DNA from: Candidatus Bathyarchaeota archaeon
GTDB taxonomy: Archaea > Thermoproteota > Bathyarchaeia > Bathyarchaeales > Bathycorpusculaceae
Direction of reading: 5' to 3'
NCBI GenBank assembly: GCA_003151735.1
Contig: PLYI01000118.1
Location: 3,417 to 67,416, forward strand
Length of the DNA stretch: 64,000 nt
Part shown: in pieces, positions 1-64,000 of the stretch
Numbering within the stretch: position 1 is the first letter of the stretch
Layout: the number at the start of each line of letters is the position of its first letter
Position numbers and translations under genes: made by a program
The notes under the pieces: generated by a model
Database searches by the model: none
Seen by the model: only the letters and a program-made list of their open reading frames with translations
Told to the model about the DNA's origin: nothing

Positions 1-171
1 TGAGTATTTCACAAGTTGAAATAGATCTGTGTCGTCCGTGAGTACCCCGAAAAAATCAAGTTTTATCGTCAGGAAGGCCCCTTAAAGCAATGGCTTGTTG
101 TTTGTTAGTGCCTATTAGCAGTCACATATGTTTAATAAAATCGCTGAGACACCAGTCTGTAGTGGAATTTT

Positions 172-336
172 ATGAGTAAAGATGAAGTGAAAGGTAAACT
201 CAAAAAGGAAGAAGGCAAGATTCGCGTTGGTGCGGGCAAAGTTACTGGCAACACTGGTCAAATAATTAAAGGTGAAGCTGAAAAAGTTAAAGGAAAAATC
301 CAAGAAGACGTCGGCAAAGCCAAAAGAAAACTCTAA
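172..336 (+). CDS. CsbD-like small stress protein (54 aa)
   Basis: ATG at 172 follows a TGGAA motif and opens a 54-codon frame ending in TAA. The protein is almost entirely Lys/Glu/Gly: it begins MSKDEVKGKLKKEEGKIRVG and has two KxxGNTG/KGEAEKVKGK-type repeats ending in EDVGKAKRKL. This is the pattern of the CsbD family (bacterial general stress proteins of about 60 aa, molecular role unknown). There are no Cys or membrane segments. It stands alone, with AT-rich intergenic DNA downstream. Family assignment is by eye from the repeat and composition; function beyond 'stress-associated' is not claimed. Confidence 0.75.
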   Translation: MSKDEVKGKLKKEEGKIRVGAGKVTGNTGQIIKGEAEKVKGKIQEDVGKAKRKL

Positions 337-802
337 CAGCTTTTCAACGCCTCTATAATCAACCGAAATAAGTTTTCAAGAAAACGAAAATACTTCAGCA
401 ACTATCAAACGGATAGCTTGTTTTTTTTCAATCTTAAAGCCTATCTGAGCTAATCAGCCTTTTCTGTGAATACAACGCTGCCAAACCCTCAAACCAAGGC
501 CCTTCACGAATTGGGCAGCATATCGTAAGACAAATCAAAATTTATTTATATTTTTTTAAGATTGTGAGGATAAGATAAAACCAGACAAGCCACCTTTCCT
601 CTGTGGGGGAAAATTTTGGAAGACCTTGGTTGGCGGTAAACGTAATAGGCATAAATAGTATTTAATCTGACTACAATGCATCCATAAAGACCTTAAGATT
701 GAGGATAAGTCACGAATTACAAGGATCTTGATGACACTACGAACATGCGCGCTTTTTATGTAGGTAAGGCTACTTTTTTTCTTGATTGAAAAAACTAAAT
801 AA
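337..802. other. Intergenic, no gene seen
   Basis: AT-rich stretch between the CsbD-like gene and the frameshifted tail of the next gene. A T8 run near 421-428 could end transcription of the CsbD-like gene. Apart from a few TATA-like hexamers I see no conserved RNA or coding pattern. Confidence 0.4.
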
Positions 803-936
803 TTAGCTTAGTGGCATTATCTTGCCTGTCATTCCGTTTAGCCTTATCTTTTTTTCTTTATCTCTGTATTTCAAGCTAAGGTCGTAGAAGGGTATATAGA
901 TCAAACTTATCTGAGTTACCTTGAATACTTGCTCTA
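803..936 (-). pseudogene. Out-of-frame C-terminal continuation of the preceding hypothetical gene
   Basis: In the alternative frame, 44 uninterrupted sense codons follow the C5 run and end in TAA at 803-805. The translation alternates hydrophobic and charged residues (PFYDLSLKYRDKEKK, then RLNGMTGKIM) like a beta-rich C-terminal domain, and contains no start codon that would make it a separate gene. It is best explained as the true end of the 257-aa protein. Confidence 0.55.
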
Positions 937-1710
937 TTACTTGAGGGGGTATTCCTCTGGCTTTTTGTAGAGCTTGTCCTTAACTTCTTCCATAACCCTG
1001 CTCTTTAGAAATGTTGGTTCAAGAACTTGTCCTTCACCCTTAAGGTTAGTTTCATTAACAGGTTGGAGGTCTCTTTTATTTAAAAGCTCAAACGTATCTT
1101 TGGTTTCCAAGTTGAGATTCGGATCAAAAAGAAATGCGCCCGAATAACTGAACGCCGCAATTTCAACTATTTCTTTTATTTCCAGTTCGACCTTTTTCCC
1201 AAGCTCGCGGTCTCCCGATCTGAGAACAGAAGATATGCTCTTTTTCAAGCCACCTTCCAAACGACTAAGCGACATCCGAAGCGGACCATAACCAATACCA
1301 AAATCAGCTCCAACACTTGCCAACAAGTCACTTAGTCGTTTTCTCTCGGCAACAACATATTGATCCTTTGCGTAAATCGTCACAGATTCCACGTCATCTT
1401 CCAGCTGAAGTTTATGGCTATGTATTCTTTTGTATCTGCAAGCGTATACGCCTTTGACACGCCAATAAGGCCTGAACACGAGTGAAGAGTCGGATATTTT
1501 GATTTCTTCAGTCTTTACCACGCCCAGAGCTGCTGTTAACTTTCCAAACGTTGAGAAAGTACCTGCACCTGGTGCGAAATACCGTGTAAAAGACTTTTTG
1601 ATAGTATCGTCGGCACTTTCTGGGCTATAAGTAGTCCGAACATAAAACGTCTCTTCATTTTCTGGAACTAATGTTACTAGTTTTGCGTCCTGATCACTTA
1701 AAAATTCCAA
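937..1710 (-). CDS. Hypothetical protein, probably frameshifted near its C-terminus
   Basis: TTG start at 1710, 257 aa, about 30 nt downstream of a TATA box read on the minus strand. I do not recognise the family. It is soluble and mixed alpha/beta, with no Cys cluster and no membrane segment. Pairs such as FDPNLNL and KDTFELL suggest a conserved C-terminal half. The frame ends abruptly after PEEYPLK. Adding one C to the C5 run at about 944-948 would continue the protein for 44 codons to a TAA at 803-805, with good coding character (a segment reads IYIPFYDLSLKYRDKEKKIR). The annotated C-terminus is therefore probably wrong or the gene is recently broken. Confidence 0.6.
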   Translation of the reverse strand: MEFLSDQDAKLVTLVPENEETFYVRTTYSPESADDTIKKSFTRYFAPGAGTFSTFGKLTAALGVVKTEEIKISDSSLVFRPYWRVKGVYACRYKRIHSHKLQLEDDVESVTIYAKDQYVVAERKRLSDLLASVGADFGIGYGPLRMSLSRLEGGLKKSISSVLRSGDRELGKKVELEIKEIVEIAAFSYSGAFLFDPNLNLETKDTFELLNKRDLQPVNETNLKGEGQVLEPTFLKSRVMEEVKDKLYKKPEEYPLK

Positions 1711-1739
1711 AAGTACTCGCCGCTTCGGGTTTGTACAAA

Positions 1740-1760
1740 AGTTGCTTATATATATTTCGT
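1740..1760 (-). promoter_or_regulatory. TATA box for the 937-1710 gene
   Basis: On the minus strand an ATATATAAG element lies roughly 30-35 nt before the TTG start, the spacing expected of an archaeal TATA box with a very short leader. Confidence 0.4.
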
Positions 1761-1983
1761 GTTAAATTAAAACAAGAATAGTAGACCCGCGCACCCTACG
1801 CAGCCAATTGAAATACAAAGCATTGAGTGACAGAACAATTATTTAGCCCGCGCTGTTGGCTCGACTTCTGTGAAGAGGAATTAACTAAGTAGTGAAGAAC
1901 ACTTCTCAAAAAGCCTTATTTCCTGAGAGCTGGTATTGTATTAATGTACATATACCCTGTTGAACCGATTTGGAGGGAATTTT

Positions 1984-2328
1984 TTGAGAAAGATGTTAAA
2001 TGTTCAATGTCCCTGTGGATACCGTTTTAAGACTTTCGGGACCATTAATGACGCCATAGCTATAATAAAGTTGCATGTTGAAAGTTTTCACAAAGATTTT
2101 CTTCCATTTGGAATCACAAATGATGAGGCACTAACACTCTTAAACAAAGGGCAGGAAGAGACAAAATCAAAAATCTCCAAACGCACTGACTATTCAGTTC
2201 AAACAGAGCCCACTTTCAACTTTAAAAACACAACATCTTCTTTGCAGTCGTTGCTGGATAGACTTTTGGGCGAGGACATCGAGGTGGAGAGAAGGACAGA
2301 GAGAAAGAAGGCTCAACTAATAGCGTAA
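1984..2328 (+). CDS. Small CxC...HxxxxH protein, DUF1059-like
   Basis: An open frame runs from 1960, but a clear GGAGGG at 1972-1977 sits 6 nt before an in-frame TTG at 1984, so I start there (114 aa). The N-terminal 45 residues contain CPCG, then about 25 residues, then HVESFHKD, the Cys/His layout of DUF1059-type small metal-binding proteins. The rest is a hydrophilic tail rich in Lys and Glu with no recognisable domain. The gene stands alone on the plus strand, divergent from the 937-1710 gene. Zinc binding is inferred from spacing only. Confidence 0.55.
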   Translation: MRKMLNVQCPCGYRFKTFGTINDAIAIIKLHVESFHKDFLPFGITNDEALTLLNKGQEETKSKISKRTDYSVQTEPTFNFKNTTSSLQSLLDRLLGEDIEVERRTERKKAQLIA

Positions 2329-2534
2329 GAAGACGTGCGCCAATTATCAGCGAATCGAAGTCGGTTTCTATTTCGGCACCGCCTTTGTAACATTTGCCTC
2401 TAATCTTGGCTTCTCTTAATCGGAATCACCTATCGTCAAGTATACAACAAAGAAAAAGGGGTTTTGCGGGAGAAATCGCCATTTGAATCTTATAGAAGCC
2501 ATAAAAGACCAGCCGGTGTCAGAAAACCTTATTT

Positions 2535-2618
2535 AGAAAAAAAGGGAAAAACTGCGGAGAAACTGAGTTTATTGGCGACATCACCTCTTTCTCTGGCGTC
2601 CGAATCCCTTCCCCGCCC
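2535..2618 (+). repeat. Dispersed repeat, copy 1 (degenerate tRNA-like 3' end)
   Basis: About 80 bp matching the reverse complement of 40763-40843, with only scattered differences. Both contain a purine-rich start (AGAAAAAAAGGGA), GAGAAACTGAGTTTATTGG and CGAATCCCTTCCCCG. In this copy the T-arm-like hairpin has lost pairing (TGGCG versus CCCTT). A weak CATAAAAGA element lies about 30-35 nt upstream of the block. It is probably a decayed duplicate of copy 2. Confidence 0.7.
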
Positions 2619-2672
2619 GCCATCAACGGTATTCACGGCAGCTATTCCCTTGCATAAAGTACGGCTTTTTAA

Positions 2673-2885
2673 TTAGCATTCATAGGTTATCACAGCAATC
2701 TTGTGTAGATATTTCCGCACGTTTCTGGAGGTACCCCTATACTTATTTTGTTTAGACAAAATCTGGCTCTGGGCAGGATAAACACCTACTATAACAAACT
2801 CTTCACCCGAATCACTTTTTAAGTGTATTCCGAAAAGAAGATGAACACGGGTATGTGGCAAGATCCCGGATTTTCGAATGGACAT
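2673..2885 (-). CDS. Hypothetical protein, 70 aa, doubtful
   Basis: The frame opens at 2885 and ends at 2673. The translation (containing HTRVHLLFGIHLKSDSG and KNVR/YLHKIAVITYEC-like segments) looks more protein-like than a random frame, but there is no clear Shine-Dalgarno motif, no known motif and no operon partner. It may be the tail of a decayed gene in this sparse region. No function is proposed. Confidence 0.25.
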   Translation of the reverse strand: MSIRKSGILPHTRVHLLFGIHLKSDSGEEFVIVGVYPAQSQILSKQNKYRGTSRNVRKYLHKIAVITYEC

Positions 2886-3330
2886 TCACAGGCAGCTTAG
2901 AACCCAAGAGCTGCTAAGGCAGAGAAATATTAAGAATTAGCACGCACGGCTGTTCCTAATCTAGTTTGCAAAGAAGCATGCTCGCTAACAAGAAACCCTA
3001 AATGACGCAGAAAATAGATTCGTCAACATACAACCACACCCACACCCACACACCCAACATAGCAGAAATGTTGACTGTGTGGCACAATCCCTCTCCCCAC
3101 ATTCAAACAGCAATCCAAAAACAGCCCAAACCAAAAAAGCAACCAATCCCAAAGCCACAAGTGTAGTGTGCAATTTATTAGCACCACACCCACACAAAGA
3201 ACAAAAACAAAATAGCACAGGGTTGGATTAAAAAGACGCTGGGCAAAGTACAAACCAATCTCCCTTTCGGTTATTTGTTCAACCCCTTCCCCGACGCTAG
3301 CGCTTATTTACTTTTGATGCGCAATAGCCT
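2886..3330. other. Intergenic, low-complexity CA-rich tract
   Basis: No convincing gene. Positions 3028-3058 are a run of CCACACCCACA-type units, and C/A skew continues to about 3210 on the plus strand. Around 3278-3298 the sequence TTCAACCCCTTCCCCGACGCT resembles the last 20 bases of the dispersed repeat at 2535 and 40763, but the upstream part does not match. The opposite strand gives two overlapping Cys/Leu/Phe-rich frames that I regard as composition artefacts. Confidence 0.4.
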
Positions 3331-3344
3331 ACGGAGATCTATCA

Positions 3345-3923
3345 TTGACACCCGTTCGGGTTTACCTTGCTGGTCCAGAGGTTTTTCTCAGCAACTCCCA
3401 GAAAATTGGGGAACACAAAAAAGCATTATGTAAAAAACATGGGTTTGAAGGTGTGTTCCCTCTAGACGCTGAAGTTGATATCAAGAGTAAGAGGCCCAGT
3501 GAGGTAGGTTTGTGCATTAGTGAAGTAAACGAGAACTTGATTAAAACCTGCGAAGTAGTGATTGCGAACATTACTCCGTTTATGGGCCCAAGTGCTGAAG
3601 TGGGAACTGCTTATGAAATGGGTTTTGCGCATGCTTTGGGCAAGAAAGTGTTTGCATACACCAACATTGTTGTTCCGTTTACTGAGCGCACAATCAAAGC
3701 CCTCAAAGATTAGGTCAAACGTAGCGGGGATGGAAAATTAAGAGACTCTTATGGCATGTTTATTGAAGAATTTGATTTAACGGATAATTTAATGCTGGAT
3801 GGCTGTATCCATGCGAGCAGTAACTGGTTAGTAATTGAGAAAACACCTGCAAACCAACTATTTACATATCTTGGTGGCTTCAAAAAATGCTTGATAGCCG
3901 CCAAAGAGATGCAGACGAGTTAA
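3345..3923 (+). pseudogene. Nucleoside 2-deoxyribosyltransferase interrupted by an in-frame TAG
   Basis: TTG at 3345 lies 8 nt after GGAG. The frame gives VYLAGPEVF, then GPSAEVGTAYEMGFAHALGKKVFAYTN with the catalytic Glu of the nucleoside deoxyribosyltransferase family (exchanges bases between 2'-deoxynucleosides in purine/pyrimidine salvage). A TAG at 3711-3713 interrupts it, after which the same frame continues for 69 codons with family-typical sequence (DGKLRDSYGMFIEEFDL, then NLMLDGCIHAS) to TAA at 3921-3923. The complete length of about 192 aa suits the family. It could be a point nonsense mutation, a sequencing error or readthrough. TAG also ends several essential genes here (icd, aclA, both PolD subunits), so wholesale recoding is unlikely. 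Confidence 0.8.
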
Positions 3924-4168
3924 TTTTATGTGCCAACTCAGCCAATACTTTCTTGATGAGCGGATTTAGCAAAATGGAAAGAATTGCTGAAGGCATCAGT
4001 GACTTTGGTGATTTTAAGGCTATTTTGTTTAGGACATCGAATGGACGTCATTTCGTGTGTATCGAGCCTCTGAACACCTCGGAAAAGCCTCATGTTGAGT
4101 GGCTTTCTGGAAATGACCATTTAGAGTGGCTCAGGTGCTTGGCATACAACCAACACTGCAAACTTTAA
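3887..4168 (+). CDS. Hypothetical protein, 93 aa
   Basis: ATG at 3887 overlaps the end of the deoxyribosyltransferase frame. An internal ATG at 3956 would give a 70-aa protein with no overlap. The translation around GISDFGDFKAILFRTSNGRH followed by FVCIEP resembles a beta-hairpin region and may recall a Roadblock/LC7-type fold, but that is weak. There is no strong ribosome binding site at either start. Role unknown. Confidence 0.4.
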   Translation: MLDSRQRDADELILCANSANTFLMSGFSKMERIAEGISDFGDFKAILFRTSNGRHFVCIEPLNTSEKPHVEWLSGNDHLEWLRCLAYNQHCKL

Positions 4169-4193
4169 TCTGCCATTAGGACAAGCAAACAGC

Positions 4194-6032
4194 CTATTCG
4201 GTCATGTATGCGATGTCATCCCACGGATGTCTGTAGAGGCCCTGTTTGAGTCGCTTTTGATCGAGGAAATGCGCTGTCATCCCAATAGTTCTGCCCACTA
4301 CAAACAAGCCGTTTAATGCACCCATGTGGACGTATTCGTCGGCTTCTTGCTTGGACATCTCATTGCGCATTATATCGACAAAGCAAACTCCGATGCAGCC
4401 ATCAACGTTTAGGATAAGGTTATCTTTTTTAGCTGTTGTAATCTTTTCTACCTCAAGAGCAAAGTCTAAGAGCGGCGTGGCTTTGAAGTGTTTTTTGGCG
4501 TATTCTTTTATGATGGTTACTCGCATGTCGGGGTTGTGTATGCTTTTTATTAGGTGACCTATGCCTTGGATGGGTTCACCTTTCTTCTTCATCTCCTCGA
4601 CGAACTGTGTGGCGGTTAATCCTCTGTCATAAGCGTTAGAAAACAGCTGGGCTGCTCCGTCGATGGCGCCTCCGAATCTAGGTCCAATAGTCAGCATGCC
4701 GCTTGCAACTGAGGAAACCAGGTCTTTCCCTGCCCTAGCCGCTACAATAGTGTTGTGGGCACCTGAAACTGCAGGTCCATGATCAGCAGTAACCATGATT
4801 GACATCTCAATGAATTTTGCCGCATAAGCCGGAAACTGGCGTTTAAACCATAGAATGCTCAGCACTCCGCCGATGCCTATGTCCTTTTTGAACACTTCGG
4901 AAATAGGCATCTTACCGTAGAGAACTTCTTCGCCTCGGTCATCTGAAATTGTACAGATAAAGTTTGCAGGCTTGCGAATGAGCCCTTCCTTTAGCGCTTT
5001 AGCGTAGTCCATAGGAATTTTTGGCACCGAGGGCTCAGGTTTTGGTTTGATAGTGCCTTTTTTGACAAGGCGTTCATATGTTTCCCGAATCTTTTGATCG
5101 TAGTCGTCGTATGATGTGGGAACTATGGCGCCAGCCGCTCGCAGGGCAGCGTTTTTTGCATCAGCAGTTTCCACGTCACTACCAGCTTTTGCACCTGCAT
5201 GGCCGAATTGAACCTCAGTTTTAAACGCTTTAGAACAGGTGCCAGTAACCCAAATCACTATGGGCTTGGTTATCTTCTCGCTCTTGATTGCTTCAGCTAT
5301 TTCGTACTCAGCGTTTCCACCCACTTCGCCCAAGCACACCAGCATTTTGATGTCTGGAATGTTTTCGAATCTGATTAGGTGTTCAAGCAGCGTAGAGCCC
5401 GGGTACGTGTCGCCTCCGATAGCTATGCCTTCATACAAACCGTCAGTGTTCCGAGCAATAATGTTGTAAGCCTCATTGCTTAAGCCGCCGGATTTAGATA
5501 CAAAGCCTACTGAACCTGGCCTGTGCAGCTTTGACTCAATGATATTTTCTATTGTGCCACCGGCGTTGCCAATTTTGAAGCAGCCAGCTTTTACTCCACC
5601 TACCGTTGCGGGACCAATGATGACTTTGCCAAGAGATTTTGCTTTTGCTCTTAGCAGTTTCGCCGACCTCTCAGGCACACCTTCTGCGATTATTACAATG
5701 GTCAGTATTTGAGATATAGCTAGCGCTTCTTCTGTTGAAGATGCAGCGGATCTGAAGGATGCAAAGTTCACCATTACGTCAACATTGGGATGCATTTTGG
5801 CGGCTTTCTCGATGGTTTTGTACATCGGAATAAGGATCTCGCGGGCGCCAAAGAAGAATCTTGCGAAGCTGTCGGCGCCTGTGGGGTTGATTATTGCGGA
5901 TACTGAAGGTGTTTGGCGTCCTGATACATAGTCGAAGTCAAGCATTCTCTGTGTTGCGTTGACTTGGTTGTTGTAAATGAACGACTGAGTATTCTTACTG
6001 AACAGCTCAATTGGGCTGCTTATGTTTGCTAT
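4194..6032 (-). CDS. aclA: ATP-citrate lyase, large (citrate-synthase-like) subunit
   Basis: Catalytic subunit of ATP-citrate lyase: citrate + ATP + CoA gives acetyl-CoA + oxaloacetate. Its N-terminal half is a CoA-binding/succinyl-CoA-ligase-like region (QRMLDFDYVSG, IAIGGDTYPGSTLLEH) including GHAGAKAG, whose His is the phosphorylated residue in the family (about residue 278). The C-terminal ~270 residues resemble citrate synthase (MVTADHGPAVSGAHNT, GIGHLIKSIHNPDMR). Length matches AclA of green sulfur bacteria and the C-terminal half of animal ACLY. Start: the open frame reaches a TTG at 6065 inside aclB, but the only good Shine-Dalgarno (GGGAGGAG, 6039-6046) points to an AUA codon at 6032, 6 nt away and just after the aclB stop. 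It is the last gene of the acn-icd-aclB-aclA operon and ends in TAG. Confidence 0.92.
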   Translation of the reverse strand: MANISSPIELFSKNTQSFIYNNQVNATQRMLDFDYVSGRQTPSVSAIINPTGADSFARFFFGAREILIPMYKTIEKAAKMHPNVDVMVNFASFRSAASSTEEALAISQILTIVIIAEGVPERSAKLLRAKAKSLGKVIIGPATVGGVKAGCFKIGNAGGTIENIIESKLHRPGSVGFVSKSGGLSNEAYNIIARNTDGLYEGIAIGGDTYPGSTLLEHLIRFENIPDIKMLVCLGEVGGNAEYEIAEAIKSEKITKPIVIWVTGTCSKAFKTEVQFGHAGAKAGSDVETADAKNAALRAAGAIVPTSYDDYDQKIRETYERLVKKGTIKPKPEPSVPKIPMDYAKALKEGLIRKPANFICTISDDRGEEVLYGKMPISEVFKKDIGIGGVLSILWFKRQFPAYAAKFIEMSIMVTADHGPAVSGAHNTIVAARAGKDLVSSVASGMLTIGPRFGGAIDGAAQLFSNAYDRGLTATQFVEEMKKKGEPIQGIGHLIKSIHNPDMRVTIIKEYAKKHFKATPLLDFALEVEKITTAKKDNLILNVDGCIGVCFVDIMRNEMSKQEADEYVHMGALNGLFVVGRTIGMTAHFLDQKRLKQGLYRHPWDDIAYMTE

Positions 6033-6033
6033 G

Positions 6034-7347
6034 TTAGTCTCCTCCCTTAAGAGCCATCGAAACAATTTTTGTCATGTGAGTCTCGGGGCCATAAACTTCA
6101 ATCGGTACGCCTAATTTCTCACCAAGCGCCCTCATCTGCGAGAGGCCCTCTTTGTAATTGGGTCCACCTCGGCGCACAAAGATTTTGACTTTGGTTCTTT
6201 GCAGGGGTTTCTGATATTCATTTAGCGCTTTAATTATACCTTTGAAGGTACCTGCAACGTCTGTAAAGTTTGCTATGCCTCCGCCGATGATCAGAAACTT
6301 TCCCTTCGGGTTTACTTTCCTTGTCATAAGATCAAGGATTGTTTTGGCATAAAGGTACGTGAACTCCTCGCTTGGGTCACCTGAGTATTCGCCATAATTT
6401 GCCAGTTCGCACATGTAGCCAATATCGGTGATTGTGTCGGCGTAAATGACTGATGCACCGCCGCCTGCCACCATTGTCCAGACTCTTCCTTCAGGATTTA
6501 GCACAGTTAGTTTAAGAGAAGCACCAGTTTTGGAGTCCAAGTCCTCAATGAAAGCCTCTTCCTTGGTAAGGGTCCGCCCAAAAGGCGCGGGAAATTCTAT
6601 TTTGCCCCATTTCTCACCGCGATCAAACTCAGCTGTACTATCGAGTTTAGCTGCAAGATCTAGCGGAGTAACGGAATCCTTGGTAACCACAAGGGGGTTC
6701 ATCTCCAGATATGTAAAGTTCAGGTCGGCATAGAATTTGAACAGCGCCTCAATGAAGCCAGCCACTTGCTTTTTGCGGTCAGCAGGGATTTTTTTGAGGA
6801 TCTTGTTCTCGAGTTCGTCGGCTGTTGGGTAGGTACCGATGGGAACTTCCAAGCGTGATGCTTTGCTGTCGATATCTCCAACGTTGACGCCGCCTTCGTG
6901 GTAGAACATGATGGTGTCGCCGTCTTGAGTGGACATTATGGCGATGTAGCATTCGTCTGTGTCTTTGTGGGGAGTTAAGGGTTCGATTATGAAGTGTGTC
7001 AGTTGTCCTACTGTTCCTTTGTCTATTGGTTTTCCGTCAGCATCAAACTTGCCGTAGATTGTTGTAGGAGCCTTAGACTTTTTTTGTATCCACTCTTCAG
7101 CTTGTTTGTAGTCTGCACCGACAAGGACGAGCTTGTTTTTTCCTCGTCGCTTTATGAGCATGTCGGGTTTAACGACTAACTTCTCAGATGTTAACCAGTT
7201 GTATTGATTTGGCAGAGCCCCGATATCGGTGTCTGGTCGGACAGTGACAACCTTATCTGAAATTTCGTATTTTCCATCGGAGTAGTCTTTAAACAAACGT
7301 GCAAGCATGCGTTTGCCGTCGGCTTCCCGGATTGCTTTATGCGCCAT
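6034..7347 (-). CDS. aclB: ATP-citrate lyase, small (ATP-grasp) subunit
   Basis: 437 aa, strikingly like the N-terminal part of animal ACLY: LVVKPDMLIKRRGK, FHEGGV-type segment (MFYHEGGVNVGDID), FTYLEMNPLVVTKD, WTMVAGGGASVIYADTI, ANYGEYSGDPSEEF and IFVRRGGPNYKEGL. The first half is an ATP-grasp fold that uses ATP for phosphorylation, and the second half binds citrate. It works as a heteromer with the adjacent large subunit. ATG at 7347 is 10 nt from the icd stop, and the stop at 6034 lies next to the proposed aclA start, so translation is probably coupled. The two-gene arrangement is that of autotrophic bacteria and plants rather than the fused animal form. Confidence 0.92.
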   Translation of the reverse strand: MAHKAIREADGKRMLARLFKDYSDGKYEISDKVVTVRPDTDIGALPNQYNWLTSEKLVVKPDMLIKRRGKNKLVLVGADYKQAEEWIQKKSKAPTTIYGKFDADGKPIDKGTVGQLTHFIIEPLTPHKDTDECYIAIMSTQDGDTIMFYHEGGVNVGDIDSKASRLEVPIGTYPTADELENKILKKIPADRKKQVAGFIEALFKFYADLNFTYLEMNPLVVTKDSVTPLDLAAKLDSTAEFDRGEKWGKIEFPAPFGRTLTKEEAFIEDLDSKTGASLKLTVLNPEGRVWTMVAGGGASVIYADTITDIGYMCELANYGEYSGDPSEEFTYLYAKTILDLMTRKVNPKGKFLIIGGGIANFTDVAGTFKGIIKALNEYQKPLQRTKVKIFVRRGGPNYKEGLSQMRALGEKLGVPIEVYGPETHMTKIVSMALKGGD

Positions 7348-7357
7348 TCAAAGTCCT

Positions 7358-8575
7358 CTATTCAAGCTTTGTTCTGAGTCTTTTTGCAACCTCGGCAATG
7401 AACTCTTCGGTGTAAACTTGCCTGTTTTTTGGGTTTGGCGTGGCAACAAGCATCAAATCGCCAGTCATTATGCCGCTTTCAACGGTCTCAAGAGCCGCCT
7501 CTTCCAGCTTCTTTGCGAACTCTACAACTTCCGGCGTTTTATCTATCTCGCCCCTCTTTCGAAGGCAGCCGGACCAAGCAAAAATTAATGCCATGGAGTT
7601 GCTTGAGACCTTTTCGCCTTTCAGGTATTTGTAATAGTGTTTCTGGACCGTACCATGGGAAGCTTCAAACTCGTAAAACCCCTGCGGGCTAACAAGAACA
7701 GAGGTCATCATGGCGAGACTGCCATAGGCTGAACCCAGCATATCACTCATAACGTCGCCATCATAGTTCTTGCATGCCCACAGCAAACCACCTTCAGTCT
7801 TCATGACTCTTGCAACGGCATCGTCAATTAAGGTAAAGAAGTAGTCGAGTTTTGCTTCCTCAAATTTGGCTTTCCAGTTAGTTTGGTACTCTTGCTCGAA
7901 TATCTTTTTGAATTGTCCATCGTACGTCTTAGAAATCGTGTCCTTTGCGCCAAACCAAACGTGTAGTTTCTGGTCGTATGCGTAGGTGAAGCAGGCTTTG
8001 GCGAAGCTGGCTATGGATTTGTCAGTGTTGTGAATGCCTTGAATGATCCCTGGACCCTTAAAGTCCTGAATAGTTCCGCGCCAAAGTTCCTTGCCATCTA
8101 TATTAGAGAATACCAACTCGGCCTTTCCAGCCTCTGGAACCCTGTACTCACAGTTCTTGTACACATCGCCATAGGCGTGCCTTCCAATGTGGATTGGTTT
8201 CTTCCAGGATCTAACTGCTGGCAGAACGTTCTTGACTAAGATTGGCGCCCTGAACACTGTGCCGTCGAGTGCGGCTCTGATGGTTCCGTTGGGGCTGCTC
8301 CATTCTTTTTTGAGGTTGTATTCTTTTACTCGGTCTTTGTTGGGTGTTATGGTGGCGCATTTGACGCCGACGCCGTATTTCTTTATGGCTTCGGCTGCTT
8401 CAAGAGTTATTTTATCGTCAGTTTCATCTCTTTTTTTTAGTTGAAGGTCATAGTACACAAGATCCATCGTGAGGTAGGGCAGAAGAAGCAGGTCTTTCAC
8501 CATTTGCCACATTACCCGTGTCATTTCGTCTCCATCAATCTCAACGATCGGGGTCTTAACAGTTATTTTGTTCAT
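7358..8575 (-). CDS. icd: Isocitrate dehydrogenase, eukaryote-like type
   Basis: 405 aa. It catalyses the isocitrate/2-oxoglutarate interconversion, probably with NADP. The sequence follows the eukaryotic cytosolic/mitochondrial homodimeric IDH family: [15 protein letters not shown] at the N-terminus, [19 protein letters not shown] substrate loop, [28 protein letters not shown] metal-binding Asp residues and [12 protein letters not shown]. The frame is open to a GTG at 8584, but GAGGTG lies 6 nt before ATG 8575, so I start there. It sits between aconitase and ATP-citrate lyase on the same strand, so in the reductive direction it would feed isocitrate to citrate for cleavage. The stop codon is TAG. 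Confidence 0.93.
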
Positions 8576-8586
8576 TTTTTGCACCT

Positions 8587-10521
8587 CTATTTTTTCACAG
8601 TGTAGGGGAGTAAGCCGCCTTCAAAGAGAATATCTTTTTGTCTCTGAGAAAGATTGTAGGTAAGCTCGATTTTGAGGTTATTGGTCTTGTCCACCAAGAA
8701 GACGGGTTCATTGTTTTGCAGTTTCTTTTTGAGGTCGGGGATTTCGATTTCGTCGCCCTGTGCTATTTTGTCGTAGTCCGCCATGTTTTTGAAGGATAGG
8801 GAGATTATACCGAAGTTGAGGAGGTTGGCAGCGTGGATTCGTTCGACCGACTTGGCTATGACTGCTTTGACGCCAAGGTACATTGGGCACAGTGCAGCAT
8901 GCTCTCTGGAGCTTCCTTGACCGTAGGATTCACCGGCAACTATGATTGTGTGCAATCCTTTCTTTTTTGCTTCCATGGCTCTTGTTGGGAATAATTTGTC
9001 AATTGGTTCAAAAACATACTTTGAGTATTCTGGCACGTTTGAGCGGTATTTGAGTCTGGCTCCAGCGGGCATTATGTGGTCGGTTGTGATTTTATCACCA
9101 ACCTTTATTCCAACGATGCCTTTTATTTGGTCAGGCATTTTATCGTTGACTGGGGGCGCACCGATGTTTGGTCCTCTGAAGATTTCCACGTTTTTATCTG
9201 CGTCCTTGGGGAAAATGAACATGGAATCGTCGACAAGGAATTTGATTGGCATACTGACTTTTGGATACTCGATGCCGGTCTTCCTTGGGTCAGTTAACTT
9301 GCCTGTGATAGCGGATACAGCCGCAACTTCTGGGCTTACAAGATAGACTTGGGCATCGGCAGTTCCGCTTCTTCCCTCGAAGTTCCTGTTGCTTGTTCTA
9401 AGCGAAACGCCGATTGACCGGGGGCTTTGGCTGTTGCCAATGCAGAATCCACATGCAGCTTCAAGCAGTCTGGCTCCTGAATCGAGAAGGTCGCTGATGT
9501 ATCCATCTCTTGTTGCCATCTGTAGAACCTGCCTTGAACCTGGCGCAACCCCGAAGGATACGTCTGGATGAACTTTTTTGCCCTTCATAATTTTGGCAGC
9601 GGTGGCTATTTCTCTGTAGGAGGAGTTGGTGCAGGATCCAAGCATTATTTGGTCTACTTTTAGGTCTTTCATGTCGCTTACTTTAACTATGTTTCCTGGG
9701 CTGTGTGGTGCCGCTGCAAGAGGCTCAAGAGTACTTAGGTCAAGGTCTACGATTTTGTCGTATTCTGCGTCGTCGTCAGCTTTCTGCTCGACCCAGTCTG
9801 CTTCTCTGCCTTGGGCTTTGAGGAATTTTTTAGTTTCTTCATCTGAGGGAAATATGGAGGTAGTTACACCCATTTCCGCGCCCATGTTTGTGATTGTGGC
9901 TCTTTCTGGAACTGTGAGGTTTTTTACTCCTGTTCCTGCATATTCTATGATGACGCCAACATTTCCCTTAACCGTGAATATCTCCAGCATTTTTAGAACT
10001 ACGTCTTTGGCGCTGACCCAAGGTTGAAGCCTGCCCTTGAGGTTTATTTTGTATACTTTTGGACATGTTAAGTAGAATTCTCCGCCGCCCATTGCCACAG
10101 CAACATCAAGTCCGCCTGCTCCGATGGCAATCATGCCGATGCCGCCTCCGGTTGTTGTGTGGCTGTCTGAACCGAGGAGAGTTTTTCCCGGCTTACCGAA
10201 TCTTTCCAAATGCACTTGATGGCATATTCCGTTTCCAGCCTTTGAATAGACGATGCCGTATTTGGCGGCTACTGTTTGAAGGTATTTGTGGTCGTCGGCA
10301 TTCTCAAAACCTACTTGGATGGTGTTGTGGTCTACGTAGCTGACGGAAAGCCCAGTCTTAACTTGTTTTAGGCCCATTGCTTCAAACTGCAGGTACGCCA
10401 TGGTTCCTGTGGCGTCTTGAGTTAGGGTCTGATCGATTTTTATGCTTATCTCATTACCCGGTACATATTCGCCGGTTACCAGATGTTCTTCAAGTATCTT
10501 GCGTGTAAGGGATTTCCCCAT
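8587..10521 (-). CDS. acn: Aconitate hydratase
   Basis: 644 aa; interconverts citrate and isocitrate through a [4Fe-4S] cluster. The cluster ligands are visible as GSCTNSSY (Cys at about 296) and ACGFCIGN (Cys at about 357 and 360). [12 protein letters not shown] near residue 118 and the C-terminal swivel-domain motif [14 protein letters not shown] carry active-site residues. The length of about 640 aa fits the short aconitase type common in archaea and deltaproteobacteria rather than the ~900-aa AcnA. First gene of the acn-icd-aclB-aclA operon; a TATA box lies about 45 nt upstream of ATG 10521. Confidence 0.93.
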
Positions 10522-10559
10522 AAACGTCCATTCCTTTGGAAAGAAAAGTGTTTCTTATG

Positions 10560-10572
10560 AGCATATAAAGGT
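10560..10572 (-). promoter_or_regulatory. Promoter of the acn-icd-aclBA operon
   Basis: Minus-strand CCTTTATATG at about 10562-10571 is a good archaeal TATA box, placing transcription start near 10540, about 20 nt before the aconitase ATG. No other promoter-like sequence is seen in the short gaps of the four-gene run. Confidence 0.5.
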
Positions 10573-10755
10573 TGTCAATTTATAGGAACCAAAGCATTCT
10601 CCCTTTACTTAAAAAATAGTTTTCAGCAATTTGTCATTGTAAAACCAATCGAAGGGTTAGCCTCAACATCTACGCTCACAATTGCGCCCTTTGAAAACTT
10701 TAGAATGGGTTAAAATATTCATTACTGCTGTTGGAATTTTCCCAAATCTCAGTTT

Positions 10756-11052
10756 TTAGCCCATGAAGGTTGGATGCGCATCTTCTTCGTTGATGTGATG
10801 CATAACATGGATAGCTAAGCCTGTAGCGGCGCCCCCCGAGAGACCCACAAGCAGATTCGTAAGCTGAGGATACTGACCAACTAAACCAACCACAACTAAA
10901 GCGTCAAAACCAAGCGCAACAGCGAGGTAGCCTATGCACCACGTTTTAACGCTCATGCCTCTTGGCTTGTTTATTCCGATGCTGCCGAGAAGTCCCAGCA
11001 TAATCAGGAAACCAACTAATGCGTAAACCCAATCGTAACTCAAATCGGTCAC
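10756..11052 (-). CDS. Small membrane protein, unknown
   Basis: 98 aa from GTG 11052. Three hydrophobic segments (about residues 8-26, 38-58 and 64-84, the last Gly/Ala-rich: GLSGGAATGLAIHVMHH) are followed by a short His/Glu/Asp-rich cytoplasmic-looking tail. The HVMHHINEEDAH stretch could bind metal, but this is speculation. It lies alone between the acn operon and the divergent radical SAM gene. I do not recognise the family. Confidence 0.6.
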   Translation of the reverse strand: MTDLSYDWVYALVGFLIMLGLLGSIGINKPRGMSVKTWCIGYLAVALGFDALVVVGLVGQYPQLTNLLVGLSGGAATGLAIHVMHHINEEDAHPTFMG

Positions 11053-11192
11053 CTATTAGTTGGGTATGTTCCTTTTTGAGCTTAATTAGTTTATCGAATC
11101 CGCATTTACGTTTACAGATTTATTGTTGATGACCAAGATGGATACCGCTACCTTTTTTTAGTCTTAACTCGGATTCTAATTGCTTTAAGGGT

Positions 11193-13274
11193 GTGGACGC
11201 GTTAACGAACTTCGACATTAGGCAATGCCATAAATGGGCTCAACTTCTACGTGCCCGCCGACAAAAACTTATCGAAGCTCAAGCCGCCATAGAGAAACAG
11301 GATTTTGATTCGGCAACACGGTTGTTAAAACAAATTTTCACAGGCGTGCCAAGCGGTAAACAAGCAGATCCGGGCATGGGGGGTTCACTTCTTTATCACA
11401 TGGCCATGGTTACAAAGATGGAGTCGGAAACCCAAGTGTTGCTCGATGAATTGGGTGTTGAGTTGCCAAATGTATCCGCGCAGTTAAGCAAGATATACAG
11501 GGATTTTGAGTCTGACGCTAAAGAACTCACCCACAAGGTAGCCTCCCTCCCCTTAGGTTTACAAGAGATAACGACAAATGCAAGATTGGGAACAAAAGAA
11601 AAAATCATCTTATTTAACAAACTTAAAGATGAGAGCAAAAAAGTCGAAGCCCAGTTAACCAGCAAGGACCCAAAAGCTGGTGAAGCGTTTGAGAAACTGT
11701 TCGGCGACTGGGCAGAACAAGTCATTCGAATGCGGCTTATCCAAGAGTACGAAACAATCAAGGGGTTACTGGTGACATCTGAACTATCTAAAACCATGGG
11801 TCTATCAGCACTTGAAAAAGCCATGGCGAAGGTGCAGGAAAAGTTCGGCGAAGAAACAGTCAGCATCGCCCTTGATGTTACCCTTAAAGTTGGATTGCGC
11901 CGAGAAAAACTCCAATCAGTCATGTTAAGCGACCACTTCATCAATATGGCAATGAGCACAGAAACCCTTGATGGACGCATGGAATTCTTGAATTGCCCGA
12001 TTTATGGAAGCCACAAGTATGCCACAGAAAAATATGGTGTAAGCGATAAGGTCTCGGAGTTGTTCTGCACTCATTTCTGTTTTGCTCACGCCAAAGCTAT
12101 GCTTGACACAGTTTTGCCCTTCCCCTTTACGTTGTGGCAGCCGAAGTTGATCGCTTCCCATGGCAACTGTGAATATTACCTTAAGCTAGCGTATTCACCC
12201 CAAGCCCAGACGTCCGAACGGTTTGTTCCGCTTGTTATGTCTTGGAACGTTACCCGCGAATGCAACATGAAATGCAGCCACTGCTACATCAACGCCACCG
12301 AAAAGAAACTTTCCAACGAATTAACAACTGCAGAGGGCAAAAATCTCATGGACCAGATAGCACAAGTTAGCAAGCCATTGCTGATACTTAGCGGTGGGGA
12401 GCCTCTTCTGCGCTCGGATATTTATGAATTAATTCATTATGGCGCATCTAAGGGTTTGAAGATCGGGCTGGGAAGCAACGGAAGCCTCATTGACGACGCA
12501 GCGGCTGCTAAACTTAAGGCGGCTGGAATAGCAACGGTTTCAATCAGCCTAGACTCCCATATTCCAGCACAGCATGATGATTTCCGAGGTGTAACGGGCG
12601 CATGGGAAAAAGCAGTCAGCGCGTGCAAAGCGCTTAGAAAAAATAATGTGCTCGTCCAGGTGAACACAACATTAACTCAACAAAACTACAGCCAAATCGA
12701 CGACATAATGTCACTATCTGAGGAAATAGGCGTTGAAAACTTCCATTTGTTCTTCCTTGTTCCGACTGGACGCGGCGCTAAACTAGCTGATATTTCACCC
12801 CAAAAATACGAAGACATGATTTCAAACACATTCGCAAAAGTTGCAAAACATAGTCTGAACGTAAGACCCTCCTGTGCACCGCAGTTTATGCGTATAGCCA
12901 AAGGCATGGGTTTAGACATGAGGCAGTGGGTTCGAGGTTGTTTAGCAGGTTTATACTACTGCCGTGTTTACCCCAATGGAGATGTAACACCCTGCCCCTA
13001 CTTGCCAATTAAACTTGGGAACGTTCGAGAAAAAAACTTCAAAGAAATCTGGTTCAACTCACTCATATTCAAAGCTCTGCGAGACCCAAACTCTTTGAAG
13101 GGCAAATGCGGCGCATGTGAATACCGAAGTTTATGCGGCGGCTGCAGGGCACGCGCTTACGGTCTTTCAAGCGACTTTATCGATTACTGCGGGGACCTTC
13201 ATGAACCGTCAGAGTTAAAAAGTGATTACTTAGCTGAGGACCCTTGGTGTGTTTATCAACCAAAAACCCTTTAA
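11193..13274 (+). CDS. Radical SAM/SPASM protein with large N-terminal extension
   Basis: 693 aa from GTG 11193. Residues ~345-570 form a radical SAM core with CNMKCSHC (about 357-364) as the CxxxCxxC [4Fe-4S] site and LSGGEPLLR after it. A SPASM region follows with auxiliary-cluster cysteines (GCLAGLYYCRVYPNGDVTPC, then CGACEYRSLCGGCRA). The first ~330 residues are a helical region followed by NCPIYGSHKYATEKYGV...FCxxFC (about 267-300) ending in HGNCEYYLKL, which resembles the ATC-hydrolase/4-vinyl-reductase-like small-molecule domain. SPASM enzymes modify peptides, act in heme/siroheme decarboxylation or act on other cofactors; the substrate is not deducible. No precursor peptide gene is evident beside it. 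Confidence 0.85.
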   Translation: MDALTNFDIRQCHKWAQLLRARRQKLIEAQAAIEKQDFDSATRLLKQIFTGVPSGKQADPGMGGSLLYHMAMVTKMESETQVLLDELGVELPNVSAQLSKIYRDFESDAKELTHKVASLPLGLQEITTNARLGTKEKIILFNKLKDESKKVEAQLTSKDPKAGEAFEKLFGDWAEQVIRMRLIQEYETIKGLLVTSELSKTMGLSALEKAMAKVQEKFGEETVSIALDVTLKVGLRREKLQSVMLSDHFINMAMSTETLDGRMEFLNCPIYGSHKYATEKYGVSDKVSELFCTHFCFAHAKAMLDTVLPFPFTLWQPKLIASHGNCEYYLKLAYSPQAQTSERFVPLVMSWNVTRECNMKCSHCYINATEKKLSNELTTAEGKNLMDQIAQVSKPLLILSGGEPLLRSDIYELIHYGASKGLKIGLGSNGSLIDDAAAAKLKAAGIATVSISLDSHIPAQHDDFRGVTGAWEKAVSACKALRKNNVLVQVNTTLTQQNYSQIDDIMSLSEEIGVENFHLFFLVPTGRGAKLADISPQKYEDMISNTFAKVAKHSLNVRPSCAPQFMRIAKGMGLDMRQWVRGCLAGLYYCRVYPNGDVTPCPYLPIKLGNVREKNFKEIWFNSLIFKALRDPNSLKGKCGACEYRSLCGGCRARAYGLSSDFIDYCGDLHEPSELKSDYLAEDPWCVYQPKTL

Positions 13275-13573
13275 GCGATACTTGTCTTTCAAAAACTTTA
13301 ACAGGCAGTTAAAGCGGCTTTGGCAGCCCGCAAACACAGCATTCAGTGACTGTGGACAGCCAAGCAAAATCTTGGAAGGCGCAGAACATGAAAGGAGTCC
13401 ACACCTCCCCAAATTCGACCAAAGCGGTTACAGCACCAACTCCACTTGACATAACGAACAGCCCAATCTTTCATAGAAAACCTCTGACTTGCAATTTTTT
13501 TAATCCAAAAATAAATTGGTGCTAGGAGGCAGCTAAAATTACACATGCTGGCCTCTCAAAAAGTTTCTTTGGA

Positions 13574-14740
13574 ATGTTCAAAGAGACGGCACTGGCATGT
13601 TTATTCGATGTGGGCGGCTTAATTGCTGGCTTCACGATTGCATTGCAACTTGGAGTTTTCCAGCTTTCACCGTGGGCAATTGCACTTTACCCCGCAGTAG
13701 TGAGCGTTAAAGGCGTTATCACAGGTTTACTTACAGGCCGCTTGAGCACCGCGCTGCATCTTGGAACTGTTTATCCAAAGTTCTTTGGAAACACACGGAC
13801 GTTTTACAGGTTGATTGGAGCCATGGTTGTTTTGACTTTGGCAACAAGCGCAACTATCAGCGCAATAGCGATAGTTTTTGGTACTTTGTTTTGGGGCATT
13901 GGAGTTTCTGATTTTCCAGCCATCTTGACGGTTATGGCGGCGACCCTTTCTTTGGGGCTGCTTATTACTTTGATAACTGTAAAATTCACGTTTATTTCCT
14001 TCAAAAGCAGCTTAGACCCAGACACAATCGTGTACCCAGCTATTTCGACCGTGGCAGACATCATAATAACCTTCATCTACATCGGAGTTTTGAACCTTTA
14101 CTTCAGAACTGGAGCGGTGGGGCAATGGGCGATAATAATTTTTGGATTAATCAACGTATTTCTGGTTTTAATCATAATACCCCGCAACTTTCGTGAAGGC
14201 GAATTTCTTAAGATTATTATAGAATCACTGCCGACCATGCTTTTAGTCGCCTTAATGGTAAACATAACAGGTACTGTTCTTAAGGGCATAAGTAACCTTG
14301 CAGCTGGACGAAGACAAATCTACACTGTATACCCAGCTATGATCGACATGATGGGCGACGTAGGGTTAGTTGTGGGTTCAGCCGCCACCACAAAGCTTGC
14401 TTTAGGTGTTCTTTCCCCATCTTATTCTTCGATAAAAAATCATGCCAAAAACATTTTCAGCGCTTGGACCGCATCCCTTGTCCTGTTTGGCGTTCTGGGC
14501 TTATTGTCTTTAGCCATAAACGGCATATTCTCCTTGCAGGGAATTTCTATCCTGTTACTGATACTTTTTGTATCCAACATCATCGCTTTCACCGCTATTA
14601 CCCTTGTATCTTATGCGATTTCCATATTGACGTTCAAAAGAGGCTTAGACCCCGATAACTTTGTTATCCCCGTCGGCAGCGCTTTAGCTGACGTCATAAC
14701 AACCATCGCGTTGTTTGTTGCCTTGCTTTTAATCATATAG
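13574..14740 (+). CDS. MgtE/SLC41-type divalent cation transporter
   Basis: 388 aa, almost entirely hydrophobic, with two tandem MgtE transmembrane repeats: each begins with a Pro-containing helix (ALYPAVVSVKGVITG; TVYPAMIDMMGDVGL) and ends with the ion-site motif DPDTIVYPAISTVADI or DPDNFVIPVGSALADV, whose Asp residues line the Mg2+ pore. No cytoplasmic N/CBS domain is present, as in archaeal and eukaryotic SLC41 forms. ATG at 13574 has no ribosome site. AGGAGG at 13524-13529 instead sits 8 nt from an in-frame AUU at 13538, which would add 12 residues. The PhoU/TrkA-C gene downstream is the usual partner. Confidence 0.85.
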   Translation: MFKETALACLFDVGGLIAGFTIALQLGVFQLSPWAIALYPAVVSVKGVITGLLTGRLSTALHLGTVYPKFFGNTRTFYRLIGAMVVLTLATSATISAIAIVFGTLFWGIGVSDFPAILTVMAATLSLGLLITLITVKFTFISFKSSLDPDTIVYPAISTVADIIITFIYIGVLNLYFRTGAVGQWAIIIFGLINVFLVLIIIPRNFREGEFLKIIIESLPTMLLVALMVNITGTVLKGISNLAAGRRQIYTVYPAMIDMMGDVGLVVGSAATTKLALGVLSPSYSSIKNHAKNIFSAWTASLVLFGVLGLLSLAINGIFSLQGISILLLILFVSNIIAFTAITLVSYAISILTFKRGLDPDNFVIPVGSALADVITTIALFVALLLII

Positions 14741-14802
14741 CAGAACAGCACAACCAAAATATCCTAGAACCTTCTATCTTAAAGTGGAGCGCTCCTTTAA
14801 AA

Positions 14803-15999
14803 TTGCGTCAATTTGAAAAAATAGTGTATAAACCTATTCCAGTTAGGGAACTTTTGCTTGAAATGAAGAATCTCTCCGAATTAATGATTGATTTAGCTTA
14901 TTCAGCAGCCCTCTACAATGACAAGGACCTTGCGGAAGACGTTCTCGCATTGGAGAGTAGGGTGGATTACTTATCTTACCTTTTGGATATGGAGATAATG
15001 GTTGCTGCAAGAGACGCTAAAGACGCTGAGTCGCTCATCGGTGTCTCGATTGTTGCAGCTTCTACCGATAAAATTTCAGATGCCGCCGCCGACATAGCTG
15101 CCATAGTAACCCGCAATATCGGCATTCACCCAATCGTTGGCGAAATCTTTGAGAAAGTAGAAGAACGCCTCATTAAGGCAACCGTGAAACCTAATTCAGA
15201 AATAATCAAGAAAAACATTGGTGAACTCCATTTAGCGGCTCGGATGGGCGTTGACATAATTGCTATCCGCAGAAACCACGATTGGATCCTTAATCCAAAA
15301 AGAGCGGAAATCGTGCGTGAAGGTGACATTCTAATTACGCGGGGGGCACCGTCGGGGATTGAGGAATTCAAAGACTTAGCTGAAGGCAAACTTGTAACAT
15401 TAGAACCTGGAAAACGAGCTAAGTTTGAGGAGATTGTTTCAAGGTTCGTTGAACTTAAGGATACTTCTGAGTTGATGATGGATTTAGCATACTCTTCTTT
15501 GCTGCTGAACAGTAAGGAGTTGGCGGAAGAAGTGGAGGGGCTTGAAGAACGGATGGATCAGTTGCATACAGATTTTGAGTTGCTGGCTTTAACGAGTGAC
15601 TTCAAAAAAGAAGAGGCGTCAGGCTTCCTCGGTCTTATACGGCTCGGCGTCGCGACAGAAAAGATTGCGGACGCAGCTGCAGATATGGCTGAAGTTGTTT
15701 TAAGAGGGATTGAGCCGCACCCAATTTTGAAGTTAACGATTAAGGAAGCGGAGGAAACTGTTGCTCAGGCTTGCGTCACTGGAGATTCTACGCTTGTTGG
15801 CAAGACGTTGAAGGAAGCCAGGGTGCACGAGGAAACAGGCATGTGGGTATTAGTCATTAAGAGGAATGATAAGTGCCTTCGTCCACGCGGGGACTCAAGG
15901 ATTGCATCGGGCGATATATTGGTTGCTTCCGGTTACGCTGAGGGCGCTGACGACTTGAAGAGACTTGCTTCTCCCTCCCAAACATGCAATGTTCAGTAA
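14803..15999 (+). CDS. Duplicated PhoU-TrkA_C regulatory protein
   Basis: 398 aa from TTG 14803. It consists of two tandem repeats of a PhoU helical domain followed by a TrkA_C (RCK-C) domain: both halves contain LSELMIDLAYS/TSELMMDLAYS, then DKISDAAADIA/EKIADAAADMA, then a beta-rich end (AIRRNHDWILNPKRAEIVREGD; VIKRNDKCLRPRGDSRIASGD). RCK-C domains bind small ligands to gate cation transport. It lies 62 nt after the MgtE-like gene on the same strand, so it very likely controls that transporter. Soluble and cytoplasmic. Confidence 0.85.
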   Translation: MRQFEKIVYKPIPVRELLLEMKNLSELMIDLAYSAALYNDKDLAEDVLALESRVDYLSYLLDMEIMVAARDAKDAESLIGVSIVAASTDKISDAAADIAAIVTRNIGIHPIVGEIFEKVEERLIKATVKPNSEIIKKNIGELHLAARMGVDIIAIRRNHDWILNPKRAEIVREGDILITRGAPSGIEEFKDLAEGKLVTLEPGKRAKFEEIVSRFVELKDTSELMMDLAYSSLLLNSKELAEEVEGLEERMDQLHTDFELLALTSDFKKEEASGFLGLIRLGVATEKIADAAADMAEVVLRGIEPHPILKLTIKEAEETVAQACVTGDSTLVGKTLKEARVHEETGMWVLVIKRNDKCLRPRGDSRIASGDILVASGYAEGADDLKRLASPSQTCNVQ

Positions 16000-16065
16000 T
16001 GGAAATCTTTAGTTTGGAACCGTTAATGCTATAAGGCAGGACTTACTGTAGTATATCTTAATAGT

Positions 16066-16449
16066 CTGGAATACGGGGGAAAAAAGAAAGCGTTAACATG
16101 CCAAAACCCTTCTTGCAAAAAAACCCTTACTGCACCCCTTAAAACCTTAAACCTACAGCAAACCCCACCAGAACCATACCTCTCCTGTCCTCATTGTCTA
16201 ACTAAAATAGAACCGATTGATGAAACCCCGGAGACACAGGAAAAAAGCGAGAAAACACCGCTTGAAAAAGAGCAGTCAAAGACAAATCAAGTTGAATCCA
16301 AAGAGAAAACTAAAAGCGACGAAAAAGCAACCGCATGCCACTACCATCCCGGCTACTTAAGCGAGCGAACTGGAAAAGAACAGATTCCAGACGACTGCCT
16401 TATTTGCAAGGATATCCTTGAGTGCATGCTAAGAAAGATGCGTGCGTAA
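16066..16449 (+). CDS. Archaeal zinc-binding protein with two Cys clusters; start codon unclear
   Basis: An uninterrupted frame from after a TAA at 16024 to TAA at 16447 encodes about 127 aa. The N-terminus is a zinc ribbon (LTCQNPSCKKTL, about 20 residues, then YLSCPHCLTKIE). A Lys/Glu-rich linker follows, and then CHYHPGYLSERTGKEQIPDD-CLICKDILECML, the Cys/His pattern of a widespread archaeal family of unknown function. There is no ATG, GTG or TTG in the right place. CTG 16066, preceded by a TATA-like GCTATAAGG at 16028-16036, is the best candidate for a near-leaderless start. The start is uncertain but the coding assignment is strong. Confidence 0.7.
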   Translation: MEYGGKKKALTCQNPSCKKTLTAPLKTLNLQQTPPEPYLSCPHCLTKIEPIDETPETQEKSEKTPLEKEQSKTNQVESKEKTKSDEKATACHYHPGYLSERTGKEQIPDDCLICKDILECMLRKMRA

Positions 16450-16543
16450 TACAAACAATATTTTCGGTCCTAAAGTGTGCTGTTTTTAACTAAAATAAAA
16501 ACAAAAAAACTGAAAGGAAATTATAAGAAAAGATTGAAGTTAA

Positions 16544-16918
16544 TTACTTCTTTTTCTTTGCAGCTGATTTTTCTTCGGTGGATGGCGCTTCAGGTGCTTT
16601 TACTGGTTCTGGCTCTGTCATTTTGGCTTCTTCTTTTTTATCTTCGATTTCAGTTGTGATTTCTTCGATTGGTTTTGGAGGCGGTGTTGTTGCCATTGTC
16701 CAGCCGATCCATGCGCCTATGAACATTATGGCGACGAAAGCTACGAATACTGGGACTGCGATTACCCAGAATTGAACGCTGCCAAGGCTTGCGGAACTGC
16801 CGATTAGTCCGATTTCAACGAGCCACTTTGGATAGAATAATGTTATAATGTAGAATACTGCAACTAAAACGCATACGAGCAGTATTGCTCCACCTATTGC
16901 TTGATCTTTACTAACCAT
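16544..16918 (-). CDS. Two-helix membrane protein with charged C-terminal tail
   Basis: 124 aa from ATG 16918. Hydrophobic helices at about residues 8-30 and 47-73 (GWTMATTPPPKPIEE follows the second) are succeeded by an acidic then Lys-rich cytoplasmic tail ending in AAKKKK. The topology suggests a small inner-membrane anchor or subunit. No enzymatic motif is seen. It is upstream of ahcY on the same strand read-through but separated by its own gap, so co-transcription is uncertain. Family not recognised. Confidence 0.65.
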   Translation of the reverse strand: MVSKDQAIGGAILLVCVLVAVFYIITLFYPKWLVEIGLIGSSASLGSVQFWVIAVPVFVAFVAIMFIGAWIGWTMATTPPPKPIEEITTEIEDKKEEAKMTEPEPVKAPEAPSTEEKSAAKKKK

Positions 16919-16996
16919 TTAGTGATTCACCACTTTATAGCCATGTATTCGCTTAATCAATTTAAAGTTTGTCATGTTTTTCAAGCGCTCGATTGA

Positions 16997-18253
16997 TTAG
17001 GTAGTGCCCATTTCCCAAGTTGAAAGGTACTTTTTCTGTTCAGCGGTAAGCTCATCAATCGCTACAGCCATCGATTTAAGTTTCAGCTCCGCGACTTTTT
17101 CATCGAGTTCTTTTGGAACAGTGTAGACTTTGGTTTGCAGCTTATCGGTTTTAGCTAGGTATTCAGAGCAAAGCGCTTGGTTTGCAAATGACATATCCAT
17201 GACTTCCGATGGGTGTCCCTCTGCGGCGGCAAGGTTTACTAATCTGCCTTCGGCGAGTAAGTAGAGGTGTCTGCCGTCTCTTAGGGCGTATTCCTCCATG
17301 TTGGGCCGCATTGTCCGTTTGGCTTTAGTGAGCGACTCCAAGTCAGGGATGTTGATTTCCACGTTGAAGTGTCCGCTGTTGCACATGATCGCGCCGTCTT
17401 TCATCTTTTGCATGTGCTCTTTACGTATGACACTTATATCGCCTGTGGCTGTAACGAAGAAGTCGCCAATGGATGCTGCTTCAGCCATGGGCATAACTCG
17501 GTAACCGTCCATGACTGCTTCTAGGGCACGGGTTGGTTGAACCTCTGTTACTATAACGTTAGCGCCTAAGCCTCGTGCACGCATAGCTATGCCTCTGCTG
17601 CACCAGCCGTATCCGCCGACAACAAAGTTTTTGCCTGCTAGCAGAACTGAGGTTGCCCGCATAATTCCGTCAATGGTGCTTTGACCTGTTCCATATCGGT
17701 TGTCAAAAAGATACTTTGTATATGCGTCGTTAACGGCTACGATGGGGTATTTGAGGCTACCATCCTGTTCCATAGCTTTTAGGCGAACTACACCTGTAGA
17801 GGTTTCTTCAGTTCCTCCTTTGATGTCTTTGATCTGTTTTTGGCGTTTACTGTGCAGCATGCCGACGACGTCTGCGCCATCGTCCATGGTTATGGTTGGT
17901 TTAAAATCTAGGACTTTGTCAATGCATTTGTAATAGTCCTCAGTGTTTTGTCCCCTCCAAGCAAAGACATGAACCCCACTGTCCGCTAACGCGGCGGCGA
18001 CGTCATCTTGGGTTGAGAGGGGGTTAGAGCCACAGACTGCAACGTTGGCGCCTCCTGCGATGAGAGTTTTTATGAGTACAGCTGTTTCTTTGGTTACGTG
18101 GAGGCACGCGGCTATGGTCTGGCCTTTAAGAGGTTTTTCTTTTTCAAAACGGGTTTTTATGATGTTTAGGACGGGCATGTGTTTTGATGCCCATTCAATC
18201 TGTAAGTGACCTTGCGGTGCTAAACTTTTATCTTTAACTTGGAATTCTTCCAT
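16997..18253 (-). CDS. ahcY: Adenosylhomocysteinase
   Basis: Hydrolyses S-adenosylhomocysteine to adenosine (or an analogous nucleoside) and homocysteine, recycling the product of SAM-dependent methylation; uses tightly bound NAD. Seen: [14 protein letters not shown] near the N-terminus, [27 protein letters not shown] with active-site Asp/Lys and Asn, the NAD Rossmann motif [20 protein letters not shown], and NSGHFNVEI. Length ~418 matches archaeal enzymes, which lack the ~40-aa bacterial insert. ATG 18253 lies 6-7 nt after AAGGA and is preferred over the ATG at 18259, which abuts it. Confidence 0.93.
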
Positions 18254-18381
18254 GAACATTCCTTCGTTTTTAGGAAGAATGTGTGTTCTAACTATTTAGA
18301 TTTTCCTTCAATTACGGCTTAAACTGCGGTTGCCTGCTCGAAAAAGTTTAATATTCAAACCCTCGACCTAATTGTAAGAGG

Positions 18382-18993
18382 ATGAATATGAAAGAACCCT
18401 TTGCCTCATTTGTCAAAAAGGAGCTAGAACCAAGAACACTACTGATAACATGCGGGTTGCCTGCAAGCTACAAAACAGAAACTTCAGAGGAAGTCGCCAA
18501 AATCAAAGGTTACCCCATCTTACGCAGCGACTTAATTCGGCTTGAAGTACTCAAGAACGAAGATATCTTTGACGCCAAAGTCGCAGGAAACATGAACAAG
18601 CGGCTATCAGTCTACGACGAACTGTTTAAACGCGCAGATGAAATGGCTACAAAGGGCAAGGCCGGCTTAATTTTGGATGCTACCTTTGTTACGCAGGAGC
18701 TTCGCAGGCAAGCCGCTGAAATAGCTGCAAAGAACAAAATGACGTTCGTTATTCTACAGACGAGTTGCCCCCAGGAGGTATCTATCGCCAGAATCATGAG
18801 GCGAACCAAAGCGAAGTATGAGTCGAATGCTCTTACGGAAGAAGCGTACCTTGCCAACAAGAACAAGTTTGAACCTGTTGACGTAGATGACCTAAAGAAA
18901 AAGTTTCCAACGCTCAAAGTCACGCATCTAACAGTCGACACGTGCCATGACGAATTGGACAAATGGTTCGTTGTTGGTATGGAGAAAAGGTAA
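18382..18993 (+). CDS. P-loop kinase-like protein (COG0645-type)
   Basis: 203 aa. A Walker A motif of the form GLPASYKTE occurs near residue 26, followed by the substrate-site RSDLIRLE. LILDATFVTQELRRQA resembles the kinase 'DAT' second-strand motif of zeta-toxin/polynucleotide-kinase-like proteins, and RIMRRTKAKYESN resembles an LID segment. In many genomes this kinase is fused to an aminoglycoside-phosphotransferase-like domain; here such a domain is encoded separately at 19883-20890. The GAGG motif fits the second ATG (18388) better than the first. The substrate is unknown. It overlaps no neighbour and is followed by a PHP gene 8 nt on. Confidence 0.75.
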   Translation: MNMKEPFASFVKKELEPRTLLITCGLPASYKTETSEEVAKIKGYPILRSDLIRLEVLKNEDIFDAKVAGNMNKRLSVYDELFKRADEMATKGKAGLILDATFVTQELRRQAAEIAAKNKMTFVILQTSCPQEVSIARIMRRTKAKYESNALTEEAYLANKNKFEPVDVDDLKKKFPTLKVTHLTVDTCHDELDKWFVVGMEKR

Positions 18994-19001
18994 AGTCACA
19001 A

Positions 19002-19868
19002 ATGAAAACTGACTTACACATACACTCCAGCAGTTCAGATGGAAAATTCACCGTAACAGAAATCATAAAAGAAGCTAAAAACAGAAACATCGATTTTTTA
19101 GCAATCAGCGATCACGATAACATAAACTGCCAACCCCAAGCTATTGCCCAAGCAACGAAAGCAGGCATCCACTATGTTACCGGTGTCGAGTTAAACGTCA
19201 CTTTTTCTCAGCCTAACTTCCAGAATGGCAGGAATGTTTCGCTGGATTTTTTAGGCTATCAATTTGACCCTCAAAACAAGGCGCTCCTAGCAAAATTGGA
19301 AACGATAGCTAAATACCGCCAGGAAAGAGCGTCAAAAATCTTGGACAACCTTAACGCTGAATTCAAAAAAGAAAACATTGCCTGCCTAACCGCTGATGAT
19401 TTCCGTAGGATTGAGGAGTCAGTAGATGGCACGTTGGGCAGACCCCATATCGCGGATTATCTTGTTAAGAAGGGAATCGTTAAGACGCGTCAGGAAGCAT
19501 TTGACAAGTACCTCGTAAAATGCGACGTTCCAAAGTTTCCGCTTTACCTGGAGGAAGCATCAAAGCTCATCAGAGGTGCGGGCGGAAAGTTGGTGCTGGC
19601 TCACCCGAACGATCCACATGGAACCTCGCTGGCATCATTAACTAAAGTGCTTGATGAACAAACAGGAATTGTCAAAGAAAAAATGCTGCCCCACATCGAC
19701 GGCGTTGAATGCTGGCACTCAAGAAACACCCCAGAAACAACATATCATTACGTTGCGTTTGCGAAGGCCCAGGGGTTGATGATGACTGGAGGCAGCGATT
19801 GCCACCAAAAACCAATCATGATGGGCTCAGTTCAGATTCCAGATTGGGTAGCTAACCAATTCATATAA
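19002..19868 (+). CDS. PHP-domain phosphoesterase
   Basis: 288 aa from ATG 19002; the upstream extension to 18963 lies inside the kinase gene. PHP metal ligands are visible: DLHIHSSSSDGKFT at the N-terminus, AISDHDNI, a Glu in GVELNVTF, HPND near residue 204, and GGSDCHQKP at the C-terminus. The layout matches the TrpH/YciV (RNase AM, 3',5'-nucleotide phosphatase) branch of PHP proteins, which act on nucleotides or RNA 5' ends. Cytoplasmic. It follows the P-loop kinase gene directly and is probably co-transcribed. Confidence 0.85.
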   Translation: MKTDLHIHSSSSDGKFTVTEIIKEAKNRNIDFLAISDHDNINCQPQAIAQATKAGIHYVTGVELNVTFSQPNFQNGRNVSLDFLGYQFDPQNKALLAKLETIAKYRQERASKILDNLNAEFKKENIACLTADDFRRIEESVDGTLGRPHIADYLVKKGIVKTRQEAFDKYLVKCDVPKFPLYLEEASKLIRGAGGKLVLAHPNDPHGTSLASLTKVLDEQTGIVKEKMLPHIDGVECWHSRNTPETTYHYVAFAKAQGLMMTGGSDCHQKPIMMGSVQIPDWVANQFI

Positions 19869-19882
19869 TTGATATTGGGATT

Positions 19883-20890
19883 CTACAGGTTTTTTGCGTA
19901 TTCAGCAGCCAGTTTGAAGTAAGCTTTTGCTTCAATTATTGCTGACACCTTTTCTTGAGCGTTGATGTTTTGGTCATCGAGTCTGAAGCTGATTACTTTA
20001 CCGCGAACGTATGCTCTGTAACATTTGTAGAAAGGAAGAAGCTCGGGTAGTTGTTGGTCTTTAGAGTATGTAAGGTAGCGCTCTATGAAGTGGTTTGCTA
20101 GGTCAGGTCTTTGCTGGAAGTCTAAGTCCATGGCTAAGAACGCTACATCGGCGGCGACATCGGAGTATCTGAATCGATCGTTGAATTCTATGGCGTCGAA
20201 GATGCAGATTTTTTCGGTTATGAAGATATTTCCTGAGTGAAGGTCACCATGGCAGTCTCTGATGCGCTTTTCGACTATTCGGATTTCAAAAAGAACTTTG
20301 TTTCTGACCATGAAATCGTTGATTTTCGTTTGGACAAATTGGAAGTCTGCCTGGGGAATCGTTTGATCGATGTATTTTGTAGTTTGAGCGAAGTTTTCGT
20401 CCCAGTTAGTTTTTATTATTTTTAGGGAACCGAACTGGCTTATTTCGGAGTTAGTTTGTGCTTTTGAGTGGAACTCAGCAACTATTTCTGCTATTTTATC
20501 GATGGTTTTTTTGTCTACTTTGTTTTTCTTTAGAAGCACGGTCATTATTCTTTCTTGAGGCAGCCGTTTCATCTTTAAGGCGTATTCAACCGTTTCGCCG
20601 GGGCCTTTTATCTTAATTTTGCTTGATTTGTTGATTGGAACTACTTCAAGGTAAATTTGTGGGCACAGGCGCCTGTTGAGCTCTAACTCTTTTTCGCAGA
20701 AGGCACACCTTTTTTCTAGCGTTGAGAAATCTAGGAATCCGAAGTTTACGGCTTTTTTTACTTTGTAAACATACTTTTTTGTTAAGAAGACAAAGGATAT
20801 GTGGGTTTGGATGAGTTCGATTTTGCCGCCGTTTTGGGGGTAGGTTTCTGGTTTGAGCAGGGCATCTACCACTTCTTTTTGATCTTGCAT
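19883..20890 (-). CDS. Aminoglycoside-phosphotransferase-like kinase (COG2187-type)
   Basis: 335 aa from ATG 20890, preceded by GGAAGA. The frame is open to 21046, but the extra 52 residues look non-coding. A kinase-like fold is indicated by FLTKKYVYKVKKAVNFGFLD (nucleotide-binding Lys), RDCHGDLHSGNIF (catalytic HGD-H-NIF loop) and CIFDAIEFNDRFRYSDVAAD (metal-binding Asp). This is the partner domain of the P-loop kinase at 18382, often fused to it elsewhere; the PHP gene lies between the two here. The phosphate acceptor is unknown, and antibiotic resistance should not be assumed. Confidence 0.8.
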   Translation of the reverse strand: MQDQKEVVDALLKPETYPQNGGKIELIQTHISFVFLTKKYVYKVKKAVNFGFLDFSTLEKRCAFCEKELELNRRLCPQIYLEVVPINKSSKIKIKGPGETVEYALKMKRLPQERIMTVLLKKNKVDKKTIDKIAEIVAEFHSKAQTNSEISQFGSLKIIKTNWDENFAQTTKYIDQTIPQADFQFVQTKINDFMVRNKVLFEIRIVEKRIRDCHGDLHSGNIFITEKICIFDAIEFNDRFRYSDVAADVAFLAMDLDFQQRPDLANHFIERYLTYSKDQQLPELLPFYKCYRAYVRGKVISFRLDDQNINAQEKVSAIIEAKAYFKLAAEYAKNL

Positions 20891-21032
20891 TTTACAGGTC
20901 TTCCTTTGAGTTGTATTGTTGTGGGTTGGCAGCCAGATAAATATAGGGGTTCTGTTTTGTTCAGCAGCTTGATTGGGCCTTTTTTGGCTTAACTTTATAT
21001 CCCAATCATTGGAGAGATTTTGGGGATTAAAG

Positions 21033-21146
21033 GTGGCGACAGACAAGCCAGCGGATTTAAAGAGGGCACTCTTAAACAGTGGTTACTCTCGCAATGCAAC
21101 TAAAAAAATCGTAGCGCATTACACTAAAGAAGTTGAAAGTTTTTAA
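21033..21146 (+). CDS. Putative 37-aa microprotein
   Basis: GTG 21033 to TAA 21146. The peptide begins VATDKPADLKRALLNSGYSR and ends HYTKEVESF; it is basic and helix-prone with a coherent amino-acid composition. A TTTATATC box at about 20994-21001 sits roughly 30 nt upstream, giving a nearly leaderless transcript. The 3' end overlaps the convergent pyrE end by 23 nt. No family is recognised; the evidence is promoter placement and codon texture. Confidence 0.4.
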   Translation: MATDKPADLKRALLNSGYSRNATKKIVAHYTKEVESF

Positions 21147-21747
21147 CGTAATCCAGGACTTTGTCAGCTTGCTCCTTTGAGATATGCTTATCCCGACTGA
21201 GTGAGTCTACGATGTCGGAGATTTTTGCTAAGGAATGCACTCGATAGCCAAGTTTTTCTAGTTTTTCTTTGCCTCCGTGCTCGCGGTTTACAACAACTAA
21301 CAGATGTTTCACGTTGGCACCTAGCTCTTGGAGAGGCTTTATACCTTCAACTTTGGAGATGCCTTCGCTTATAACGTCGTCAAAAAAGAGAACGTTGTCG
21401 CCCTTATTCACGTCTGCACCAGCGATTCTTCCTGTGACGCCGTAGGCTTTGTCTTCTTTTCTAACTATTATGCAGGGCAGGTTCAGGCTGCAGGCGATGC
21501 TTGGCGCAATCAAAGCGCCTTTAAGCTCAATGGAGGCTAACTTGTCTATTTTGTCACCTTCCATTATCTGCTTAATTTTTTCTGAGGCAGCCTCAGCGAT
21601 GACGCACAGTTGCTGCGGCGCGGAGAGGACCCGGGCAAGGTCGATGTAGTAGGGGCTTGTTGCTCCGGACTTGATTTTGAAGCTTCCAAACTTTAAGCAT
21701 CCAGAGAGGTAAAGAGCGTTAGCCACTTTATCAGTAATAGTTGACAT
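21124..21747 (-). CDS. pyrE: Orotate phosphoribosyltransferase
   Basis: 207 aa; makes OMP from orotate and PRPP in pyrimidine synthesis. The type I PRTase fold is shown by FGSFKIKSGATSPYYIDLARV (substrate loop), KEDKAYGVTGRI and the PRPP-binding motif VLFFDDVISEGISKVEGI. ATG 21747. It stands alone among non-pyrimidine genes, convergent with a putative microprotein gene. The DDVISEGIS variant of the usual DDVxTTGxS is a small departure but keeps both acidic residues. Confidence 0.88.
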   Translation of the reverse strand: MSTITDKVANALYLSGCLKFGSFKIKSGATSPYYIDLARVLSAPQQLCVIAEAASEKIKQIMEGDKIDKLASIELKGALIAPSIACSLNLPCIIVRKEDKAYGVTGRIAGADVNKGDNVLFFDDVISEGISKVEGIKPLQELGANVKHLLVVVNREHGGKEKLEKLGYRVHSLAKISDIVDSLSRDKHISKEQADKVLDYVKNFQLL

Positions 21748-21914
21748 GTGAGTTATCCCTGATGAGAATGTGAACTTGCAAATTTAACCCTTTAGCAACA
21801 GATTTTTTGGCGCCCATTTGGATCCTATTAGGATATCATTGCAGAAACCTATAGGGGGTAGGTCCGTAATGGCGTTTTCTACCATCAATAATATGTTAAA
21901 AGTGGGGAAAGAAA

Positions 21915-22889
21915 CTAAACGACTAAATCAGCCATGTCCACGCTTCGCTCGTAAATCTGCCTAAGAAAAGACACCGCTGCCAAAAGCTGAGGCATCAAAT
22001 CCACGGAAGATTCTTTTGCCACGCGCTCAACGTTTGAGTTGGTTGCTTCAATTTTCCCCCTTAGGTTACGCACATTCTCCGCCAGCGAGATGTCTTTGGT
22101 TAAAAATGCTTTGAGCGCTTGCTCATCAGCCTCGCAACAAGCAGACTGTAGCTCAAACAGCAGTTTGCGCAGCTCGTCGGATAACTTGGTTCCGTTAAGC
22201 GCTACGGTGTTCGAAGCCAACTGAACACAGGCATCACCTATACCTTCGATTAAACTTGCAGCCAAACGATAATCTAAACATTCAATCGGCGTAATCCCTA
22301 ATTTATCGCTTAGCCGCGGATTCTGTATAATCGTACGAAGAGTTCTAACCAGCAAAAAATAAAGTCGGTTGCTTTCGTTATCACGTGATACAACACTCTT
22401 AGCTAGCTCCGAATCGCTGTTAATGAAAGAGTTAGTAACATCCCGAATCATCCCTGCCACGATGCCATGGTTTCTCTGCAGAATTTTTTCTGGCAAAAAA
22501 CCAAACGGTTGCTGCGATATGCTCTGTAGCGAAATCTTGCCTATGGTTTCTTCAACAATCTCTAAACCTGCCAAAGAACTGGCTGTTGACTTCACTATTT
22601 TTCTTGCGTTGGCATCAATACGGTCCTTTGCTTCAATGTTAATTGTATCGTAACCCAGAAGGTATCTGCCGACGATTTCGCGCCCCAAAAAAGGGCCAAC
22701 GCATAAAGTGGCAACTTTGGGCTCAGGCTCAGCAGCGTTTTTAGGGTCAACAAGAAGTTTACCGTCGCTGGTAACTTCCAAATTTACTTCAACACCCTTC
22801 TTTAAACCAGACTCATTTGCCCAATCTCTTGGCAAACAAACAAAAAAAGTCCCTGTTGGTGTTTGCTGAATTTTACGTGATTCACCCAA
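21915..22889 (-). CDS. phoU: PhoU-family phosphate regulator with AbrB-like N-terminal domain
   Basis: 324 aa from TTG 22889, preceded by GGGGA. The first ~45 residues (RKIQQTPTGTFFVCLPRDWA...GLKKGVEVNLEV) are an AbrB/MazE swapped-hairpin DNA-binding domain. The remainder is helical PhoU repeats (RIDANARKIVKSTASSLAGLEIVEET). Archaeal proteins of this architecture regulate phosphate transport and bind DNA. No pst genes are nearby, so the target is unknown. It is divergent from the DP1 gene across 213 nt of AT-rich DNA. Confidence 0.85.
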   Translation of the reverse strand: MGESRKIQQTPTGTFFVCLPRDWANESGLKKGVEVNLEVTSDGKLLVDPKNAAEPEPKVATLCVGPFLGREIVGRYLLGYDTINIEAKDRIDANARKIVKSTASSLAGLEIVEETIGKISLQSISQQPFGFLPEKILQRNHGIVAGMIRDVTNSFINSDSELAKSVVSRDNESNRLYFLLVRTLRTIIQNPRLSDKLGITPIECLDYRLAASLIEGIGDACVQLASNTVALNGTKLSDELRKLLFELQSACCEADEQALKAFLTKDISLAENVRNLRGKIEATNSNVERVAKESSVDLMPQLLAAVSFLRQIYERSVDMADLVV

Positions 22890-23102
22890 TTGTATTTCCC
22901 CGGAAGATACAACATATCTAAACTATGGTTTGCTTATTTAAATTGTATTGATTTTCCATAACTTAACTTCAAAAATACAATCAAACCAACATTAAAAATA
23001 AAAAGTCTTCCCAAAAAAACGTTCTTCAAAAAATAAGTGACAAACGAAAAACAGTAAATAACTCAAGAGCATAACTGCCTAACATAAAAACCATCTTTAA
23101 TC

Positions 23103-24710
23103 ATGGGTCAAGGCAAGAACGTGATGAGTGCACAAGAAAAACTCCAAAAAGCAATAGAGATAACCATCATGGCAGGGTATCAATTAAACAGCGAAGCCTT
23201 TGAGTTCCTCAGCCTAAAAGCTGAAACAAATGACCCTGTTCTCATTATGGACTTGGCTCTTGAGCGAATCCAAGAGTTGCATGATAAACCCATGTTCATA
23301 GAAAAAAGCTTCCTAGAAGCGCTTCTGCAAGCTGCGGTACCTGCGCCACAAATTCAAGTCCCCGAACGTCCATACGTTCCATCGCCTAGTGCTCCACAGC
23401 CTCAATTGCGGCCCCTTGAGGAAAATCCAGATTTAACCGAAAATGAGTTTTATCCTTACGCCAGAGATATCGCATCACAACTCAATATCATGGATGACGC
23501 CACTGGGAAGCTTACTTCAAACGGCACTTTAGAAGAGTATGTACTCTACTTTCAAGACCGTTTCAAGCGCATTGAAAAACTGTTAAGGCAAAGAATGGAT
23601 GTCAAAGCGGCAACCTCAATAGTAGAAGCACTCAAGTCGCAGCCAAAAACTAGGCTCAAAATCATCTGTATGCTAACCGAGAAAAGGGATTCAAAAAATA
23701 ACATCTTACTATCCGTCGAGGACTTGCATGGAAGCGCAACCATCCTTGTTTCTCAAAAAGCGCCTGAAGAAATAAAGAAGAAAGCACTTACGCTTCTACC
23801 AGACCAAGTTTTCTGCGCAGCAGTTGTTAAAACAAGAGGCGACCTACTGATGGCTGAAGACATAATCTTTCCTGACGTAGGCAAAAAGACGCCACAGCGA
23901 GCACAAGAACCAGTTTACGCTGTCCTCACATCCGACATCCATATTGGCAGTACAAAATTTACTAAAGAAGCATTCAAACGTTTCATCCTCTGGCTAATGG
24001 GTAAATATGGAACTCCAGAAATGCGTCAAATAGCTGGCCGCGTCAAATATCTTCTCATCGCGGGCGACATTGTCGATGGCATAGGCATTTATCCTGGTCA
24101 ACAAAATGAGCTGACCATACGGGACGTACATAAGCAGTATAATTTTGCAAGCAAATACCTAGAAAAAATCCCAGATTATATTGAAATCGTTTTGTCCCCA
24201 GGTAACCATGATGCCGCACGTAAATCCTTGCCCCAACCCGCCATACCGGAAGGATATCTAAAGGCAATTCAGGGCAAAAAAAACATCCACTCAGTCGGCA
24301 GCCCATGCTACCTAAGCATTCATGGCGTAGAAGTACTCATGTACCATGGCAGAAGCCTCGACGACATAGTTTCAGTTATTCCCGGAATGGACCATCAGCA
24401 CCCAGAAAAATCCATGCGTTTACTCATGCAAGGACGACATTTAGCACCTGTCTACGGCGGAAAAACCATGCTTTCCCCAGAAAACCGCGATTACTTAGTA
24501 ATTGACAAGGTTCCAGATATTTTTCATGCGGGACACGTACATGTTAATGGACTTTGCAATTACCGTGGAGTTCTCGTTGTGAATTCGGGCGGATGGCAAA
24601 ACCAAACTGATTATATGGAAAAATTAGGGTTGGTTCCTACACCGGGAAAAGTGCCAGTGGTGAATCTGCAGACAATGCAAACCACTATTCTAGATTTTAA
24701 TTTAAGTTAG
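23103..24710 (+). CDS. polB: DNA polymerase D small subunit (DP1), 3'-5' exonuclease
   Basis: 535 aa; the proofreading subunit of archaeal replicative polymerase D. The N-terminal helical region is followed by a Pro-rich linker (about 82-105), an OB-fold region and a calcineurin-like phosphoesterase domain with metal ligands in LTSDIHIGS, LIAGDIVDGIG, SPGNHDAARK, YHGRSLDD and FHAGHVHVNG. ATG 23103; an internal ATG 23124 (MSAQEKLQKA) is also possible. It ends in TAG, 4 nt inside the convergent cdc6 gene. Its partner DP2 is at 32117-35518, so the subunits are unlinked but within 8 kb, on either side of the putative origin. Confidence 0.93.
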   Translation: MGQGKNVMSAQEKLQKAIEITIMAGYQLNSEAFEFLSLKAETNDPVLIMDLALERIQELHDKPMFIEKSFLEALLQAAVPAPQIQVPERPYVPSPSAPQPQLRPLEENPDLTENEFYPYARDIASQLNIMDDATGKLTSNGTLEEYVLYFQDRFKRIEKLLRQRMDVKAATSIVEALKSQPKTRLKIICMLTEKRDSKNNILLSVEDLHGSATILVSQKAPEEIKKKALTLLPDQVFCAAVVKTRGDLLMAEDIIFPDVGKKTPQRAQEPVYAVLTSDIHIGSTKFTKEAFKRFILWLMGKYGTPEMRQIAGRVKYLLIAGDIVDGIGIYPGQQNELTIRDVHKQYNFASKYLEKIPDYIEIVLSPGNHDAARKSLPQPAIPEGYLKAIQGKKNIHSVGSPCYLSIHGVEVLMYHGRSLDDIVSVIPGMDHQHPEKSMRLLMQGRHLAPVYGGKTMLSPENRDYLVIDKVPDIFHAGHVHVNGLCNYRGVLVVNSGGWQNQTDYMEKLGLVPTPGKVPVVNLQTMQTTILDFNLS

Positions 24711-25948
24711 GCGCTGCCACCTGAGTTTTTGTGGGCTGCTTGAGGCGAATACTCGATTAATCTGCTAAAGCGGTTATCGCCACCAAAGACATCTCTAATC
24801 AAACTGCGCGAAATCTCCAGCCGTATCTTTTTGGTTCTGCCGTATCTTCCCATACTTACAACTTTTGCGTTCACAAGACCCATCGAATCCAACTCATTAA
24901 CCAAAGTGCCTAAACGACGCTGCGTCAGAAGCCCTGAGCCCATTTCACCGCACAACTCATTGTAAATATCGTATATCTCCCCAGTAGTAGCGCTTGGCTT
25001 GTTTAGGTGATAGACACTCAGCAACACCAGTTTTGAATGTAAAGTTAAGTTGTTGAGGGCTTCGACAACTCGGTTATGCTCAATATTCTTCTCAGCTTGA
25101 CGTACATGTTCCTCAGTAATCGTTTTCGCACCCAGTCGCTCAGCCACCTCTCCGGCAACACGCAACAAATCCAGCGCCCGCCTAGCATCTCCATGCTCTG
25201 CAGCAGCCAACGCTGAGCAAATACTCAAGGCAGAATCAGACAAGACGCCATCTTGAAAGGACAACTTTGAGCGTTCAAGCAATATGTTCCGGAGCTCTCC
25301 TGCATCGTATGGCCTGAAAACCAGCTCTTCTTCGCTGAGTGAACTAAAGACGCGAGGGTCCAAGAATTCTTTCAGGCGCAAATCGTTGGAGATGCCGATT
25401 ATAGCAACTTTACTTTTGGTTAATGTTTCATTTATTCTTGTTAACTCATACATGAAGGCGTCGCCGTGTTCCTTAATCAAAGCATCAACCTCATCTAGTA
25501 CAATTATGAATATTATTCTGGATTGATCCAACCCCGCGCGGAACCTGTCGAAAACTTCGCCTACAGATAACCCTGTGAAAGGTATAGTTAAACCAACGCT
25601 TTGGCTTAGGGCCGCGAAAACCCTGTATTCTGAACCAGTCATACGGCAGTTGATGTAGCAGAATTTTACCTGTGCACCATACTCTTTTGCTTTAGACTCT
25701 AAATGGCTTAAAACATACTTCGTAACAGCTGTTTTTCCAGTTCCCGTTTTCCCATAAATGAAGATGTTAGAGCAACGTGAATCCCTCAGCACTGGAGCAA
25801 CAGTCACACCTAACAGGCGAATCTGATCTTCACGGTGGGGAAGCTTCTCAGGAAGATAATCATGCCTTAGGACTTCTCGGTCCTTAAACAGTTTAGCACT
25901 GTTAACGAAATTTTCGAATACATCATCTAGTATACTTGAATTTCCCAT
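24707..25948 (-). CDS. cdc6: Orc1/Cdc6 replication initiator
   Basis: 413 aa AAA+ ATPase that binds origin recognition boxes and loads MCM. Walker A is IYGKTGTGKTAVTK (about 63-71) and Walker B IIVLDEVDAL. The sensor and initiator-specific region includes GISNDLRLKEFLDPRVFSSL with the conserved sensor Asn/Arg. A C-terminal winged helix (about 300-400; RRLGTLVNELDSMGLV) reads the DNA. ATG 25948 follows GAGGGATGG. The upstream intergenic region holds ORB-like sites, the usual arrangement for an archaeal initiator gene next to its own origin. Confidence 0.94.
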   Translation of the reverse strand: MGNSSILDDVFENFVNSAKLFKDREVLRHDYLPEKLPHREDQIRLLGVTVAPVLRDSRCSNIFIYGKTGTGKTAVTKYVLSHLESKAKEYGAQVKFCYINCRMTGSEYRVFAALSQSVGLTIPFTGLSVGEVFDRFRAGLDQSRIIFIIVLDEVDALIKEHGDAFMYELTRINETLTKSKVAIIGISNDLRLKEFLDPRVFSSLSEEELVFRPYDAGELRNILLERSKLSFQDGVLSDSALSICSALAAAEHGDARRALDLLRVAGEVAERLGAKTITEEHVRQAEKNIEHNRVVEALNNLTLHSKLVLLSVYHLNKPSATTGEIYDIYNELCGEMGSGLLTQRRLGTLVNELDSMGLVNAKVVSMGRYGRTKKIRLEISRSLIRDVFGGDNRFSRLIEYSPQAAHKNSGGSA

Positions 25949-26097
25949 TATCCATCCCTCGCCTCATTCTTGAGAGGTAACACCGTTATTTCGTGTGGAA
26001 CAGATAAAGGCTATAGTACAAAAAACTGGTCTTAGAACACAACAATCCTAAAAAACAATGAAACCAGCCGATAACAGCCAAACAAAGCGAGAGCACA

Positions 26098-26123
26098 CAC
26101 ACCCCAAAGTTTCTACTGGAGAA
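26098..26123 (-). promoter_or_regulatory. ORB-like Cdc6 binding site 1
   Basis: Minus strand reads TTCTCCAGTAGAAACTTTGG followed by GGTGTG. It has the ORB layout: TCCAGTxGAAAC core, three bases, then a GGGG tract (the 'G-string'). Confidence 0.7.
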
Positions 26124-26139
26124 AAAAGTTTGGTAAACT

Positions 26140-26250
26140 AAAACCACTATATTACTTATATATAAAAATATACTCTGATAGGTAAGACGCCTTTTCATAT
26201 ATTAATAATTACTATCCAAGATTTTAGACAAATATTTTGCAAATATTTTT
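26140..26250. other. AT-rich candidate DNA unwinding element
   Basis: Almost entirely A/T, with ATTACTTATATATAAAAATA and CATATATTAATAATTAC, lying between ORB-like sites 1 and 2. No coding frame crosses it. Confidence 0.55.
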
Positions 26251-26284
26251 TCAGGCTCTCCTGACTTCTTTTTGTCCTAAATAC

Positions 26285-26308
26285 TTCGAGCGGAAACATA
26301 GGGGTGCC
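26285..26308 (+). promoter_or_regulatory. ORB-like Cdc6 binding site 2
   Basis: Plus strand TTCGAGCGGAAACATAGGGG then TGCC. It shares the GAAAC/G-string layout with sites 1 and 3 and is inverted relative to them, flanking the AT-rich element. Confidence 0.7.
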
Positions 26309-26541
26309 TGTCCCAACATTTATCCATGGTAAAAACGACATGGAAAAAGTGATGAGCAGCCTTTCTTATTCATGGCTAACTGCAATCTATCACGAGAAAA
26401 CTTTACGGTTTTTTTAACCAAGTTTTCTGAGATTTTTCCTTCACAAAATTGTGAACACATGTGAAATAGCATCGGAATTGTCGCTTTGCTGAACCTGTTT
26501 TCTATTAAATTACTCTTTTCCTGTCTCTTACAAGTGAATAA

Positions 26542-26565
26542 GGCACCCCTACGCTTCTACTGGAA
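26542..26565 (-). promoter_or_regulatory. ORB-like Cdc6 binding site 3
   Basis: Minus strand TTCCAGTAGAAGCGTAGGGG then TGCC. The TAGGGGTGCC end is identical to site 2, so sites 2 and 3 form an inverted pair about 234 bp apart. Confidence 0.7.
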
Positions 26566-26761
26566 AAGGAAAACCAAGGCGTAACTGAATTAATTCAGAC
26601 GTTTAACTTATCTGTGAAGCTGGTAACAATGAAACAACTTCAAAGTTTGTCGATTATAGTATTATAAGCTCGATAATGTCTTTTTTTATTATCCTGTTTC
26701 ACCATAACAGCTATAAGTTGTGAAGCATTAGTTTGTGAACAACCCTTAAGGTGTATAGCAG

Positions 26762-27190
26762 ATGCCGGCTCGGAAAATACGCGTGGAGCTGTTCGATAGT
26801 GATGGTAATCGATACACCATTGCATTTGAGGGTCAAGTGACCCGCGATAAAGCTCTTCGTCTGTTGGATCTGGTAGAATTGTTGGGCGGCGCTCAAGGTG
26901 AGGGACCAACTGCGAACGCAGCTGCTTTGCCTAATCGGGTTTTGTCACGTTTTGAAAAGGTCCACACGGTTATCCAGAAAAATTTTCCTTTAATCTGGTT
27001 CTCCTCCAAGAATATTCAATCGGTTTATGAGCAGGAACTAAAGGAACCAATTAGCCTCAGTACTGTTTCAACTTATCTTTCACGGATGACGATCAAAGGT
27101 ATGCTTCTTAGGACTGGTGGACCCAACAGCCTAAAGTACAAGACAGCGCCCAACATTTCCCAGGCAACCATTAAGCAACGCATAAAGTAA
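26762..27190 (+). CDS. Winged-helix DNA-binding protein next to oriC
   Basis: 142 aa, ATG 26762, 9 nt after AAGGTG. The N-terminal ~45 residues form a beta-strand/helix module (RKIRVELFDSDGNRYTIAFE...DKALRLLDLVELL). The C-terminal ~80 residues look like a winged helix (WFSSKNIQSVYEQELKEPIS, LSTVSTYLSRMTIKGMLLRT). The origin-proximal position suggests a role in replication or local regulation, but that is inferred from location only. It is convergent with the MarR-like gene, 19 nt away. Confidence 0.7.
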   Translation: MPARKIRVELFDSDGNRYTIAFEGQVTRDKALRLLDLVELLGGAQGEGPTANAAALPNRVLSRFEKVHTVIQKNFPLIWFSSKNIQSVYEQELKEPISLSTVSTYLSRMTIKGMLLRTGGPNSLKYKTAPNISQATIKQRIK

Positions 27191-27209
27191 GAAAGTTCCT
27201 GAGAAGAAC

Positions 27210-27947
27210 TTACGAGGCTTTGTTTTCGGTTTTCTGCATCAAGTTATCCATCTCTTTTTTGATGCTGTACTTGAAGGGAATTTTGCCCGCTTCCCGCTCA
27301 AGATACCCTTCCTCATAGAGCTTCTTCATCAACCTTGCTGTGTGCTCTCTGCTAAGATTCACTCGCTCTTTGATTTCCGGCGCCGTCTTTGCACCTTCTT
27401 TGGAGAGCATTTCCAACACGGTGATTTCTGTGTCAGTTAATGCTGCCATGGCTTTATCCCGTTTAATCATTATAACGGGTTCATTGCCGATTTCGGGTGG
27501 CGTAGCAGTTATCTTTTGGAATTGTTCTTCTACTCCTGATATTTTTGTCTTTAAAGTTTCTTGTGTGACTTCGATATCTTTGATTTTTGTTTCTATACCT
27601 GTTAGTCCCAAGAGAATGTTGGTGTTAGTTTGCGTGTTTTGTGAGAGTGTTTGGTTAATGGCGCCAAGTTGTTCTTCAAAAGGTGTTATCCTTTTCTCAA
27701 CATAATCCATCTTCTTTAGGCTTGTATCTGCTTTAGCCGAGTTTCCCTCGACTTTAAACGATATTACTTCTAACCTATCCGCTTCACGTTTAAGTTCTCT
27801 GTTGAAACTTAGCACGATATCTTCAACGAAGTCTCTAGCTTTCTCATACTCTTTTTGTGCCTTGCGTATTTGCCTATAGTACTCTACCGAGGCCGCTACT
27901 GTTGCAGCTAATAGAATGCCTGTGATTATTGTTGGTAAGTCAACCGT
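27210..27947 (-). CDS. Membrane-anchored coiled-coil MarR-like regulator
   Basis: The frame is sense-only back to a TGA at 27954-27956, but the first conventional start is GTG 27815 (201 aa). Upstream codons encode an obvious N-terminal membrane helix (VDLPTIITGILLAATVAASV) running into a coiled coil, so the protein is probably longer. GGGTGA lies 6 nt before an in-frame ACG at 27947, which would give 245 aa starting just before that helix. After a long coiled coil (about 50-155), the last ~85 residues form a winged helix (LTDTEITVLEMLSKEGAKTA, then SREHTARLMKKLYEEGYLE). It is presumably a membrane-tethered transcription regulator. GTGAT-type repeats begin at its 5' end, making self-binding plausible. 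Confidence 0.7.
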   Translation of the reverse strand, partial: TVDLPTIITGILLAATVAASVEYYRQIRKAQKEYEKARDFVEDIVLSFNRELKREADRLEVISFKVEGNSAKADTSLKKMDYVEKRITPFEEQLGAINQTLSQNTQTNTNILLGLTGIETKIKDIEVTQETLKTKISGVEEQFQKITATPPEIGNEPVIMIKRDKAMAALTDTEITVLEMLSKEGAKTAPEIKERVNLSREHTARLMKKLYEEGYLEREAGKIPFKYSIKKEMDNLMQKTENKAS

Positions 27948-28231
27948 GATTTGTCACCCGTGATTTACTCGTGATACGAGCCGTCGCATCACATATCACA
28001 GGTATTCCATGGACTTTTTAAGGTTTGTGGTAATTAACTGCATGTTAACTATGACATCACACATCACAACATAAAATAATGCTAAAACATATTTTATTAC
28101 CTGTTCTCAAATCACTTAAATTTGAGCTTATTTTGACAATTAACGCTTGATTTTAACGCCTGTCACTTGTACTTTTGGCTATCTTTTATCTAGAACAAAC
28201 ACTTGATTGTTAATGTGATTTGTGACATCAC
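27946..28231. repeat. GTGAT/ATCAC pentamer cluster A
   Basis: Nine or more GTGAT, GTGAC, ATCAC or GTCAC pentamers at about 27946, 27953, 27960, 27971, 27988, 27995, 28056, 28063, 28215, 28222 and 28227. They often come in pairs exactly 7 bp apart (ATCACATATCAC; ATCACACATCAC; GTGATTTGTGAC). They occupy the gap between the MarR-like gene and the 28228 gene. This resembles an operator array or iterons. Confidence 0.65.
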
Positions 28232-28725
28232 AAAGGCTCATTTGATGGGCTAGAAAGCCGTTTTAGGCTTGTTTCAAGCTCCTTTCGGATGATTTCTAAG
28301 ACTTTTAGATGGTCTTTTAGTTCCTCTTCCTTACCGGGTATATCCTGGTGTGCATCGACATATTCGTGCAGTTTATTGGCTATTTCGAGATACGGGTCAA
28401 GAGTTGTGCTCTCAAACACACCCAAATATCCCAAAAGCAGTACTGTGTAAATGGATTTTATGACATTCTCCTTGGACTGTTTTAAAGTCCTATTAAAGCT
28501 ACCGCGGCTTATTTTAGCCTTAGTTAACCTTAATGCTGCCTTATCGTCGTACTTTAGCTGTTTGCCTGAAATATTTTCTGCCAAAACGTCTATAAGGAAC
28601 GTTTCGAGTTGTGTTTTTGTTAATTGGCTATTTTTAGCCAACACTTCAACAATGGGGTCGTTTAAAGCCCCATTCAACCATGCTTGTACACCGTCTTTAA
28701 GTTTCATTTTGCCGCTTCTCTCCAT
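28228..28725 (-). CDS. Conserved-looking hypothetical protein, all-alpha, flanked by repeat clusters
   Basis: 165 aa. ATG 28725, or an internal ATG at 28707 (MKLKDGVQAW), which has GGAGAG upstream. Predicted helical throughout: NSQLTKTQLETFLIDVLAEN, then KAKISRGSFNRTLKQSKENV which resembles a helix-turn-helix, then VIKSIYTVLLLGYLGVF. There are no metal or catalytic motifs. Repeat cluster A lies at its 3' end and cluster B upstream of its promoter. A DNA-binding or replication-linked role is possible given the oriC neighbourhood, but the family is not identified. Confidence 0.6.
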   Translation of the reverse strand: MERSGKMKLKDGVQAWLNGALNDPIVEVLAKNSQLTKTQLETFLIDVLAENISGKQLKYDDKAALRLTKAKISRGSFNRTLKQSKENVIKSIYTVLLLGYLGVFESTTLDPYLEIANKLHEYVDAHQDIPGKEEELKDHLKVLEIIRKELETSLKRLSSPSNEPL

Positions 28726-29068
28726 ACTTCAAATGGATACAGTTTTGTATACCCACTCGAACTTTTAACTATTGCTCGAGCGCCAAAGCCTTCATTCACT
28801 ATAATAAAACGGCAGAAATCGCACCCAAACAGCAAAATGGAGCCAAAACAAAAGTCATCGGCTGTTTTAAGGCGAAATCTGCTTAATTAACATATAAGCG
28901 GCTAAATTCTCGGTAATTTGGTACACGTTTTAGTGGGAACTTTACATGAAAAATGCACTTTTACAAACCACTCAGGCTGTTTTCAACCGTTTTTTAACGG
29001 ACTATCGTCGAACAAAACACAGTTTTATCTATCGATCCACTTTAAACAAACCATTCTTAAAAAGATCC
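28726..29068. other. Intergenic upstream of the 28228 gene
   Basis: No reliable gene. CATATAAGCGG near 28890 and the TTTTAGTGGG region near 28930 could be promoter elements. A 61-codon plus-strand frame at 28946 has a random composition and no ribosome site. Confidence 0.4.
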
Positions 29069-29212
29069 GTCACGTGTGGTTTATCCAATAAGAGTCCCGT
29101 GACGTCACCAATCACGCCTAAATCACCGTGATTTATCCATAAAGCTACTTGATATCACACGGTTGTGATGCGCCTGTGATTCCAAATCAAGGAGCAAAAG
29201 TTTCCGCGTGAC
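29069..29212. repeat. GTGAT/ATCAC pentamer cluster B
   Basis: Ten pentamers of the same type as cluster A within 144 bp: GTCAC 29069, GTGAC 29099, GTCAC 29104, ATCAC 29111 and 29122, GTGAT 29128, ATCAC 29154, GTGAT 29165 and 29176, and GTGAC 29208. CCGTGACGTCACCAATCACG contains a perfect GTGACGTCAC palindrome. Confidence 0.6.
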
Positions 29213-29215
29213 GTG

Positions 29216-30049
29216 TTAAAGACGCTCTGAATATTCCTTTAATTTATCAAAAAGCTCAGGCCGCAAGTCCCTCAGCGATGGAATAAATGTTTCAGCCGAC
29301 CTCAAATCGCCATAATCGACTTCACAGATGACAAAATCTTCCTCATCGTATTTTGCTTTAGCTACAACATCTCCATTTGGGCTTACAAGACGGCTTCCAC
29401 CCCAGAATTGAAGGCCATCCTCGACACCAGCAAGATTGACGTATGCAAGAAATGCTGTGTTTTCGAGTGCTCGTGCGCATGTCAAGATTTCAAAGTAACC
29501 TCTACGGACGGCAGGCGACGCGGAAATGCAGACTATTAGTTTTGCACCTTTTAGCCGTGTCAGCCTAAAGACTTCTGGAAAAAAAACATCGTAGCAAATG
29601 GTCAAGCCGATATTTCCAAGTTCGGTTTGGAATGCGGCCGGCTCATAACCGGGGCGGAAATACCGCTTTTCCTCAAACACGCTGTGCGTTGGCAGATACA
29701 TTTTGCGGTATTTACCAATTAGGCCTTGGGGACCAACAAAGACCGCTGTGTTAAAGGCTGTTGCCTGTGTTTTCTCGCTTAGCTCAGGCATACCAAAGAT
29801 AATGTGCAGTCCAGTCTGTTTTCCCAAAGCCTCAATTTTCTGGGTTGAAGGTCCAGGTATCGTTTCAGCCAACTCGTAGACTTGATCATGCAACACGTAA
29901 CCGGTTAAGGACATCTCAGGAAAAATAATTAGGTCTGCACCTTTCTCCTTCGCTTTTATGGTTAACTTTTCCATTTTGTGCAGGTTTTCTTTTTTGTCTT
30001 CTCTTTTGCTGCTTATTTGAGCAAGGGCAAGTTTGATTTTTTCTTTCAT
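29216..30049 (-). CDS. Nitrilase-superfamily amidohydrolase
   Basis: 277 aa from ATG 30049; the longer frame to 30157 overlaps nadE and lacks conserved sequence. The catalytic triad is visible: Glu in LIIFPEMSLTGY (about residue 43), Lys in GKYRKMYLPTH (about 112), Cys in IGLTICYDVFFPE (about 147). Members cleave C-N bonds in amides or carbamoyl groups. It lies 13 nt after nadE on the same strand. In many bacteria NadE carries a fused nitrilase-type glutaminase domain supplying ammonia, so this protein could do so in trans, but omega-amidase or N-carbamoyl hydrolase activity is equally possible. Confidence 0.8.
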   Translation of the reverse strand: MKEKIKLALAQISSKREDKKENLHKMEKLTIKAKEKGADLIIFPEMSLTGYVLHDQVYELAETIPGPSTQKIEALGKQTGLHIIFGMPELSEKTQATAFNTAVFVGPQGLIGKYRKMYLPTHSVFEEKRYFRPGYEPAAFQTELGNIGLTICYDVFFPEVFRLTRLKGAKLIVCISASPAVRRGYFEILTCARALENTAFLAYVNLAGVEDGLQFWGGSRLVSPNGDVVAKAKYDEEDFVICEVDYGDLRSAETFIPSLRDLRPELFDKLKEYSERL

Positions 30050-30062
30050 TTGTGTTCCACTT

Positions 30063-30923
30063 TTAATATGCGTGTCTTGGGAGTCTAAAGTCTTTTCCCA
30101 CAGTTCTGTAGCCGATTTTGGGGGCAAGCGGCATTCTTCTTTTATGCTCGGTTGCAAGCCATCTGCTTTTTACATTATCGACTAGAGCCTTCTCGAGGTC
30201 CATCTGGTCAGCAATCTCTTCTGGCTTCATGAACCGTTCGAGTCCAAATAAGATAAGGTCTAAGGTCTCGTATTTGAGTCCAAGCTCAGACTCCGCTAAC
30301 TGGTTTGGCCAAAGCGCCGGCGTGGATGGTTTTAGCGCGAGCTCTTGTGAGATTCCGAGGTGAATTGCAAGTTTGCGCACTTGAGTTTTGTACAAATCCA
30401 TTATTGGCGCTATATCTGCTGCGGCGTCTCCCCATTTAGTGAAGTAGCCCATCATTGTTTCGGATTTATCGGAGCTGCCGCAGACTATTCGACTTTGTTT
30501 GTTAGCGTAGTAGTAAAGGTAAATCATCCTTGTTCTTGCCTTAATGTTCCCCTTACACAGCCTGTTGGATTGGTCAAACACTGGGACAGCCTTGTAAACC
30601 CCGCTAAGGGCATCTGACATGTCACAGATCTGAGTTTGCAAGTGAAATTGCTCGGCTACAACCTTGGCGTCGTCGACGTCTTTCTGGTTAAAATTTTCTT
30701 TTTCAGGCAACATAAGTCCTAAAACATTTTCTCCTCCTATTGCTAGACTTGACAGCGCCGCAATGGTTCCGCTGTCGATTCCTCCTGAGAGCCCAAGAAC
30801 GATTCCTTTTGCTCCAGCGTTCTCCACGTATTCTTTGATGAATCGGCAGATTCTTTTTTGAGTCTCTGAAAAATCTATTTCTAACAGGGAAGGTGTTAAC
30901 TTCACTTGTTTTAGCAGCCTCAT
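30063..30923 (-). CDS. nadE: NAD+ synthetase, ammonia-type
   Basis: 286 aa; amidates nicotinic acid adenine dinucleotide to NAD+ with ATP. The N-type ATP pyrophosphatase P-loop is LGLSGGIDSGTIAALSS (about 43-60). CGSSDKSETMMGYFTKWGDAAADIAPIMDLYK is the substrate/ATP site typical of NadE. Length fits the short ammonia-dependent form without a glutaminase domain. It is the first gene of a two-gene operon with the nitrilase-like gene; a promoter lies in the 46-nt gap shared with the divergent elf1 gene. Confidence 0.92.
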   Translation of the reverse strand: MRLLKQVKLTPSLLEIDFSETQKRICRFIKEYVENAGAKGIVLGLSGGIDSGTIAALSSLAIGGENVLGLMLPEKENFNQKDVDDAKVVAEQFHLQTQICDMSDALSGVYKAVPVFDQSNRLCKGNIKARTRMIYLYYYANKQSRIVCGSSDKSETMMGYFTKWGDAAADIAPIMDLYKTQVRKLAIHLGISQELALKPSTPALWPNQLAESELGLKYETLDLILFGLERFMKPEEIADQMDLEKALVDNVKSRWLATEHKRRMPLAPKIGYRTVGKDFRLPRHAY

Positions 30924-31002
30924 TATTGATGGTTGGTAGGCAAGTATTTAAGGACAAGCATAAATACTAATGAACATTACCAGTCGATGGAAGGTTGTTG
31001 AA

Positions 31003-31269
31003 TTGGGGCGAAGAAGGAAAAAAGTTGTTCATATTCCAAAGAAACGTTTACCGAAGTTCTTCTCTTGCCCTAGATGCGGAAAAGAAACCGTAAAAGTAGA
31101 ACTTTTCAGAGAAGACGGCCACTCCATTGCACAATGCAGCAGCTGCGGTCTTAAAGAAGAATTCCCAGTTAAACCCGCACAAGGCGAAGTCGACGTTTAC
31201 TGTATGTTAACCGACCGCGTTTATGGTCCCCAGAAAAGAACGCCTATAACAAACGTAAAAAAAGAGTAA
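31003..31269 (+). CDS. Elf1-like transcription elongation factor
   Basis: 88 aa. The frame is open from ATG 30970, but GGAAGG at 30989-30994 lies 8 nt before TTG 31003, and translation from there gives the family's basic N-terminus (GRRRKKVVHIPKKRLPKFF). A zinc ribbon follows: FSCPRCGKETV, then AQCSSCGL. Eukaryotic Elf1 binds elongating RNA polymerase II; archaeal homologues are found mainly in TACK and Asgard lineages. It is 14 nt upstream of the GGGP synthase gene and probably co-transcribed with it and DP2. Confidence 0.82.
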   Translation: MGRRRKKVVHIPKKRLPKFFSCPRCGKETVKVELFREDGHSIAQCSSCGLKEEFPVKPAQGEVDVYCMLTDRVYGPQKRTPITNVKKE

Positions 31270-31283
31270 TTGAAGGATCACCA

Positions 31284-32036
31284 ATGCTAGGGCCTATTGA
31301 AAGGTACTTGCTTGAAAAAATAAAAACTGACGGCTCAATCCACATCACCCTTATTGACCCAGAAAAAGTCACCAGCTCTGTCGCGTCACGGATTGCTGAG
31401 TGCTCCAAAAACAGCGGAACATCCGCCATAATGATTGGAGGCTCAACCTTTGTTTCTGAGAATCATCTAAACGAAGTTGTAAAAGCCATAAAATCCAAAG
31501 TAAAAATCCCAACAATTCTTTTCCCAAATAACGTCACGGGAATAAGCTGCCACGCAGACGCAATATGGTTCATGTCCCTGCTTAACTCAGTTGACCCCTA
31601 CTTCCTAATAGGCGCCCAAATCTTGGGAGCCCCCTTAGTCAAAAAATACGGTTTAGAGCCGATTTCGATGGGTTACATAATAGTCGGCGACGGCGGCACT
31701 GCAGGCATAGTCGGAAAAGCAATTTCAGTGCCCTACAACAAGCCTGAACTCGCAGCCGCTCACGCTTTGGCAGGACAATACCTTGGCATGCGTTTTATCT
31801 ATCTTGAAGGTGGCTCTGGAGTAGCAAACCCTGTACCTCCTGAAATGATTCGCGCCGTTAAACATTTGATTGACATTCCACTCATCGTTGGCGGCGGAAT
31901 ACGCACAAAAGAGCAAGCCTTGGCTGCTGCTTCTGCGGGCGCAGACATAATTGTCACTGGAAACATCACAGAAGCAGGTGACGGTAAGCAGCGGATTTCT
32001 GAAATCATCTGCGCCATCAAAAGCAAGAAGGTCTAA
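31284..32036 (+). CDS. Geranylgeranylglyceryl phosphate synthase
   Basis: 250 aa TIM-barrel prenyltransferase making the first ether bond of archaeal membrane lipids from glycerol-1-phosphate and GGPP. Seen: HITLIDPEKV near the N-terminus, IMIGGSTFVSE, LFPNNVTGIS, MGYIIVGDGG, YLEGGSGVANPVP and the phosphate-binding end IVGGGIRTKEQA...GADIIVTGNI. Diagnostic of Archaea (family II-like, also in some Bacteroidetes as heptaprenyl types). ATG 31284. Confidence 0.92.
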   Translation: MLGPIERYLLEKIKTDGSIHITLIDPEKVTSSVASRIAECSKNSGTSAIMIGGSTFVSENHLNEVVKAIKSKVKIPTILFPNNVTGISCHADAIWFMSLLNSVDPYFLIGAQILGAPLVKKYGLEPISMGYIIVGDGGTAGIVGKAISVPYNKPELAAAHALAGQYLGMRFIYLEGGSGVANPVPPEMIRAVKHLIDIPLIVGGGIRTKEQALAAASAGADIIVTGNITEAGDGKQRISEIICAIKSKKV

Positions 32037-32116
32037 GGTTCCCTTCGTAGCTTTTCTGTTTCTTTTAGAAAGCCAAAATAACCCATTACTCCATATCTTG
32101 CGGGTGAGCTGCAAAC

Positions 32117-35100
32117 TTGAATATTAGCAAGGGTTATCAAAACTACGTTAAAACAATGGAAAACCAGCTGAAAGAATTGTATGACATAAGCGACAGCGCC
32201 AGATCCAAAGGTCTTGATCCCGCCCTAAAAACAGAATGCATCATAGCCCAGGACATCGCTGACTTAGTGGAAGGCTTGGTTGGGCCAAAAAAAGTGGCGT
32301 TAAGCATCAGGGATTGGAGCACCAAAATGCCTCGGGAAGAAATAGCCTTCAAAGTCGCTGAAGAAATCACCTCGGGCAAATTCGGTGAAATGGAAGCTGA
32401 AAAATCAGCTGAACAAGCCATCCGAACAGCTCTTGCAATTTTTACTGAAGGCTTAACGGCGGCTCCAATTCAGGGTATAGCTCAAGTTAAAATAAAGACA
32501 AACGCGGACCATTCACGGTACTTAGCTGTTTATTTTGCTGGGCCAATCCGTTCAGCGGGCGGAACAGACCAAGCCTTAACCCTTGTAGTAGGCGATTTTG
32601 TTCGGCGCCAACTAAACTTAGACAAATACAAGCCTACAGAGGAAGAAGTCTCACGCTTCATAGAAGAACTAAGACTTTATGAACGTTCTGTTGGTCGTTT
32701 CCAATACCACATACCAGATGACGAACTGCGAAAAGCCCTAAACCTAATTCCTGTCGAATGCACAGGAACAGAATCAGACCCAGTGGAAGTATCCTCATAC
32801 AGAAACCTGCAACGAGTAGAAACCAACAGAGTCAGAGGCGGCGCGCTCCGAGTCGTCAACGACGGAATCGTAGGACGCGCTCAAAAAGTCTACGTGATAA
32901 TTGATAAATTAGGTTTTCAAGGTTGGGAGTGGCTTAAAAACTTCAAAAAGAAATCTGAGAAGAAATCAGGCGGCTTCATGGACGATGTCATTGCCGGCAG
33001 GCCAATTTTTGCTTTTCCCTCACGTCGCGGAGGCTTTAGGCTTAGGTATGGTAGATCACGAAACACTGGATTATCCGCTGTAGGTATTCATCCTGCTACA
33101 ATGCTTGTGGTTGAAAGGTTTCTTGCTGCAGGCACACAGATGCGTCTTGAATTACCCGGCAAAGGCGGTGTCACAATGCCTGTAGATAGCATCGAAAAAC
33201 CCGTGGTTTTGCTCAAGGATAACACAGTGGTTCGGGTGTCGCTCGAAAACTATCCCGATGTCAAAGGTAAAGTCCAAAAAATCCTCTTCTTAGGAGACAT
33301 GCTCATCGATTTCGGCGATTTCCTCTACTGTAACAAGGCGCTTCCACCTTCAGGATATGTAGAGGAGTGGTGGGCAAAAGATCTTAAAAACGCCACAGCG
33401 GCCAAGTACGGATCTGACTATCAGAAGGTTGCTCAAGCAGCAAGTCTTTCCTTAGACACGCTTGAGAGTTTTATGCTGGACCCGTTTGTAAATAAGCCAA
33501 CTGTAAAAGAAGCTGTTGCATTGAGTTCTTGCTTAGCAATACCGCTCGCTCCAAGCAGCACCTTATTTTGGGGCAACCTATCCAACGCACAAGAGGTCGA
33601 GTTGCTAAGACAGTGGCTCACAACTTGTGAAGTTACATTGGAGGAAGGCGTTGCAACCAAAATTGCGGGTGATGCCTTTGACAGTGTGATATGTTTACTG
33701 AGGAAAATTTTTGTCCAACATAAAATCATAGACGGGAAAATCTTTTTGATCGGTGAAGATGCCGCTGCTTTTGCGTTTGCTCTTGGATATGGTAAGACAG
33801 GTGATTTTCAAGCAAGTTCCGCCCTGGAACTGCTAAGCCTGCTGTCAGGTGTGCAAATCAAAGATAAAGCCCCAACTTATGTTGGAGGACGAATGGGCAG
33901 ACCCGAAAAAGCAAAGCACCGCGAGATGAAACCCCTTGTTCACGTCCTTTTCCCAGTTAGTTTAGCAGGAGGGACACACCGTGACCTTATGGAAGCTGCA
34001 AAACAGGGACCAGTTTTTGTTCAATTAGCTAAACGCAAATGCCCCAACTGCAAAAGTTACACATTAAAAGTAAAATGTCCAACCTGTCACTGCGAAACTT
34101 TTCATGAAAAGAGTTGTCCACGATGCGGTAGAATAGTAAAAGACTCTGGCTGCCCAACCTGCAAAGCCGACGGCGTCATGTATCAACGTCAACCTATAAA
34201 CTTCAAAGAATTAATCGACAACGCAAGCGCTACTCTTGATTGCCAAGCGCCCAAAATGTTGCGTGGCGTTAAAGGTCTAACGAACCTTGACAAGACACCT
34301 GAGATGATTGAAAAAGGAATCTTAAGGGCAAAGCACGGTCTATCAGTATACAAAGATGGGACAATACGTTTTGACGCCACAAACGCCCCACTAACACATA
34401 TCACACCTGCCGAAGTATGCGTCTCCATCGAAAAGATGCATCAGATGGGCTACTTATCTGACACGCATGGATTGCCCCTGACTGATCCCAATCAAGTCTG
34501 CGAACTAAAGATTCAAGATATTGTAATACCTTGGAGTGCCGGAGAGTACTTTATTCAAATTGCCGCCTTCATCGATGACCTCTTAACACGCGTCTACAAG
34601 CAGCCTGCATTCTACAACGTTAAAAAAGCTGAAGATCTAGTTGGGCACTTGCTTTTTGGTTTGGCTCCTCACACGTGTGCTTGCATTTTAGGTAGAGTGG
34701 TTGGCTTTACCGACCGTAATGTTATCTATGCCCATCCTGTTTGGCATTCAGCTAAGCGTCGGGACTGCGATGGCGACGAAGACGCTATTATGCTCGGGTT
34801 AGATACGCTTCTTAACTTCTCTCGCGTGTTTTTGCCTGCACAGATAGGCGGAATCATGGATGCCCCAATCCTGCTTATTCCATTCGTCAACACTAAAGAG
34901 GTGCAGCGCCAAGCCCACGACTTCGACGTCAGCGCCACCTACCCAATCGAGTTTTACAAGAAAACTCTGGAGAAGCTTGATGCTAGACCCGCCAGCGCCC
35001 TTATGGATGTCATTAGCCACCGATTGGGAACAGAAGCACAGTTTGAAGGCTTCCAATACACCACCCCCTGCACAAACATCAACCTGGGCAACGCCAACAG

Positions 35101-35518
35101 CTCCTACAAAGAATTCAAAACCATGATTGAGAAACTCCACATGCAACTCGATTTGGGCGAAAAAATCGATGCGGTGGACGTTGAAAAAGTTGCTTTGAAA
35201 GTTTTGAATACCCACTTTATGCGTGACATAGCTGGTAACTTGCGCGCCTTCTCAACTCAGGGCTTCAGGTGCAAATCCTGCAACAAAAAATTCCGACGAT
35301 TGCCTCTCCAAGGCAAATGTCCGTTCTGCAACGGAAAACTAACACTTACTGTTTACCGTGGTGGGATAGAGAAATATCTAGTTGCGGCTCAGGAATTAGT
35401 CGACAAATATGGTTTACCAAAGTATCACACGCAACGCATGGATTTGATCAAGGAAGAGATAGCGATGATGTTCGATAACAGGAAGCCAAAACAATCGAAG
35501 CTTTTCGATTTTAGTTAG
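32117..35518 (+). CDS. polC: DNA polymerase D large subunit (DP2)
   Basis: 1133 aa catalytic subunit of the archaeal replicative polymerase. TTG 32117 lies 8 nt after GGTGAG. The N-terminal domain is followed by the double-psi beta-barrel core, with the catalytic acidic motif RDCDGDEDAIM at about 882-890. Zinc sites are CPNCKSY...CPTCHC...CPRCG...CPTC (about 641-681) and CKSCNKKF...CPFCNGK (about 1051-1075). No intein interrupts the usual insertion sites. It ends with KQSKLFDFS, resembling a PIP-like PCNA-binding tail (QxxLFxF), and the stop is TAG. Confidence 0.95.
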   Translation: MNISKGYQNYVKTMENQLKELYDISDSARSKGLDPALKTECIIAQDIADLVEGLVGPKKVALSIRDWSTKMPREEIAFKVAEEITSGKFGEMEAEKSAEQAIRTALAIFTEGLTAAPIQGIAQVKIKTNADHSRYLAVYFAGPIRSAGGTDQALTLVVGDFVRRQLNLDKYKPTEEEVSRFIEELRLYERSVGRFQYHIPDDELRKALNLIPVECTGTESDPVEVSSYRNLQRVETNRVRGGALRVVNDGIVGRAQKVYVIIDKLGFQGWEWLKNFKKKSEKKSGGFMDDVIAGRPIFAFPSRRGGFRLRYGRSRNTGLSAVGIHPATMLVVERFLAAGTQMRLELPGKGGVTMPVDSIEKPVVLLKDNTVVRVSLENYPDVKGKVQKILFLGDMLIDFGDFLYCNKALPPSGYVEEWWAKDLKNATAAKYGSDYQKVAQAASLSLDTLESFMLDPFVNKPTVKEAVALSSCLAIPLAPSSTLFWGNLSNAQEVELLRQWLTTCEVTLEEGVATKIAGDAFDSVICLLRKIFVQHKIIDGKIFLIGEDAAAFAFALGYGKTGDFQASSALELLSLLSGVQIKDKAPTYVGGRMGRPEKAKHREMKPLVHVLFPVSLAGGTHRDLMEAAKQGPVFVQLAKRKCPNCKSYTLKVKCPTCHCETFHEKSCPRCGRIVKDSGCPTCKADGVMYQRQPINFKELIDNASATLDCQAPKMLRGVKGLTNLDKTPEMIEKGILRAKHGLSVYKDGTIRFDATNAPLTHITPAEVCVSIEKMHQMGYLSDTHGLPLTDPNQVCELKIQDIVIPWSAGEYFIQIAAFIDDLLTRVYKQPAFYNVKKAEDLVGHLLFGLAPHTCACILGRVVGFTDRNVIYAHPVWHSAKRRDCDGDEDAIMLGLDTLLNFSRVFLPAQIGGIMDAPILLIPFVNTKEVQRQAHDFDVSATYPIEFYKKTLEKLDARPASALMDVISHRLGTEAQFEGFQYTTPCTNINLGNANSSYKEFKTMIEKLHMQLDLGEKIDAVDVEKVALKVLNTHFMRDIAGNLRAFSTQGFRCKSCNKKFRRLPLQGKCPFCNGKLTLTVYRGGIEKYLVAAQELVDKYGLPKYHTQRMDLIKEEIAMMFDNRKPKQSKLFDFS

Positions 35519-35560
35519 ACTAAAGCTTTTCAATGTAAACTGCACAAATACTTTTTACCG

Positions 35561-35833
35561 GTGGAAGAGAACATCAAAGAAACCATGCATCCTAACGCTT
35601 ACCTAAAAAACATCAGAAACGTGCGCCAAGGTCTTTTCGCACGAACAAAAATCTTAGCTTTGCTTGAAAGGCAGGGTTGTAGTGCTTCCACAATTGCCAA
35701 AGAATCAGGTTTATCCTATGGCGTTGTAATGCACCATCTCATGCTACTGAAAAATGAATGCATCATCGAGCGCAAAGGAAACAGACGGTACGTTTGGTTA
35801 GCGACGGGTTTAGGGCAGAAACGTCTTGATTAA
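35561..35833 (+). CDS. ArsR-like winged-helix protein
   Basis: 90 aa from GTG 35561. It is a single winged-helix domain: ARTKILALLERQGCSASTIA, then KESGLSYGVVMHHLMLLKNE for the recognition helix region, and IIERKGNRRYVW as the wing. No metal site or effector domain is seen. Its stop overlaps the end of the convergent MazG-like gene by 4 nt. Probably a local or global transcription factor; targets unknown. Confidence 0.75.
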   Translation: MEENIKETMHPNAYLKNIRNVRQGLFARTKILALLERQGCSASTIAKESGLSYGVVMHHLMLLKNECIIERKGNRRYVWLATGLGQKRLD

Positions 35834-36117
35834 AAAGTGCATTTGCACGGTGAGCCTTGGCATTTTGGGCATTTGTTGTTGTATTTGTTTAAGGCTGCTT
35901 GTTCAAGGTCGATTCCCATAATGTTAGCGAGCGATGCAAGCCAAGCAATAACATCTGCAAACTCTTTTTCGGTGGCTTCTTTATCAGTTCCCTTCAACTC
36001 TTCCCCAAGCTCGGCGACTTCGTCGACAAGCCAGCTGTAGGTTCCGTTTACTCCACGTTCGGAATCTCTTTTGAAGTATAAGTGTTTCACCATATCTTGG
36101 AATTCACGGATTTGCAT
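35830..36117 (-). CDS. MazG-like nucleotide pyrophosphohydrolase with C-terminal Cys motif
   Basis: 95 aa. Metal-binding MazG motifs are visible as WLVDEVAELGEELKG (ExxE) and EKEFADVIAWLASLAN (ExxD). These enzymes remove pyrophosphate from non-canonical or excess NTPs. A short C-terminal CPKCQGSPCKC motif is present, common in archaeal members and probably a zinc knuckle. ATG 36117. Confidence 0.83.
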   Translation of the reverse strand: MQIREFQDMVKHLYFKRDSERGVNGTYSWLVDEVAELGEELKGTDKEATEKEFADVIAWLASLANIMGIDLEQAALNKYNNKCPKCQGSPCKCTF

Positions 36118-36621
36118 TATCGCTCACGTGGAGAAATTGATTTTTGGCGGTAATAAAGTTTAAAGTAGCTTTCATGGGTTTTTGCGGTGTTTGGTTGATG
36201 CTTTTGTATACCAAAAAGACATTTGCAAAATGGCTTTCCCTTCATTATTTCAATCAACAGTTTTTTAACATGCTAATGCCTGCTGAAAACGCCAATATTG
36301 ACCTACCCCTCTTAGGGTTTTTCGACCTCCTCCTCTATCGTTTCTGCAATGATTGGCTATTTGGAGCCGAGAAGTGTGCATAATTCGGTTTTGTATTCTT
36401 TTTGCTGTTTAACTTTTCTGGTAAGCAACTTAGGAAGTAACAGTAAAAAAGCAAAAACCGCAAAAAAACAGAATAATGCACACCCCTCGAATCCAAATAT
36501 GTTTATTGTGGTAAGTGCAGACTAAATCTTCGAAGAGCACCGACAAGATTTGGCGTAAGATTAATTAGTTTAGGCGAAGATTAGGCATGTATCATAATAC
36601 TATCTTGGATAGGGATGTTTG
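36118..36621. other. Intergenic with an inverted-repeat element
   Basis: A 504-nt gap before the Sec61-beta gene. It holds the 110-bp inverted-repeat element described separately and, from 36500 on, AT-rich promoter-like DNA. A 79-codon frame at 36144 has no ribosome site and unlikely composition. Confidence 0.4.
36374..36483. repeat. 110-bp element bounded by 13-bp inverted repeats (MITE-like)
   Basis: GTGTGCATAATTC at 36374-36386 pairs with GAATAATGCACAC at 36471-36483 (one mismatch). The inner flanks are also similar (GGTTTTG...TTTTTGC against GTTTTTTTGCGGTTTTTGC on the opposite strand). No frame inside and no clear target duplication. Could be a miniature transposable element or a long hairpin. 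Confidence 0.5.
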
Positions 36622-36795
36622 GTGAGTAGGAAGAAAAAGAAAGATACAGGTCCAATGCCTGCTGCAAGTGCAGGTTTGCTGAGGTTCTTTGAGGAAGAAA
36701 CCGAAGGAGTAAAAATCAGACCTGAGCTACTCGTAGTCATCGCAGTTTCAATGATAGTTGTGTCTGTTTTAGCAAAAATCTTCTTCGCAGGATAA
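36622..36795 (+). CDS. Preprotein translocase subunit Sec61-beta
   Basis: 57 aa from GTG 36622. It has the classic layout: basic N-terminus SRKKKKDTGPMPAASAGLLR, then FFEEETEGVKIRPELLV, and one C-terminal membrane helix (VVIAVSMIVVSVLAKIFF). Sec61-beta is the small non-essential subunit of the archaeal/eukaryotic SecY (Sec61) channel. It lies alone, with its stop 8 nt from the end of the convergent LSm-like gene. Confidence 0.9.
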   Translation: MSRKKKKDTGPMPAASAGLLRFFEEETEGVKIRPELLVVIAVSMIVVSVLAKIFFAG

Positions 36796-36803
36796 ACGCT
36801 TTT

Positions 36804-37094
36804 TTAGCGTCTGGGCGAAGTAGGATGCAAGACTTCTATTCTCTGAACTGAGTTTAGGTGCAGGAATAACTCGCTTCTTTCTTCTCGGCTTGCAACCTGC
36901 GGAATCGGATGCGCAATGGTTGATCTTAAAACGATTGCTTCAGCGTCGGAGAGCCAGATTCCTGATGGATCATGCGTTACCGCGGTTAAGGTCCCTTCAA
37001 AACCGTAAGCTGGGTCTAGAATTACCCTGATTTTTTTGCCCACGTTTCTCTCCAGCATGTGAAATATTGACGGGGGCAAATCTTGATCAGGCAT
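36804..37094 (-). CDS. LSm-like small protein
   Basis: 96 aa from ATG 37094. A Sm-like beta pattern is visible: LERNVGKKIRVILDPAYGFE, GTLTAVTHDPSGIWLSDAE and a C-terminal strand LFLHLNSVQRIEVL. The family is RNA-associated, but the Sm2 motif is not clear, so RNA binding is only inferred. Confidence 0.55.
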   Translation of the reverse strand: MPDQDLPPSIFHMLERNVGKKIRVILDPAYGFEGTLTAVTHDPSGIWLSDAEAIVLRSTIAHPIPQVASREERSELFLHLNSVQRIEVLHPTSPRR

Positions 37095-37339
37095 AAGCTT
37101 CGCAAACTAATATGATTGTGCCTCTAAAGATAAAACAGTTCCCTAGCTCAGACATGTCGCACTCTAGGCTTAAAGTCCAAAAAGTCTTCTTAGTCCGCTT
37201 TGACCTTAGCCTTCTTTATGCAAAAATCGACTTTTAACATTTTTATGTTAATCAAATAAATGTCTTTTATGTTCTCAGCTGTAAGCTCCAAGTTAGCTAA
37301 ATTTTAATAGGGCTAACCAATCTCATAGTTTGACGGCTT

Positions 37340-39148
37340 ATGGCGAAAGAGAGTTCCCTAAATCATTCTATGGACAGTGCAACCAAACATTATTCGTCCA
37401 TGTTCTTCCTTCCCTCGTACAGAACAGCACTAATAGCAGTCGCCGCAACCTGCATCATCGCCGTCAACTTAGTAACCCTGCTGTTGTTTCCTTCACTGAG
37501 CACCTTAGCACTTGGCATTTCCCTCTTTGCTATCACCTACATAACCGACACAATCGTAAGCAAATCGCTACTCAAAAGCGACCCTATCTTTTCCATACGG
37601 CGAATGCTTGCCTTGTCTTTAGTCTGCTGGGTAATCTGGCAGGTCTTCATCATTTTAGGAGTTGGTTTAAGTCTCGCCTTTGGATGGCTTCTCTGGGTCA
37701 AGCTTACACTCTTGGGGTTCGCTGCGGTTGTAACTCTTCGATTCCTCGCTTTCAACGCGACTTCTTCAGCAGCCAAATGGCGACAGGTCCTCTCCATCCT
37801 TCTTGGGCCTGCTTTATCCATCGTAGCGTTTACCGTCTTCTGGACAAGCATTTCAAGCGTGGTCGGCCTGCAAGTGTTGCCCTTCATGGTAATATCGCCA
37901 ATAATCGGGTATGTAGCTGTGTATTTGCTGCTCTATTCAATCGACCGTTTAGGCAGAAAAACATACTCTCTGCCTGCTCTGCCCTTGTTTAGAGCTTTTC
38001 TACTTAATTGGGTCACCGACCAAAATGAACCTCTCGAAAAACATCTCGAAGCAATGGGTGTGGATGCAGATATAGAAGTAACTATTCTAAAGTTTGACGC
38101 CTCCAAACCCAAAGCAGCAATTATTGTCCCACAAGTGCATCCTGGACCATTCAAGAACATCGGAAGCAGCCTATTGCCCTCGCTGATGAAGAAAGACTAC
38201 GAGCGCGAATTCGGCGGCGACGCTTGCGTTCCCTTAGGCATTTTGGGGCATGAACTCGATTTGGCTTCGCAAGCACAGAACAACAAAATAATTGCTCAAA
38301 CGATACATTCCGCTAAGTTCAACGCCCAAAATAAGCTGGCATCCCCTCTTGTCCGCGTCAAAGAAGGCACAGCCACGGCTTCATGCCAGATTTTTGGCGA
38401 CACCGTGTTGCTATCTTTTTCACTGGCTCCTAACACCACGGAAGATTTGCCCCAAGAGTTGGGACGCATCGTCAGCGAGGAAGCAAAAATGTTCGGGCTC
38501 AAGAACGCGGTCGTAGTTAACACTCACAACTGCTTGACCGCAGTCATCGACACCGTAGAACACCTCGACGAACTGAAGATGGCGGCATCAAAATGTATAC
38601 AAAAAGCCGTTGTCCTGCAAACTAAACCCTTCCGCGTCGGTTCAGCCACGATGTTTCCAACAGAATTTAACCTTAAATGCGGCATGGGCGCAGGCGGAAT
38701 CACCGCCATAGTGGTTGAAGTGGAAAACCAAAAAACCGCCTACATAGTCATCGACGGCAACAACATGATTCCTGGATTGCGGGAGACGATTCTTGAATCT
38801 TTAGCTGGTTTAGGCTTTGACTCAAGTGAGGTCTACACAACTGACACCCACTCAGTGACTGCGTCGGTAACTGGGCGACGTGGCTACCACCCTGTCGGCG
38901 AAGTTATGGACCATAAATTGTTAATCAACTACATCGGCGAGGCGGCGAAGAAGGCAGAGGCTCATCTTGAGGTATCCAACTCAGGTTACTTGCACTTTAC
39001 AGTGCCGCAAGTTAGAGTTATCGGCGAGGAGCGCCTAAAGTCAGTGACCACTCTGGTGGACAGGGCAATCGTAAAGGCAAAACACGTGGTGTTTCCCATC
39101 TTTGGAGCAGAAGGTTTACTGTTTATCCTGCTGCTTCTGCTTTTTTAA
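37340..39148 (+). CDS. DUF2070 membrane protein
   Basis: 602 aa. About seven membrane helices occupy the first ~220 residues. A large soluble domain of the archaeal DUF2070 family follows, with IIVPQVHPGPFKNIGSSLLP, NTHNCL, CGMGAGGITAIVVE and YTTDTHSVTASVTGRRGYHP. His/Asp residues in HPGPF, THNC and DTHS suggest a metal site. A last hydrophobic helix closes the protein. Function is unknown across archaea. ATG 37340. Confidence 0.85.
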   Translation: MAKESSLNHSMDSATKHYSSMFFLPSYRTALIAVAATCIIAVNLVTLLLFPSLSTLALGISLFAITYITDTIVSKSLLKSDPIFSIRRMLALSLVCWVIWQVFIILGVGLSLAFGWLLWVKLTLLGFAAVVTLRFLAFNATSSAAKWRQVLSILLGPALSIVAFTVFWTSISSVVGLQVLPFMVISPIIGYVAVYLLLYSIDRLGRKTYSLPALPLFRAFLLNWVTDQNEPLEKHLEAMGVDADIEVTILKFDASKPKAAIIVPQVHPGPFKNIGSSLLPSLMKKDYEREFGGDACVPLGILGHELDLASQAQNNKIIAQTIHSAKFNAQNKLASPLVRVKEGTATASCQIFGDTVLLSFSLAPNTTEDLPQELGRIVSEEAKMFGLKNAVVVNTHNCLTAVIDTVEHLDELKMAASKCIQKAVVLQTKPFRVGSATMFPTEFNLKCGMGAGGITAIVVEVENQKTAYIVIDGNNMIPGLRETILESLAGLGFDSSEVYTTDTHSVTASVTGRRGYHPVGEVMDHKLLINYIGEAAKKAEAHLEVSNSGYLHFTVPQVRVIGEERLKSVTTLVDRAIVKAKHVVFPIFGAEGLLFILLLLLF

Positions 39149-39155
39149 ACTTGAA

Positions 39156-39698
39156 CTATTTTGTTTTTGCTCTTTTGGGTTTTCTCTTCAGTTCAGTACC
39201 GCAGACCAAGCATTCCTTTACTTTGGAGTCAGCAGGGTACTCTTTGTGGCAAGCTGGGCAGTACCGTACCCACTCCAAAAGTCTTTTGATGCCGAAAGTA
39301 GCAAGAGCCAAAAAACCTATCCCCATCTGTGTAGCAACGTTCTGAATTGAGTAGTCGTCGGTGACAATCTGTGGTGTGTAGCCTGCGGCTTTCAACTCAA
39401 GGGCTAACGCCAAAAGCTGCATGTCAGCTTCCGATAACTTGAATGAATCCCCAACCTTGCTGGCGGTTTCTTTAGCGGAATCTGAAGCTTCTTTCGTGGG
39501 CGCTTTAACCTTTAGTTTGCCGCTTTCAACTGCAGTTTCAAAACGCATCTTAATCATGGAATTTCTGAGTATTTCTTCCTCAACCTTAGGTACCGTTACC
39601 TGCTCCACGCCCAATGAGAAAGGGTCAAATCCAGCCAAAAAAGCAGAAGTATCTAAGACAATCACGCGTTTACTTTCGCGGTCAGTTTGGGTTTTCAT
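39156..39698 (-). CDS. Nob1-like PIN endonuclease with zinc ribbon
   Basis: 180 aa. The PIN domain has acidic residues at VIVLDTSAFLAG, PKVEEEIL, KLSEADMQLLALAL and QIVTDDYSIQNVA. A C-terminal zinc ribbon (RYCPACHKEY...KECLVCGTEL) gives the architecture of Nob1, which matures the 3' end of 16S/18S rRNA. Its ATG overlaps the nadK stop as ATGA, so the two are translationally coupled. Confidence 0.85.
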   Translation of the reverse strand: MKTQTDRESKRVIVLDTSAFLAGFDPFSLGVEQVTVPKVEEEILRNSMIKMRFETAVESGKLKVKAPTKEASDSAKETASKVGDSFKLSEADMQLLALALELKAAGYTPQIVTDDYSIQNVATQMGIGFLALATFGIKRLLEWVRYCPACHKEYPADSKVKECLVCGTELKRKPKRAKTK

Positions 39699-40543
39699 TC
39701 TGTTCCCTTGAAGAGCAACCTGTTGCGAAGCCTATCGTAGAATTCGGTTTCAAACCGAATAAACGAAGTTACGTTTTTGGACCTAGTAACCTTTAGCATT
39801 AGCTCGTTAGCGTTTGCACGTCTACTGTAGCGGCCATCAATCAACACTAGCATTTCTTCTGGCCTGAGAACGTTTACGGTTATGACTGAGTCGGCTGGGA
39901 AAACAAGTGAACGGAAAACAGTCAGCGAACAAATCGGTGTAAGCACAAAAGCATCTAATTCCCGGTCCAAGACTGGTCCGCCTGCCGAAAGTGAATAGCC
40001 TGTTGAGCCTGTTTGGGTGGCAACGATTAAGCCGTCTGCTTGGCACTTTAAAATGGGCTTTCCATCCTTGCAAATCTGAGCGTACATCAGTTTTGAAGGT
40101 TGACCAGAAGAAACTACAACGTCGTTTAAGGCGTCAGGCATGCTTTCTCCACCGCCTGAAACGGATAGTTTGGCACATTTTTCTATCTTGTGCTTGCCTT
40201 TGAGTATTCTCTCCGCTGCTTCAAAAGCGTGTTCGGGTTCAACTTCTGTTAAGAACCCTCTTACTCCCATGTTAATTGCTAAGATCGGCGGTTCAGGCTT
40301 TGGCAACGCCATGGCTGTACGCAGAATCGTTCCGTCGCCGCCCAATGTAATCACAAAGTCAGTCCTCATTTCTGAGAGTGGAACAAACTCCTCACACGTT
40401 TTGATTTTACCCGAAAGAGTGTCTTCTATAAAAACTTTCAAACCCTTGTTCTTTAGGTTCTCCGCCAGTTCCTCAGTCAGCTTCAAAGCCGGTTTTTTGT
40501 CGTAGCGGGCAACTAAACCCACGCTTTTGAACACTTGTTCCAT
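39695..40543 (-). CDS. nadK: NAD kinase
   Basis: 282 aa; phosphorylates NAD to NADP. The GGDG motif is in VITLGGDGTILRTA (about residue 70) and the NAD-binding NE/D region is seen at ALNDVVVSSGQPSK. The Gly-rich turn is IVATQTGSTGYSLSAGGPVL. ATG 40543. It is the first gene of a nadK-nob1 pair with a 4-nt overlap. Confidence 0.9.
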   Translation of the reverse strand: MEQVFKSVGLVARYDKKPALKLTEELAENLKNKGLKVFIEDTLSGKIKTCEEFVPLSEMRTDFVITLGGDGTILRTAMALPKPEPPILAINMGVRGFLTEVEPEHAFEAAERILKGKHKIEKCAKLSVSGGGESMPDALNDVVVSSGQPSKLMYAQICKDGKPILKCQADGLIVATQTGSTGYSLSAGGPVLDRELDAFVLTPICSLTVFRSLVFPADSVITVNVLRPEEMLVLIDGRYSRRANANELMLKVTRSKNVTSFIRFETEFYDRLRNRLLFKGTE

Positions 40544-40762
40544 CGCTCAGTAACTAGCGTAAACCTTAATCTATATTAAGCTTTTAAGTGGTGACGTCTC
40601 CATTTTCCGCACTTCTTCCCTTTTTTTATCTGAACCAATAATGTTGCTTTCGGTCTTTGGTCGGGTTATTTCCAAGTAATTATCTCTTTAGAGTAATAGC
40701 AAATTGATTGCACCCAAGACGGCGATTATCCTAAGAAGATTCTTCCCTTTGAGGAGAGCGCC

Positions 40763-40843
40763 GGGGAAGGGATTCGAACCCTGGTGAAAGAGGCGATGTC
40801 ACCAATAAACTCAGTTTCTCCGCAACTTTTTCCCTTTTTTTCT
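40763..40843 (-). ncRNA. Candidate small RNA / tRNA 3'-half-like repeat, copy 2
   Basis: On the minus strand a TATA box (ATGTATAAAAAG, 40861-40872) lies about 26 nt before the block that is conserved with 2535-2618, so the conserved part starts where transcription should start. The block ends in a good tRNA T-arm, AGGG-TTCGAAT-CCCT, followed by TCCCCGGCGC, which looks like a tRNA acceptor 3' strand. No matching D-arm or 5' acceptor strand (GCCGGGG) is seen within 150 nt upstream. It could be a small RNA, a split-tRNA 3' half or an integration-site relic. Confidence 0.45.
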
Positions 40844-41071
40844 TCCAATTTGAACTCGTCCTTTTTATACATCCACAATTCTCTTACAATATTATCTGGT
40901 TTATTTCCGGTTGACGACGTAATTTGAAAGGTAATGTCTTAGCCAGTAAAACGATAAATTAATTCCTTAACCTGTGCTGGCGGATTGTTTATGATAAAAA
41001 GGATATTTTATTTATAATTCATAATAATATTATAATTTTCGTTTAAATGATACTATTTTTACCCCAAAACC

Positions 41072-41083
41072 TTTTATATAAAA
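41072..41083 (+). promoter_or_regulatory. TATA box of the surface-protein gene
   Basis: CTTTTATATAAAA is a near-consensus archaeal TATA box about 165 nt before ATG 41244, implying a leader of roughly 140 nt. The Shine-Dalgarno/mini-frame at 41111-41161 lies within that leader. Confidence 0.55.
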
Positions 41084-41122
41084 ACATAACATACAAATTT
41101 TTTGTTGGGCGAGGAGTAAAAC

Positions 41123-41161
41123 ATGTCAACTTTGGGCGACAAGACCGCTGTTATAGGATAA
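41123..41161 (+). CDS. 12-aa upstream reading frame in the leader of the surface-protein gene
   Basis: A strong Shine-Dalgarno GAGGAG (41111-41116) precedes ATG 41123 by 6 nt. The frame reads MSTLGDKTAVIG and then TAA. It may be a leader peptide affecting translation of the downstream gene, or the stub of a larger gene broken by a stop. Confidence 0.3.
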   Translation: MSTLGDKTAVIG

Positions 41162-41243
41162 CTCTTGGACTGCTTTAGTTTATTCCAAAAGTTGTTTGTG
41201 CTTTTCGCTTAATAAAAAATAAAACATAAGGAAGAAAAAAACT

Positions 41244-44048
41244 ATGAAAGGACTGAAAAACAAAATATCAGTTATTCTGATTGCGATATTCCTTACACTT
41301 TCAATGACAGCGTCAATAACGCTAATACCAACCGCTATTGCACATAACCCTGCTTGGCAGATTCCAACGTATGCTTACATAAGCGTTATGCCTAACCCAA
41401 TAGGTATCGGTCAGCAAATCACTGTTTATGCTTGGCTCGCTAATGTTTATGACAATGCAGCGATAGGCAACAACTACAGATTCCAAAACTACAAAGTTGT
41501 CATAACAGCGCCTGATGGAACACAAACTACAAAAAACTTTGCCTATATCTCAGATTCAACTTCTTCACAGCTATTTTATTTTACGCCAGACCAAGTTGGT
41601 ACATACATTTTCAACTTTACTTTCCCAGGACAAGCAATTACTACTAGCAACGATCTTCCAACCTCAGCATACATTAACGACACTTATTTGCCCAGCAACG
41701 CAAGCGCAACGCTTACAGTACAGCAAGATCAAATTCCTGCGGCTATAGGTAGTTCTCCACTGCCAACCGCTTATTGGACGCGCCCAATATTCGGTGAAAA
41801 CGATTACTGGTACACGATTGCATCAAACTGGCTTGGAACAGGCTCTCCACAATATTTCAGCATTAACTATGACAAAAACACATTCGCTGCTGATAACGTA
41901 GGATCTAAAACTGCTCACATAATGTGGACGAAACCGTTGCAGTCTGGTGGAGTTGTGGGAGGAAATCTATTTCCTGATTCGCCCGGAGTTGGGTATTTTG
42001 AGGGGTCTGCGTACAATAATAGATATGCCAATCCAATAGTCTTGGACGGAATGCTCTTCTACACTGAACCAATATCATTTGCTGCAACGGCTGGACCAAC
42101 CGACTGCGTTGATTTGCGTACAGGACAACTCCTTTGGTCTAGAAGCGACGTACCTGTCATATCTTTCGGCTACATCTATAATCTTTGGGACCCCAACCAG
42201 CACGGAACTCTGCAGCCGCTTCTATGCACAACCAACTTTGCACGCGTTTTTGATGCATTCACAGGAGATCCACTGTTCAACGTAACTAACGTTCCCTCAG
42301 GCACCACAGTTCTAGGTCCAAACGGTGAACAACTAAAATACGTCATAACGAATGATGGCAATGCCAGTAATCCACAGTGGTATATGGCTGAGTGGAACTC
42401 AAGCAAACTATGGCAATATACGGGGCTGTCTCCTTCACTTGCAAATGCTTCAATGGTCGGTCCTAATGGCGTCCCACAAAGCATAACAGGAGGAACACCA
42501 CCAGCAATCCCTACTCCGCCATATACAACAAATGGCGGAATCTCGAACACGTATGTAGTCACTGCGAACTGTGCAAATCCAGCAAGTTCCTATTATAACT
42601 ATGACTGGAACATTTCTTTACCATGGCTTAACTTAATGGGAAACCAAACTGCATCGACTGTAGCACTGGCAAATGGTACAACCGTAACTATACAAGGCTA
42701 TAGCGCGACTGGTGCCAATCCTGATGCTTCGAACCCCTCAACTGTAATCGCAGGTTTCTATAACGATATACTGCTTTGTCGCAATGGCTCACTGTCTTCA
42801 ATGGGTAGGCCGTTTTATGGAAATAGCTATACTCCCTACACATACTTTGGTGTCGACCTCAACAGCACTCATAGTACACTTGGCAACATTATGTGGATGC
42901 AGACATATGCCCCAGCGCCAGGCAACCTCACTGTCTTAGACAGCGGAGTCGATCCAGTTGCCCGTGTCTTCTATGAAAGCTACAAGGAACTGCCCGAATA
43001 CGTAGCATATAGTATGAATACAGGCCAGAAACTTTGGGGTCCAACCGCAGAGCAACCAGCTCTTGACTACTATGGCAACGACTTTGGCGGCGATTTAGAT
43101 GCTCAGTGCGCTTACGGTAATTTGTACAGCGTTGGATTCGCAGGAATACTTTACTGCTATAACGAAACCAACGGACAATTAGAATGGACTTACGGCAACG
43201 GCGGACCAGGCAACAGCACTTACGCTGGCTTGAACACATTTTACGGCGATTACCCAACTTTCATACAAGCTATCGGTAACGGAGTCATATACACGGATAC
43301 TACTGAGCACACAATCACCGACCCGATTTACAAGGGTGCATTGACGCGTGCCATTAACGCTACAACAGGACAAGAAATATGGACTCTTCCAGCATACACA
43401 GGCGGTGGCACCAATATTGCCGAATATGCTATTGCAGATGGTTATACAACGTTTTATAACGGTTATGACGATCAAATCTACGTTGTAGGCCAAGGACCAA
43501 GCGCTACCACAGTCACAGCTCCAAACGCTGGTCTATCATTCGGACAGCCAGTAGTGATAAGTGGAACGGTAATTGACGTTTCGGCGGGCACACAGCAGAA
43601 TCAACAGAAAGCTGACTTCCCATATGGAGTTCCAGTTGCATCTGACGCAAGCATGGCACCTATGATGGAGTACGTTTACCAGCAACAACCAGACCCAGCC
43701 AACTTTACCGGAGTTCCAGTGATGGTATATGTCTTAGATTCTAACGGCAACTACAGACCGATAGGCACTGCAACAACTGATTTATCTGGAGCATACAGTC
43801 TCACATGGACTCCTGACATTCCAGGTAACTACACTGTTTTCGCCAACTTCGCTGGAACTAATGGTTACTGGCCATCATCTGCAGAGGCACACTTCACTGT
43901 CATCGAACCAGTAGCAACAGCACCCCCGCTTCCAGAGGTTGTTCTACCTCCAACTGAAATGTACATTGCTGCAGCAACAATCGCAATAATCATTGCAATA
44001 GCTATCGGTTTTGCTGTAACCATAATAGTGCTCAAGAAACGGCCATAA
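41244..44048 (+). CDS. Secreted surface protein with C-terminal membrane anchor
   Basis: 934 aa. The N-terminal signal sequence is basic (MKGLKNK) then hydrophobic to about residue 34. The body is rich in Asn, Tyr, Gly and Thr with many N-x-S/T sequons, as in glycosylated archaeal envelope proteins. WTRPIFGENDYWYTIASNWL introduces a beta-propeller-like region (repeats such as GQLLWSRSDV, GQKLWGPTAE, GQLEWTYGNG, GQEIWTLPAY of the PQQ-propeller type). A beta-sandwich domain (about 755-895) precedes a C-terminal helix (YIAAATIAIIIAIAIGFAVT) and KKRP, anchoring it in the membrane. Likely an S-layer-associated or ligand-binding exoprotein. Confidence 0.8.
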   Translation: MKGLKNKISVILIAIFLTLSMTASITLIPTAIAHNPAWQIPTYAYISVMPNPIGIGQQITVYAWLANVYDNAAIGNNYRFQNYKVVITAPDGTQTTKNFAYISDSTSSQLFYFTPDQVGTYIFNFTFPGQAITTSNDLPTSAYINDTYLPSNASATLTVQQDQIPAAIGSSPLPTAYWTRPIFGENDYWYTIASNWLGTGSPQYFSINYDKNTFAADNVGSKTAHIMWTKPLQSGGVVGGNLFPDSPGVGYFEGSAYNNRYANPIVLDGMLFYTEPISFAATAGPTDCVDLRTGQLLWSRSDVPVISFGYIYNLWDPNQHGTLQPLLCTTNFARVFDAFTGDPLFNVTNVPSGTTVLGPNGEQLKYVITNDGNASNPQWYMAEWNSSKLWQYTGLSPSLANASMVGPNGVPQSITGGTPPAIPTPPYTTNGGISNTYVVTANCANPASSYYNYDWNISLPWLNLMGNQTASTVALANGTTVTIQGYSATGANPDASNPSTVIAGFYNDILLCRNGSLSSMGRPFYGNSYTPYTYFGVDLNSTHSTLGNIMWMQTYAPAPGNLTVLDSGVDPVARVFYESYKELPEYVAYSMNTGQKLWGPTAEQPALDYYGNDFGGDLDAQCAYGNLYSVGFAGILYCYNETNGQLEWTYGNGGPGNSTYAGLNTFYGDYPTFIQAIGNGVIYTDTTEHTITDPIYKGALTRAINATTGQEIWTLPAYTGGGTNIAEYAIADGYTTFYNGYDDQIYVVGQGPSATTVTAPNAGLSFGQPVVISGTVIDVSAGTQQNQQKADFPYGVPVASDASMAPMMEYVYQQQPDPANFTGVPVMVYVLDSNGNYRPIGTATTDLSGAYSLTWTPDIPGNYTVFANFAGTNGYWPSSAEAHFTVIEPVATAPPLPEVVLPPTEMYIAAATIAIIIAIAIGFAVTIIVLKKRP

Positions 44049-44308
44049 TAAACAAACTCACAAAAATTATTTCCCCTTTTTATTTTTTGTATTATTTTCT
44101 GAGTTCTTCAATCGTACGTTACCAGGTAATTTGACAATTGTGGTACGGTCGATAGATTTTGAAAACAATGGGGTTTAATTTGGTTGGCGGTTAGCGCAAG
44201 TTTTATTTGTTAATTGCTATAATATAGTAATCGTTGTCTTGTTTTGTGTTGTCTTGAGAGCTTACTCTCTGTTTTGTTGTCTCCTCAAGTTGTTCCCGGA
44301 AGCAAAAT

Positions 44309-45040
44309 ATGTTTGAAGATTTCAAGGAAAAAGTGGGAAAACTCCAAAACAAAAACGACAGTGAAATCCCTTTAATTTCTACTGCATTAGCGCCCGAGAT
44401 TACAGAGAAACTAAGGAAAAACGGAATTGACCCCGATAACGTTACCATTCAGCAACTATTTCCACCAACACTAGACAGCGACGGCAACGACTTGTCTTTA
44501 ATGTCGGGCGCTGAATGGGAAATCATGATTACATATGCCAAAACTCGCAAGTATTTGCTTGAGAAGTATCCTCAGTCGCAGCAAGAAGCACAAATGTTAG
44601 GGCAAGAGTGGGAGGAAGAGCCAGAGGAGCCTTACCAGATTAACATTGCAAAGACCCAAGATGACCCGCAGAGAAGAGTTTTTGTTCACGCTTTATTCCA
44701 AATGAAAGTGATTTATGACAAGGTTGAGGTTCTGCAGCGCAATGCTTCAGATTATGAAAAATATTGTTTGCGCCTCTATTGGCACTTAACCTTCAACTGG
44801 AATCATGCACCAAACGTAGAATCCTTCCGAGAAGTCTTACATGACTGCGACATCTTCGAAATTGTTGAATCCTACTTTAAAATCTGCAGAAAATACCACC
44901 TACCCACCTTTGAGGAACCCTACGACTTTCTAACAGAGCAACGACGTTTGGAAATAAAGCTGGAAGGCGACATGCTAAAGCGGACTACAAGTTACAACGA
45001 TTTTGAAATCCACATTTCAATTTTGGAGGAATTAACCTGA
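44309..45040 (+). CDS. Hypothetical island protein, 243 aa
   Basis: ATG 44309. Acidic and helical (EWEIMITYAKTRKYLLEKYP, then QEWEEEPEEPYQI); the C-terminal half is rich in aromatic residues (YCLRLYWHLTFNWNHAPNVE). No motif is recognised. Its stop overlaps the CTG start proposed for the next gene, and the two face the ParB-like and ABC-GNAT genes in the same direction, so it is the first gene of a four- or five-gene cassette of viral type. Confidence 0.55.
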   Translation: MFEDFKEKVGKLQNKNDSEIPLISTALAPEITEKLRKNGIDPDNVTIQQLFPPTLDSDGNDLSLMSGAEWEIMITYAKTRKYLLEKYPQSQQEAQMLGQEWEEEPEEPYQINIAKTQDDPQRRVFVHALFQMKVIYDKVEVLQRNASDYEKYCLRLYWHLTFNWNHAPNVESFREVLHDCDIFEIVESYFKICRKYHLPTFEEPYDFLTEQRRLEIKLEGDMLKRTTSYNDFEIHISILEELT

Positions 45041-45471
45041 GCGAAATCGTTGAAAGACGCTTGGAATTTCTAAAGCTCGAAGCTAAAGGCTTTTCCCTGT
45101 GCGAAATCGTGAAGCTACTGAGCGAAAAATACCAAACCTCAGAGAGAAACATCTACTATGACGCAGAAACCCGCAACACCTGGCAACCCGTCTTAACCCA
45201 ACTATTCGACCTAGACAAAGCACGACTTGTTGTGATGAATCGCTATGACTTCCTCTACCGTCAAGCAAGCCTGCATTTTCAAACTGCAAGTGAAGCCCAA
45301 AAACCAGTTTACTTGTCCAAAATGGTGGAGATCACAGATCGGCTGGTAGCTTTGTTGGGTTTGGAAACTCTGAAAGAAAAACAAGAAGCTGAAAAAAGGG
45401 CGGTGTCAGTGGAAAATGAACTTGCAAAGAACGAACCGTTACTTCAGTCACTGTCTGTATTTAGGAAATAG
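45037..45471 (+). CDS. HTH protein, terminase-small-subunit-like
   Basis: The conventional start is TTG 45061 (136 aa), but GGAGGA at 45025-45030 lies 6 nt before an in-frame CTG at 45037, which overlaps the upstream stop and yields SEIVERRLEFLKLEAKGFSL, a continuous helix; I prefer CTG (144 aa). A helix-turn-helix (GFSLCEIVKLLSEKYQTSER) is followed by a helical tail, as in small DNA-binding proteins near packaging genes of head-tailed viruses. Terminase function is a guess from context. Confidence 0.5.
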   Translation: MSEIVERRLEFLKLEAKGFSLCEIVKLLSEKYQTSERNIYYDAETRNTWQPVLTQLFDLDKARLVVMNRYDFLYRQASLHFQTASEAQKPVYLSKMVEITDRLVALLGLETLKEKQEAEKRAVSVENELAKNEPLLQSLSVFRK

Positions 45472-45483
45472 GAGATTTGTTTG

Positions 45484-46044
45484 ATGGAAAAGAAAACTAC
45501 GATAAGAATCCCGGAAGCATATGTTCCATTGCTGGAAGATGTTAGGCTTTTAACAGCAGATCAAAACAACCCCAATCGTACTAGCCTTAAGCAGCAAGAG
45601 CAAATCTGGAGAAGCTTGCAAAAGTATGGTTGGGCATATCCGATAATAACTAACAAGGAAGGAGTTTATGCTGATGGAGAGCAGAGAGCTGAGGTTTGCA
45701 AGCAACATGGCGAGTTTTTTGTTCCTGTTCTCCGTTTACCAGTCAGTGATGTGGATAGGAGGCTGCTTAGGCAGATTCTAAACAAACTCAAGGGCAAACA
45801 CAACAAAGAACTTGACAGCGCCGAGTACATTCGCATTCTTCAGCAGGGTGAGAAAGAGGATTTGAAGGCGCTTCTTGAATCAGTTGGCGAGAGGCTGCCA
45901 GAGGATTTAGATGAACGCAAATTTTCACTTACTATTCCTGAGACCTACGAGATTATCGTTGAATGCAAAGGAGAAGAACAACAAAAGCAGATTTTTGAGA
46001 AGTTGAAATCGGAGGGGTACAAACTACGGATTTTGACATTGTAA
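45484..46044 (+). CDS. ParB/Srx-like N-terminal domain protein
   Basis: 186 aa; ATG 45484 lies 8 nt after AGGAG. The ParB-like fold is recognisable as LLTADQNNPNRTSLKQQEQI, YGWAYPIITNKEGVYADGEQ and RAEVCKQHGEFFVPVLRLPV, where the GEQR motif replaces the ParB GxxR (NTP-binding/nuclease) box. In phages this domain commonly sits with ABC-GNAT genes; it may act as a nuclease or NTPase. It overlaps the proposed start of the ABC gene by 19 nt. Confidence 0.7.
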   Translation: MEKKTTIRIPEAYVPLLEDVRLLTADQNNPNRTSLKQQEQIWRSLQKYGWAYPIITNKEGVYADGEQRAEVCKQHGEFFVPVLRLPVSDVDRRLLRQILNKLKGKHNKELDSAEYIRILQQGEKEDLKALLESVGERLPEDLDERKFSLTIPETYEIIVECKGEEQQKQIFEKLKSEGYKLRILTL

Positions 46045-46706
46045 AGCATTGGGATCAAGCGGACAGTTTTAGATCACAAAGCGTGGTTGGAAGTTATACT
46101 CTTTCTGATGTTAAGTTGGAGAAGCGTTTTAGGGGTTCTTTGCCCCTGGAGGATTTTGATTGGCAAATAGGAGTTATCGTTGGGCGCAGTGGCTCTGGCA
46201 AAACAAGCATAGCTAAGCAGCTTTTCTCAGATGCTTACATTCGAGAGTTTGAATACACAAACAAGTGTGTTTTGGATGACTTTCCCAAAGAGCTTGAAAC
46301 AGGTGAGATTACAAAGATGCTTTGCAGTGTTGGCTTTGCGTCTCCGCCTGATTGGCTTAAAGCATATGATTGCTTAAGCCAGGGAGAAAAGATGAGGGTA
46401 GATATTGCCCGTGCTCTTTGTTTAGAGAAGCCACTAATTGTATTCGATGAGTTTACCTCTGTTGTAGATAGAGAGATCGCTAAAGTTAGCGCCTTTGCAA
46501 TCAGCAAGGCGGTTCGCAGAAGTTCTAAGAAATTCATAGCCGTTACTTGCCACTATGACGTGGTCGATTGGTTAGCTCCAGACTGGGTTTTCTGCACTGA
46601 CACAATGGAATTTAGCCGAAAAAAAGAAGTCGGCCGCCCGTTGAAATCCAAATATATCGGTGCGGCGCTAACCTTTGGAAGATGTTTCGGCAATATCACT
46701 ATCTGA
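46026..46706 (+). CDS. ABC-type ATPase, N-terminal part of a probable ABC-GNAT protein
   Basis: Conventional start GTG 46083, but the frame stays open and family-like upstream (DFDIVKHWDQADSFRSQSVV). GGAGGGG (46011-46017) lies 8 nt before an in-frame ACG at 46026, so a longer product is likely. Walker A is VGRSGSGKTSIAK, the ABC signature CLSQGEKMRVDIARAL and Walker B LIVFDEFTSVVD, all soluble, with no transporter partner. The frame ends at 46706. Before that, an A7 run at 46619-46625 allows a -1 slip into a frame that reads RPPVEIQIYRCGANLWKMFR and continues as the GNAT domain. The protein is therefore probably one ABC-GNAT polypeptide made by frameshifting, or a broken gene. Confidence 0.75.
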   Translation, partial: TDFDIVKHWDQADSFRSQSVVGSYTLSDVKLEKRFRGSLPLEDFDWQIGVIVGRSGSGKTSIAKQLFSDAYIREFEYTNKCVLDDFPKELETGEITKMLCSVGFASPPDWLKAYDCLSQGEKMRVDIARALCLEKPLIVFDEFTSVVDREIAKVSAFAISKAVRRSSKKFIAVTCHYDVVDWLAPDWVFCTDTMEFSRKKEVGRPLKSKYIGAALTFGRCFGNITI

Positions 46707-47095
46707 ATGGCAAGCTTGGAGCAGGTGTCCGATGCTACGTTGCTCTCTATCAAGACAAGCCCATAGCTTTCATCGCTATAGTTTGCATTAGGATGAGAGC
46801 AAAATATTATCGAGTCAGTCGATTAGTTGTCTTGCCGGATTATCAAGGGATTGGCGTAGGAAAACGATTATTGAACTTTATCGCTGAACTTTATTCTTCT
46901 CAAACAAAAATGCCCTTCTACATACTAACAAGCAACCCTCAGATAATTAGAGGCAGCATGAAAAACTGGAGAATTAGTCGTTTCGGTCATGCAAGCAAGG
47001 GAAGAGGCAATTCAAGAATAAATAACGAAATAAAAAGTAGTCTCAGCAGAAAACGCATAACCGTTTCTCTTCAGTACATCCCGACTAAATGTTAA
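46682..47095 (+). CDS. GNAT acetyltransferase-like domain (C-terminal part of ABC-GNAT)
   Basis: 137 aa from ATG 46682, with no ribosome site of its own. The acetyl-CoA-binding core is visible as RLVVLPDYQGIGVGKRLLNFIAE (motif A, QGxGxG), preceded by RCYVALYQDKPIAFIAI. In frame upstream of the ATG it continues without stop (EIQIYRCGANLWK) to the A7 tract shared with the ABC frame. Phage ABC-GNAT proteins and the Mom DNA-modifying enzyme have this fold, so a nucleobase-modification role is possible but unproven. Confidence 0.7.
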   Translation: MFRQYHYLNGKLGAGVRCYVALYQDKPIAFIAIVCIRMRAKYYRVSRLVVLPDYQGIGVGKRLLNFIAELYSSQTKMPFYILTSNPQIIRGSMKNWRISRFGHASKGRGNSRINNEIKSSLSRKRITVSLQYIPTKC

Positions 47096-47109
47096 GCGCT
47101 TCAATGTTT

Positions 47110-47748
47110 CTAAGATTTTATGAAAAGTTTATGGGCAGCTTCCCGAAGTGTGTCTAGCTCTTTTCTAAAATGATATTTGTCATACAAGTATGCCGGTAAG
47201 CCAAAAACCAGCGGCATGATAGTCAACACAATAGCCGCTTTAAATCGCAAGGTCCATAATGTGATTGCAATGAAGGGAAGATTAACAATTAAGGCTAACT
47301 CAGCTCCAAGTATAATTCCTGTAAGTATTGAATATTTAACTGCTGCAAACTTAAATGTTGCATCAATAGCCGGGTTATTACTGCGCCAAATCGATTCTTT
47401 TAAAAATTGCTGAATTTCCATCTCTTTCGAGCAGCCTTGATGACATATCTCTCTTGTTTTTTCCAATATCCGTTTATTTTTATGTTTTTTCCGATTGATT
47501 CGAGCATTCAACCCATTATTCCCTGTGACATAATTTCGTACTATCAGTCCCGGGAAGCCTGCAATTGAAGAGAATAGCAAAAGAACTGCTATGCTACTGA
47601 TCATTTCTGACGGACTTTGTTGAGTAAAAGGGTTTATCCATGGAAGAAAAAGAGTGTGCAATGGTGTGAGGACAAGTACAAGGAAACCATTCGCTACTAA
47701 CATTATAATGTAGGCAGCAGGCACATCCTTGATTGTCTCTTCGCTCAT
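47110..47748 (-). CDS. Membrane protein, unknown
   Basis: 212 aa with four hydrophobic segments (about 10-33, 47-70, 135-158 and 162-186). The loop between helices 2 and 3 is basic and carries REICHQGCSKEME. No transporter or enzyme signature is seen. It is opposite in orientation to its neighbours, so it probably has its own promoter. Confidence 0.5.
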   Translation of the reverse strand: MSEETIKDVPAAYIIMLVANGFLVLVLTPLHTLFLPWINPFTQQSPSEMISSIAVLLLFSSIAGFPGLIVRNYVTGNNGLNARINRKKHKNKRILEKTREICHQGCSKEMEIQQFLKESIWRSNNPAIDATFKFAAVKYSILTGIILGAELALIVNLPFIAITLWTLRFKAAIVLTIMPLVFGLPAYLYDKYHFRKELDTLREAAHKLFIKS

Positions 47749-47930
47749 TTCGGTAACTGCCTCATTCTCAGTTTTTCCAGCGCAGATAGGAACTTTTCAA
47801 ATCTGGGATTAGGCGCAGTTATTGCCATTAAACCACTGTCGTTGAGATAGTGTCTCATTGCTTAACAGATTTAAAACTTGCCAATTCTGCGTTTTTCGCA
47901 TTTCCTATTATCGGTAAAGAGTTAGAAAGC

Positions 47931-48668
47931 ATGGCACATTATAACAGTGAGAGTAGTGATAGCAAAACCATACGTCATAGAGCCTTTGCGCTGCTTAAGG
48001 AGACCCCAAAGGTTTCTCCAAAGATGATATGTGCAAAACTGCACCTGTCCTATGTAATCTATGGTGGCTACATTAACAATTTGAAGAGCTACTGGAAGTC
48101 TCACTATCAAAATGAACAGGGTTCAAACTGTTCAAGTATTCATGCTTGGAGCGGTTGGTGCTTTGTTCCTAAGTATGTAGATCGTGATTTGGCTTTAACC
48201 ACTGGGTGGGAAAAAACCTAAGCCAAAAATCGCTGGTTAAAGTGGAAAGACACGAGTGGACTTGGGTCGATGATGTGGTTTGAGAATGGCAGAGTTAACT
48301 TGCATGTAACAAGCCCAGTTAATCTAGGCAAGGTAAAACAACTGGTCTCCAATGGCTTTGGATTTACAGGTTTAATCTTCGATGACAAGGTTATGGCACA
48401 GGTTCAAGAAACTATCCATCATTATGGCGCTCACCACGTTTTTGATGTAGGCGCACCGCTCCCACGAAAGACAATCAAATACTTCGACAAAAGCCACGGC
48501 ATAACAATAAAAATCGGCGATATGAGCCACCCAGAATCAGTTGAGGTAGAATCTCATGTTCCTGATTGGGCTGAGCGTATGGATTTATTCTTAGAAAAAC
48601 TCGATGGTTTCTTCACTGCCAATACTTTTGGAAAAGATACTTCCAAGAAACCTGATTACGTTATTTAA
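47931..48668 (+). pseudogene. HTH-containing island gene with in-frame TAA
   Basis: ATG 47931 begins a frame (helix-turn-helix-like KETPKVSPKMICAKLHLSYV) that stops with TAA at 48219. The identical frame resumes at once with AKNRWLKWKDTSGLGSMMWF and ENGRVNLHVTSP and runs to TAA 48668. The two parts form one coherent protein of about 245 aa (GWCFVPKYVDRDLALTTGW reads straight on into RWLKWKD). The gene is thus either recently inactivated, mis-sequenced or read through. No function recognised beyond DNA-binding at the N-terminus. Confidence 0.6.
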
Positions 48669-48722
48669 TTTGTATTTTCTGCAACTTATATCCGTCTATG
48701 TTGAAATAATAGCGCCTTTTGA

Positions 48723-50192
48723 TTATTTCTTCTTCAATTTTGGGCACTCCTCGCCTAGACACCAACCGTACCTTTGGACAGTTCTGCAGCTGTAGGGTCT
48801 AACTTCGTCTCTGTCTACTTTGTTTGTGAAAAACCAGTTTACTTGATAGCGGGTTATAGAATCGTCAAAATCGTTAAGGCACCTGAAAAGATCAATAATG
48901 CTTTCCGGGCTATGGAACCCAAGGCCGTACGCTTCCTGCAGAAGAGCAAGGCGCTGTTGGTGGCACATCTCCCCCGAGTTCAGGGCTTTAACAAAACAAG
49001 GCCTAATTCCATCTGCACTCTCAAAGGACAAATTCCTTGGCACATACTTTATTCTTTTTTCTTTTAGTGCTTTCCTAAATTCCCGAGCCTTATCCATCGC
49101 TAACATAATGTCTTTTTGTTTGAGTCCATAAAGTTTGAAGTATTCAACACCTCTAACCTTATCCTCCTCCAGTTGACCGTCAACAATGAGACATTCTTCA
49201 CCAGATTTTTCATGAATAGAAAATGGGATTCGGCACATCCGGTTAATGTCGCCTACAACAGCATAGTCAATGAAGCGATAATCGTGATCCTGTAAAAGTG
49301 CAAGTTGAAGCTGTTTGTAAACCTGCTTCCAAAACTCAAGCTTCTGATTAATTTCATAAACGGAATCAAAGAAGACATGAACATGATAACCCCGCTTTGT
49401 CCTAATAACAAGCGGCTTAATGTTTAGGCCGCCAAGTTGCGCTAGAAAAAATTTCACTTCATCTCTCAATTCTGACTTTCGTTTTTGGGTTTCTGCTTCG
49501 GTAAGTAAATCGCTTTTTTTGCAATAGTCAAAGTCGAAAAATACCTTCTCTATTCCTAATGGTTGGGCTTTGTCTTTTTCTGGTTGAACACTGATAAATG
49601 CAGGTGCCTTGTTTTCGGCGCATTCCTCAATAAAAGGAAACACGTCATTGGGATTGTCGGTGAACCACCTTTCAGGGTTTCCCAAATCTCGACCGAAAGC
49701 ACCAAAAAACTCCAAAAGGAACCCTTCCTTTGTTATATGATCTTCCGCTGTCTTCACTTTTTCGATGTGCTCTGAAGGCGCAAATAGATCATCTTCCTTC
49801 GCTTGCTTAGATTGTTGGAAAAAGCTTTGACATTGCCAATAAAGTTCTCTAGGTACCCAAAGCTTGCCATCTATTTTTTCTTCAAGAAGTTCAGCCTTAA
49901 AAAGTTCTCCAAGAGCAGAATCAAAATCCTTTTCATCAATCATCGTTACTTTTAGAATTGCCTGACTATCGTAAGCTCGATTAATGACTATTGCAGTAAC
50001 AATTCGACCTCTATTTGAGCTCCAAAATTTTGGGTTTATGATAAAATTGTTAGCGTTACTTGTTTCTTCTGTTTGCTTAGTTCCAGCAATGTTTCTTACC
50101 ATTGTTTGTATTCTCTGTCTTTCCCTTGCAGCCTCTTTGTTTGACAGAAATCCAGTGTTTGTTCGTCGCGTTTCCGGCATTGGTTCTCGCAA
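48723..50192 (-). CDS. Plasmid/virus-type archaeo-eukaryotic primase
   Basis: 489 aa. The first ~150 residues are winged-helix-like. The AEP catalytic motifs follow: FFDFDYCKKSD (metal-binding Asp-x-Asp), LVIRTKRGYHVHVFFDSV (the [S/T]xH-type motif) and IDYAVVGDINRMCRIPFSIH (third Asp and the R-x-x-R-x-P). A C-terminal region ends with YSCRTVQRYGWCLGEECPKL, which has three Cys like the Fe-S/PriL-type or PriCT ends of replicative primases. Probably primes replication of the element. Encoded opposite to its neighbours. Confidence 0.78.
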   Translation of the reverse strand: MREPMPETRRTNTGFLSNKEAARERQRIQTMVRNIAGTKQTEETSNANNFIINPKFWSSNRGRIVTAIVINRAYDSQAILKVTMIDEKDFDSALGELFKAELLEEKIDGKLWVPRELYWQCQSFFQQSKQAKEDDLFAPSEHIEKVKTAEDHITKEGFLLEFFGAFGRDLGNPERWFTDNPNDVFPFIEECAENKAPAFISVQPEKDKAQPLGIEKVFFDFDYCKKSDLLTEAETQKRKSELRDEVKFFLAQLGGLNIKPLVIRTKRGYHVHVFFDSVYEINQKLEFWKQVYKQLQLALLQDHDYRFIDYAVVGDINRMCRIPFSIHEKSGEECLIVDGQLEEDKVRGVEYFKLYGLKQKDIMLAMDKAREFRKALKEKRIKYVPRNLSFESADGIRPCFVKALNSGEMCHQQRLALLQEAYGLGFHSPESIIDLFRCLNDFDDSITRYQVNWFFTNKVDRDEVRPYSCRTVQRYGWCLGEECPKLKKK

Positions 50193-50262
50193 CTCTATTA
50201 TTCTTAATTGTTTTAAGCTCTATTACTTTAAAGTAAAGTTTTTACCTATACCAAATGCCCTT

Positions 50263-50874
50263 TTACCATTCATCTCTTCTACTCATCGATTCTTGTTTTT
50301 GGTCTTGCTCTATTTCACGGTAGATGTTTTTTGCTGTAGATGAAACAACTGTTAAATCTGTACCTGCAACACTCTTCACGGTTGGAATTTTCACTAATCT
50401 TTCTTCTCTTGTCTGTGGCACATATTGAACAGTAATTTCTTTAGCAGTAAAGTTTAGCTTTTCTCCAGAAGGCCATGGCTCATACATTTCGACCCTAATC
50501 AGATACTCTCCTGCAACGATCCCTTTCATCTCTAAAACTTGTGGGTACTCAAAATCGTTATTTATTAATTGACTTTGAGGTATGATTAATGATGTAGAAT
50601 TGAGCAGTTGCTCTTGAAAATACAGATCAAGGTTTATTTTTGAAAACGACGCCTTTGAAGGAAGTAAGGTAAATTCAATTTTGAGTGCTAACTCGTCTTC
50701 TTTTGTTGTAGCGGCAATGCGGTTAATCACTATTGCTTTTGTTGACTTACTTGCCTCTTTTGTCCTATTAATGTTGAACTGAAAAGAAAGGTCTTCCAAT
50801 GTTGACTGCTTTGCTTGCTTAACATCGACCGCCATTATCTCTCTTTTTTGCTGATTCTTCGATAATTTACCCAT
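50263..50874 (-). CDS. Hypothetical protein, 203 aa, beta-sandwich-like
   Basis: ATG 50874. The N-terminus is basic and short. The middle is beta-rich (KIEFTLLPSKASFSKINLDL, then YLIRVEMYEPWPSGEKLNFT), resembling an immunoglobulin-like or C2-like sandwich. The tail is hydrophilic and Gln/Glu-rich (REIEQDQKQESMSRRDEW). No signal peptide is seen, so intracellular. It precedes the primase on the same strand. I do not know its function. Confidence 0.5.
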   Translation of the reverse strand: MGKLSKNQQKREIMAVDVKQAKQSTLEDLSFQFNINRTKEASKSTKAIVINRIAATTKEDELALKIEFTLLPSKASFSKINLDLYFQEQLLNSTSLIIPQSQLINNDFEYPQVLEMKGIVAGEYLIRVEMYEPWPSGEKLNFTAKEITVQYVPQTREERLVKIPTVKSVAGTDLTVVSSTAKNIYREIEQDQKQESMSRRDEW

Positions 50875-50910
50875 CGTTTATCCAATTATTCAATTTAACT
50901 TAATAGTATT

Positions 50911-51060
50911 TTAAGCAACGCTTAACGGGGTATCCTCCGCCCAATCTTTACATAACAACTTTGCCTGATTTAGCACGGTTATGGTAGCTTTTTCTTGTTT
51001 GTCTGGAGGATAACCATATTTCTTAAGTAATTGCTTATGCGTCCTTGCCTCAATATCTGA
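50911..51060 (-). pseudogene. Relic of a type I restriction R subunit C-terminus
   Basis: Fifty codons with no start, ending in TAA (50911-50913), translate as [18 protein letters not shown] and [17 protein letters not shown], the conserved end of DUF3387-type HsdR proteins ([10 protein letters not shown]...VLxQAxLL). The rest of the gene is absent. It sits just upstream of the intact type I system, so an earlier restriction locus seems to have been lost here. Confidence 0.6.
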
Positions 51061-51140
51061 TCAATACTTCAATCGGTAACGAAAGGTTAAATCCAAACTT
51101 AACAATAACAAAGCATTGAAAATCAACCGGAAATGAAATT

Positions 51141-51455
51141 ATGGACTTAGCGGATGAGCTTAGGAAACTTCAAGGCAAGCGTTTGACAACTCTTTACCAA
51201 AACAAACCATTCGAAATTACCCAAGTTTCCAACAACCAAATAATCCTCAAAACATCTACAGAGTCACAACGTCCCATCCCCCTCAAAGAAATAGTCCGTG
51301 CATGGAACCATTTAGAAAAACATAAAAAATTAACAAGGTCTGAGGTTCGAGATTTAGGGTATTCCGAATTTAACCCAGCTTATGTGGTAGCTATTCTTGC
51401 AAGCTTGCCTGGAGTAAAGCACACTCTTGGACCAATCATTCTCGAACTTTGCTGA
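51141..51455 (+). CDS. Hypothetical protein upstream of the restriction-modification operon
   Basis: 104 aa from ATG 51141. It begins with DLADELRKLQGKRLTTLYQN and ends HTLGPIILEL; the middle (KTSTESQRPIPLKEIVRAWN) looks like a small alpha/beta domain. No motif is recognised. It is 83 nt before hsdR on the same strand and could be a regulator or controller of the system, on position alone. Confidence 0.5.
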   Translation: MDLADELRKLQGKRLTTLYQNKPFEITQVSNNQIILKTSTESQRPIPLKEIVRAWNHLEKHKKLTRSEVRDLGYSEFNPAYVVAILASLPGVKHTLGPIILELC

Positions 51456-51538
51456 ATAAAAAGCAAGTGCCAAGTTTTTTATGCTTAGTCTATTATCTTA
51501 TCTATAATACTTGTTGAATTTAGAGGGATGCCACTGCC

Positions 51539-54292
51539 TTGAAGCCTGAAGAGGAAGCTCGCAAAAAGATTGATGGGTTGCTTGAGAAGGCTGGCTGGAT
51601 CGTGCAGGATTATAAGGATTTGAATCTTGGCGCTAGCGTTGGCATAGCTGTTCGAGAGTTCCCGTTGAAGGGTGCGGGTTTTGCTGATTACCTGCTTTTT
51701 GTTGAACGTCATGCCGTCGGTGTTGTTGAAGCCAAGCCTGAAGGCACCACATTGAGTGGAGTTTCTGAGCAAACTGAGAAGTATCTGAGAAGTTTGCCTG
51801 AGAGTATTCCTCATGTTGGCGATGTGTTGCCTTTTGCGTATGAGAGCACTGGTGTTGAGACTTTTTTTAGGGATTTGCGTGACCCTGAACATCGTTCTCG
51901 AAGGGTTTTTGCTTTTCATATGCCTGAGACCTTGCATGAATGGGTACATCAAGAGACTACCCTTAGGGGCAGATTGAATCACATGCCTCCCCTAATTACT
52001 GAAGGGTTACGCGATTGTCAAAAAGAAGCCATTGGAAACCTAGAGTGGTCACTTAAAGAATCAAGACCACGAGCACTCATTCAGATGGCAAGCGGCAGTG
52101 GCAAGACCTTCACTGCTGTGACTGAAGTTTATCGGTTAATCAAGTTTGGTGGTGCTAGGCGTGTTTTGTTTTTGGTTGATCGTAACACTTTGGGGAAGCA
52201 GACTTTGCAAGAATTTGCCCAATACCGAACGCCTGATGATGGACGTAAATTCACCGAATTATACAACGTCCAGCGGTTACTATCAAACAAGATTGATCCA
52301 GTTAGCCGCGTATGCATAACCACTATCCAGCGACTCTATTCCATGCTTAGGGGCGAGGCTGAGTTCTTAGAGGAAAATGAGGAAACCTCAGCTTTCGAAA
52401 TGAGATTTCGCGACATGCGCCCAGTTGAAGTCGCTTATAATCAGCAGATTCCGCTGGAAATGTTTGATGTAATAATAACCGATGAGTGCCACAGGTCTAT
52501 TTACCATCTTTGGCGTCAAGTTCTTGAGTACTATGACGCATTCATAATTGGATTAACTGCGACGCCCTCCAAGCAGACTTTGGGTTTCTTCAACCAGAAC
52601 TTGGTTATGGAGTATGGACATGACCGCGCCGTTGCCGACGGAGTAAACGTCGCCTACGATGTTTACCGAATTTCAACAAAAATCACTCAAGGCGGAAGCA
52701 GAGTCGAATCTGGCTTCTATGTCGACAAACGTGATAAGCTCACAAGGAAGGTTCGCTGGGAACAGCTAAACGAAGACCTCGAATATGATAGCAAAGAATT
52801 GGATCGAAGCGTAGTTGCCAAAGACCAAATCAGAACCGTGATTAAGACTTTTAGGGATAAATTGCCAATCGAAATTTTTCCAGGGCGCAAAGAGGTGCCT
52901 AAAACGTTGGTCTTTGCAAAAGATGATAGCCATGCTGAAGACATAGTTGAAATTATTCGCGAGGAGTTTGGGAAGGGCAACGATTTCTGCAAGAAAATCA
53001 CCTACCGCACTATGGAGCGGACCGAGGATTTGATTGCCAGTTTTCGCAACTCCTACAATCCACGCATCGCCGTTACCGTGGACATGATTTCAACCGGTAC
53101 AGACATACGCCCCTTAGAGTGCTTGCTTTTCATGCGTGATGTGCGTTCAAGCGTTTATTTTGAGCAGATGAAAGGTAGAGGTACTCGCACAATCTCTGAC
53201 ACAGACCTAAAAGCTGTCACACCTGGAACCGAGAGCAAAACCCACTTCGTAATCGTTGACGCTGTTGGAGTTTGCGAAAGCGACAAGACAGATTCACGCC
53301 CCCTAGAGCGCAAGCGAAGTACGCCTTTTGAAACCTTGGTTGGATTAGTAGCTTTAGGCGTTAGGGATGTGGATACTTTAACTTCCTTAGCGGGCAGACT
53401 TGCCCGAGTTGACAGAGAATTAGACAGTGATGAGCGCAAAGAAATAGAGACAGCAGCCGGCGGAAAATCGTTTAAACAAATAGTTAACGGGCTATTTGAC
53501 GCGGTGGATCCAGATAAGCAAATTGAGAAAGCTAAGCAGCTTTTCAAAACTGACACACCAACAACTGAGCAAATCAAGAAGGCTTCTGCTGAATTGGTTA
53601 CTACTGCTTGCGCTCTATTTGACTCACCACTTTTCCGGGGAACTCTTGTGGAAGTAAAGCAGAGAAACGAGCAAACCATAGACACAACCAGCAAGGATGA
53701 ATTGTTTTTCGCCGGTAGTGACCCCTTAGTGGTTGAAAGAGCAAAATTAACGGTGAAATCATTCAAAGACTTCATCGAACACAACAAAGACGAACTAATT
53801 GCCCTACAAATAATTTACAGTAAACCTTACAGCCAACGTCACTTGACCTATGAGGCAATCAAAGAATTAGCCAACGCTCTACAAAAACAGCCTTACAATT
53901 TGAATCTAGAACTTGTCTGGTTGGCTTATCAGCAACTAGAAAAATCCAAAGTTAAAGCTGCAGGACCACAAAAACTTCTGACAAATACCATATCTCTAAT
54001 TCGCTTTGCTACCGGACAAGCCAATGTCCTTGAACCATTCGAAGATGAAGTCAACCGCAATTTTAGTTCCTGGCTACAAAACCAAGAAAGCCACGGCACA
54101 CACTTCACCCCCGAGCAGACTGAATGGCTAAATATGATAAAACAACACATAACCACCTCCCTAAACGTCGGAATAGACGACTTTGAACTATCACCCTTCA
54201 ACCAAAAAGGCGGAGCAGTCAAAGCCTACCAACTATTCGGAAAAGAACTAAACAAAACACTAGAAGAACTAAATACGGTGCTAACAAAGTGA
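51539..54292 (+). CDS. hsdR: Type I restriction enzyme R subunit
   Basis: 917 aa from TTG 51539. The N-terminal PD-ExK nuclease is seen as GFADYLLFVERHAVGVVEAK. A superfamily 2 translocase follows with Walker A MASGSGKTFTAV (about 183-191), DECHRS box (about 315-320), GLTATPS, and motif VI as FEQMKGRGTRTIS. The C-terminal half is the EcoEI-type tail that binds the methyltransferase. With S and M it cuts unmodified foreign DNA after ATP-driven translocation. Its stop overlaps the hsdS start by 4 nt. Confidence 0.93.
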   Translation: MKPEEEARKKIDGLLEKAGWIVQDYKDLNLGASVGIAVREFPLKGAGFADYLLFVERHAVGVVEAKPEGTTLSGVSEQTEKYLRSLPESIPHVGDVLPFAYESTGVETFFRDLRDPEHRSRRVFAFHMPETLHEWVHQETTLRGRLNHMPPLITEGLRDCQKEAIGNLEWSLKESRPRALIQMASGSGKTFTAVTEVYRLIKFGGARRVLFLVDRNTLGKQTLQEFAQYRTPDDGRKFTELYNVQRLLSNKIDPVSRVCITTIQRLYSMLRGEAEFLEENEETSAFEMRFRDMRPVEVAYNQQIPLEMFDVIITDECHRSIYHLWRQVLEYYDAFIIGLTATPSKQTLGFFNQNLVMEYGHDRAVADGVNVAYDVYRISTKITQGGSRVESGFYVDKRDKLTRKVRWEQLNEDLEYDSKELDRSVVAKDQIRTVIKTFRDKLPIEIFPGRKEVPKTLVFAKDDSHAEDIVEIIREEFGKGNDFCKKITYRTMERTEDLIASFRNSYNPRIAVTVDMISTGTDIRPLECLLFMRDVRSSVYFEQMKGRGTRTISDTDLKAVTPGTESKTHFVIVDAVGVCESDKTDSRPLERKRSTPFETLVGLVALGVRDVDTLTSLAGRLARVDRELDSDERKEIETAAGGKSFKQIVNGLFDAVDPDKQIEKAKQLFKTDTPTTEQIKKASAELVTTACALFDSPLFRGTLVEVKQRNEQTIDTTSKDELFFAGSDPLVVERAKLTVKSFKDFIEHNKDELIALQIIYSKPYSQRHLTYEAIKELANALQKQPYNLNLELVWLAYQQLEKSKVKAAGPQKLLTNTISLIRFATGQANVLEPFEDEVNRNFSSWLQNQESHGTHFTPEQTEWLNMIKQHITTSLNVGIDDFELSPFNQKGGAVKAYQLFGKELNKTLEELNTVLTK

Positions 54293-55671
54293 CCGCAACT
54301 CAGAATCAACTAGCCTCCGAGGACTTACCGAGAGGTTGGGTTTTGACGCAACTAGGCGAAGTAATATCAGTTCATAGCGGTGAAGGCTTAACAAAACGCA
54401 ATATGAAAACTGAAGGCAAACATGCTGTATATGGAGGTAATGGAGTCGCCGGCTACTCTGATAAATACCTTATTGAAGAAAGTAAAGTCATAATTGGTAG
54501 AGTTGGAGCTAAATGTGGGGTCGTCCACTTGACCCTTCCTAAGAGCTGGGTTACGGATAATGCACTCATAGTTAATTCATGGGGAATGGACACAAAGTTT
54601 TTGCTTTATGCTTTACGAACAATGAATTTAAACCGACTTTCAGTAAGTACAGCTCAACCTGTTATATCCTCGACTAAAATCTATCAACTTAAGTTTAAAC
54701 TTCCGCCTTTTAATGAGCAGCGACATATAGCCAGCAAGGTTGAGGAGCTTTTTTCTTTTCTCGATGTGGGAGTAGAATCGCTTCGCAAAGTCAAAGCGCA
54801 ACTCAAGCGTTATCGTCAAGCAGTTCTAAAATACGTTTTCGAAGGGAAACTAACTGAGGAATGGCGAGAAACCCACAAAAAACAAATTGAATCAGCACAA
54901 AAACTGCTGGAGCGCATAAAACAAGAAAAAAGAAAAGAGCCAAAATATCGAGAAATGGCATCAATCAACCCGTCTGGACTACCTGAAATCCCGAATAGTT
55001 GGGAATGGACAAGACTCGGAGAGATTCTTTTCCTCTCAAACGACAGGTGCAATCCGATAACTTCCGAAAATCAGCGCTTTGTTGGTCTTGAGCATATAGA
55101 AAGTGGAACAGGAAGGCTACTTGGTTTCGGCAAATCAACTGCAACCAGAAGCACAAAGAATCGATTCAAAAAAGGGGATTTGCTTTATGGAAAACTCCGA
55201 CCATACTTAAACAAAGTCTGGGTTGCCAGCTTTGACGGTGTATGCTCAACAGATATTCTAGTATTTAGGAAAAATAGCTTCCTCAACAATGAATACCTTG
55301 CCGCTTTTATGTTGAACCAAGACTTTGTAGAGTATACAAGACAGCACATGTCCGGCGTTCAACATCCACGTATAAGTTACTCCACACTTTCCCAGTATAT
55401 TCTTCCAATTCCTCCTTATGCTGAACAGGTCGTTATAGCCGAAAAAATCCAAAAAACCTTTTCAATAACAGAAAATTCCGAAGAAACCATGCTGCAAGAA
55501 ACAAAACAAGCGGAAATCTTACGTCAAAGCATCTTAAAGGTTGCCTTTGAAGGTAGGCTTGTTCCTCAGAACCCTAATGATGAGTCTGCTAAGGAGTTGT
55601 TAGAGCGCATTAAAGCTGAGCGTTTCAGTAATAAAGAATCTAAGTTGGAGTTGCCTTGTTATGTCAAATGA
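54289..55671 (+). CDS. hsdS: Type I restriction-modification specificity subunit
   Basis: 460 aa from GTG 54289. Two target-recognition domains of the type PRGWVLTQLGEVISVHSGEG and PNSWEWTRLGEILFLSNDRC are separated by helical spacers (LPPFNEQRHIASKVEELFSF; IPPYAEQVVIAEKIQKTFSI), the usual symmetric S-subunit layout. Each domain reads half of a bipartite DNA sequence. It overlaps hsdM by 11 nt. Sequence specificity cannot be deduced. Confidence 0.93.
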   Translation: MTATQNQLASEDLPRGWVLTQLGEVISVHSGEGLTKRNMKTEGKHAVYGGNGVAGYSDKYLIEESKVIIGRVGAKCGVVHLTLPKSWVTDNALIVNSWGMDTKFLLYALRTMNLNRLSVSTAQPVISSTKIYQLKFKLPPFNEQRHIASKVEELFSFLDVGVESLRKVKAQLKRYRQAVLKYVFEGKLTEEWRETHKKQIESAQKLLERIKQEKRKEPKYREMASINPSGLPEIPNSWEWTRLGEILFLSNDRCNPITSENQRFVGLEHIESGTGRLLGFGKSTATRSTKNRFKKGDLLYGKLRPYLNKVWVASFDGVCSTDILVFRKNSFLNNEYLAAFMLNQDFVEYTRQHMSGVQHPRISYSTLSQYILPIPPYAEQVVIAEKIQKTFSITENSEETMLQETKQAEILRQSILKVAFEGRLVPQNPNDESAKELLERIKAERFSNKESKLELPCYVK

Positions 55672-57127
55672 ATCAGCGTCAATAGTTCAGAGAGTTTGGA
55701 ATTACTGTAACGTTCTTAGGGATGATGGAGTTAGTTATGGCGATTATGTTGAGCAGTTGACTTATTTGCTTTTCTTGAAGATGGCTGATGAGCAAACTAA
55801 GCCGCCGTTCAATAAACTTTCAACTATTCCTAAGGGGTTTGATTGGCAAAGCCTCACATCTAAAGACGGGACAGAGCTGGAAACACAATACCGCAAACTT
55901 CTCGAATCCTTAGGCAAAGAAAAAGGAATGCTCGGCGTAATATTCCGCAAAGCCCAAAACAAAATCCAAGACCCCGCCAAACTCAAACGACTAACTGAGC
56001 TAATTAATAACGAGACTTGGATGGGGATGGACATTGACGTTAAAGGCGAAATCTACGAGGGCTTGCTCCAAAAGAACGCTGAAGATACTAAGAGCGGTGC
56101 TGGACAGTATTTCACTCCCAGACCCCTGATTGATGCTATGGTTAAGGTTGTGAATCCTGAACCTGGAAAAACCATTAACGATCCCGCGTGCGGAACTGGC
56201 GGATTCATTATTGCAGCCCACAACTACATTTCCAATCCAAAGAACTTTCAGTTAGATGTGGAGCAAAAACGTTTCCTTAGGAATGGAACTTTTAGCGGAA
56301 AAGACATAGTTGACTCTGTAGCGCGTCTTTGCGCTATGAACTTGTTCTTGCACGGCATTGGCGGAGACACCAGCCCAGTTGAAGTAGGTGACTCGCTCAT
56401 ATCTGACCCAGGAATCCGTTTTGATTTTGTGTTGACTAATCCACCATTTGGCAAAAAAAGCAGCGTAACCCTAACCAATGGCGATGGCAAAGCCGACAAA
56501 GAAGCCTTAACCTATGAGCGCCAAGACTTCTGGGCAACAACAAGCAACAAACAACTAAACTTCCTCCAACACGTCAAAACCCTCCTAAAAATCAACGGCA
56601 AAACCGCAATAGTTGTCCCCGATAATGTTCTCTTTGAAGGCGGAGCAGGCGAAACAGTAAGACGCAAAATCCTCCACGAATGCGACGTCCACACGCTCTT
56701 ACGCTTGCCAACGGGCATATTCTACGCTCAAGGAGTAAAAGCAAACGTGCTCTTCTTTGATCGCAAACCAGCCAGCGAAACACCCCAAACCGACAAACTC
56801 TGGATATATGACCTGCGTACAAACAAGCATTTCACACTTAAAACAAGCACCTTAGCCTACAAAGACCTTGAAGACTTCGTTGCCTGCTATAACCCAAAGA
56901 ACCGCCATGAACGGAAGGAAACAGACCGCTTCAAATCCTATACTTACAACGAACTTATGCAACGCGACAAAGCAAACTTGGACATCTTCTGGCTAAAAGA
57001 CGAAAGTCTAGAAGACACCGACAACCTGCCACCACCAGAAATTCTAGCAGCAGAAATAGCAGAGAACTTAGAGACAGCGTTAGAACAATTCAATAATATT
57101 ATTGAAGAACTAAGGAAGAAAGAATAA
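55661..57127 (+). CDS. hsdM: Type I restriction-modification N6-adenine methyltransferase
   Basis: 488 aa. N-terminal HsdM helical domain, SAM-binding DPACGTGGF (about 174-182) and the catalytic NPPFG motif (about 260-264, in DFVLTNPPFGKKSS) show adenine-N6 methylation. ATG 55661 lies inside the hsdS end, so translation is coupled. The order R-S-M with all overlaps suggests a single transcript. Confidence 0.94.
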   Translation: MSNESASIVQRVWNYCNVLRDDGVSYGDYVEQLTYLLFLKMADEQTKPPFNKLSTIPKGFDWQSLTSKDGTELETQYRKLLESLGKEKGMLGVIFRKAQNKIQDPAKLKRLTELINNETWMGMDIDVKGEIYEGLLQKNAEDTKSGAGQYFTPRPLIDAMVKVVNPEPGKTINDPACGTGGFIIAAHNYISNPKNFQLDVEQKRFLRNGTFSGKDIVDSVARLCAMNLFLHGIGGDTSPVEVGDSLISDPGIRFDFVLTNPPFGKKSSVTLTNGDGKADKEALTYERQDFWATTSNKQLNFLQHVKTLLKINGKTAIVVPDNVLFEGGAGETVRRKILHECDVHTLLRLPTGIFYAQGVKANVLFFDRKPASETPQTDKLWIYDLRTNKHFTLKTSTLAYKDLEDFVACYNPKNRHERKETDRFKSYTYNELMQRDKANLDIFWLKDESLEDTDNLPPPEILAAEIAENLETALEQFNNIIEELRKKE

Positions 57128-57136
57128 ATACACAAT

Positions 57137-58447
57137 TCATAGCAAACATAACCCTTGGCTTATTCGCTCTAAGACTTTTTGAGTATCTTTGGTAGTATAA
57201 TAAAAGCTAAAAACTGACTTTAAGTTTAAAACTGGTATATTGCCGCCTGAGATGTATTTAATTAAAGCCTCGTCAAACAGAGGCGAAATTCTGCCTATAG
57301 CCGAATTTTGATTTATTTCTTCCCTGAATATTTGCCTCAGTATCTGCCAGGACTGGCAGAAATCAGGACTATTAGAGTTTGTATCGTTAATTACCCAAAG
57401 ACACAAAGTCTCGATGCTGTCATTGTCATTTCTTCTAGCAACATACCGTAATATACTTTCAAAATCTCCAAAGCCCGCAGGTAACCCCTGCATGGTTATA
57501 GTATGAAAGAAAGGCGGTGAAACATGTGTTATAGAATCAACCGATAAGTTTTCTCTCCTCTGTTTAAAACCAAGTTCAACCCAGACCGGATGAGGCATAA
57601 ACCAGTCAGGGTCTTTTTCAATTTGCGTTTCCAATAACTGCTTGCAGTCCTTGTCCTTAAGGTATTCTGGCAGCATTTTTTCAAGCTCCTGAGGAATTAG
57701 GGGGTAAAAAGGTACTTCAGGTAGTTTCTCAGGTACACCATTAACAGTTATAGCGCCCTTGTACATTACCCCTTTAAATTCCAAGTAATTGGCAAAACGT
57801 GCTTTCCAAAATTCACAGTATTTCTCCTTTGATAGTTCGTCGGTCAAACGAGTTTCAATAAACAATGGTCCAAATAGGTTAACGTTGATTTTAGAATCGG
57901 TTACTTTGTTGTAATAAAATTTCCAGAGAAATTTAAGGAAGCTTAGAATGTTTCGTGATTTTAGGGGTTCAATAGTTATTGTTAAGTCTATAGTATTAGG
58001 TACAGCACAGAGATATGCTGACATTTCGACAACTTTGTTCCTAAAGTAATCGTTTGAAAAAATTAATGTCTTAGTCAAGTCGTCTAATGTGCCGTTAAAA
58101 CGGGCTTTGTTTACCTGCTGTTCAGTATCCCAAGAGAACTCAAGGCTTGTTTTTGGCGGTGATAAGTAATCATTTAGCTCAACCAAAGCCTTTTTTCCGG
58201 TATTTGTCAGCTTCTTTGTTTTTTCTAATGTTATGTACTTATTTCTACTGAGCCAATCAATGTAGGCAATAAGGTAGGTGTTGCTAAAATGAAGAGGTTT
58301 TTTTCTGCCAAGATACTTGTTCTTTAACTGAGAGATTGTTAGCCCATCTTCTGCTTTATTTAGGCACTTCATTAATTCAAAAATATGGATCTTGTCCTTT
58401 TCTTTGACTTCGAGGGCTGATTGATAGCTTCCTAAACGTTGCTTCAT
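57137..58447 (-). CDS. Hypothetical island protein with N-terminal winged helix
   Basis: I start at ATG 58447 (436 aa). The frame is open to 58573, but that extension crosses the palindromic operator and the divergent RHH gene. The first ~90 residues look like a winged helix (DGLTISQLKNKYLGRKKPLH, then LIAYIDWLSRNKYITLEKTK). The rest is soluble, Lys- and aromatic-rich, with no known motif (WFMPHPVWVELGFKQRRENL, FGDFESILRYVARRND). It ends 9 nt from the convergent hsdM stop. Divergent from an RHH regulator, it may be its regulatory target. Function unknown. Confidence 0.55.
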   Translation of the reverse strand: MKQRLGSYQSALEVKEKDKIHIFELMKCLNKAEDGLTISQLKNKYLGRKKPLHFSNTYLIAYIDWLSRNKYITLEKTKKLTNTGKKALVELNDYLSPPKTSLEFSWDTEQQVNKARFNGTLDDLTKTLIFSNDYFRNKVVEMSAYLCAVPNTIDLTITIEPLKSRNILSFLKFLWKFYYNKVTDSKINVNLFGPLFIETRLTDELSKEKYCEFWKARFANYLEFKGVMYKGAITVNGVPEKLPEVPFYPLIPQELEKMLPEYLKDKDCKQLLETQIEKDPDWFMPHPVWVELGFKQRRENLSVDSITHVSPPFFHTITMQGLPAGFGDFESILRYVARRNDNDSIETLCLWVINDTNSNSPDFCQSWQILRQIFREEINQNSAIGRISPLFDEALIKYISGGNIPVLNLKSVFSFYYTTKDTQKVLERISQGLCLL

Positions 58448-58470
58448 CGCTTGGAGTGTTACAGGCAAAT

Positions 58471-58511
58471 TAGGTACACCTTTCCTAGCAAACAAGTTAT
58501 TGGTGTACCTA
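58471..58511. promoter_or_regulatory. Palindromic operator between RHH gene and divergent gene
   Basis: TAGGTACACC at 58471-58480 and GGTGTACCTA at 58502-58511 are a perfect 10-bp inverted repeat with a 21-bp spacer, about two helical turns between the outer halves. It lies between the two divergent starts (58447 minus and 58555 plus), as expected for an autoregulated RHH repressor site. Confidence 0.65.
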
Positions 58512-58554
58512 TAGAAAAGCTTTGACCAAAAAGGCACAAAAAGAGGACACCAAA

Positions 58555-58722
58555 TTGAACCAAAACAGACCAATCCATTGGAACATTACCGTACCAGAAA
58601 TACTTAACGATGCTTTGGAAGAAGCTGTCAAGCAAGGTGGCTATCGAACCAAAAATGAGTATGTAAGAGCCGCTGTCAGAAGAATGCTCGAAACTCAAAA
58701 AAAAGACCAATGTCGGAGCTAA
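58555..58722 (+). CDS. Ribbon-helix-helix (CopG/Arc-type) regulator
   Basis: 55 aa from TTG 58555, with GAGGA 7 nt upstream; the longer frame to 58522 lacks a ribosome site. A classic RHH fold is visible: strand HWNITVPEI, helix LNDALEEAVKQ, turn GGYRTKNEY, helix VRAAVRRMLETQ. Such dimers bind palindromes, and a perfect one lies 44 nt upstream. Likely represses itself and the divergent gene; may be the antitoxin-like partner of an unknown gene here. Confidence 0.75.
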   Translation: MNQNRPIHWNITVPEILNDALEEAVKQGGYRTKNEYVRAAVRRMLETQKKDQCRS

Positions 58723-58727
58723 AATAA

Positions 58728-59579
58728 TTGAGAAATGACAAATTGGGTGACAGTAAGCAGCATTGGAAGTATCAGCAGCATTGTTCCGAGTATATTCTTC
58801 GCACCCTCAAGACATCCAACTATGCTTTGACTTATGCAGACTTTGGCAAAATCTATAGTTATGGAACGCTTCGCAACGAAATGAATGAACATGTCAAACA
58901 AGGAAAGGTCTTATCGCTTCCAAAAGAATGGCCTAAACGGTTTATTCTGGTAGATTGGGTTTCTCGTCCTGAATATGGTTGTGTTCAGAGAAATGACAAA
59001 AGGAGTACGGTGGGTAGATTCGACTTTTTGTCATATCTAGAAAGCTTGGATTGGACTTCGCCTTTATCGGTTCATAATTTGAAGTTATGTTTTCCTGTTT
59101 ATCAATTTCGTTGGCTGGGTACTGGCTGGACGTACTACAGCGACAGCAAGAGTTACTCTCGGGTTCTTGAATTATCATACCCAGTAAAAGTCCAATGCTT
59201 TGACACAGGAACTGTCTTAATGAGCGTAAAGTGTAGCACCAGACCATTTCCACTTGACGTTAACGGACTTTTGGCTCTATCAAACTTGCTTGTAGAAGTC
59301 AAATGCGCTCTTCATGCAACCTGCATTCCTGAACCGATGACCTGGAACATAGTTCATTGGCATCTTAACCGCGATAGTGAACAGTTAATGGGAGATTGCG
59401 TAGGCGTCCACCTGACTTTCAGAGACTTATTTGATGATTCAGCCCAATTCTACTACAAAAGAGAACTCAACAAGGTACGCGCAGAAGTAAGCCAAAGTCC
59501 AAAGCGCTCTATCCAAGAAGTGTTTGAGAACATCCTGAACCGAGATAACGCCGACAAAGGTGGAAAATTGAAATGCTGA
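58728..59579 (+). CDS. Hypothetical island protein, 283 aa
   Basis: TTG 58728 with GGAG about 10 nt upstream, 5 nt after the RHH stop. The N-terminal 65 residues resemble a helix-turn-helix (YILRTLKTSNYALTYADFGK, then IYSYGTLRNEMNEHVKQGKV). The middle is rich in Trp, Tyr, Cys and beta structure (FRWLGTGWTYYSDSKSYSRV). The tail is basic. No catalytic signature is seen. It is probably co-transcribed with the RHH gene, the next small gene and the integrase. Confidence 0.5.
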   Translation: MRNDKLGDSKQHWKYQQHCSEYILRTLKTSNYALTYADFGKIYSYGTLRNEMNEHVKQGKVLSLPKEWPKRFILVDWVSRPEYGCVQRNDKRSTVGRFDFLSYLESLDWTSPLSVHNLKLCFPVYQFRWLGTGWTYYSDSKSYSRVLELSYPVKVQCFDTGTVLMSVKCSTRPFPLDVNGLLALSNLLVEVKCALHATCIPEPMTWNIVHWHLNRDSEQLMGDCVGVHLTFRDLFDDSAQFYYKRELNKVRAEVSQSPKRSIQEVFENILNRDNADKGGKLKC

Positions 59580-59782
59580 AAGCGTTAGTCATCATGCCCA
59601 ACGAAAAAACCAAAGAAATAGGAAGCATATTAGCGGTGGCAAGAGATACAGCCAGAAAACGCGAAAACTCAACAATTAATCCACCTATTCGTGCTCTGCA
59701 ATTTATTGCTGAACTTGAAGTCTTTGTTGCAGTTTACGAAGTAGTAGAGAAAAAAAACCCTGACCAGAAGGGCATTGGGTGA
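59573..59782 (+). CDS. Hypothetical small protein, 69 aa
   Basis: ATG 59573 overlaps the preceding gene by 7 nt and has GGTGGAA upstream. It is helical: EIGSILAVARDTARKRENST and IRALQFIAELEVFVAVYEVV. No motif is recognised. Its stop is 6 nt before the integrase start, so it lies in the same transcript. Conserved composition and tight spacing suggest a real gene. Confidence 0.5.
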   Translation: MLKALVIMPNEKTKEIGSILAVARDTARKRENSTINPPIRALQFIAELEVFVAVYEVVEKKNPDQKGIG

Positions 59783-59788
59783 AAATGA

Positions 59789-61069
59789 TTGGCTGAGGGA
59801 GAGGTTGGCTTCCAAAATCAGGATTCGAGCGTTCTTGGCATAAAGCAAGATACAGACGGGAAGTCGGATGAGAATAGGACAAGCCGCTTGCACCAACCCC
59901 CAAAACAGCCAATCATAGAATGCCCTGATTGTTCCTCAGAGCGTCTCTACAAGGATGGTTTACGTTATCCTTCAGACGTCGAGCCTATTCAACGGTGGCT
60001 CTGCAGGGACTGCGGTTACAGATTTTCTGAAAAACCATTACAAGAAAGTCATAAATGGTCAATAAATATCCCAACAACCTTACCTTCTAGTCGCCAAATA
60101 TGCGCATTAGAGGCGAAAAATTTGGATTCTGCAATGGAAACAAAAACCGTTGCGGGATTGGAGAAAATCACTGAAGCAGACATTAAAGGTAAACTACTGC
60201 AATTTGCGTTCTATTGCAAAAAAGAAGGCTTAAAAGAAATAACCACTCGCACTTTCACCACAGCAATAAGAAGCATATCAAGATACACCCAATCAATCAC
60301 TGACCCAGAAAGCGTAAAAGAAGCCCTTGCAAAAATGACGGTTACCGAAAACACAAAATTCCTCTACAGTTGTGCCTACACTAGATTTCTAAGTTTTCTT
60401 GGGAAAACGTGGAAAGCACCCAAATACGACTTTGTTGAAAAACTACCTGAATTTCTGCCGACTGAAATTGAGCTAGACCAACTTATTGCTGGATGCGGAA
60501 GAAGGGTAAGTGCACTCTTGCAATTGATAAAAGAAACAGGTATGCGGCTCGGAGAATGTCTAAGGTTAACCTGGATCTGTATCAACCTTGACACGCGAAT
60601 TATAACCTTAACGCAAGCTGAAAAACGCAGCTCACCCAGGGTCTTCGCCGTATCAACAACGCTGATAGGAATGCTCAATAGTTTGCCTAGACAAAACGAC
60701 AAAGTCTTCGGACGAATGAACAAGAGCAGCGCAACGACGTGCCTAATTAACCAGAGAAAACGGATCGCTGCAAGGATAAATAATCCTAGAATCGGAAAAA
60801 TCCACTTCCACCTTATCCGCCACTGGTTTGCAACCATGCAATATCATAAAACACATGACATCCATTTTGTCGCAAAACTGCTAGGACATAAACATACCAT
60901 GACTACTGAAATCTACATTAACATGGAAAAAATGGCGTTCAACGTAACTTCTGATGAATATACAGTTAAGGTTGCAACAACTCTCGACGAAGCCTGCAAA
61001 TTCTTAGAAGTTGGCTTTGAATACGTAACAGAAATCGATGGAAATAAGCTGTTTAGAAAGCGAAAATGA
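59789..61069 (+). CDS. Tyrosine recombinase with N-terminal zinc ribbon
   Basis: 426 aa from TTG 59789. A zinc ribbon at about 47-80 (CPDCSSERLYKDG...CRDCGYRFSE) is followed by a SAM-like core-binding domain (KLLQFAFYCKKEGLKEITTR...FLSFLGK) and the catalytic domain: Arg in KETGMRLGECLRLTW, HxxR in FHLIRHWFAT, KLLGHKHTMTTEIYI with nucleophile Tyr at about 376. It is the last gene of the island and borders IF-5A, so it probably integrated the element. The zinc ribbon may aid DNA targeting. Confidence 0.85.
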   Translation: MAEGEVGFQNQDSSVLGIKQDTDGKSDENRTSRLHQPPKQPIIECPDCSSERLYKDGLRYPSDVEPIQRWLCRDCGYRFSEKPLQESHKWSINIPTTLPSSRQICALEAKNLDSAMETKTVAGLEKITEADIKGKLLQFAFYCKKEGLKEITTRTFTTAIRSISRYTQSITDPESVKEALAKMTVTENTKFLYSCAYTRFLSFLGKTWKAPKYDFVEKLPEFLPTEIELDQLIAGCGRRVSALLQLIKETGMRLGECLRLTWICINLDTRIITLTQAEKRSSPRVFAVSTTLIGMLNSLPRQNDKVFGRMNKSSATTCLINQRKRIAARINNPRIGKIHFHLIRHWFATMQYHKTHDIHFVAKLLGHKHTMTTEIYINMEKMAFNVTSDEYTVKVATTLDEACKFLEVGFEYVTEIDGNKLFRKRK

Positions 61070-61116
61070 CAATCGGAAAACTGAAAAGATACCTTAATGC
61101 TAAAAACTTTACCTTA

Positions 61117-61128
61117 ATCTATATATGC
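61117..61128 (+). promoter_or_regulatory. TATA box of the IF-5A gene
   Basis: TCTATATATGCG at about 61118-61128 is a TATA box about 50 nt before ATG 61175, implying a leader of roughly 25 nt. A BRE-like purine tract is not obvious upstream. Confidence 0.45.
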
Positions 61129-61174
61129 GTGTTGTCCAGAATTGCATTTAACAGAACTGTACTGTGGTGAGCGT

Positions 61175-61567
61175 ATGAGCAGACCAGTAGATGTTGGAGA
61201 ATTACGCGTTGGCGGCTACATGATGATTGAGGGCGAACCCTGCCGCATAGTAGATATTGCTAAATCTAAACCTGGAAAACACGGGTCAGCCAAAGCAAGA
61301 ATCGTTGCAATAGGTGTCTTTGACGGTCAAAAACGGCAATTTGTAAAACCAGTCGACCTTGGCGCAGAAGTCCCTATAATTGATAAAAGAGCGGGTCAAG
61401 TCTTCGCTATCAATCCTACTGGTGTGCAAATAATGGACCTTGAAACCTACGAGTACTTGGATGCACCTTTCCCTGACGAGCCTGAACTTAAAGCTAAGCT
61501 TGTTGCAGGCGCAGAAATTGAGTACTGGGCAATACTTGGTAAAGTTAAGATTGTTCGAGTGAAATAA
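61175..61567 (+). CDS. Translation initiation factor IF-5A
   Basis: 130 aa from ATG 61175 (GGTGAG nearby); a frame open to 61142 is non-conserved. The hypusine loop is SKPGKHGSAK, whose central Lys is modified by deoxyhypusine synthase. EPCRIVDIAKSKPGKHG and a C-terminal OB-fold (GVQIMDLETYEYLDAPFPD) are typical. IF-5A relieves ribosome stalling at polyproline. Cytoplasmic; adjacent to the ribosomal operon but with its own promoter. Confidence 0.93.
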   Translation: MSRPVDVGELRVGGYMMIEGEPCRIVDIAKSKPGKHGSAKARIVAIGVFDGQKRQFVKPVDLGAEVPIIDKRAGQVFAINPTGVQIMDLETYEYLDAPFPDEPELKAKLVAGAEIEYWAILGKVKIVRVK

Positions 61568-61912
61568 TCAATTTCCTATTTGCTTCTCTTACTTTTAAAA
61601 TCTTTATTCTTAAGTTAAGTCAAAAGGAACAGTATTGTTTGCTTTAATTTTTCTTTTCATGAACAGTCTAACATTTGCGGTTGTCCGCTAAAGATTTTTC
61701 CATGCAGTAAAAGCTTGATTTAGACAAAAAAAGGCGAAAAAAGTCCTAAATTCCATTTCCAATGAATCAGCAAACAATCGCGCCTTTATCAACAGCAAAT
61801 AGTTAGAAATTGCTAATTTGTTTTTTCAGTCGTTTGAACATGCTTTTGCGTTTTTAACGGCAACGTTTATAACTTAACCTACTATCTTGTAAAGGCGCGA
61901 AGCGGAAGTACT
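61568..61912 (+). promoter_or_regulatory. Upstream region and promoter of the L3-L4-L23 operon
   Basis: AT-rich 345-nt gap. TTTATAAC at 61866-61873 is a TATA box about 45 nt before ATG 61913. The rest shows no gene. A T-rich run around 61600-61660 may end the IF-5A transcript. Confidence 0.5.
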
Positions 61913-62929
61913 ATGGGACATCGTAAAACTCATGCTCCAAAACATGGTTCATTAGCCTATTTGCCAAGGCATCGTGCAAAGAAGCCAACAGCACGAATCA
62001 GATACTGGCCAGAAATCAAATCTGACTCTCCTAAACTTTTAGGTTTTTCAGCAGCCTACAAGGCAGGCATGACTTATGTATTCACTATCGAGGACCGTAA
62101 ACGTTCTCCTCATTTTGGAAAAGAAGTTGCGCGAGCAGCAACCATACTAGAAACGCCACCTATCCTTATCTGTGGCATTAGAACTTACACTAAAACACCA
62201 TACGGGCTCCAGAACATATCGGAAGCTTGGATGAAAGACCCACCAGCCATACTAGACCGAAAACTAGTTCTACCGGACAACTTCAACACAGAAGCAATGC
62301 TCGAGAAACTCATGCAAAACCTCGAACAAACAAACATAGTTCGAGTAATCGCTGCCACACAACCATCACAAACTAGCCTCTCAAAGAAGAAGCCTGAAAC
62401 AAGCGAAATCCAAATCGGCGGTGGAACAATCGCTCAGCAATTCGAGTATGCTAAGCAGCTTTTAGGAAAAACCGTGACGCCTGAAGAAGTCTTTAAAGAT
62501 GGACAATACATCGACGTCGGCGGAATCACGGTGGGTAAAGGTTTCCAAGGTCCAGTTAAACGTTGGGGAGTAACAATTCTGCAGCATAAAGGCAGAAAAA
62601 CAAAGCGGGGCATCGCAACTTTAGGTCCATGGAACCCTCACCATTTGATGTACTCAATTCCAAGAGCGGGACAGATGGGTTATCACCAACGAATCGAATT
62701 CAACAAGCGCATACTAAAAATCGGTAAAGACGGCAAAGAGGTCACCGTTAAAGGCGGCTTCATCCGTTACGGCGAAGTAAACGGACCATACATACTAATC
62801 TCAGGAAGCATCCCCGGCACAGAAAAACGTCAAATCCGCCTCCGCGTTCCAGCACGTCCACCCACTGAAATACCGGAAGTACCACCGCAAGTAACATATA
62901 TCTCACTGGAGTCCCCACAAGGAAAATAA
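61913..62929 (+). CDS. rpl3: Ribosomal protein L3
   Basis: 338 aa. GHRKTHAPKHGSLAYLPRHR at the N-terminus and TRKGFQGP-like GVGKGFQGPVKRWGV, plus GTIKRGIATLGPWNPHHLMY, are archaeal L3 signatures. L3 lies at the peptidyl-transferase centre of the large subunit. First gene of an L3-L4-L23 run, the usual order of the archaeal ribosomal supercluster. Confidence 0.95.
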   Translation: MGHRKTHAPKHGSLAYLPRHRAKKPTARIRYWPEIKSDSPKLLGFSAAYKAGMTYVFTIEDRKRSPHFGKEVARAATILETPPILICGIRTYTKTPYGLQNISEAWMKDPPAILDRKLVLPDNFNTEAMLEKLMQNLEQTNIVRVIAATQPSQTSLSKKKPETSEIQIGGGTIAQQFEYAKQLLGKTVTPEEVFKDGQYIDVGGITVGKGFQGPVKRWGVTILQHKGRKTKRGIATLGPWNPHHLMYSIPRAGQMGYHQRIEFNKRILKIGKDGKEVTVKGGFIRYGEVNGPYILISGSIPGTEKRQIRLRVPARPPTEIPEVPPQVTYISLESPQGK

Positions 62930-62942
62930 GGTGAAAAATGCC

Positions 62943-63728
62943 ATGGGACAAAAAACAGCAGAAATCTTTGACTTGCAAGGCAAATCAACGGGTAAAATTA
63001 CGCTTCCAAGCGTCTTCTCAACTCCTCTAAGGCCAGATGTAATAAAACGCGCTGTCTTAGCTATCCAATCCAACAGAAGGCAAAAGCAAGGCAGAGACCC
63101 CATGGCTGGCAAGAAAACCACTGCAGAATCACGTGGAACAGGCAGCGCAACAGCAAGAGTTCCACGCATGAAAAGTGGCGCTGGAAGAGCAGCTTTTGCT
63201 CCTAGCACCGTTAAAGGAAGACAACCCCATCCACCAAGAGTAGAGACGAAAATCCTACGTGCTATTCCAAAGAAAGAAGCCAAATTAGCTTTAACATCAG
63301 CCATCGCCGCAACAGCGCAAAAAGAAACCGTGACTTCCCGCGGACACAAAATCGGGAACGTTCAGCAGTTTCCACTAGTTGTTGAGGATGCCTTTGAAAG
63401 TTTAACGAAGGCAAAAGAAGTCGAAGAAGCATTCACCAACCTTGGCATAGCCGAGGACTTAACCAGAGTTCGTGATAGCCGCAACATTAGGGCAGGCAAA
63501 GGTAAACGTAGAGGCAGAAAAATGAAGCAAGCTGTTGGGCCACTCATCGTAGTTGTCAACAGAAAAAGCTTAGTTAACGCTGCCAGCAACCTTCCAGGCG
63601 TAGAAATAACAACTGTAGCTAAACTTAACACTGAAATGCTCGCACCGGGAACTCACCCAGGACGATTAACCGTTTGGACTAACGGCGCTATCGAAAAATT
63701 AACCACTCTTTATGGGGAACAGATGTAA
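62943..63728 (+). CDS. rpl4: Ribosomal protein L4
   Basis: 261 aa from ATG 62943 (AAGGTGA upstream, 9 nt away); the GTG at 62931 is a less likely start. FDLQGKSTGKITLPSVFSTP and QGRDPMAGKKTTAESRGTGS are typical of archaeal/eukaryotic L4. Its stop overlaps the L23 ATG by one base (taATG). Confidence 0.95.
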   Translation: MGQKTAEIFDLQGKSTGKITLPSVFSTPLRPDVIKRAVLAIQSNRRQKQGRDPMAGKKTTAESRGTGSATARVPRMKSGAGRAAFAPSTVKGRQPHPPRVETKILRAIPKKEAKLALTSAIAATAQKETVTSRGHKIGNVQQFPLVVEDAFESLTKAKEVEEAFTNLGIAEDLTRVRDSRNIRAGKGKRRGRKMKQAVGPLIVVVNRKSLVNAASNLPGVEITTVAKLNTEMLAPGTHPGRLTVWTNGAIEKLTTLYGEQM

Positions 63729-63988
63729 TGGATATTAATGACATAATTAGTTTTCCGTTGATGACGGAATCCGCCAGCGTAATGGTTGAAAAAGACAACA
63801 AACTAGTCTTCATCGTTAACTTCAAAGCAGGCAAAACCGATGTCAAACGCGCTGTTGAGCAGCTTTACGAAGTTAAAGTCAGCAAAATAAACATGCTCAT
63901 TACCCCGCAAGGCGTAAAGAAAGCGTTCGTTAAGCTTAAACCAGAATTCAGAGCTTCAGATTTAGCAATTAAACTTGGAATACTCTAA
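63728..63988 (+). CDS. rpl23: Ribosomal protein L23
   Basis: 86 aa. MTESASVMVEKDNKLVFIVN, KADVKRAVEQLYEVKVSKIN-type region and the C-terminal KAFVKLKPEFRASDLAIKLG show L23, which forms the exit-tunnel docking site of SRP. A GAAGG motif after the stop suggests L2 follows beyond the window. Confidence 0.93.
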   Translation: MDINDIISFPLMTESASVMVEKDNKLVFIVNFKAGKTDVKRAVEQLYEVKVSKINMLITPQGVKKAFVKLKPEFRASDLAIKLGIL

Positions 63989-64000
63989 ACATATAGAAGG

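Follow-up and report, generated by a model that had tools for sequence, protein, structure and literature searches.

Proteins that join an ABC ATPase domain to a GNAT domain are recorded in a number of phages, including gp86 of Gordonia phage Jace, the 'GNAT' of Leptospira phage LE3 and Orf24-25 of Lactococcus phage P335, where they often follow a ParB-like gene. The archaeal gene described here encodes the same two domains in the same order; however most of the phage proteins are read from one open frame whereas this copy needs a -1 shift. PHROGs assigns no function to phrog_11143, the family matched by our gene, and membership of the named phage proteins in it is not assumed. In the accessible part of a paper on jumbo phages (PMC7824862) a GNAT coupled to an ABC ATPase and predicted to modify a DNA base is named in Tenacibaculum phage pT24, which is also among the ABC-GNAT matches found here, and the word 'frameshift' occurs 0 times in the main text of that paper. 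A literature search by title and abstract returned no report of ABC-GNAT frameshifting, though its coverage was partial and an earlier report is possible.

Recoding itself is known from other genes. The closest likeness in outcome is dnaX, where a long and a short product (tau and gamma) come from one gene, by ribosomal frameshifting in E. coli and by transcript slippage on a run of nine A in Thermus, as far as the part of the source available to us describes it (PMC1088944). The dnaX protein is unrelated, and the related ABC-GNAT genes appear to use opposite defaults and opposite shift directions. Archaeal or prokaryotic frameshifting is covered by several sources, each available only in part (PMC8211752, PMC8037382, PMC5009743, PMC3711429), and the archaeal -1 cases described there include Saccharolobus fucA (A-AAA-AAT), halovirus tail proteins and the methanogen Mg-chelatase (A_AAA_AAR) (PMC8037382, PMC8211752, PMC5009743). 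In fucA and the Mg-chelatase, as here, an A-rich slip site lies in an ORF overlap, but these are different genes and none of the cases in the accessible text is an ABC-GNAT gene. One of many coupled ABC-transporter clusters is mentioned as perhaps also frameshifted (PMC3711429); as 'GNAT' and 'acetyltransferase' are missing from the main text of that source, it cannot be told whether ABC-GNAT genes were included.

The locus lies in a 64,000-nucleotide stretch of DNA (the window) within contig C70 of a 3.5 Mb assembly of 124 contigs. The window is of archaeal origin, since curated cut-offs are passed by L3 and L4 of the archaeal type and by the DNA polymerase D large subunit, which NCBIfam names 'DNA polymerase II large subunit'. 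On its + strand an ABC ATPase is read in the zero frame at 46026-46706 (PF00005, 1.2e-9; phrog_11143, 3.3e-58), terminating at TGA 46704-46706, and a GNAT acetyltransferase domain (PF13508, 7.7e-10; PF00583, 3e-8; phrog_11143, 1.2e-32) occupies the -1 frame of the same strand, open from 46616 to its stop at 47093-47095 and reading KKRSRPPVEIQIYRCGANLWKMFRQYHYLN. The two frames overlap at 46616-46706 (+). Inside this overlap seven A residues at 46619-46625 (+) are followed by G and read CGA AAA AAA GAA in the zero frame, which gives the register of a slippery heptamer, A_AAA_AAA. An earlier note on this DNA had proposed that a -1 slip at this run joins the two frames, and the arrangement it described is confirmed in the sequence. 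The overlapping frames of that description stood, but its gene start at 46026 did not, as the codon there is ACG and the first ATG, GTG or TTG of the ABC frame is the GTG at 46083. Alignment with relatives suggests a start near 46026, which has not been shown. At the place where other copies start the ABC frame with ATG, GTG or TTG (46011-46040) ACG is present in the window and in nine close relatives (L015, L016, L017, L066, L067, L068, L070, L071 and L074), in each case preceded by a GGAGGG-like string, and L069 has AAG there; it is possible that ACG is used as a non-standard start codon.

The two frames match one protein family without interruption. Residues 11-199 of the ABC frame align to positions 14-200 of the phrog_11143 profile (357 positions, function unknown) and the GNAT frame, from its second residue, aligns to positions 197-351; the profile is continuous across both frames, the gapless match to phage ABC-GNAT proteins by which the earlier note had suggested that its reading be checked. 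An AlphaFold model (30 rows) of L104, a naturally fused relative, gives an ABC plus GNAT fold with a mean pLDDT of 87 and places the join after the final strand of ABC (196-199) and ahead of the first of GNAT (209-214). Foldseek returned mainly ABC ATPases as the best solved structures and the GNAT protein of Leptospira phage LE4 as the best viral model, and by sequence the sole match of the GNAT domain to a solved structure was an N-alpha-acetyltransferase (E 2.3e-4).

The arrangement recurs among close relatives. The window's own genome carries five ABC plus GNAT copies, the four others being 64-88% identical to the window copy in ABC, and in all five the A run and the ABC stop codon keep their positions and GNAT is in the -1 phase. 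We searched 61 genomes (the window's own, 31 of the genus and 29 of the family or order) and 26 of them had some ABC match, counting distant ones. Close copies numbered 27 loci, reduced to 26 by dropping one without a GNAT match (L064), while one with only the ABC end present (L065) was kept. In 25 of these 26 genome copies GNAT is in the -1 phase with an overlap of 88-148 nt, the exception being L058 in the +1 phase, and among copies with the conserved phase ABC identity falls to about 50%. IMG/VR contigs, the hosts of which are undetermined, gave 73 loci; the best 34 (L074-L107) comprise 32 in the -1 phase, one fused (L104) and one in the +1 phase (L106), with identities to the window ABC of 61-81% for L074-L104 and L107 and about 50% for L105 and L106. 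L106 departs from its relatives in being split with GNAT in the +1 phase and in having nine consecutive T at the junction. A phylum-wide search found phrog_11143 matches in 58 of 398 genomes and in 0 of 14 control genomes, and among the matches listed all clear split copies were in the window's genus, with two genomes (G061, G377) unresolved.

For the A run itself we compared 57 copies, namely the 26 genome copies and 31 of the 34 best IMG/VR loci, omitting L104, which is fused, L105, which has no A run at this site, and L106, whose GNAT is in the +1 phase; as these were excluded, the phase should be judged on the unselected sets of 26 and 34 loci. The copies are related and form 22 clusters at 85% identity or 16 at 80%. 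Their runs are A7 in 24, A9 in 31 and A8 in two, and every one of the A7 copies (24/24) is in the only codon register in which the zero frame reads A_AAA_AAA. An A_AAA_AAN heptamer stands at the site in the ABC frame in 57 of 57 copies and 22 of 22 clusters, which exceeds chance, the 22 cluster representatives having only four others among their 4698 ABC-frame codons. The ABC stop falls 85-88 nt past the run start in 56 of the 57. Past the run the short product thereby has 26 more residues, a tail that is translated from DNA at the start of the GNAT region and had been called 'short and odd'; it is short, yet the conservation of its end indicates that it is not noise. Synonymous differences from the window copy are suppressed in the overlap, with pS of 0.63-0.92 in ABC and GNAT and 0.12-0.52 in the overlap (15 comparisons, ABC alignable without gaps in 10), and dN is 0.06-0.22 in ABC and GNAT with synonymous change near-saturated. 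Judged by these comparisons the overlap is constrained in both frames. Comparison of the copies thus documents a conserved phase, slip site, stop and protein continuity, all of which support the -1 recoding proposed in the earlier note; no protein, ribosome-profiling or transcript data stand behind the recoding.

On this comparative support we consider it very probable that the locus is one gene with two proteins, a zero-frame ABC ATPase and an ABC-GNAT protein made by a -1 slip. Ribosomes staying in the zero frame would make the ABC ATPase with its 26-residue tail and stop at 46704, while a fraction, at a frequency that is only inferred, would slip back one base at 46619-46625 with Lys tRNAs re-pairing on AAA and continue in the GNAT frame to give the full ABC-GNAT protein. 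The conserved end of the short product points to a two-product gene rather than to rescue of a broken one. The likely use, also an inference, would be to fix how many ABC subunits are made for each ABC-GNAT subunit. As ABC ATPases are active as dimers, a set ratio could allow mixed dimers carrying one GNAT domain.

Signals that might stimulate the slip are not uniform. A possible stem-loop just 3' of the slippery site (46633-46666, +) has a predicted fold of -14 kcal/mol and is weak in the window (z -1.24 for 50 nt, -0.03 for 72 nt). A downstream stem is strong only in L017 (z -3.1) and absent from the predicted folds of L054, L062 and L019. We therefore rejected a universal downstream RNA structure, leaving a possible stem in the window's subgroup only. 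Across the 22 clusters the archaeal copies show no excess of upstream Shine-Dalgarno sequence over codon use, the upstream motif being GAG in 13, GAA (as in the window) in two and lacking in seven against a GAG:GAA background of 146:94.

Across the wider family we assembled 252 loci (L074-L325) from IMG/VR, phage records and bacterial genomes, the relatives being taken as the best 80 of 593 and the best 80 of 429. ABC precedes GNAT in all 252, as one open frame in 209, a -1 split in 40, a +1 split in two and a same-frame split in one; one of the -1 splits (L322) is broken further inside GNAT and retains an ordinary fused junction. From 68 phage records with an ABC match 19 regions were examined: ten are fused, seven are split in the -1 phase, L158 is a same-frame split and L151 was scored +1 because only the later part of GNAT matched, its first GNAT piece being -1 by coordinates. 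L158, from Tenacibaculum phage pT24, has a stop between ABC and the remainder of GNAT, which share one frame, and read-through, error and decay cannot be distinguished. The seven -1 splits (Lactococcus P335, four Streptococcus phages, Oenococcus Vinitor-27 and Enterococcus 9184) end the ABC frame at the same YHYL position. In-register slip sites are present in Oenococcus (A_AAG_GGC) and Enterococcus 9184 (A_AAA_AAG); no heptamer was found at the junction of the Lactococcus and Streptococcus phages, where T_TTT is no more than a candidate by eye, and four of these loci have other heptamers further downstream. Six fused relatives (L104, L177, L200, L210, L225 and L242) have a run of ten A. Chromosomal single-ORF archaeal homologues, which we take to be COG2401 and which are mostly about 480-560 aa, gave both domains in order in 14 of 43 loci, several of them duplicates. 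No A run or SD-CTT string was found in the 18 junction codons of each, and they are too distant at the junction to be a fair control.

Either the ribosome or the RNA polymerase could be what slips. Were the polymerase to slip on the A run, some transcripts would carry one extra A and encode ABC-GNAT in one frame. Slippage of this kind is possible in the 31 of 57 copies with A9, relatives with a fused A10 exist, and Thermus dnaX uses A9 in this manner in the accessible part of its description (PMC1088944). The window run, however, is A7, below the about nine A in question, and polymerase slippage would not require the single register seen in 24 of 24 A7 copies, related and not independent as these are. 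We regard it as a minor though live possibility for this gene; a ribosomal slip is likeliest for the window A7, being favoured by the run length and the strict codon register, and remains an inference that the sequence does not decide.

Three further explanations fare much worse. ABC and GNAT could be separate proteins, with GNAT started from an internal codon by translational coupling, for which an in-frame ATG is available at 46682-46684 (+); the Lactococcus, Streptococcus, Oenococcus and Enterococcus phage records do annotate ABC and GNAT as two genes, and many frame-shifted ABC-transporter clusters are classed so in the part of that study available (PMC3711429). The ATG is probably not a start. 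Before the ABC stop the GNAT frame lacks ATG in 23 of the 57 A-run copies and lacks ATG, GTG and TTG altogether in 18, which makes a separate GNAT unlikely and bears out the earlier view that GNAT has no proper start of its own. In the L104 model the position of the ATG is in the helix that follows the first GNAT strand, so that, with the join lying between two strands, a protein started there would be missing a portion of the fold. Six split phage records (L147-L150, L152 and L154) have an annotated GNAT gene that begins 57-192 nt past the start of the GNAT match, and 209 of the 252 homologues are one open frame. Separate proteins are accordingly very improbable. Phase variation, in which the run length would change between generations and switch GNAT on and off, is equally hard to sustain: L058 and L107 (both A8) and L104 (A10) do differ in run length from their relatives, but switching would mix the phases, and the 60 unselected copies are 57 in -1, two in +1 and one fused, with the overlap itself under extra constraint. 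A sequencing or assembly error or a decayed pseudogene, which a homopolymer in a fragmented assembly (124 contigs, contamination 5.36%) might suggest and which includes the misread eight-A run named earlier as a refutation, is very unlikely: GNAT is in the -1 phase in all but one of the 26 genome copies and in 32 of the best 34 IMG/VR loci, and both domains combine little amino-acid change with synonymous change close to saturation.

At the same junction the fused homologues have a signal of another kind. The +1 shift of prfB, the RF2 gene, is signalled by a Shine-Dalgarno sequence and then CTT, in a sequence and spacing laid out as in the fused ABC-GNAT genes. From the 209 fused loci we dropped two containing N, leaving 207 sequences in 123 clusters at 70% identity. 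A Shine-Dalgarno run of at least 5 precedes an in-frame CTT or GTT in 97 of the 123 clusters, against 3.1 expected from a synonymous codon shuffle, and in 93 of these 97 the spacing is exactly 3 nt, as in prfB. The remaining 26 clusters have no such run of 5, and inspection by eye suggests other candidates in some of them; the RF2-like signal is thus common among fused homologues without being universal. The junction residue could be located in 103 of the 123 clusters, and where it is Leu, 73 of 79 clusters use CTT (10.6 expected), while for Val 22 of 24 use GTT (2.7 expected). A stop in the +1 frame lies at the Leu of the HYL motif (Met in eight) in all 121 clusters with the motif against 44.2 expected, L314 and L316 lacking the motif, and +1 stops ahead of it are avoided (11 against 48.0 expected). 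The +1 stop is fixed 25-27 codons after the CTT/GTT motif in 94 of 100 clusters scored. As the clusters are related these expectations are guides and not exact probabilities, yet the contrast is still large.

The likeness to prfB has limits. In RF2 frameshifting the motif is CUU-stop, in the part of the source available (PMC10885494), whereas at the ABC-GNAT junction no stop codon directly follows the CTT or GTT in the 100 clusters scored, the next codon being CAA in 39, CGG in 35 and CAG in ten; in addition 28 of the 100 have GTT rather than CTT, and a +1 shift in a fused ABC-GNAT gene would shorten the protein. The string may work like the signal of RF2 but is not prfB.

Taken with the split copies, these signals imply that opposite gene layouts may make the same pair of proteins, an ABC ATPase with a tail of about 26 residues and an ABC-GNAT protein. 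In the archaeal-type copies and some Gram-positive phages the short protein would be the default and the long one made by a -1 shift; in most fused homologues the long protein would be the default and the short one made by the inferred +1 shift at the same junction; and the few fused A10 genes could use transcript slippage. We think it reasonably likely, with real room for doubt, that ABC-GNAT is near-universally recoded in tailed viruses of bacteria and archaea, with both products kept in nearly every lineage, the alternative-frame stop selected and the means swapped several times, between a -1 shift on A_AAA_AAR in archaeal viruses, a -1 shift on A_AAG_GGC, A_AAA_AAG or perhaps T_TTT in Gram-positive phages and the RF2-like +1 shift in most fused genes.

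The neighbourhood of the gene is viral in character. Directly upstream on the + strand is a ParB-like protein (45481-46044; phrog_620 ParB-like partition protein, 7.9e-13; phrog_498, 4.9e-15) whose stop falls inside the start region of the ABC frame. Before it, at 45061-45471 (+), a small protein of 136 aa with a TTG start has 32% identity over 109 aa (E 4.8e-8) to a protein of viral contig L075 that is encoded just upstream of the terminase large subunit; from this position alone it is perhaps the small terminase subunit, and no PHROG match below 0.06 was found for it. A conserved provirus protein of 243 aa and unknown function at 44309-45040 (+) has 70.8% identity over 243 aa to a protein beside another ABC/GNAT copy, L067, and no Pfam or PHROG match at E 0.01. 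Gene order on L075 is ParB, ABC, GNAT, the small protein, terminase large subunit (phrog_2, 9.3e-41) and portal, and among phage records several have a ParB-like upstream neighbour and several, not all, have terminase genes downstream. No terminase match was found in the window, whereas three other loci of its genome have one (L018, L019 and, weakly, L017), which means that this copy may no longer be used. Together with similarity to L067, from another genome of the genus, spanning 44408-47078 of the window, this makes the window copy probably part of a provirus remnant.

Other traces of mobile elements were seen. GNAT gene fragments, many of them 3', lie on contigs C1, C15, C40, C63, C64, C70 and C79 of genome G000 besides its five full copies, some near contig ends, and related proviruses have likely integrated and decayed repeatedly in the host genome. 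Two GNAT matches without ABC in the window's genome (L002 and L006) look truncated, as their similarity begins just after the junction. At 48723-50192 (-) a protein with similarity in its middle to the archaeal DNA primase small subunit and at its C-terminus to the large subunit, below curated cut-offs, looks like a fused primase of a mobile element. Three adjacent genes at 51539-57127 (+), read from their sequences only, resemble a type I restriction-modification set and are flanked on one side by the primase-like gene and on the other by a tyrosine-type integrase (59789-61069, PF00589).

As the gene is often near ParB-like and terminase genes in related viruses, a role in modifying or handling viral DNA is our best guess, its biochemical function being inferred. 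Membership of the Mu Mom family was not supported: the GNAT domain has no PF25680 match at E 0.01, and hhalign of the GNAT alignment (A4) against a single Mu Mom sequence, the one Mom sequence used, gave a probability of about 0.1%.

For annotation the consequence is that some phage records list the ABC-GNAT gene as two unrelated genes. For the study of recoding, the ABC-GNAT gene offers dozens of natural variants of one recoding site. If the +1 reading holds, it would add an RF2-like signal outside prfB, used for shortening a protein, and two opposite gene layouts kept for the same product pair. The family would then provide a natural setting in which to test why viruses need ABC and ABC-GNAT subunits in a ratio.
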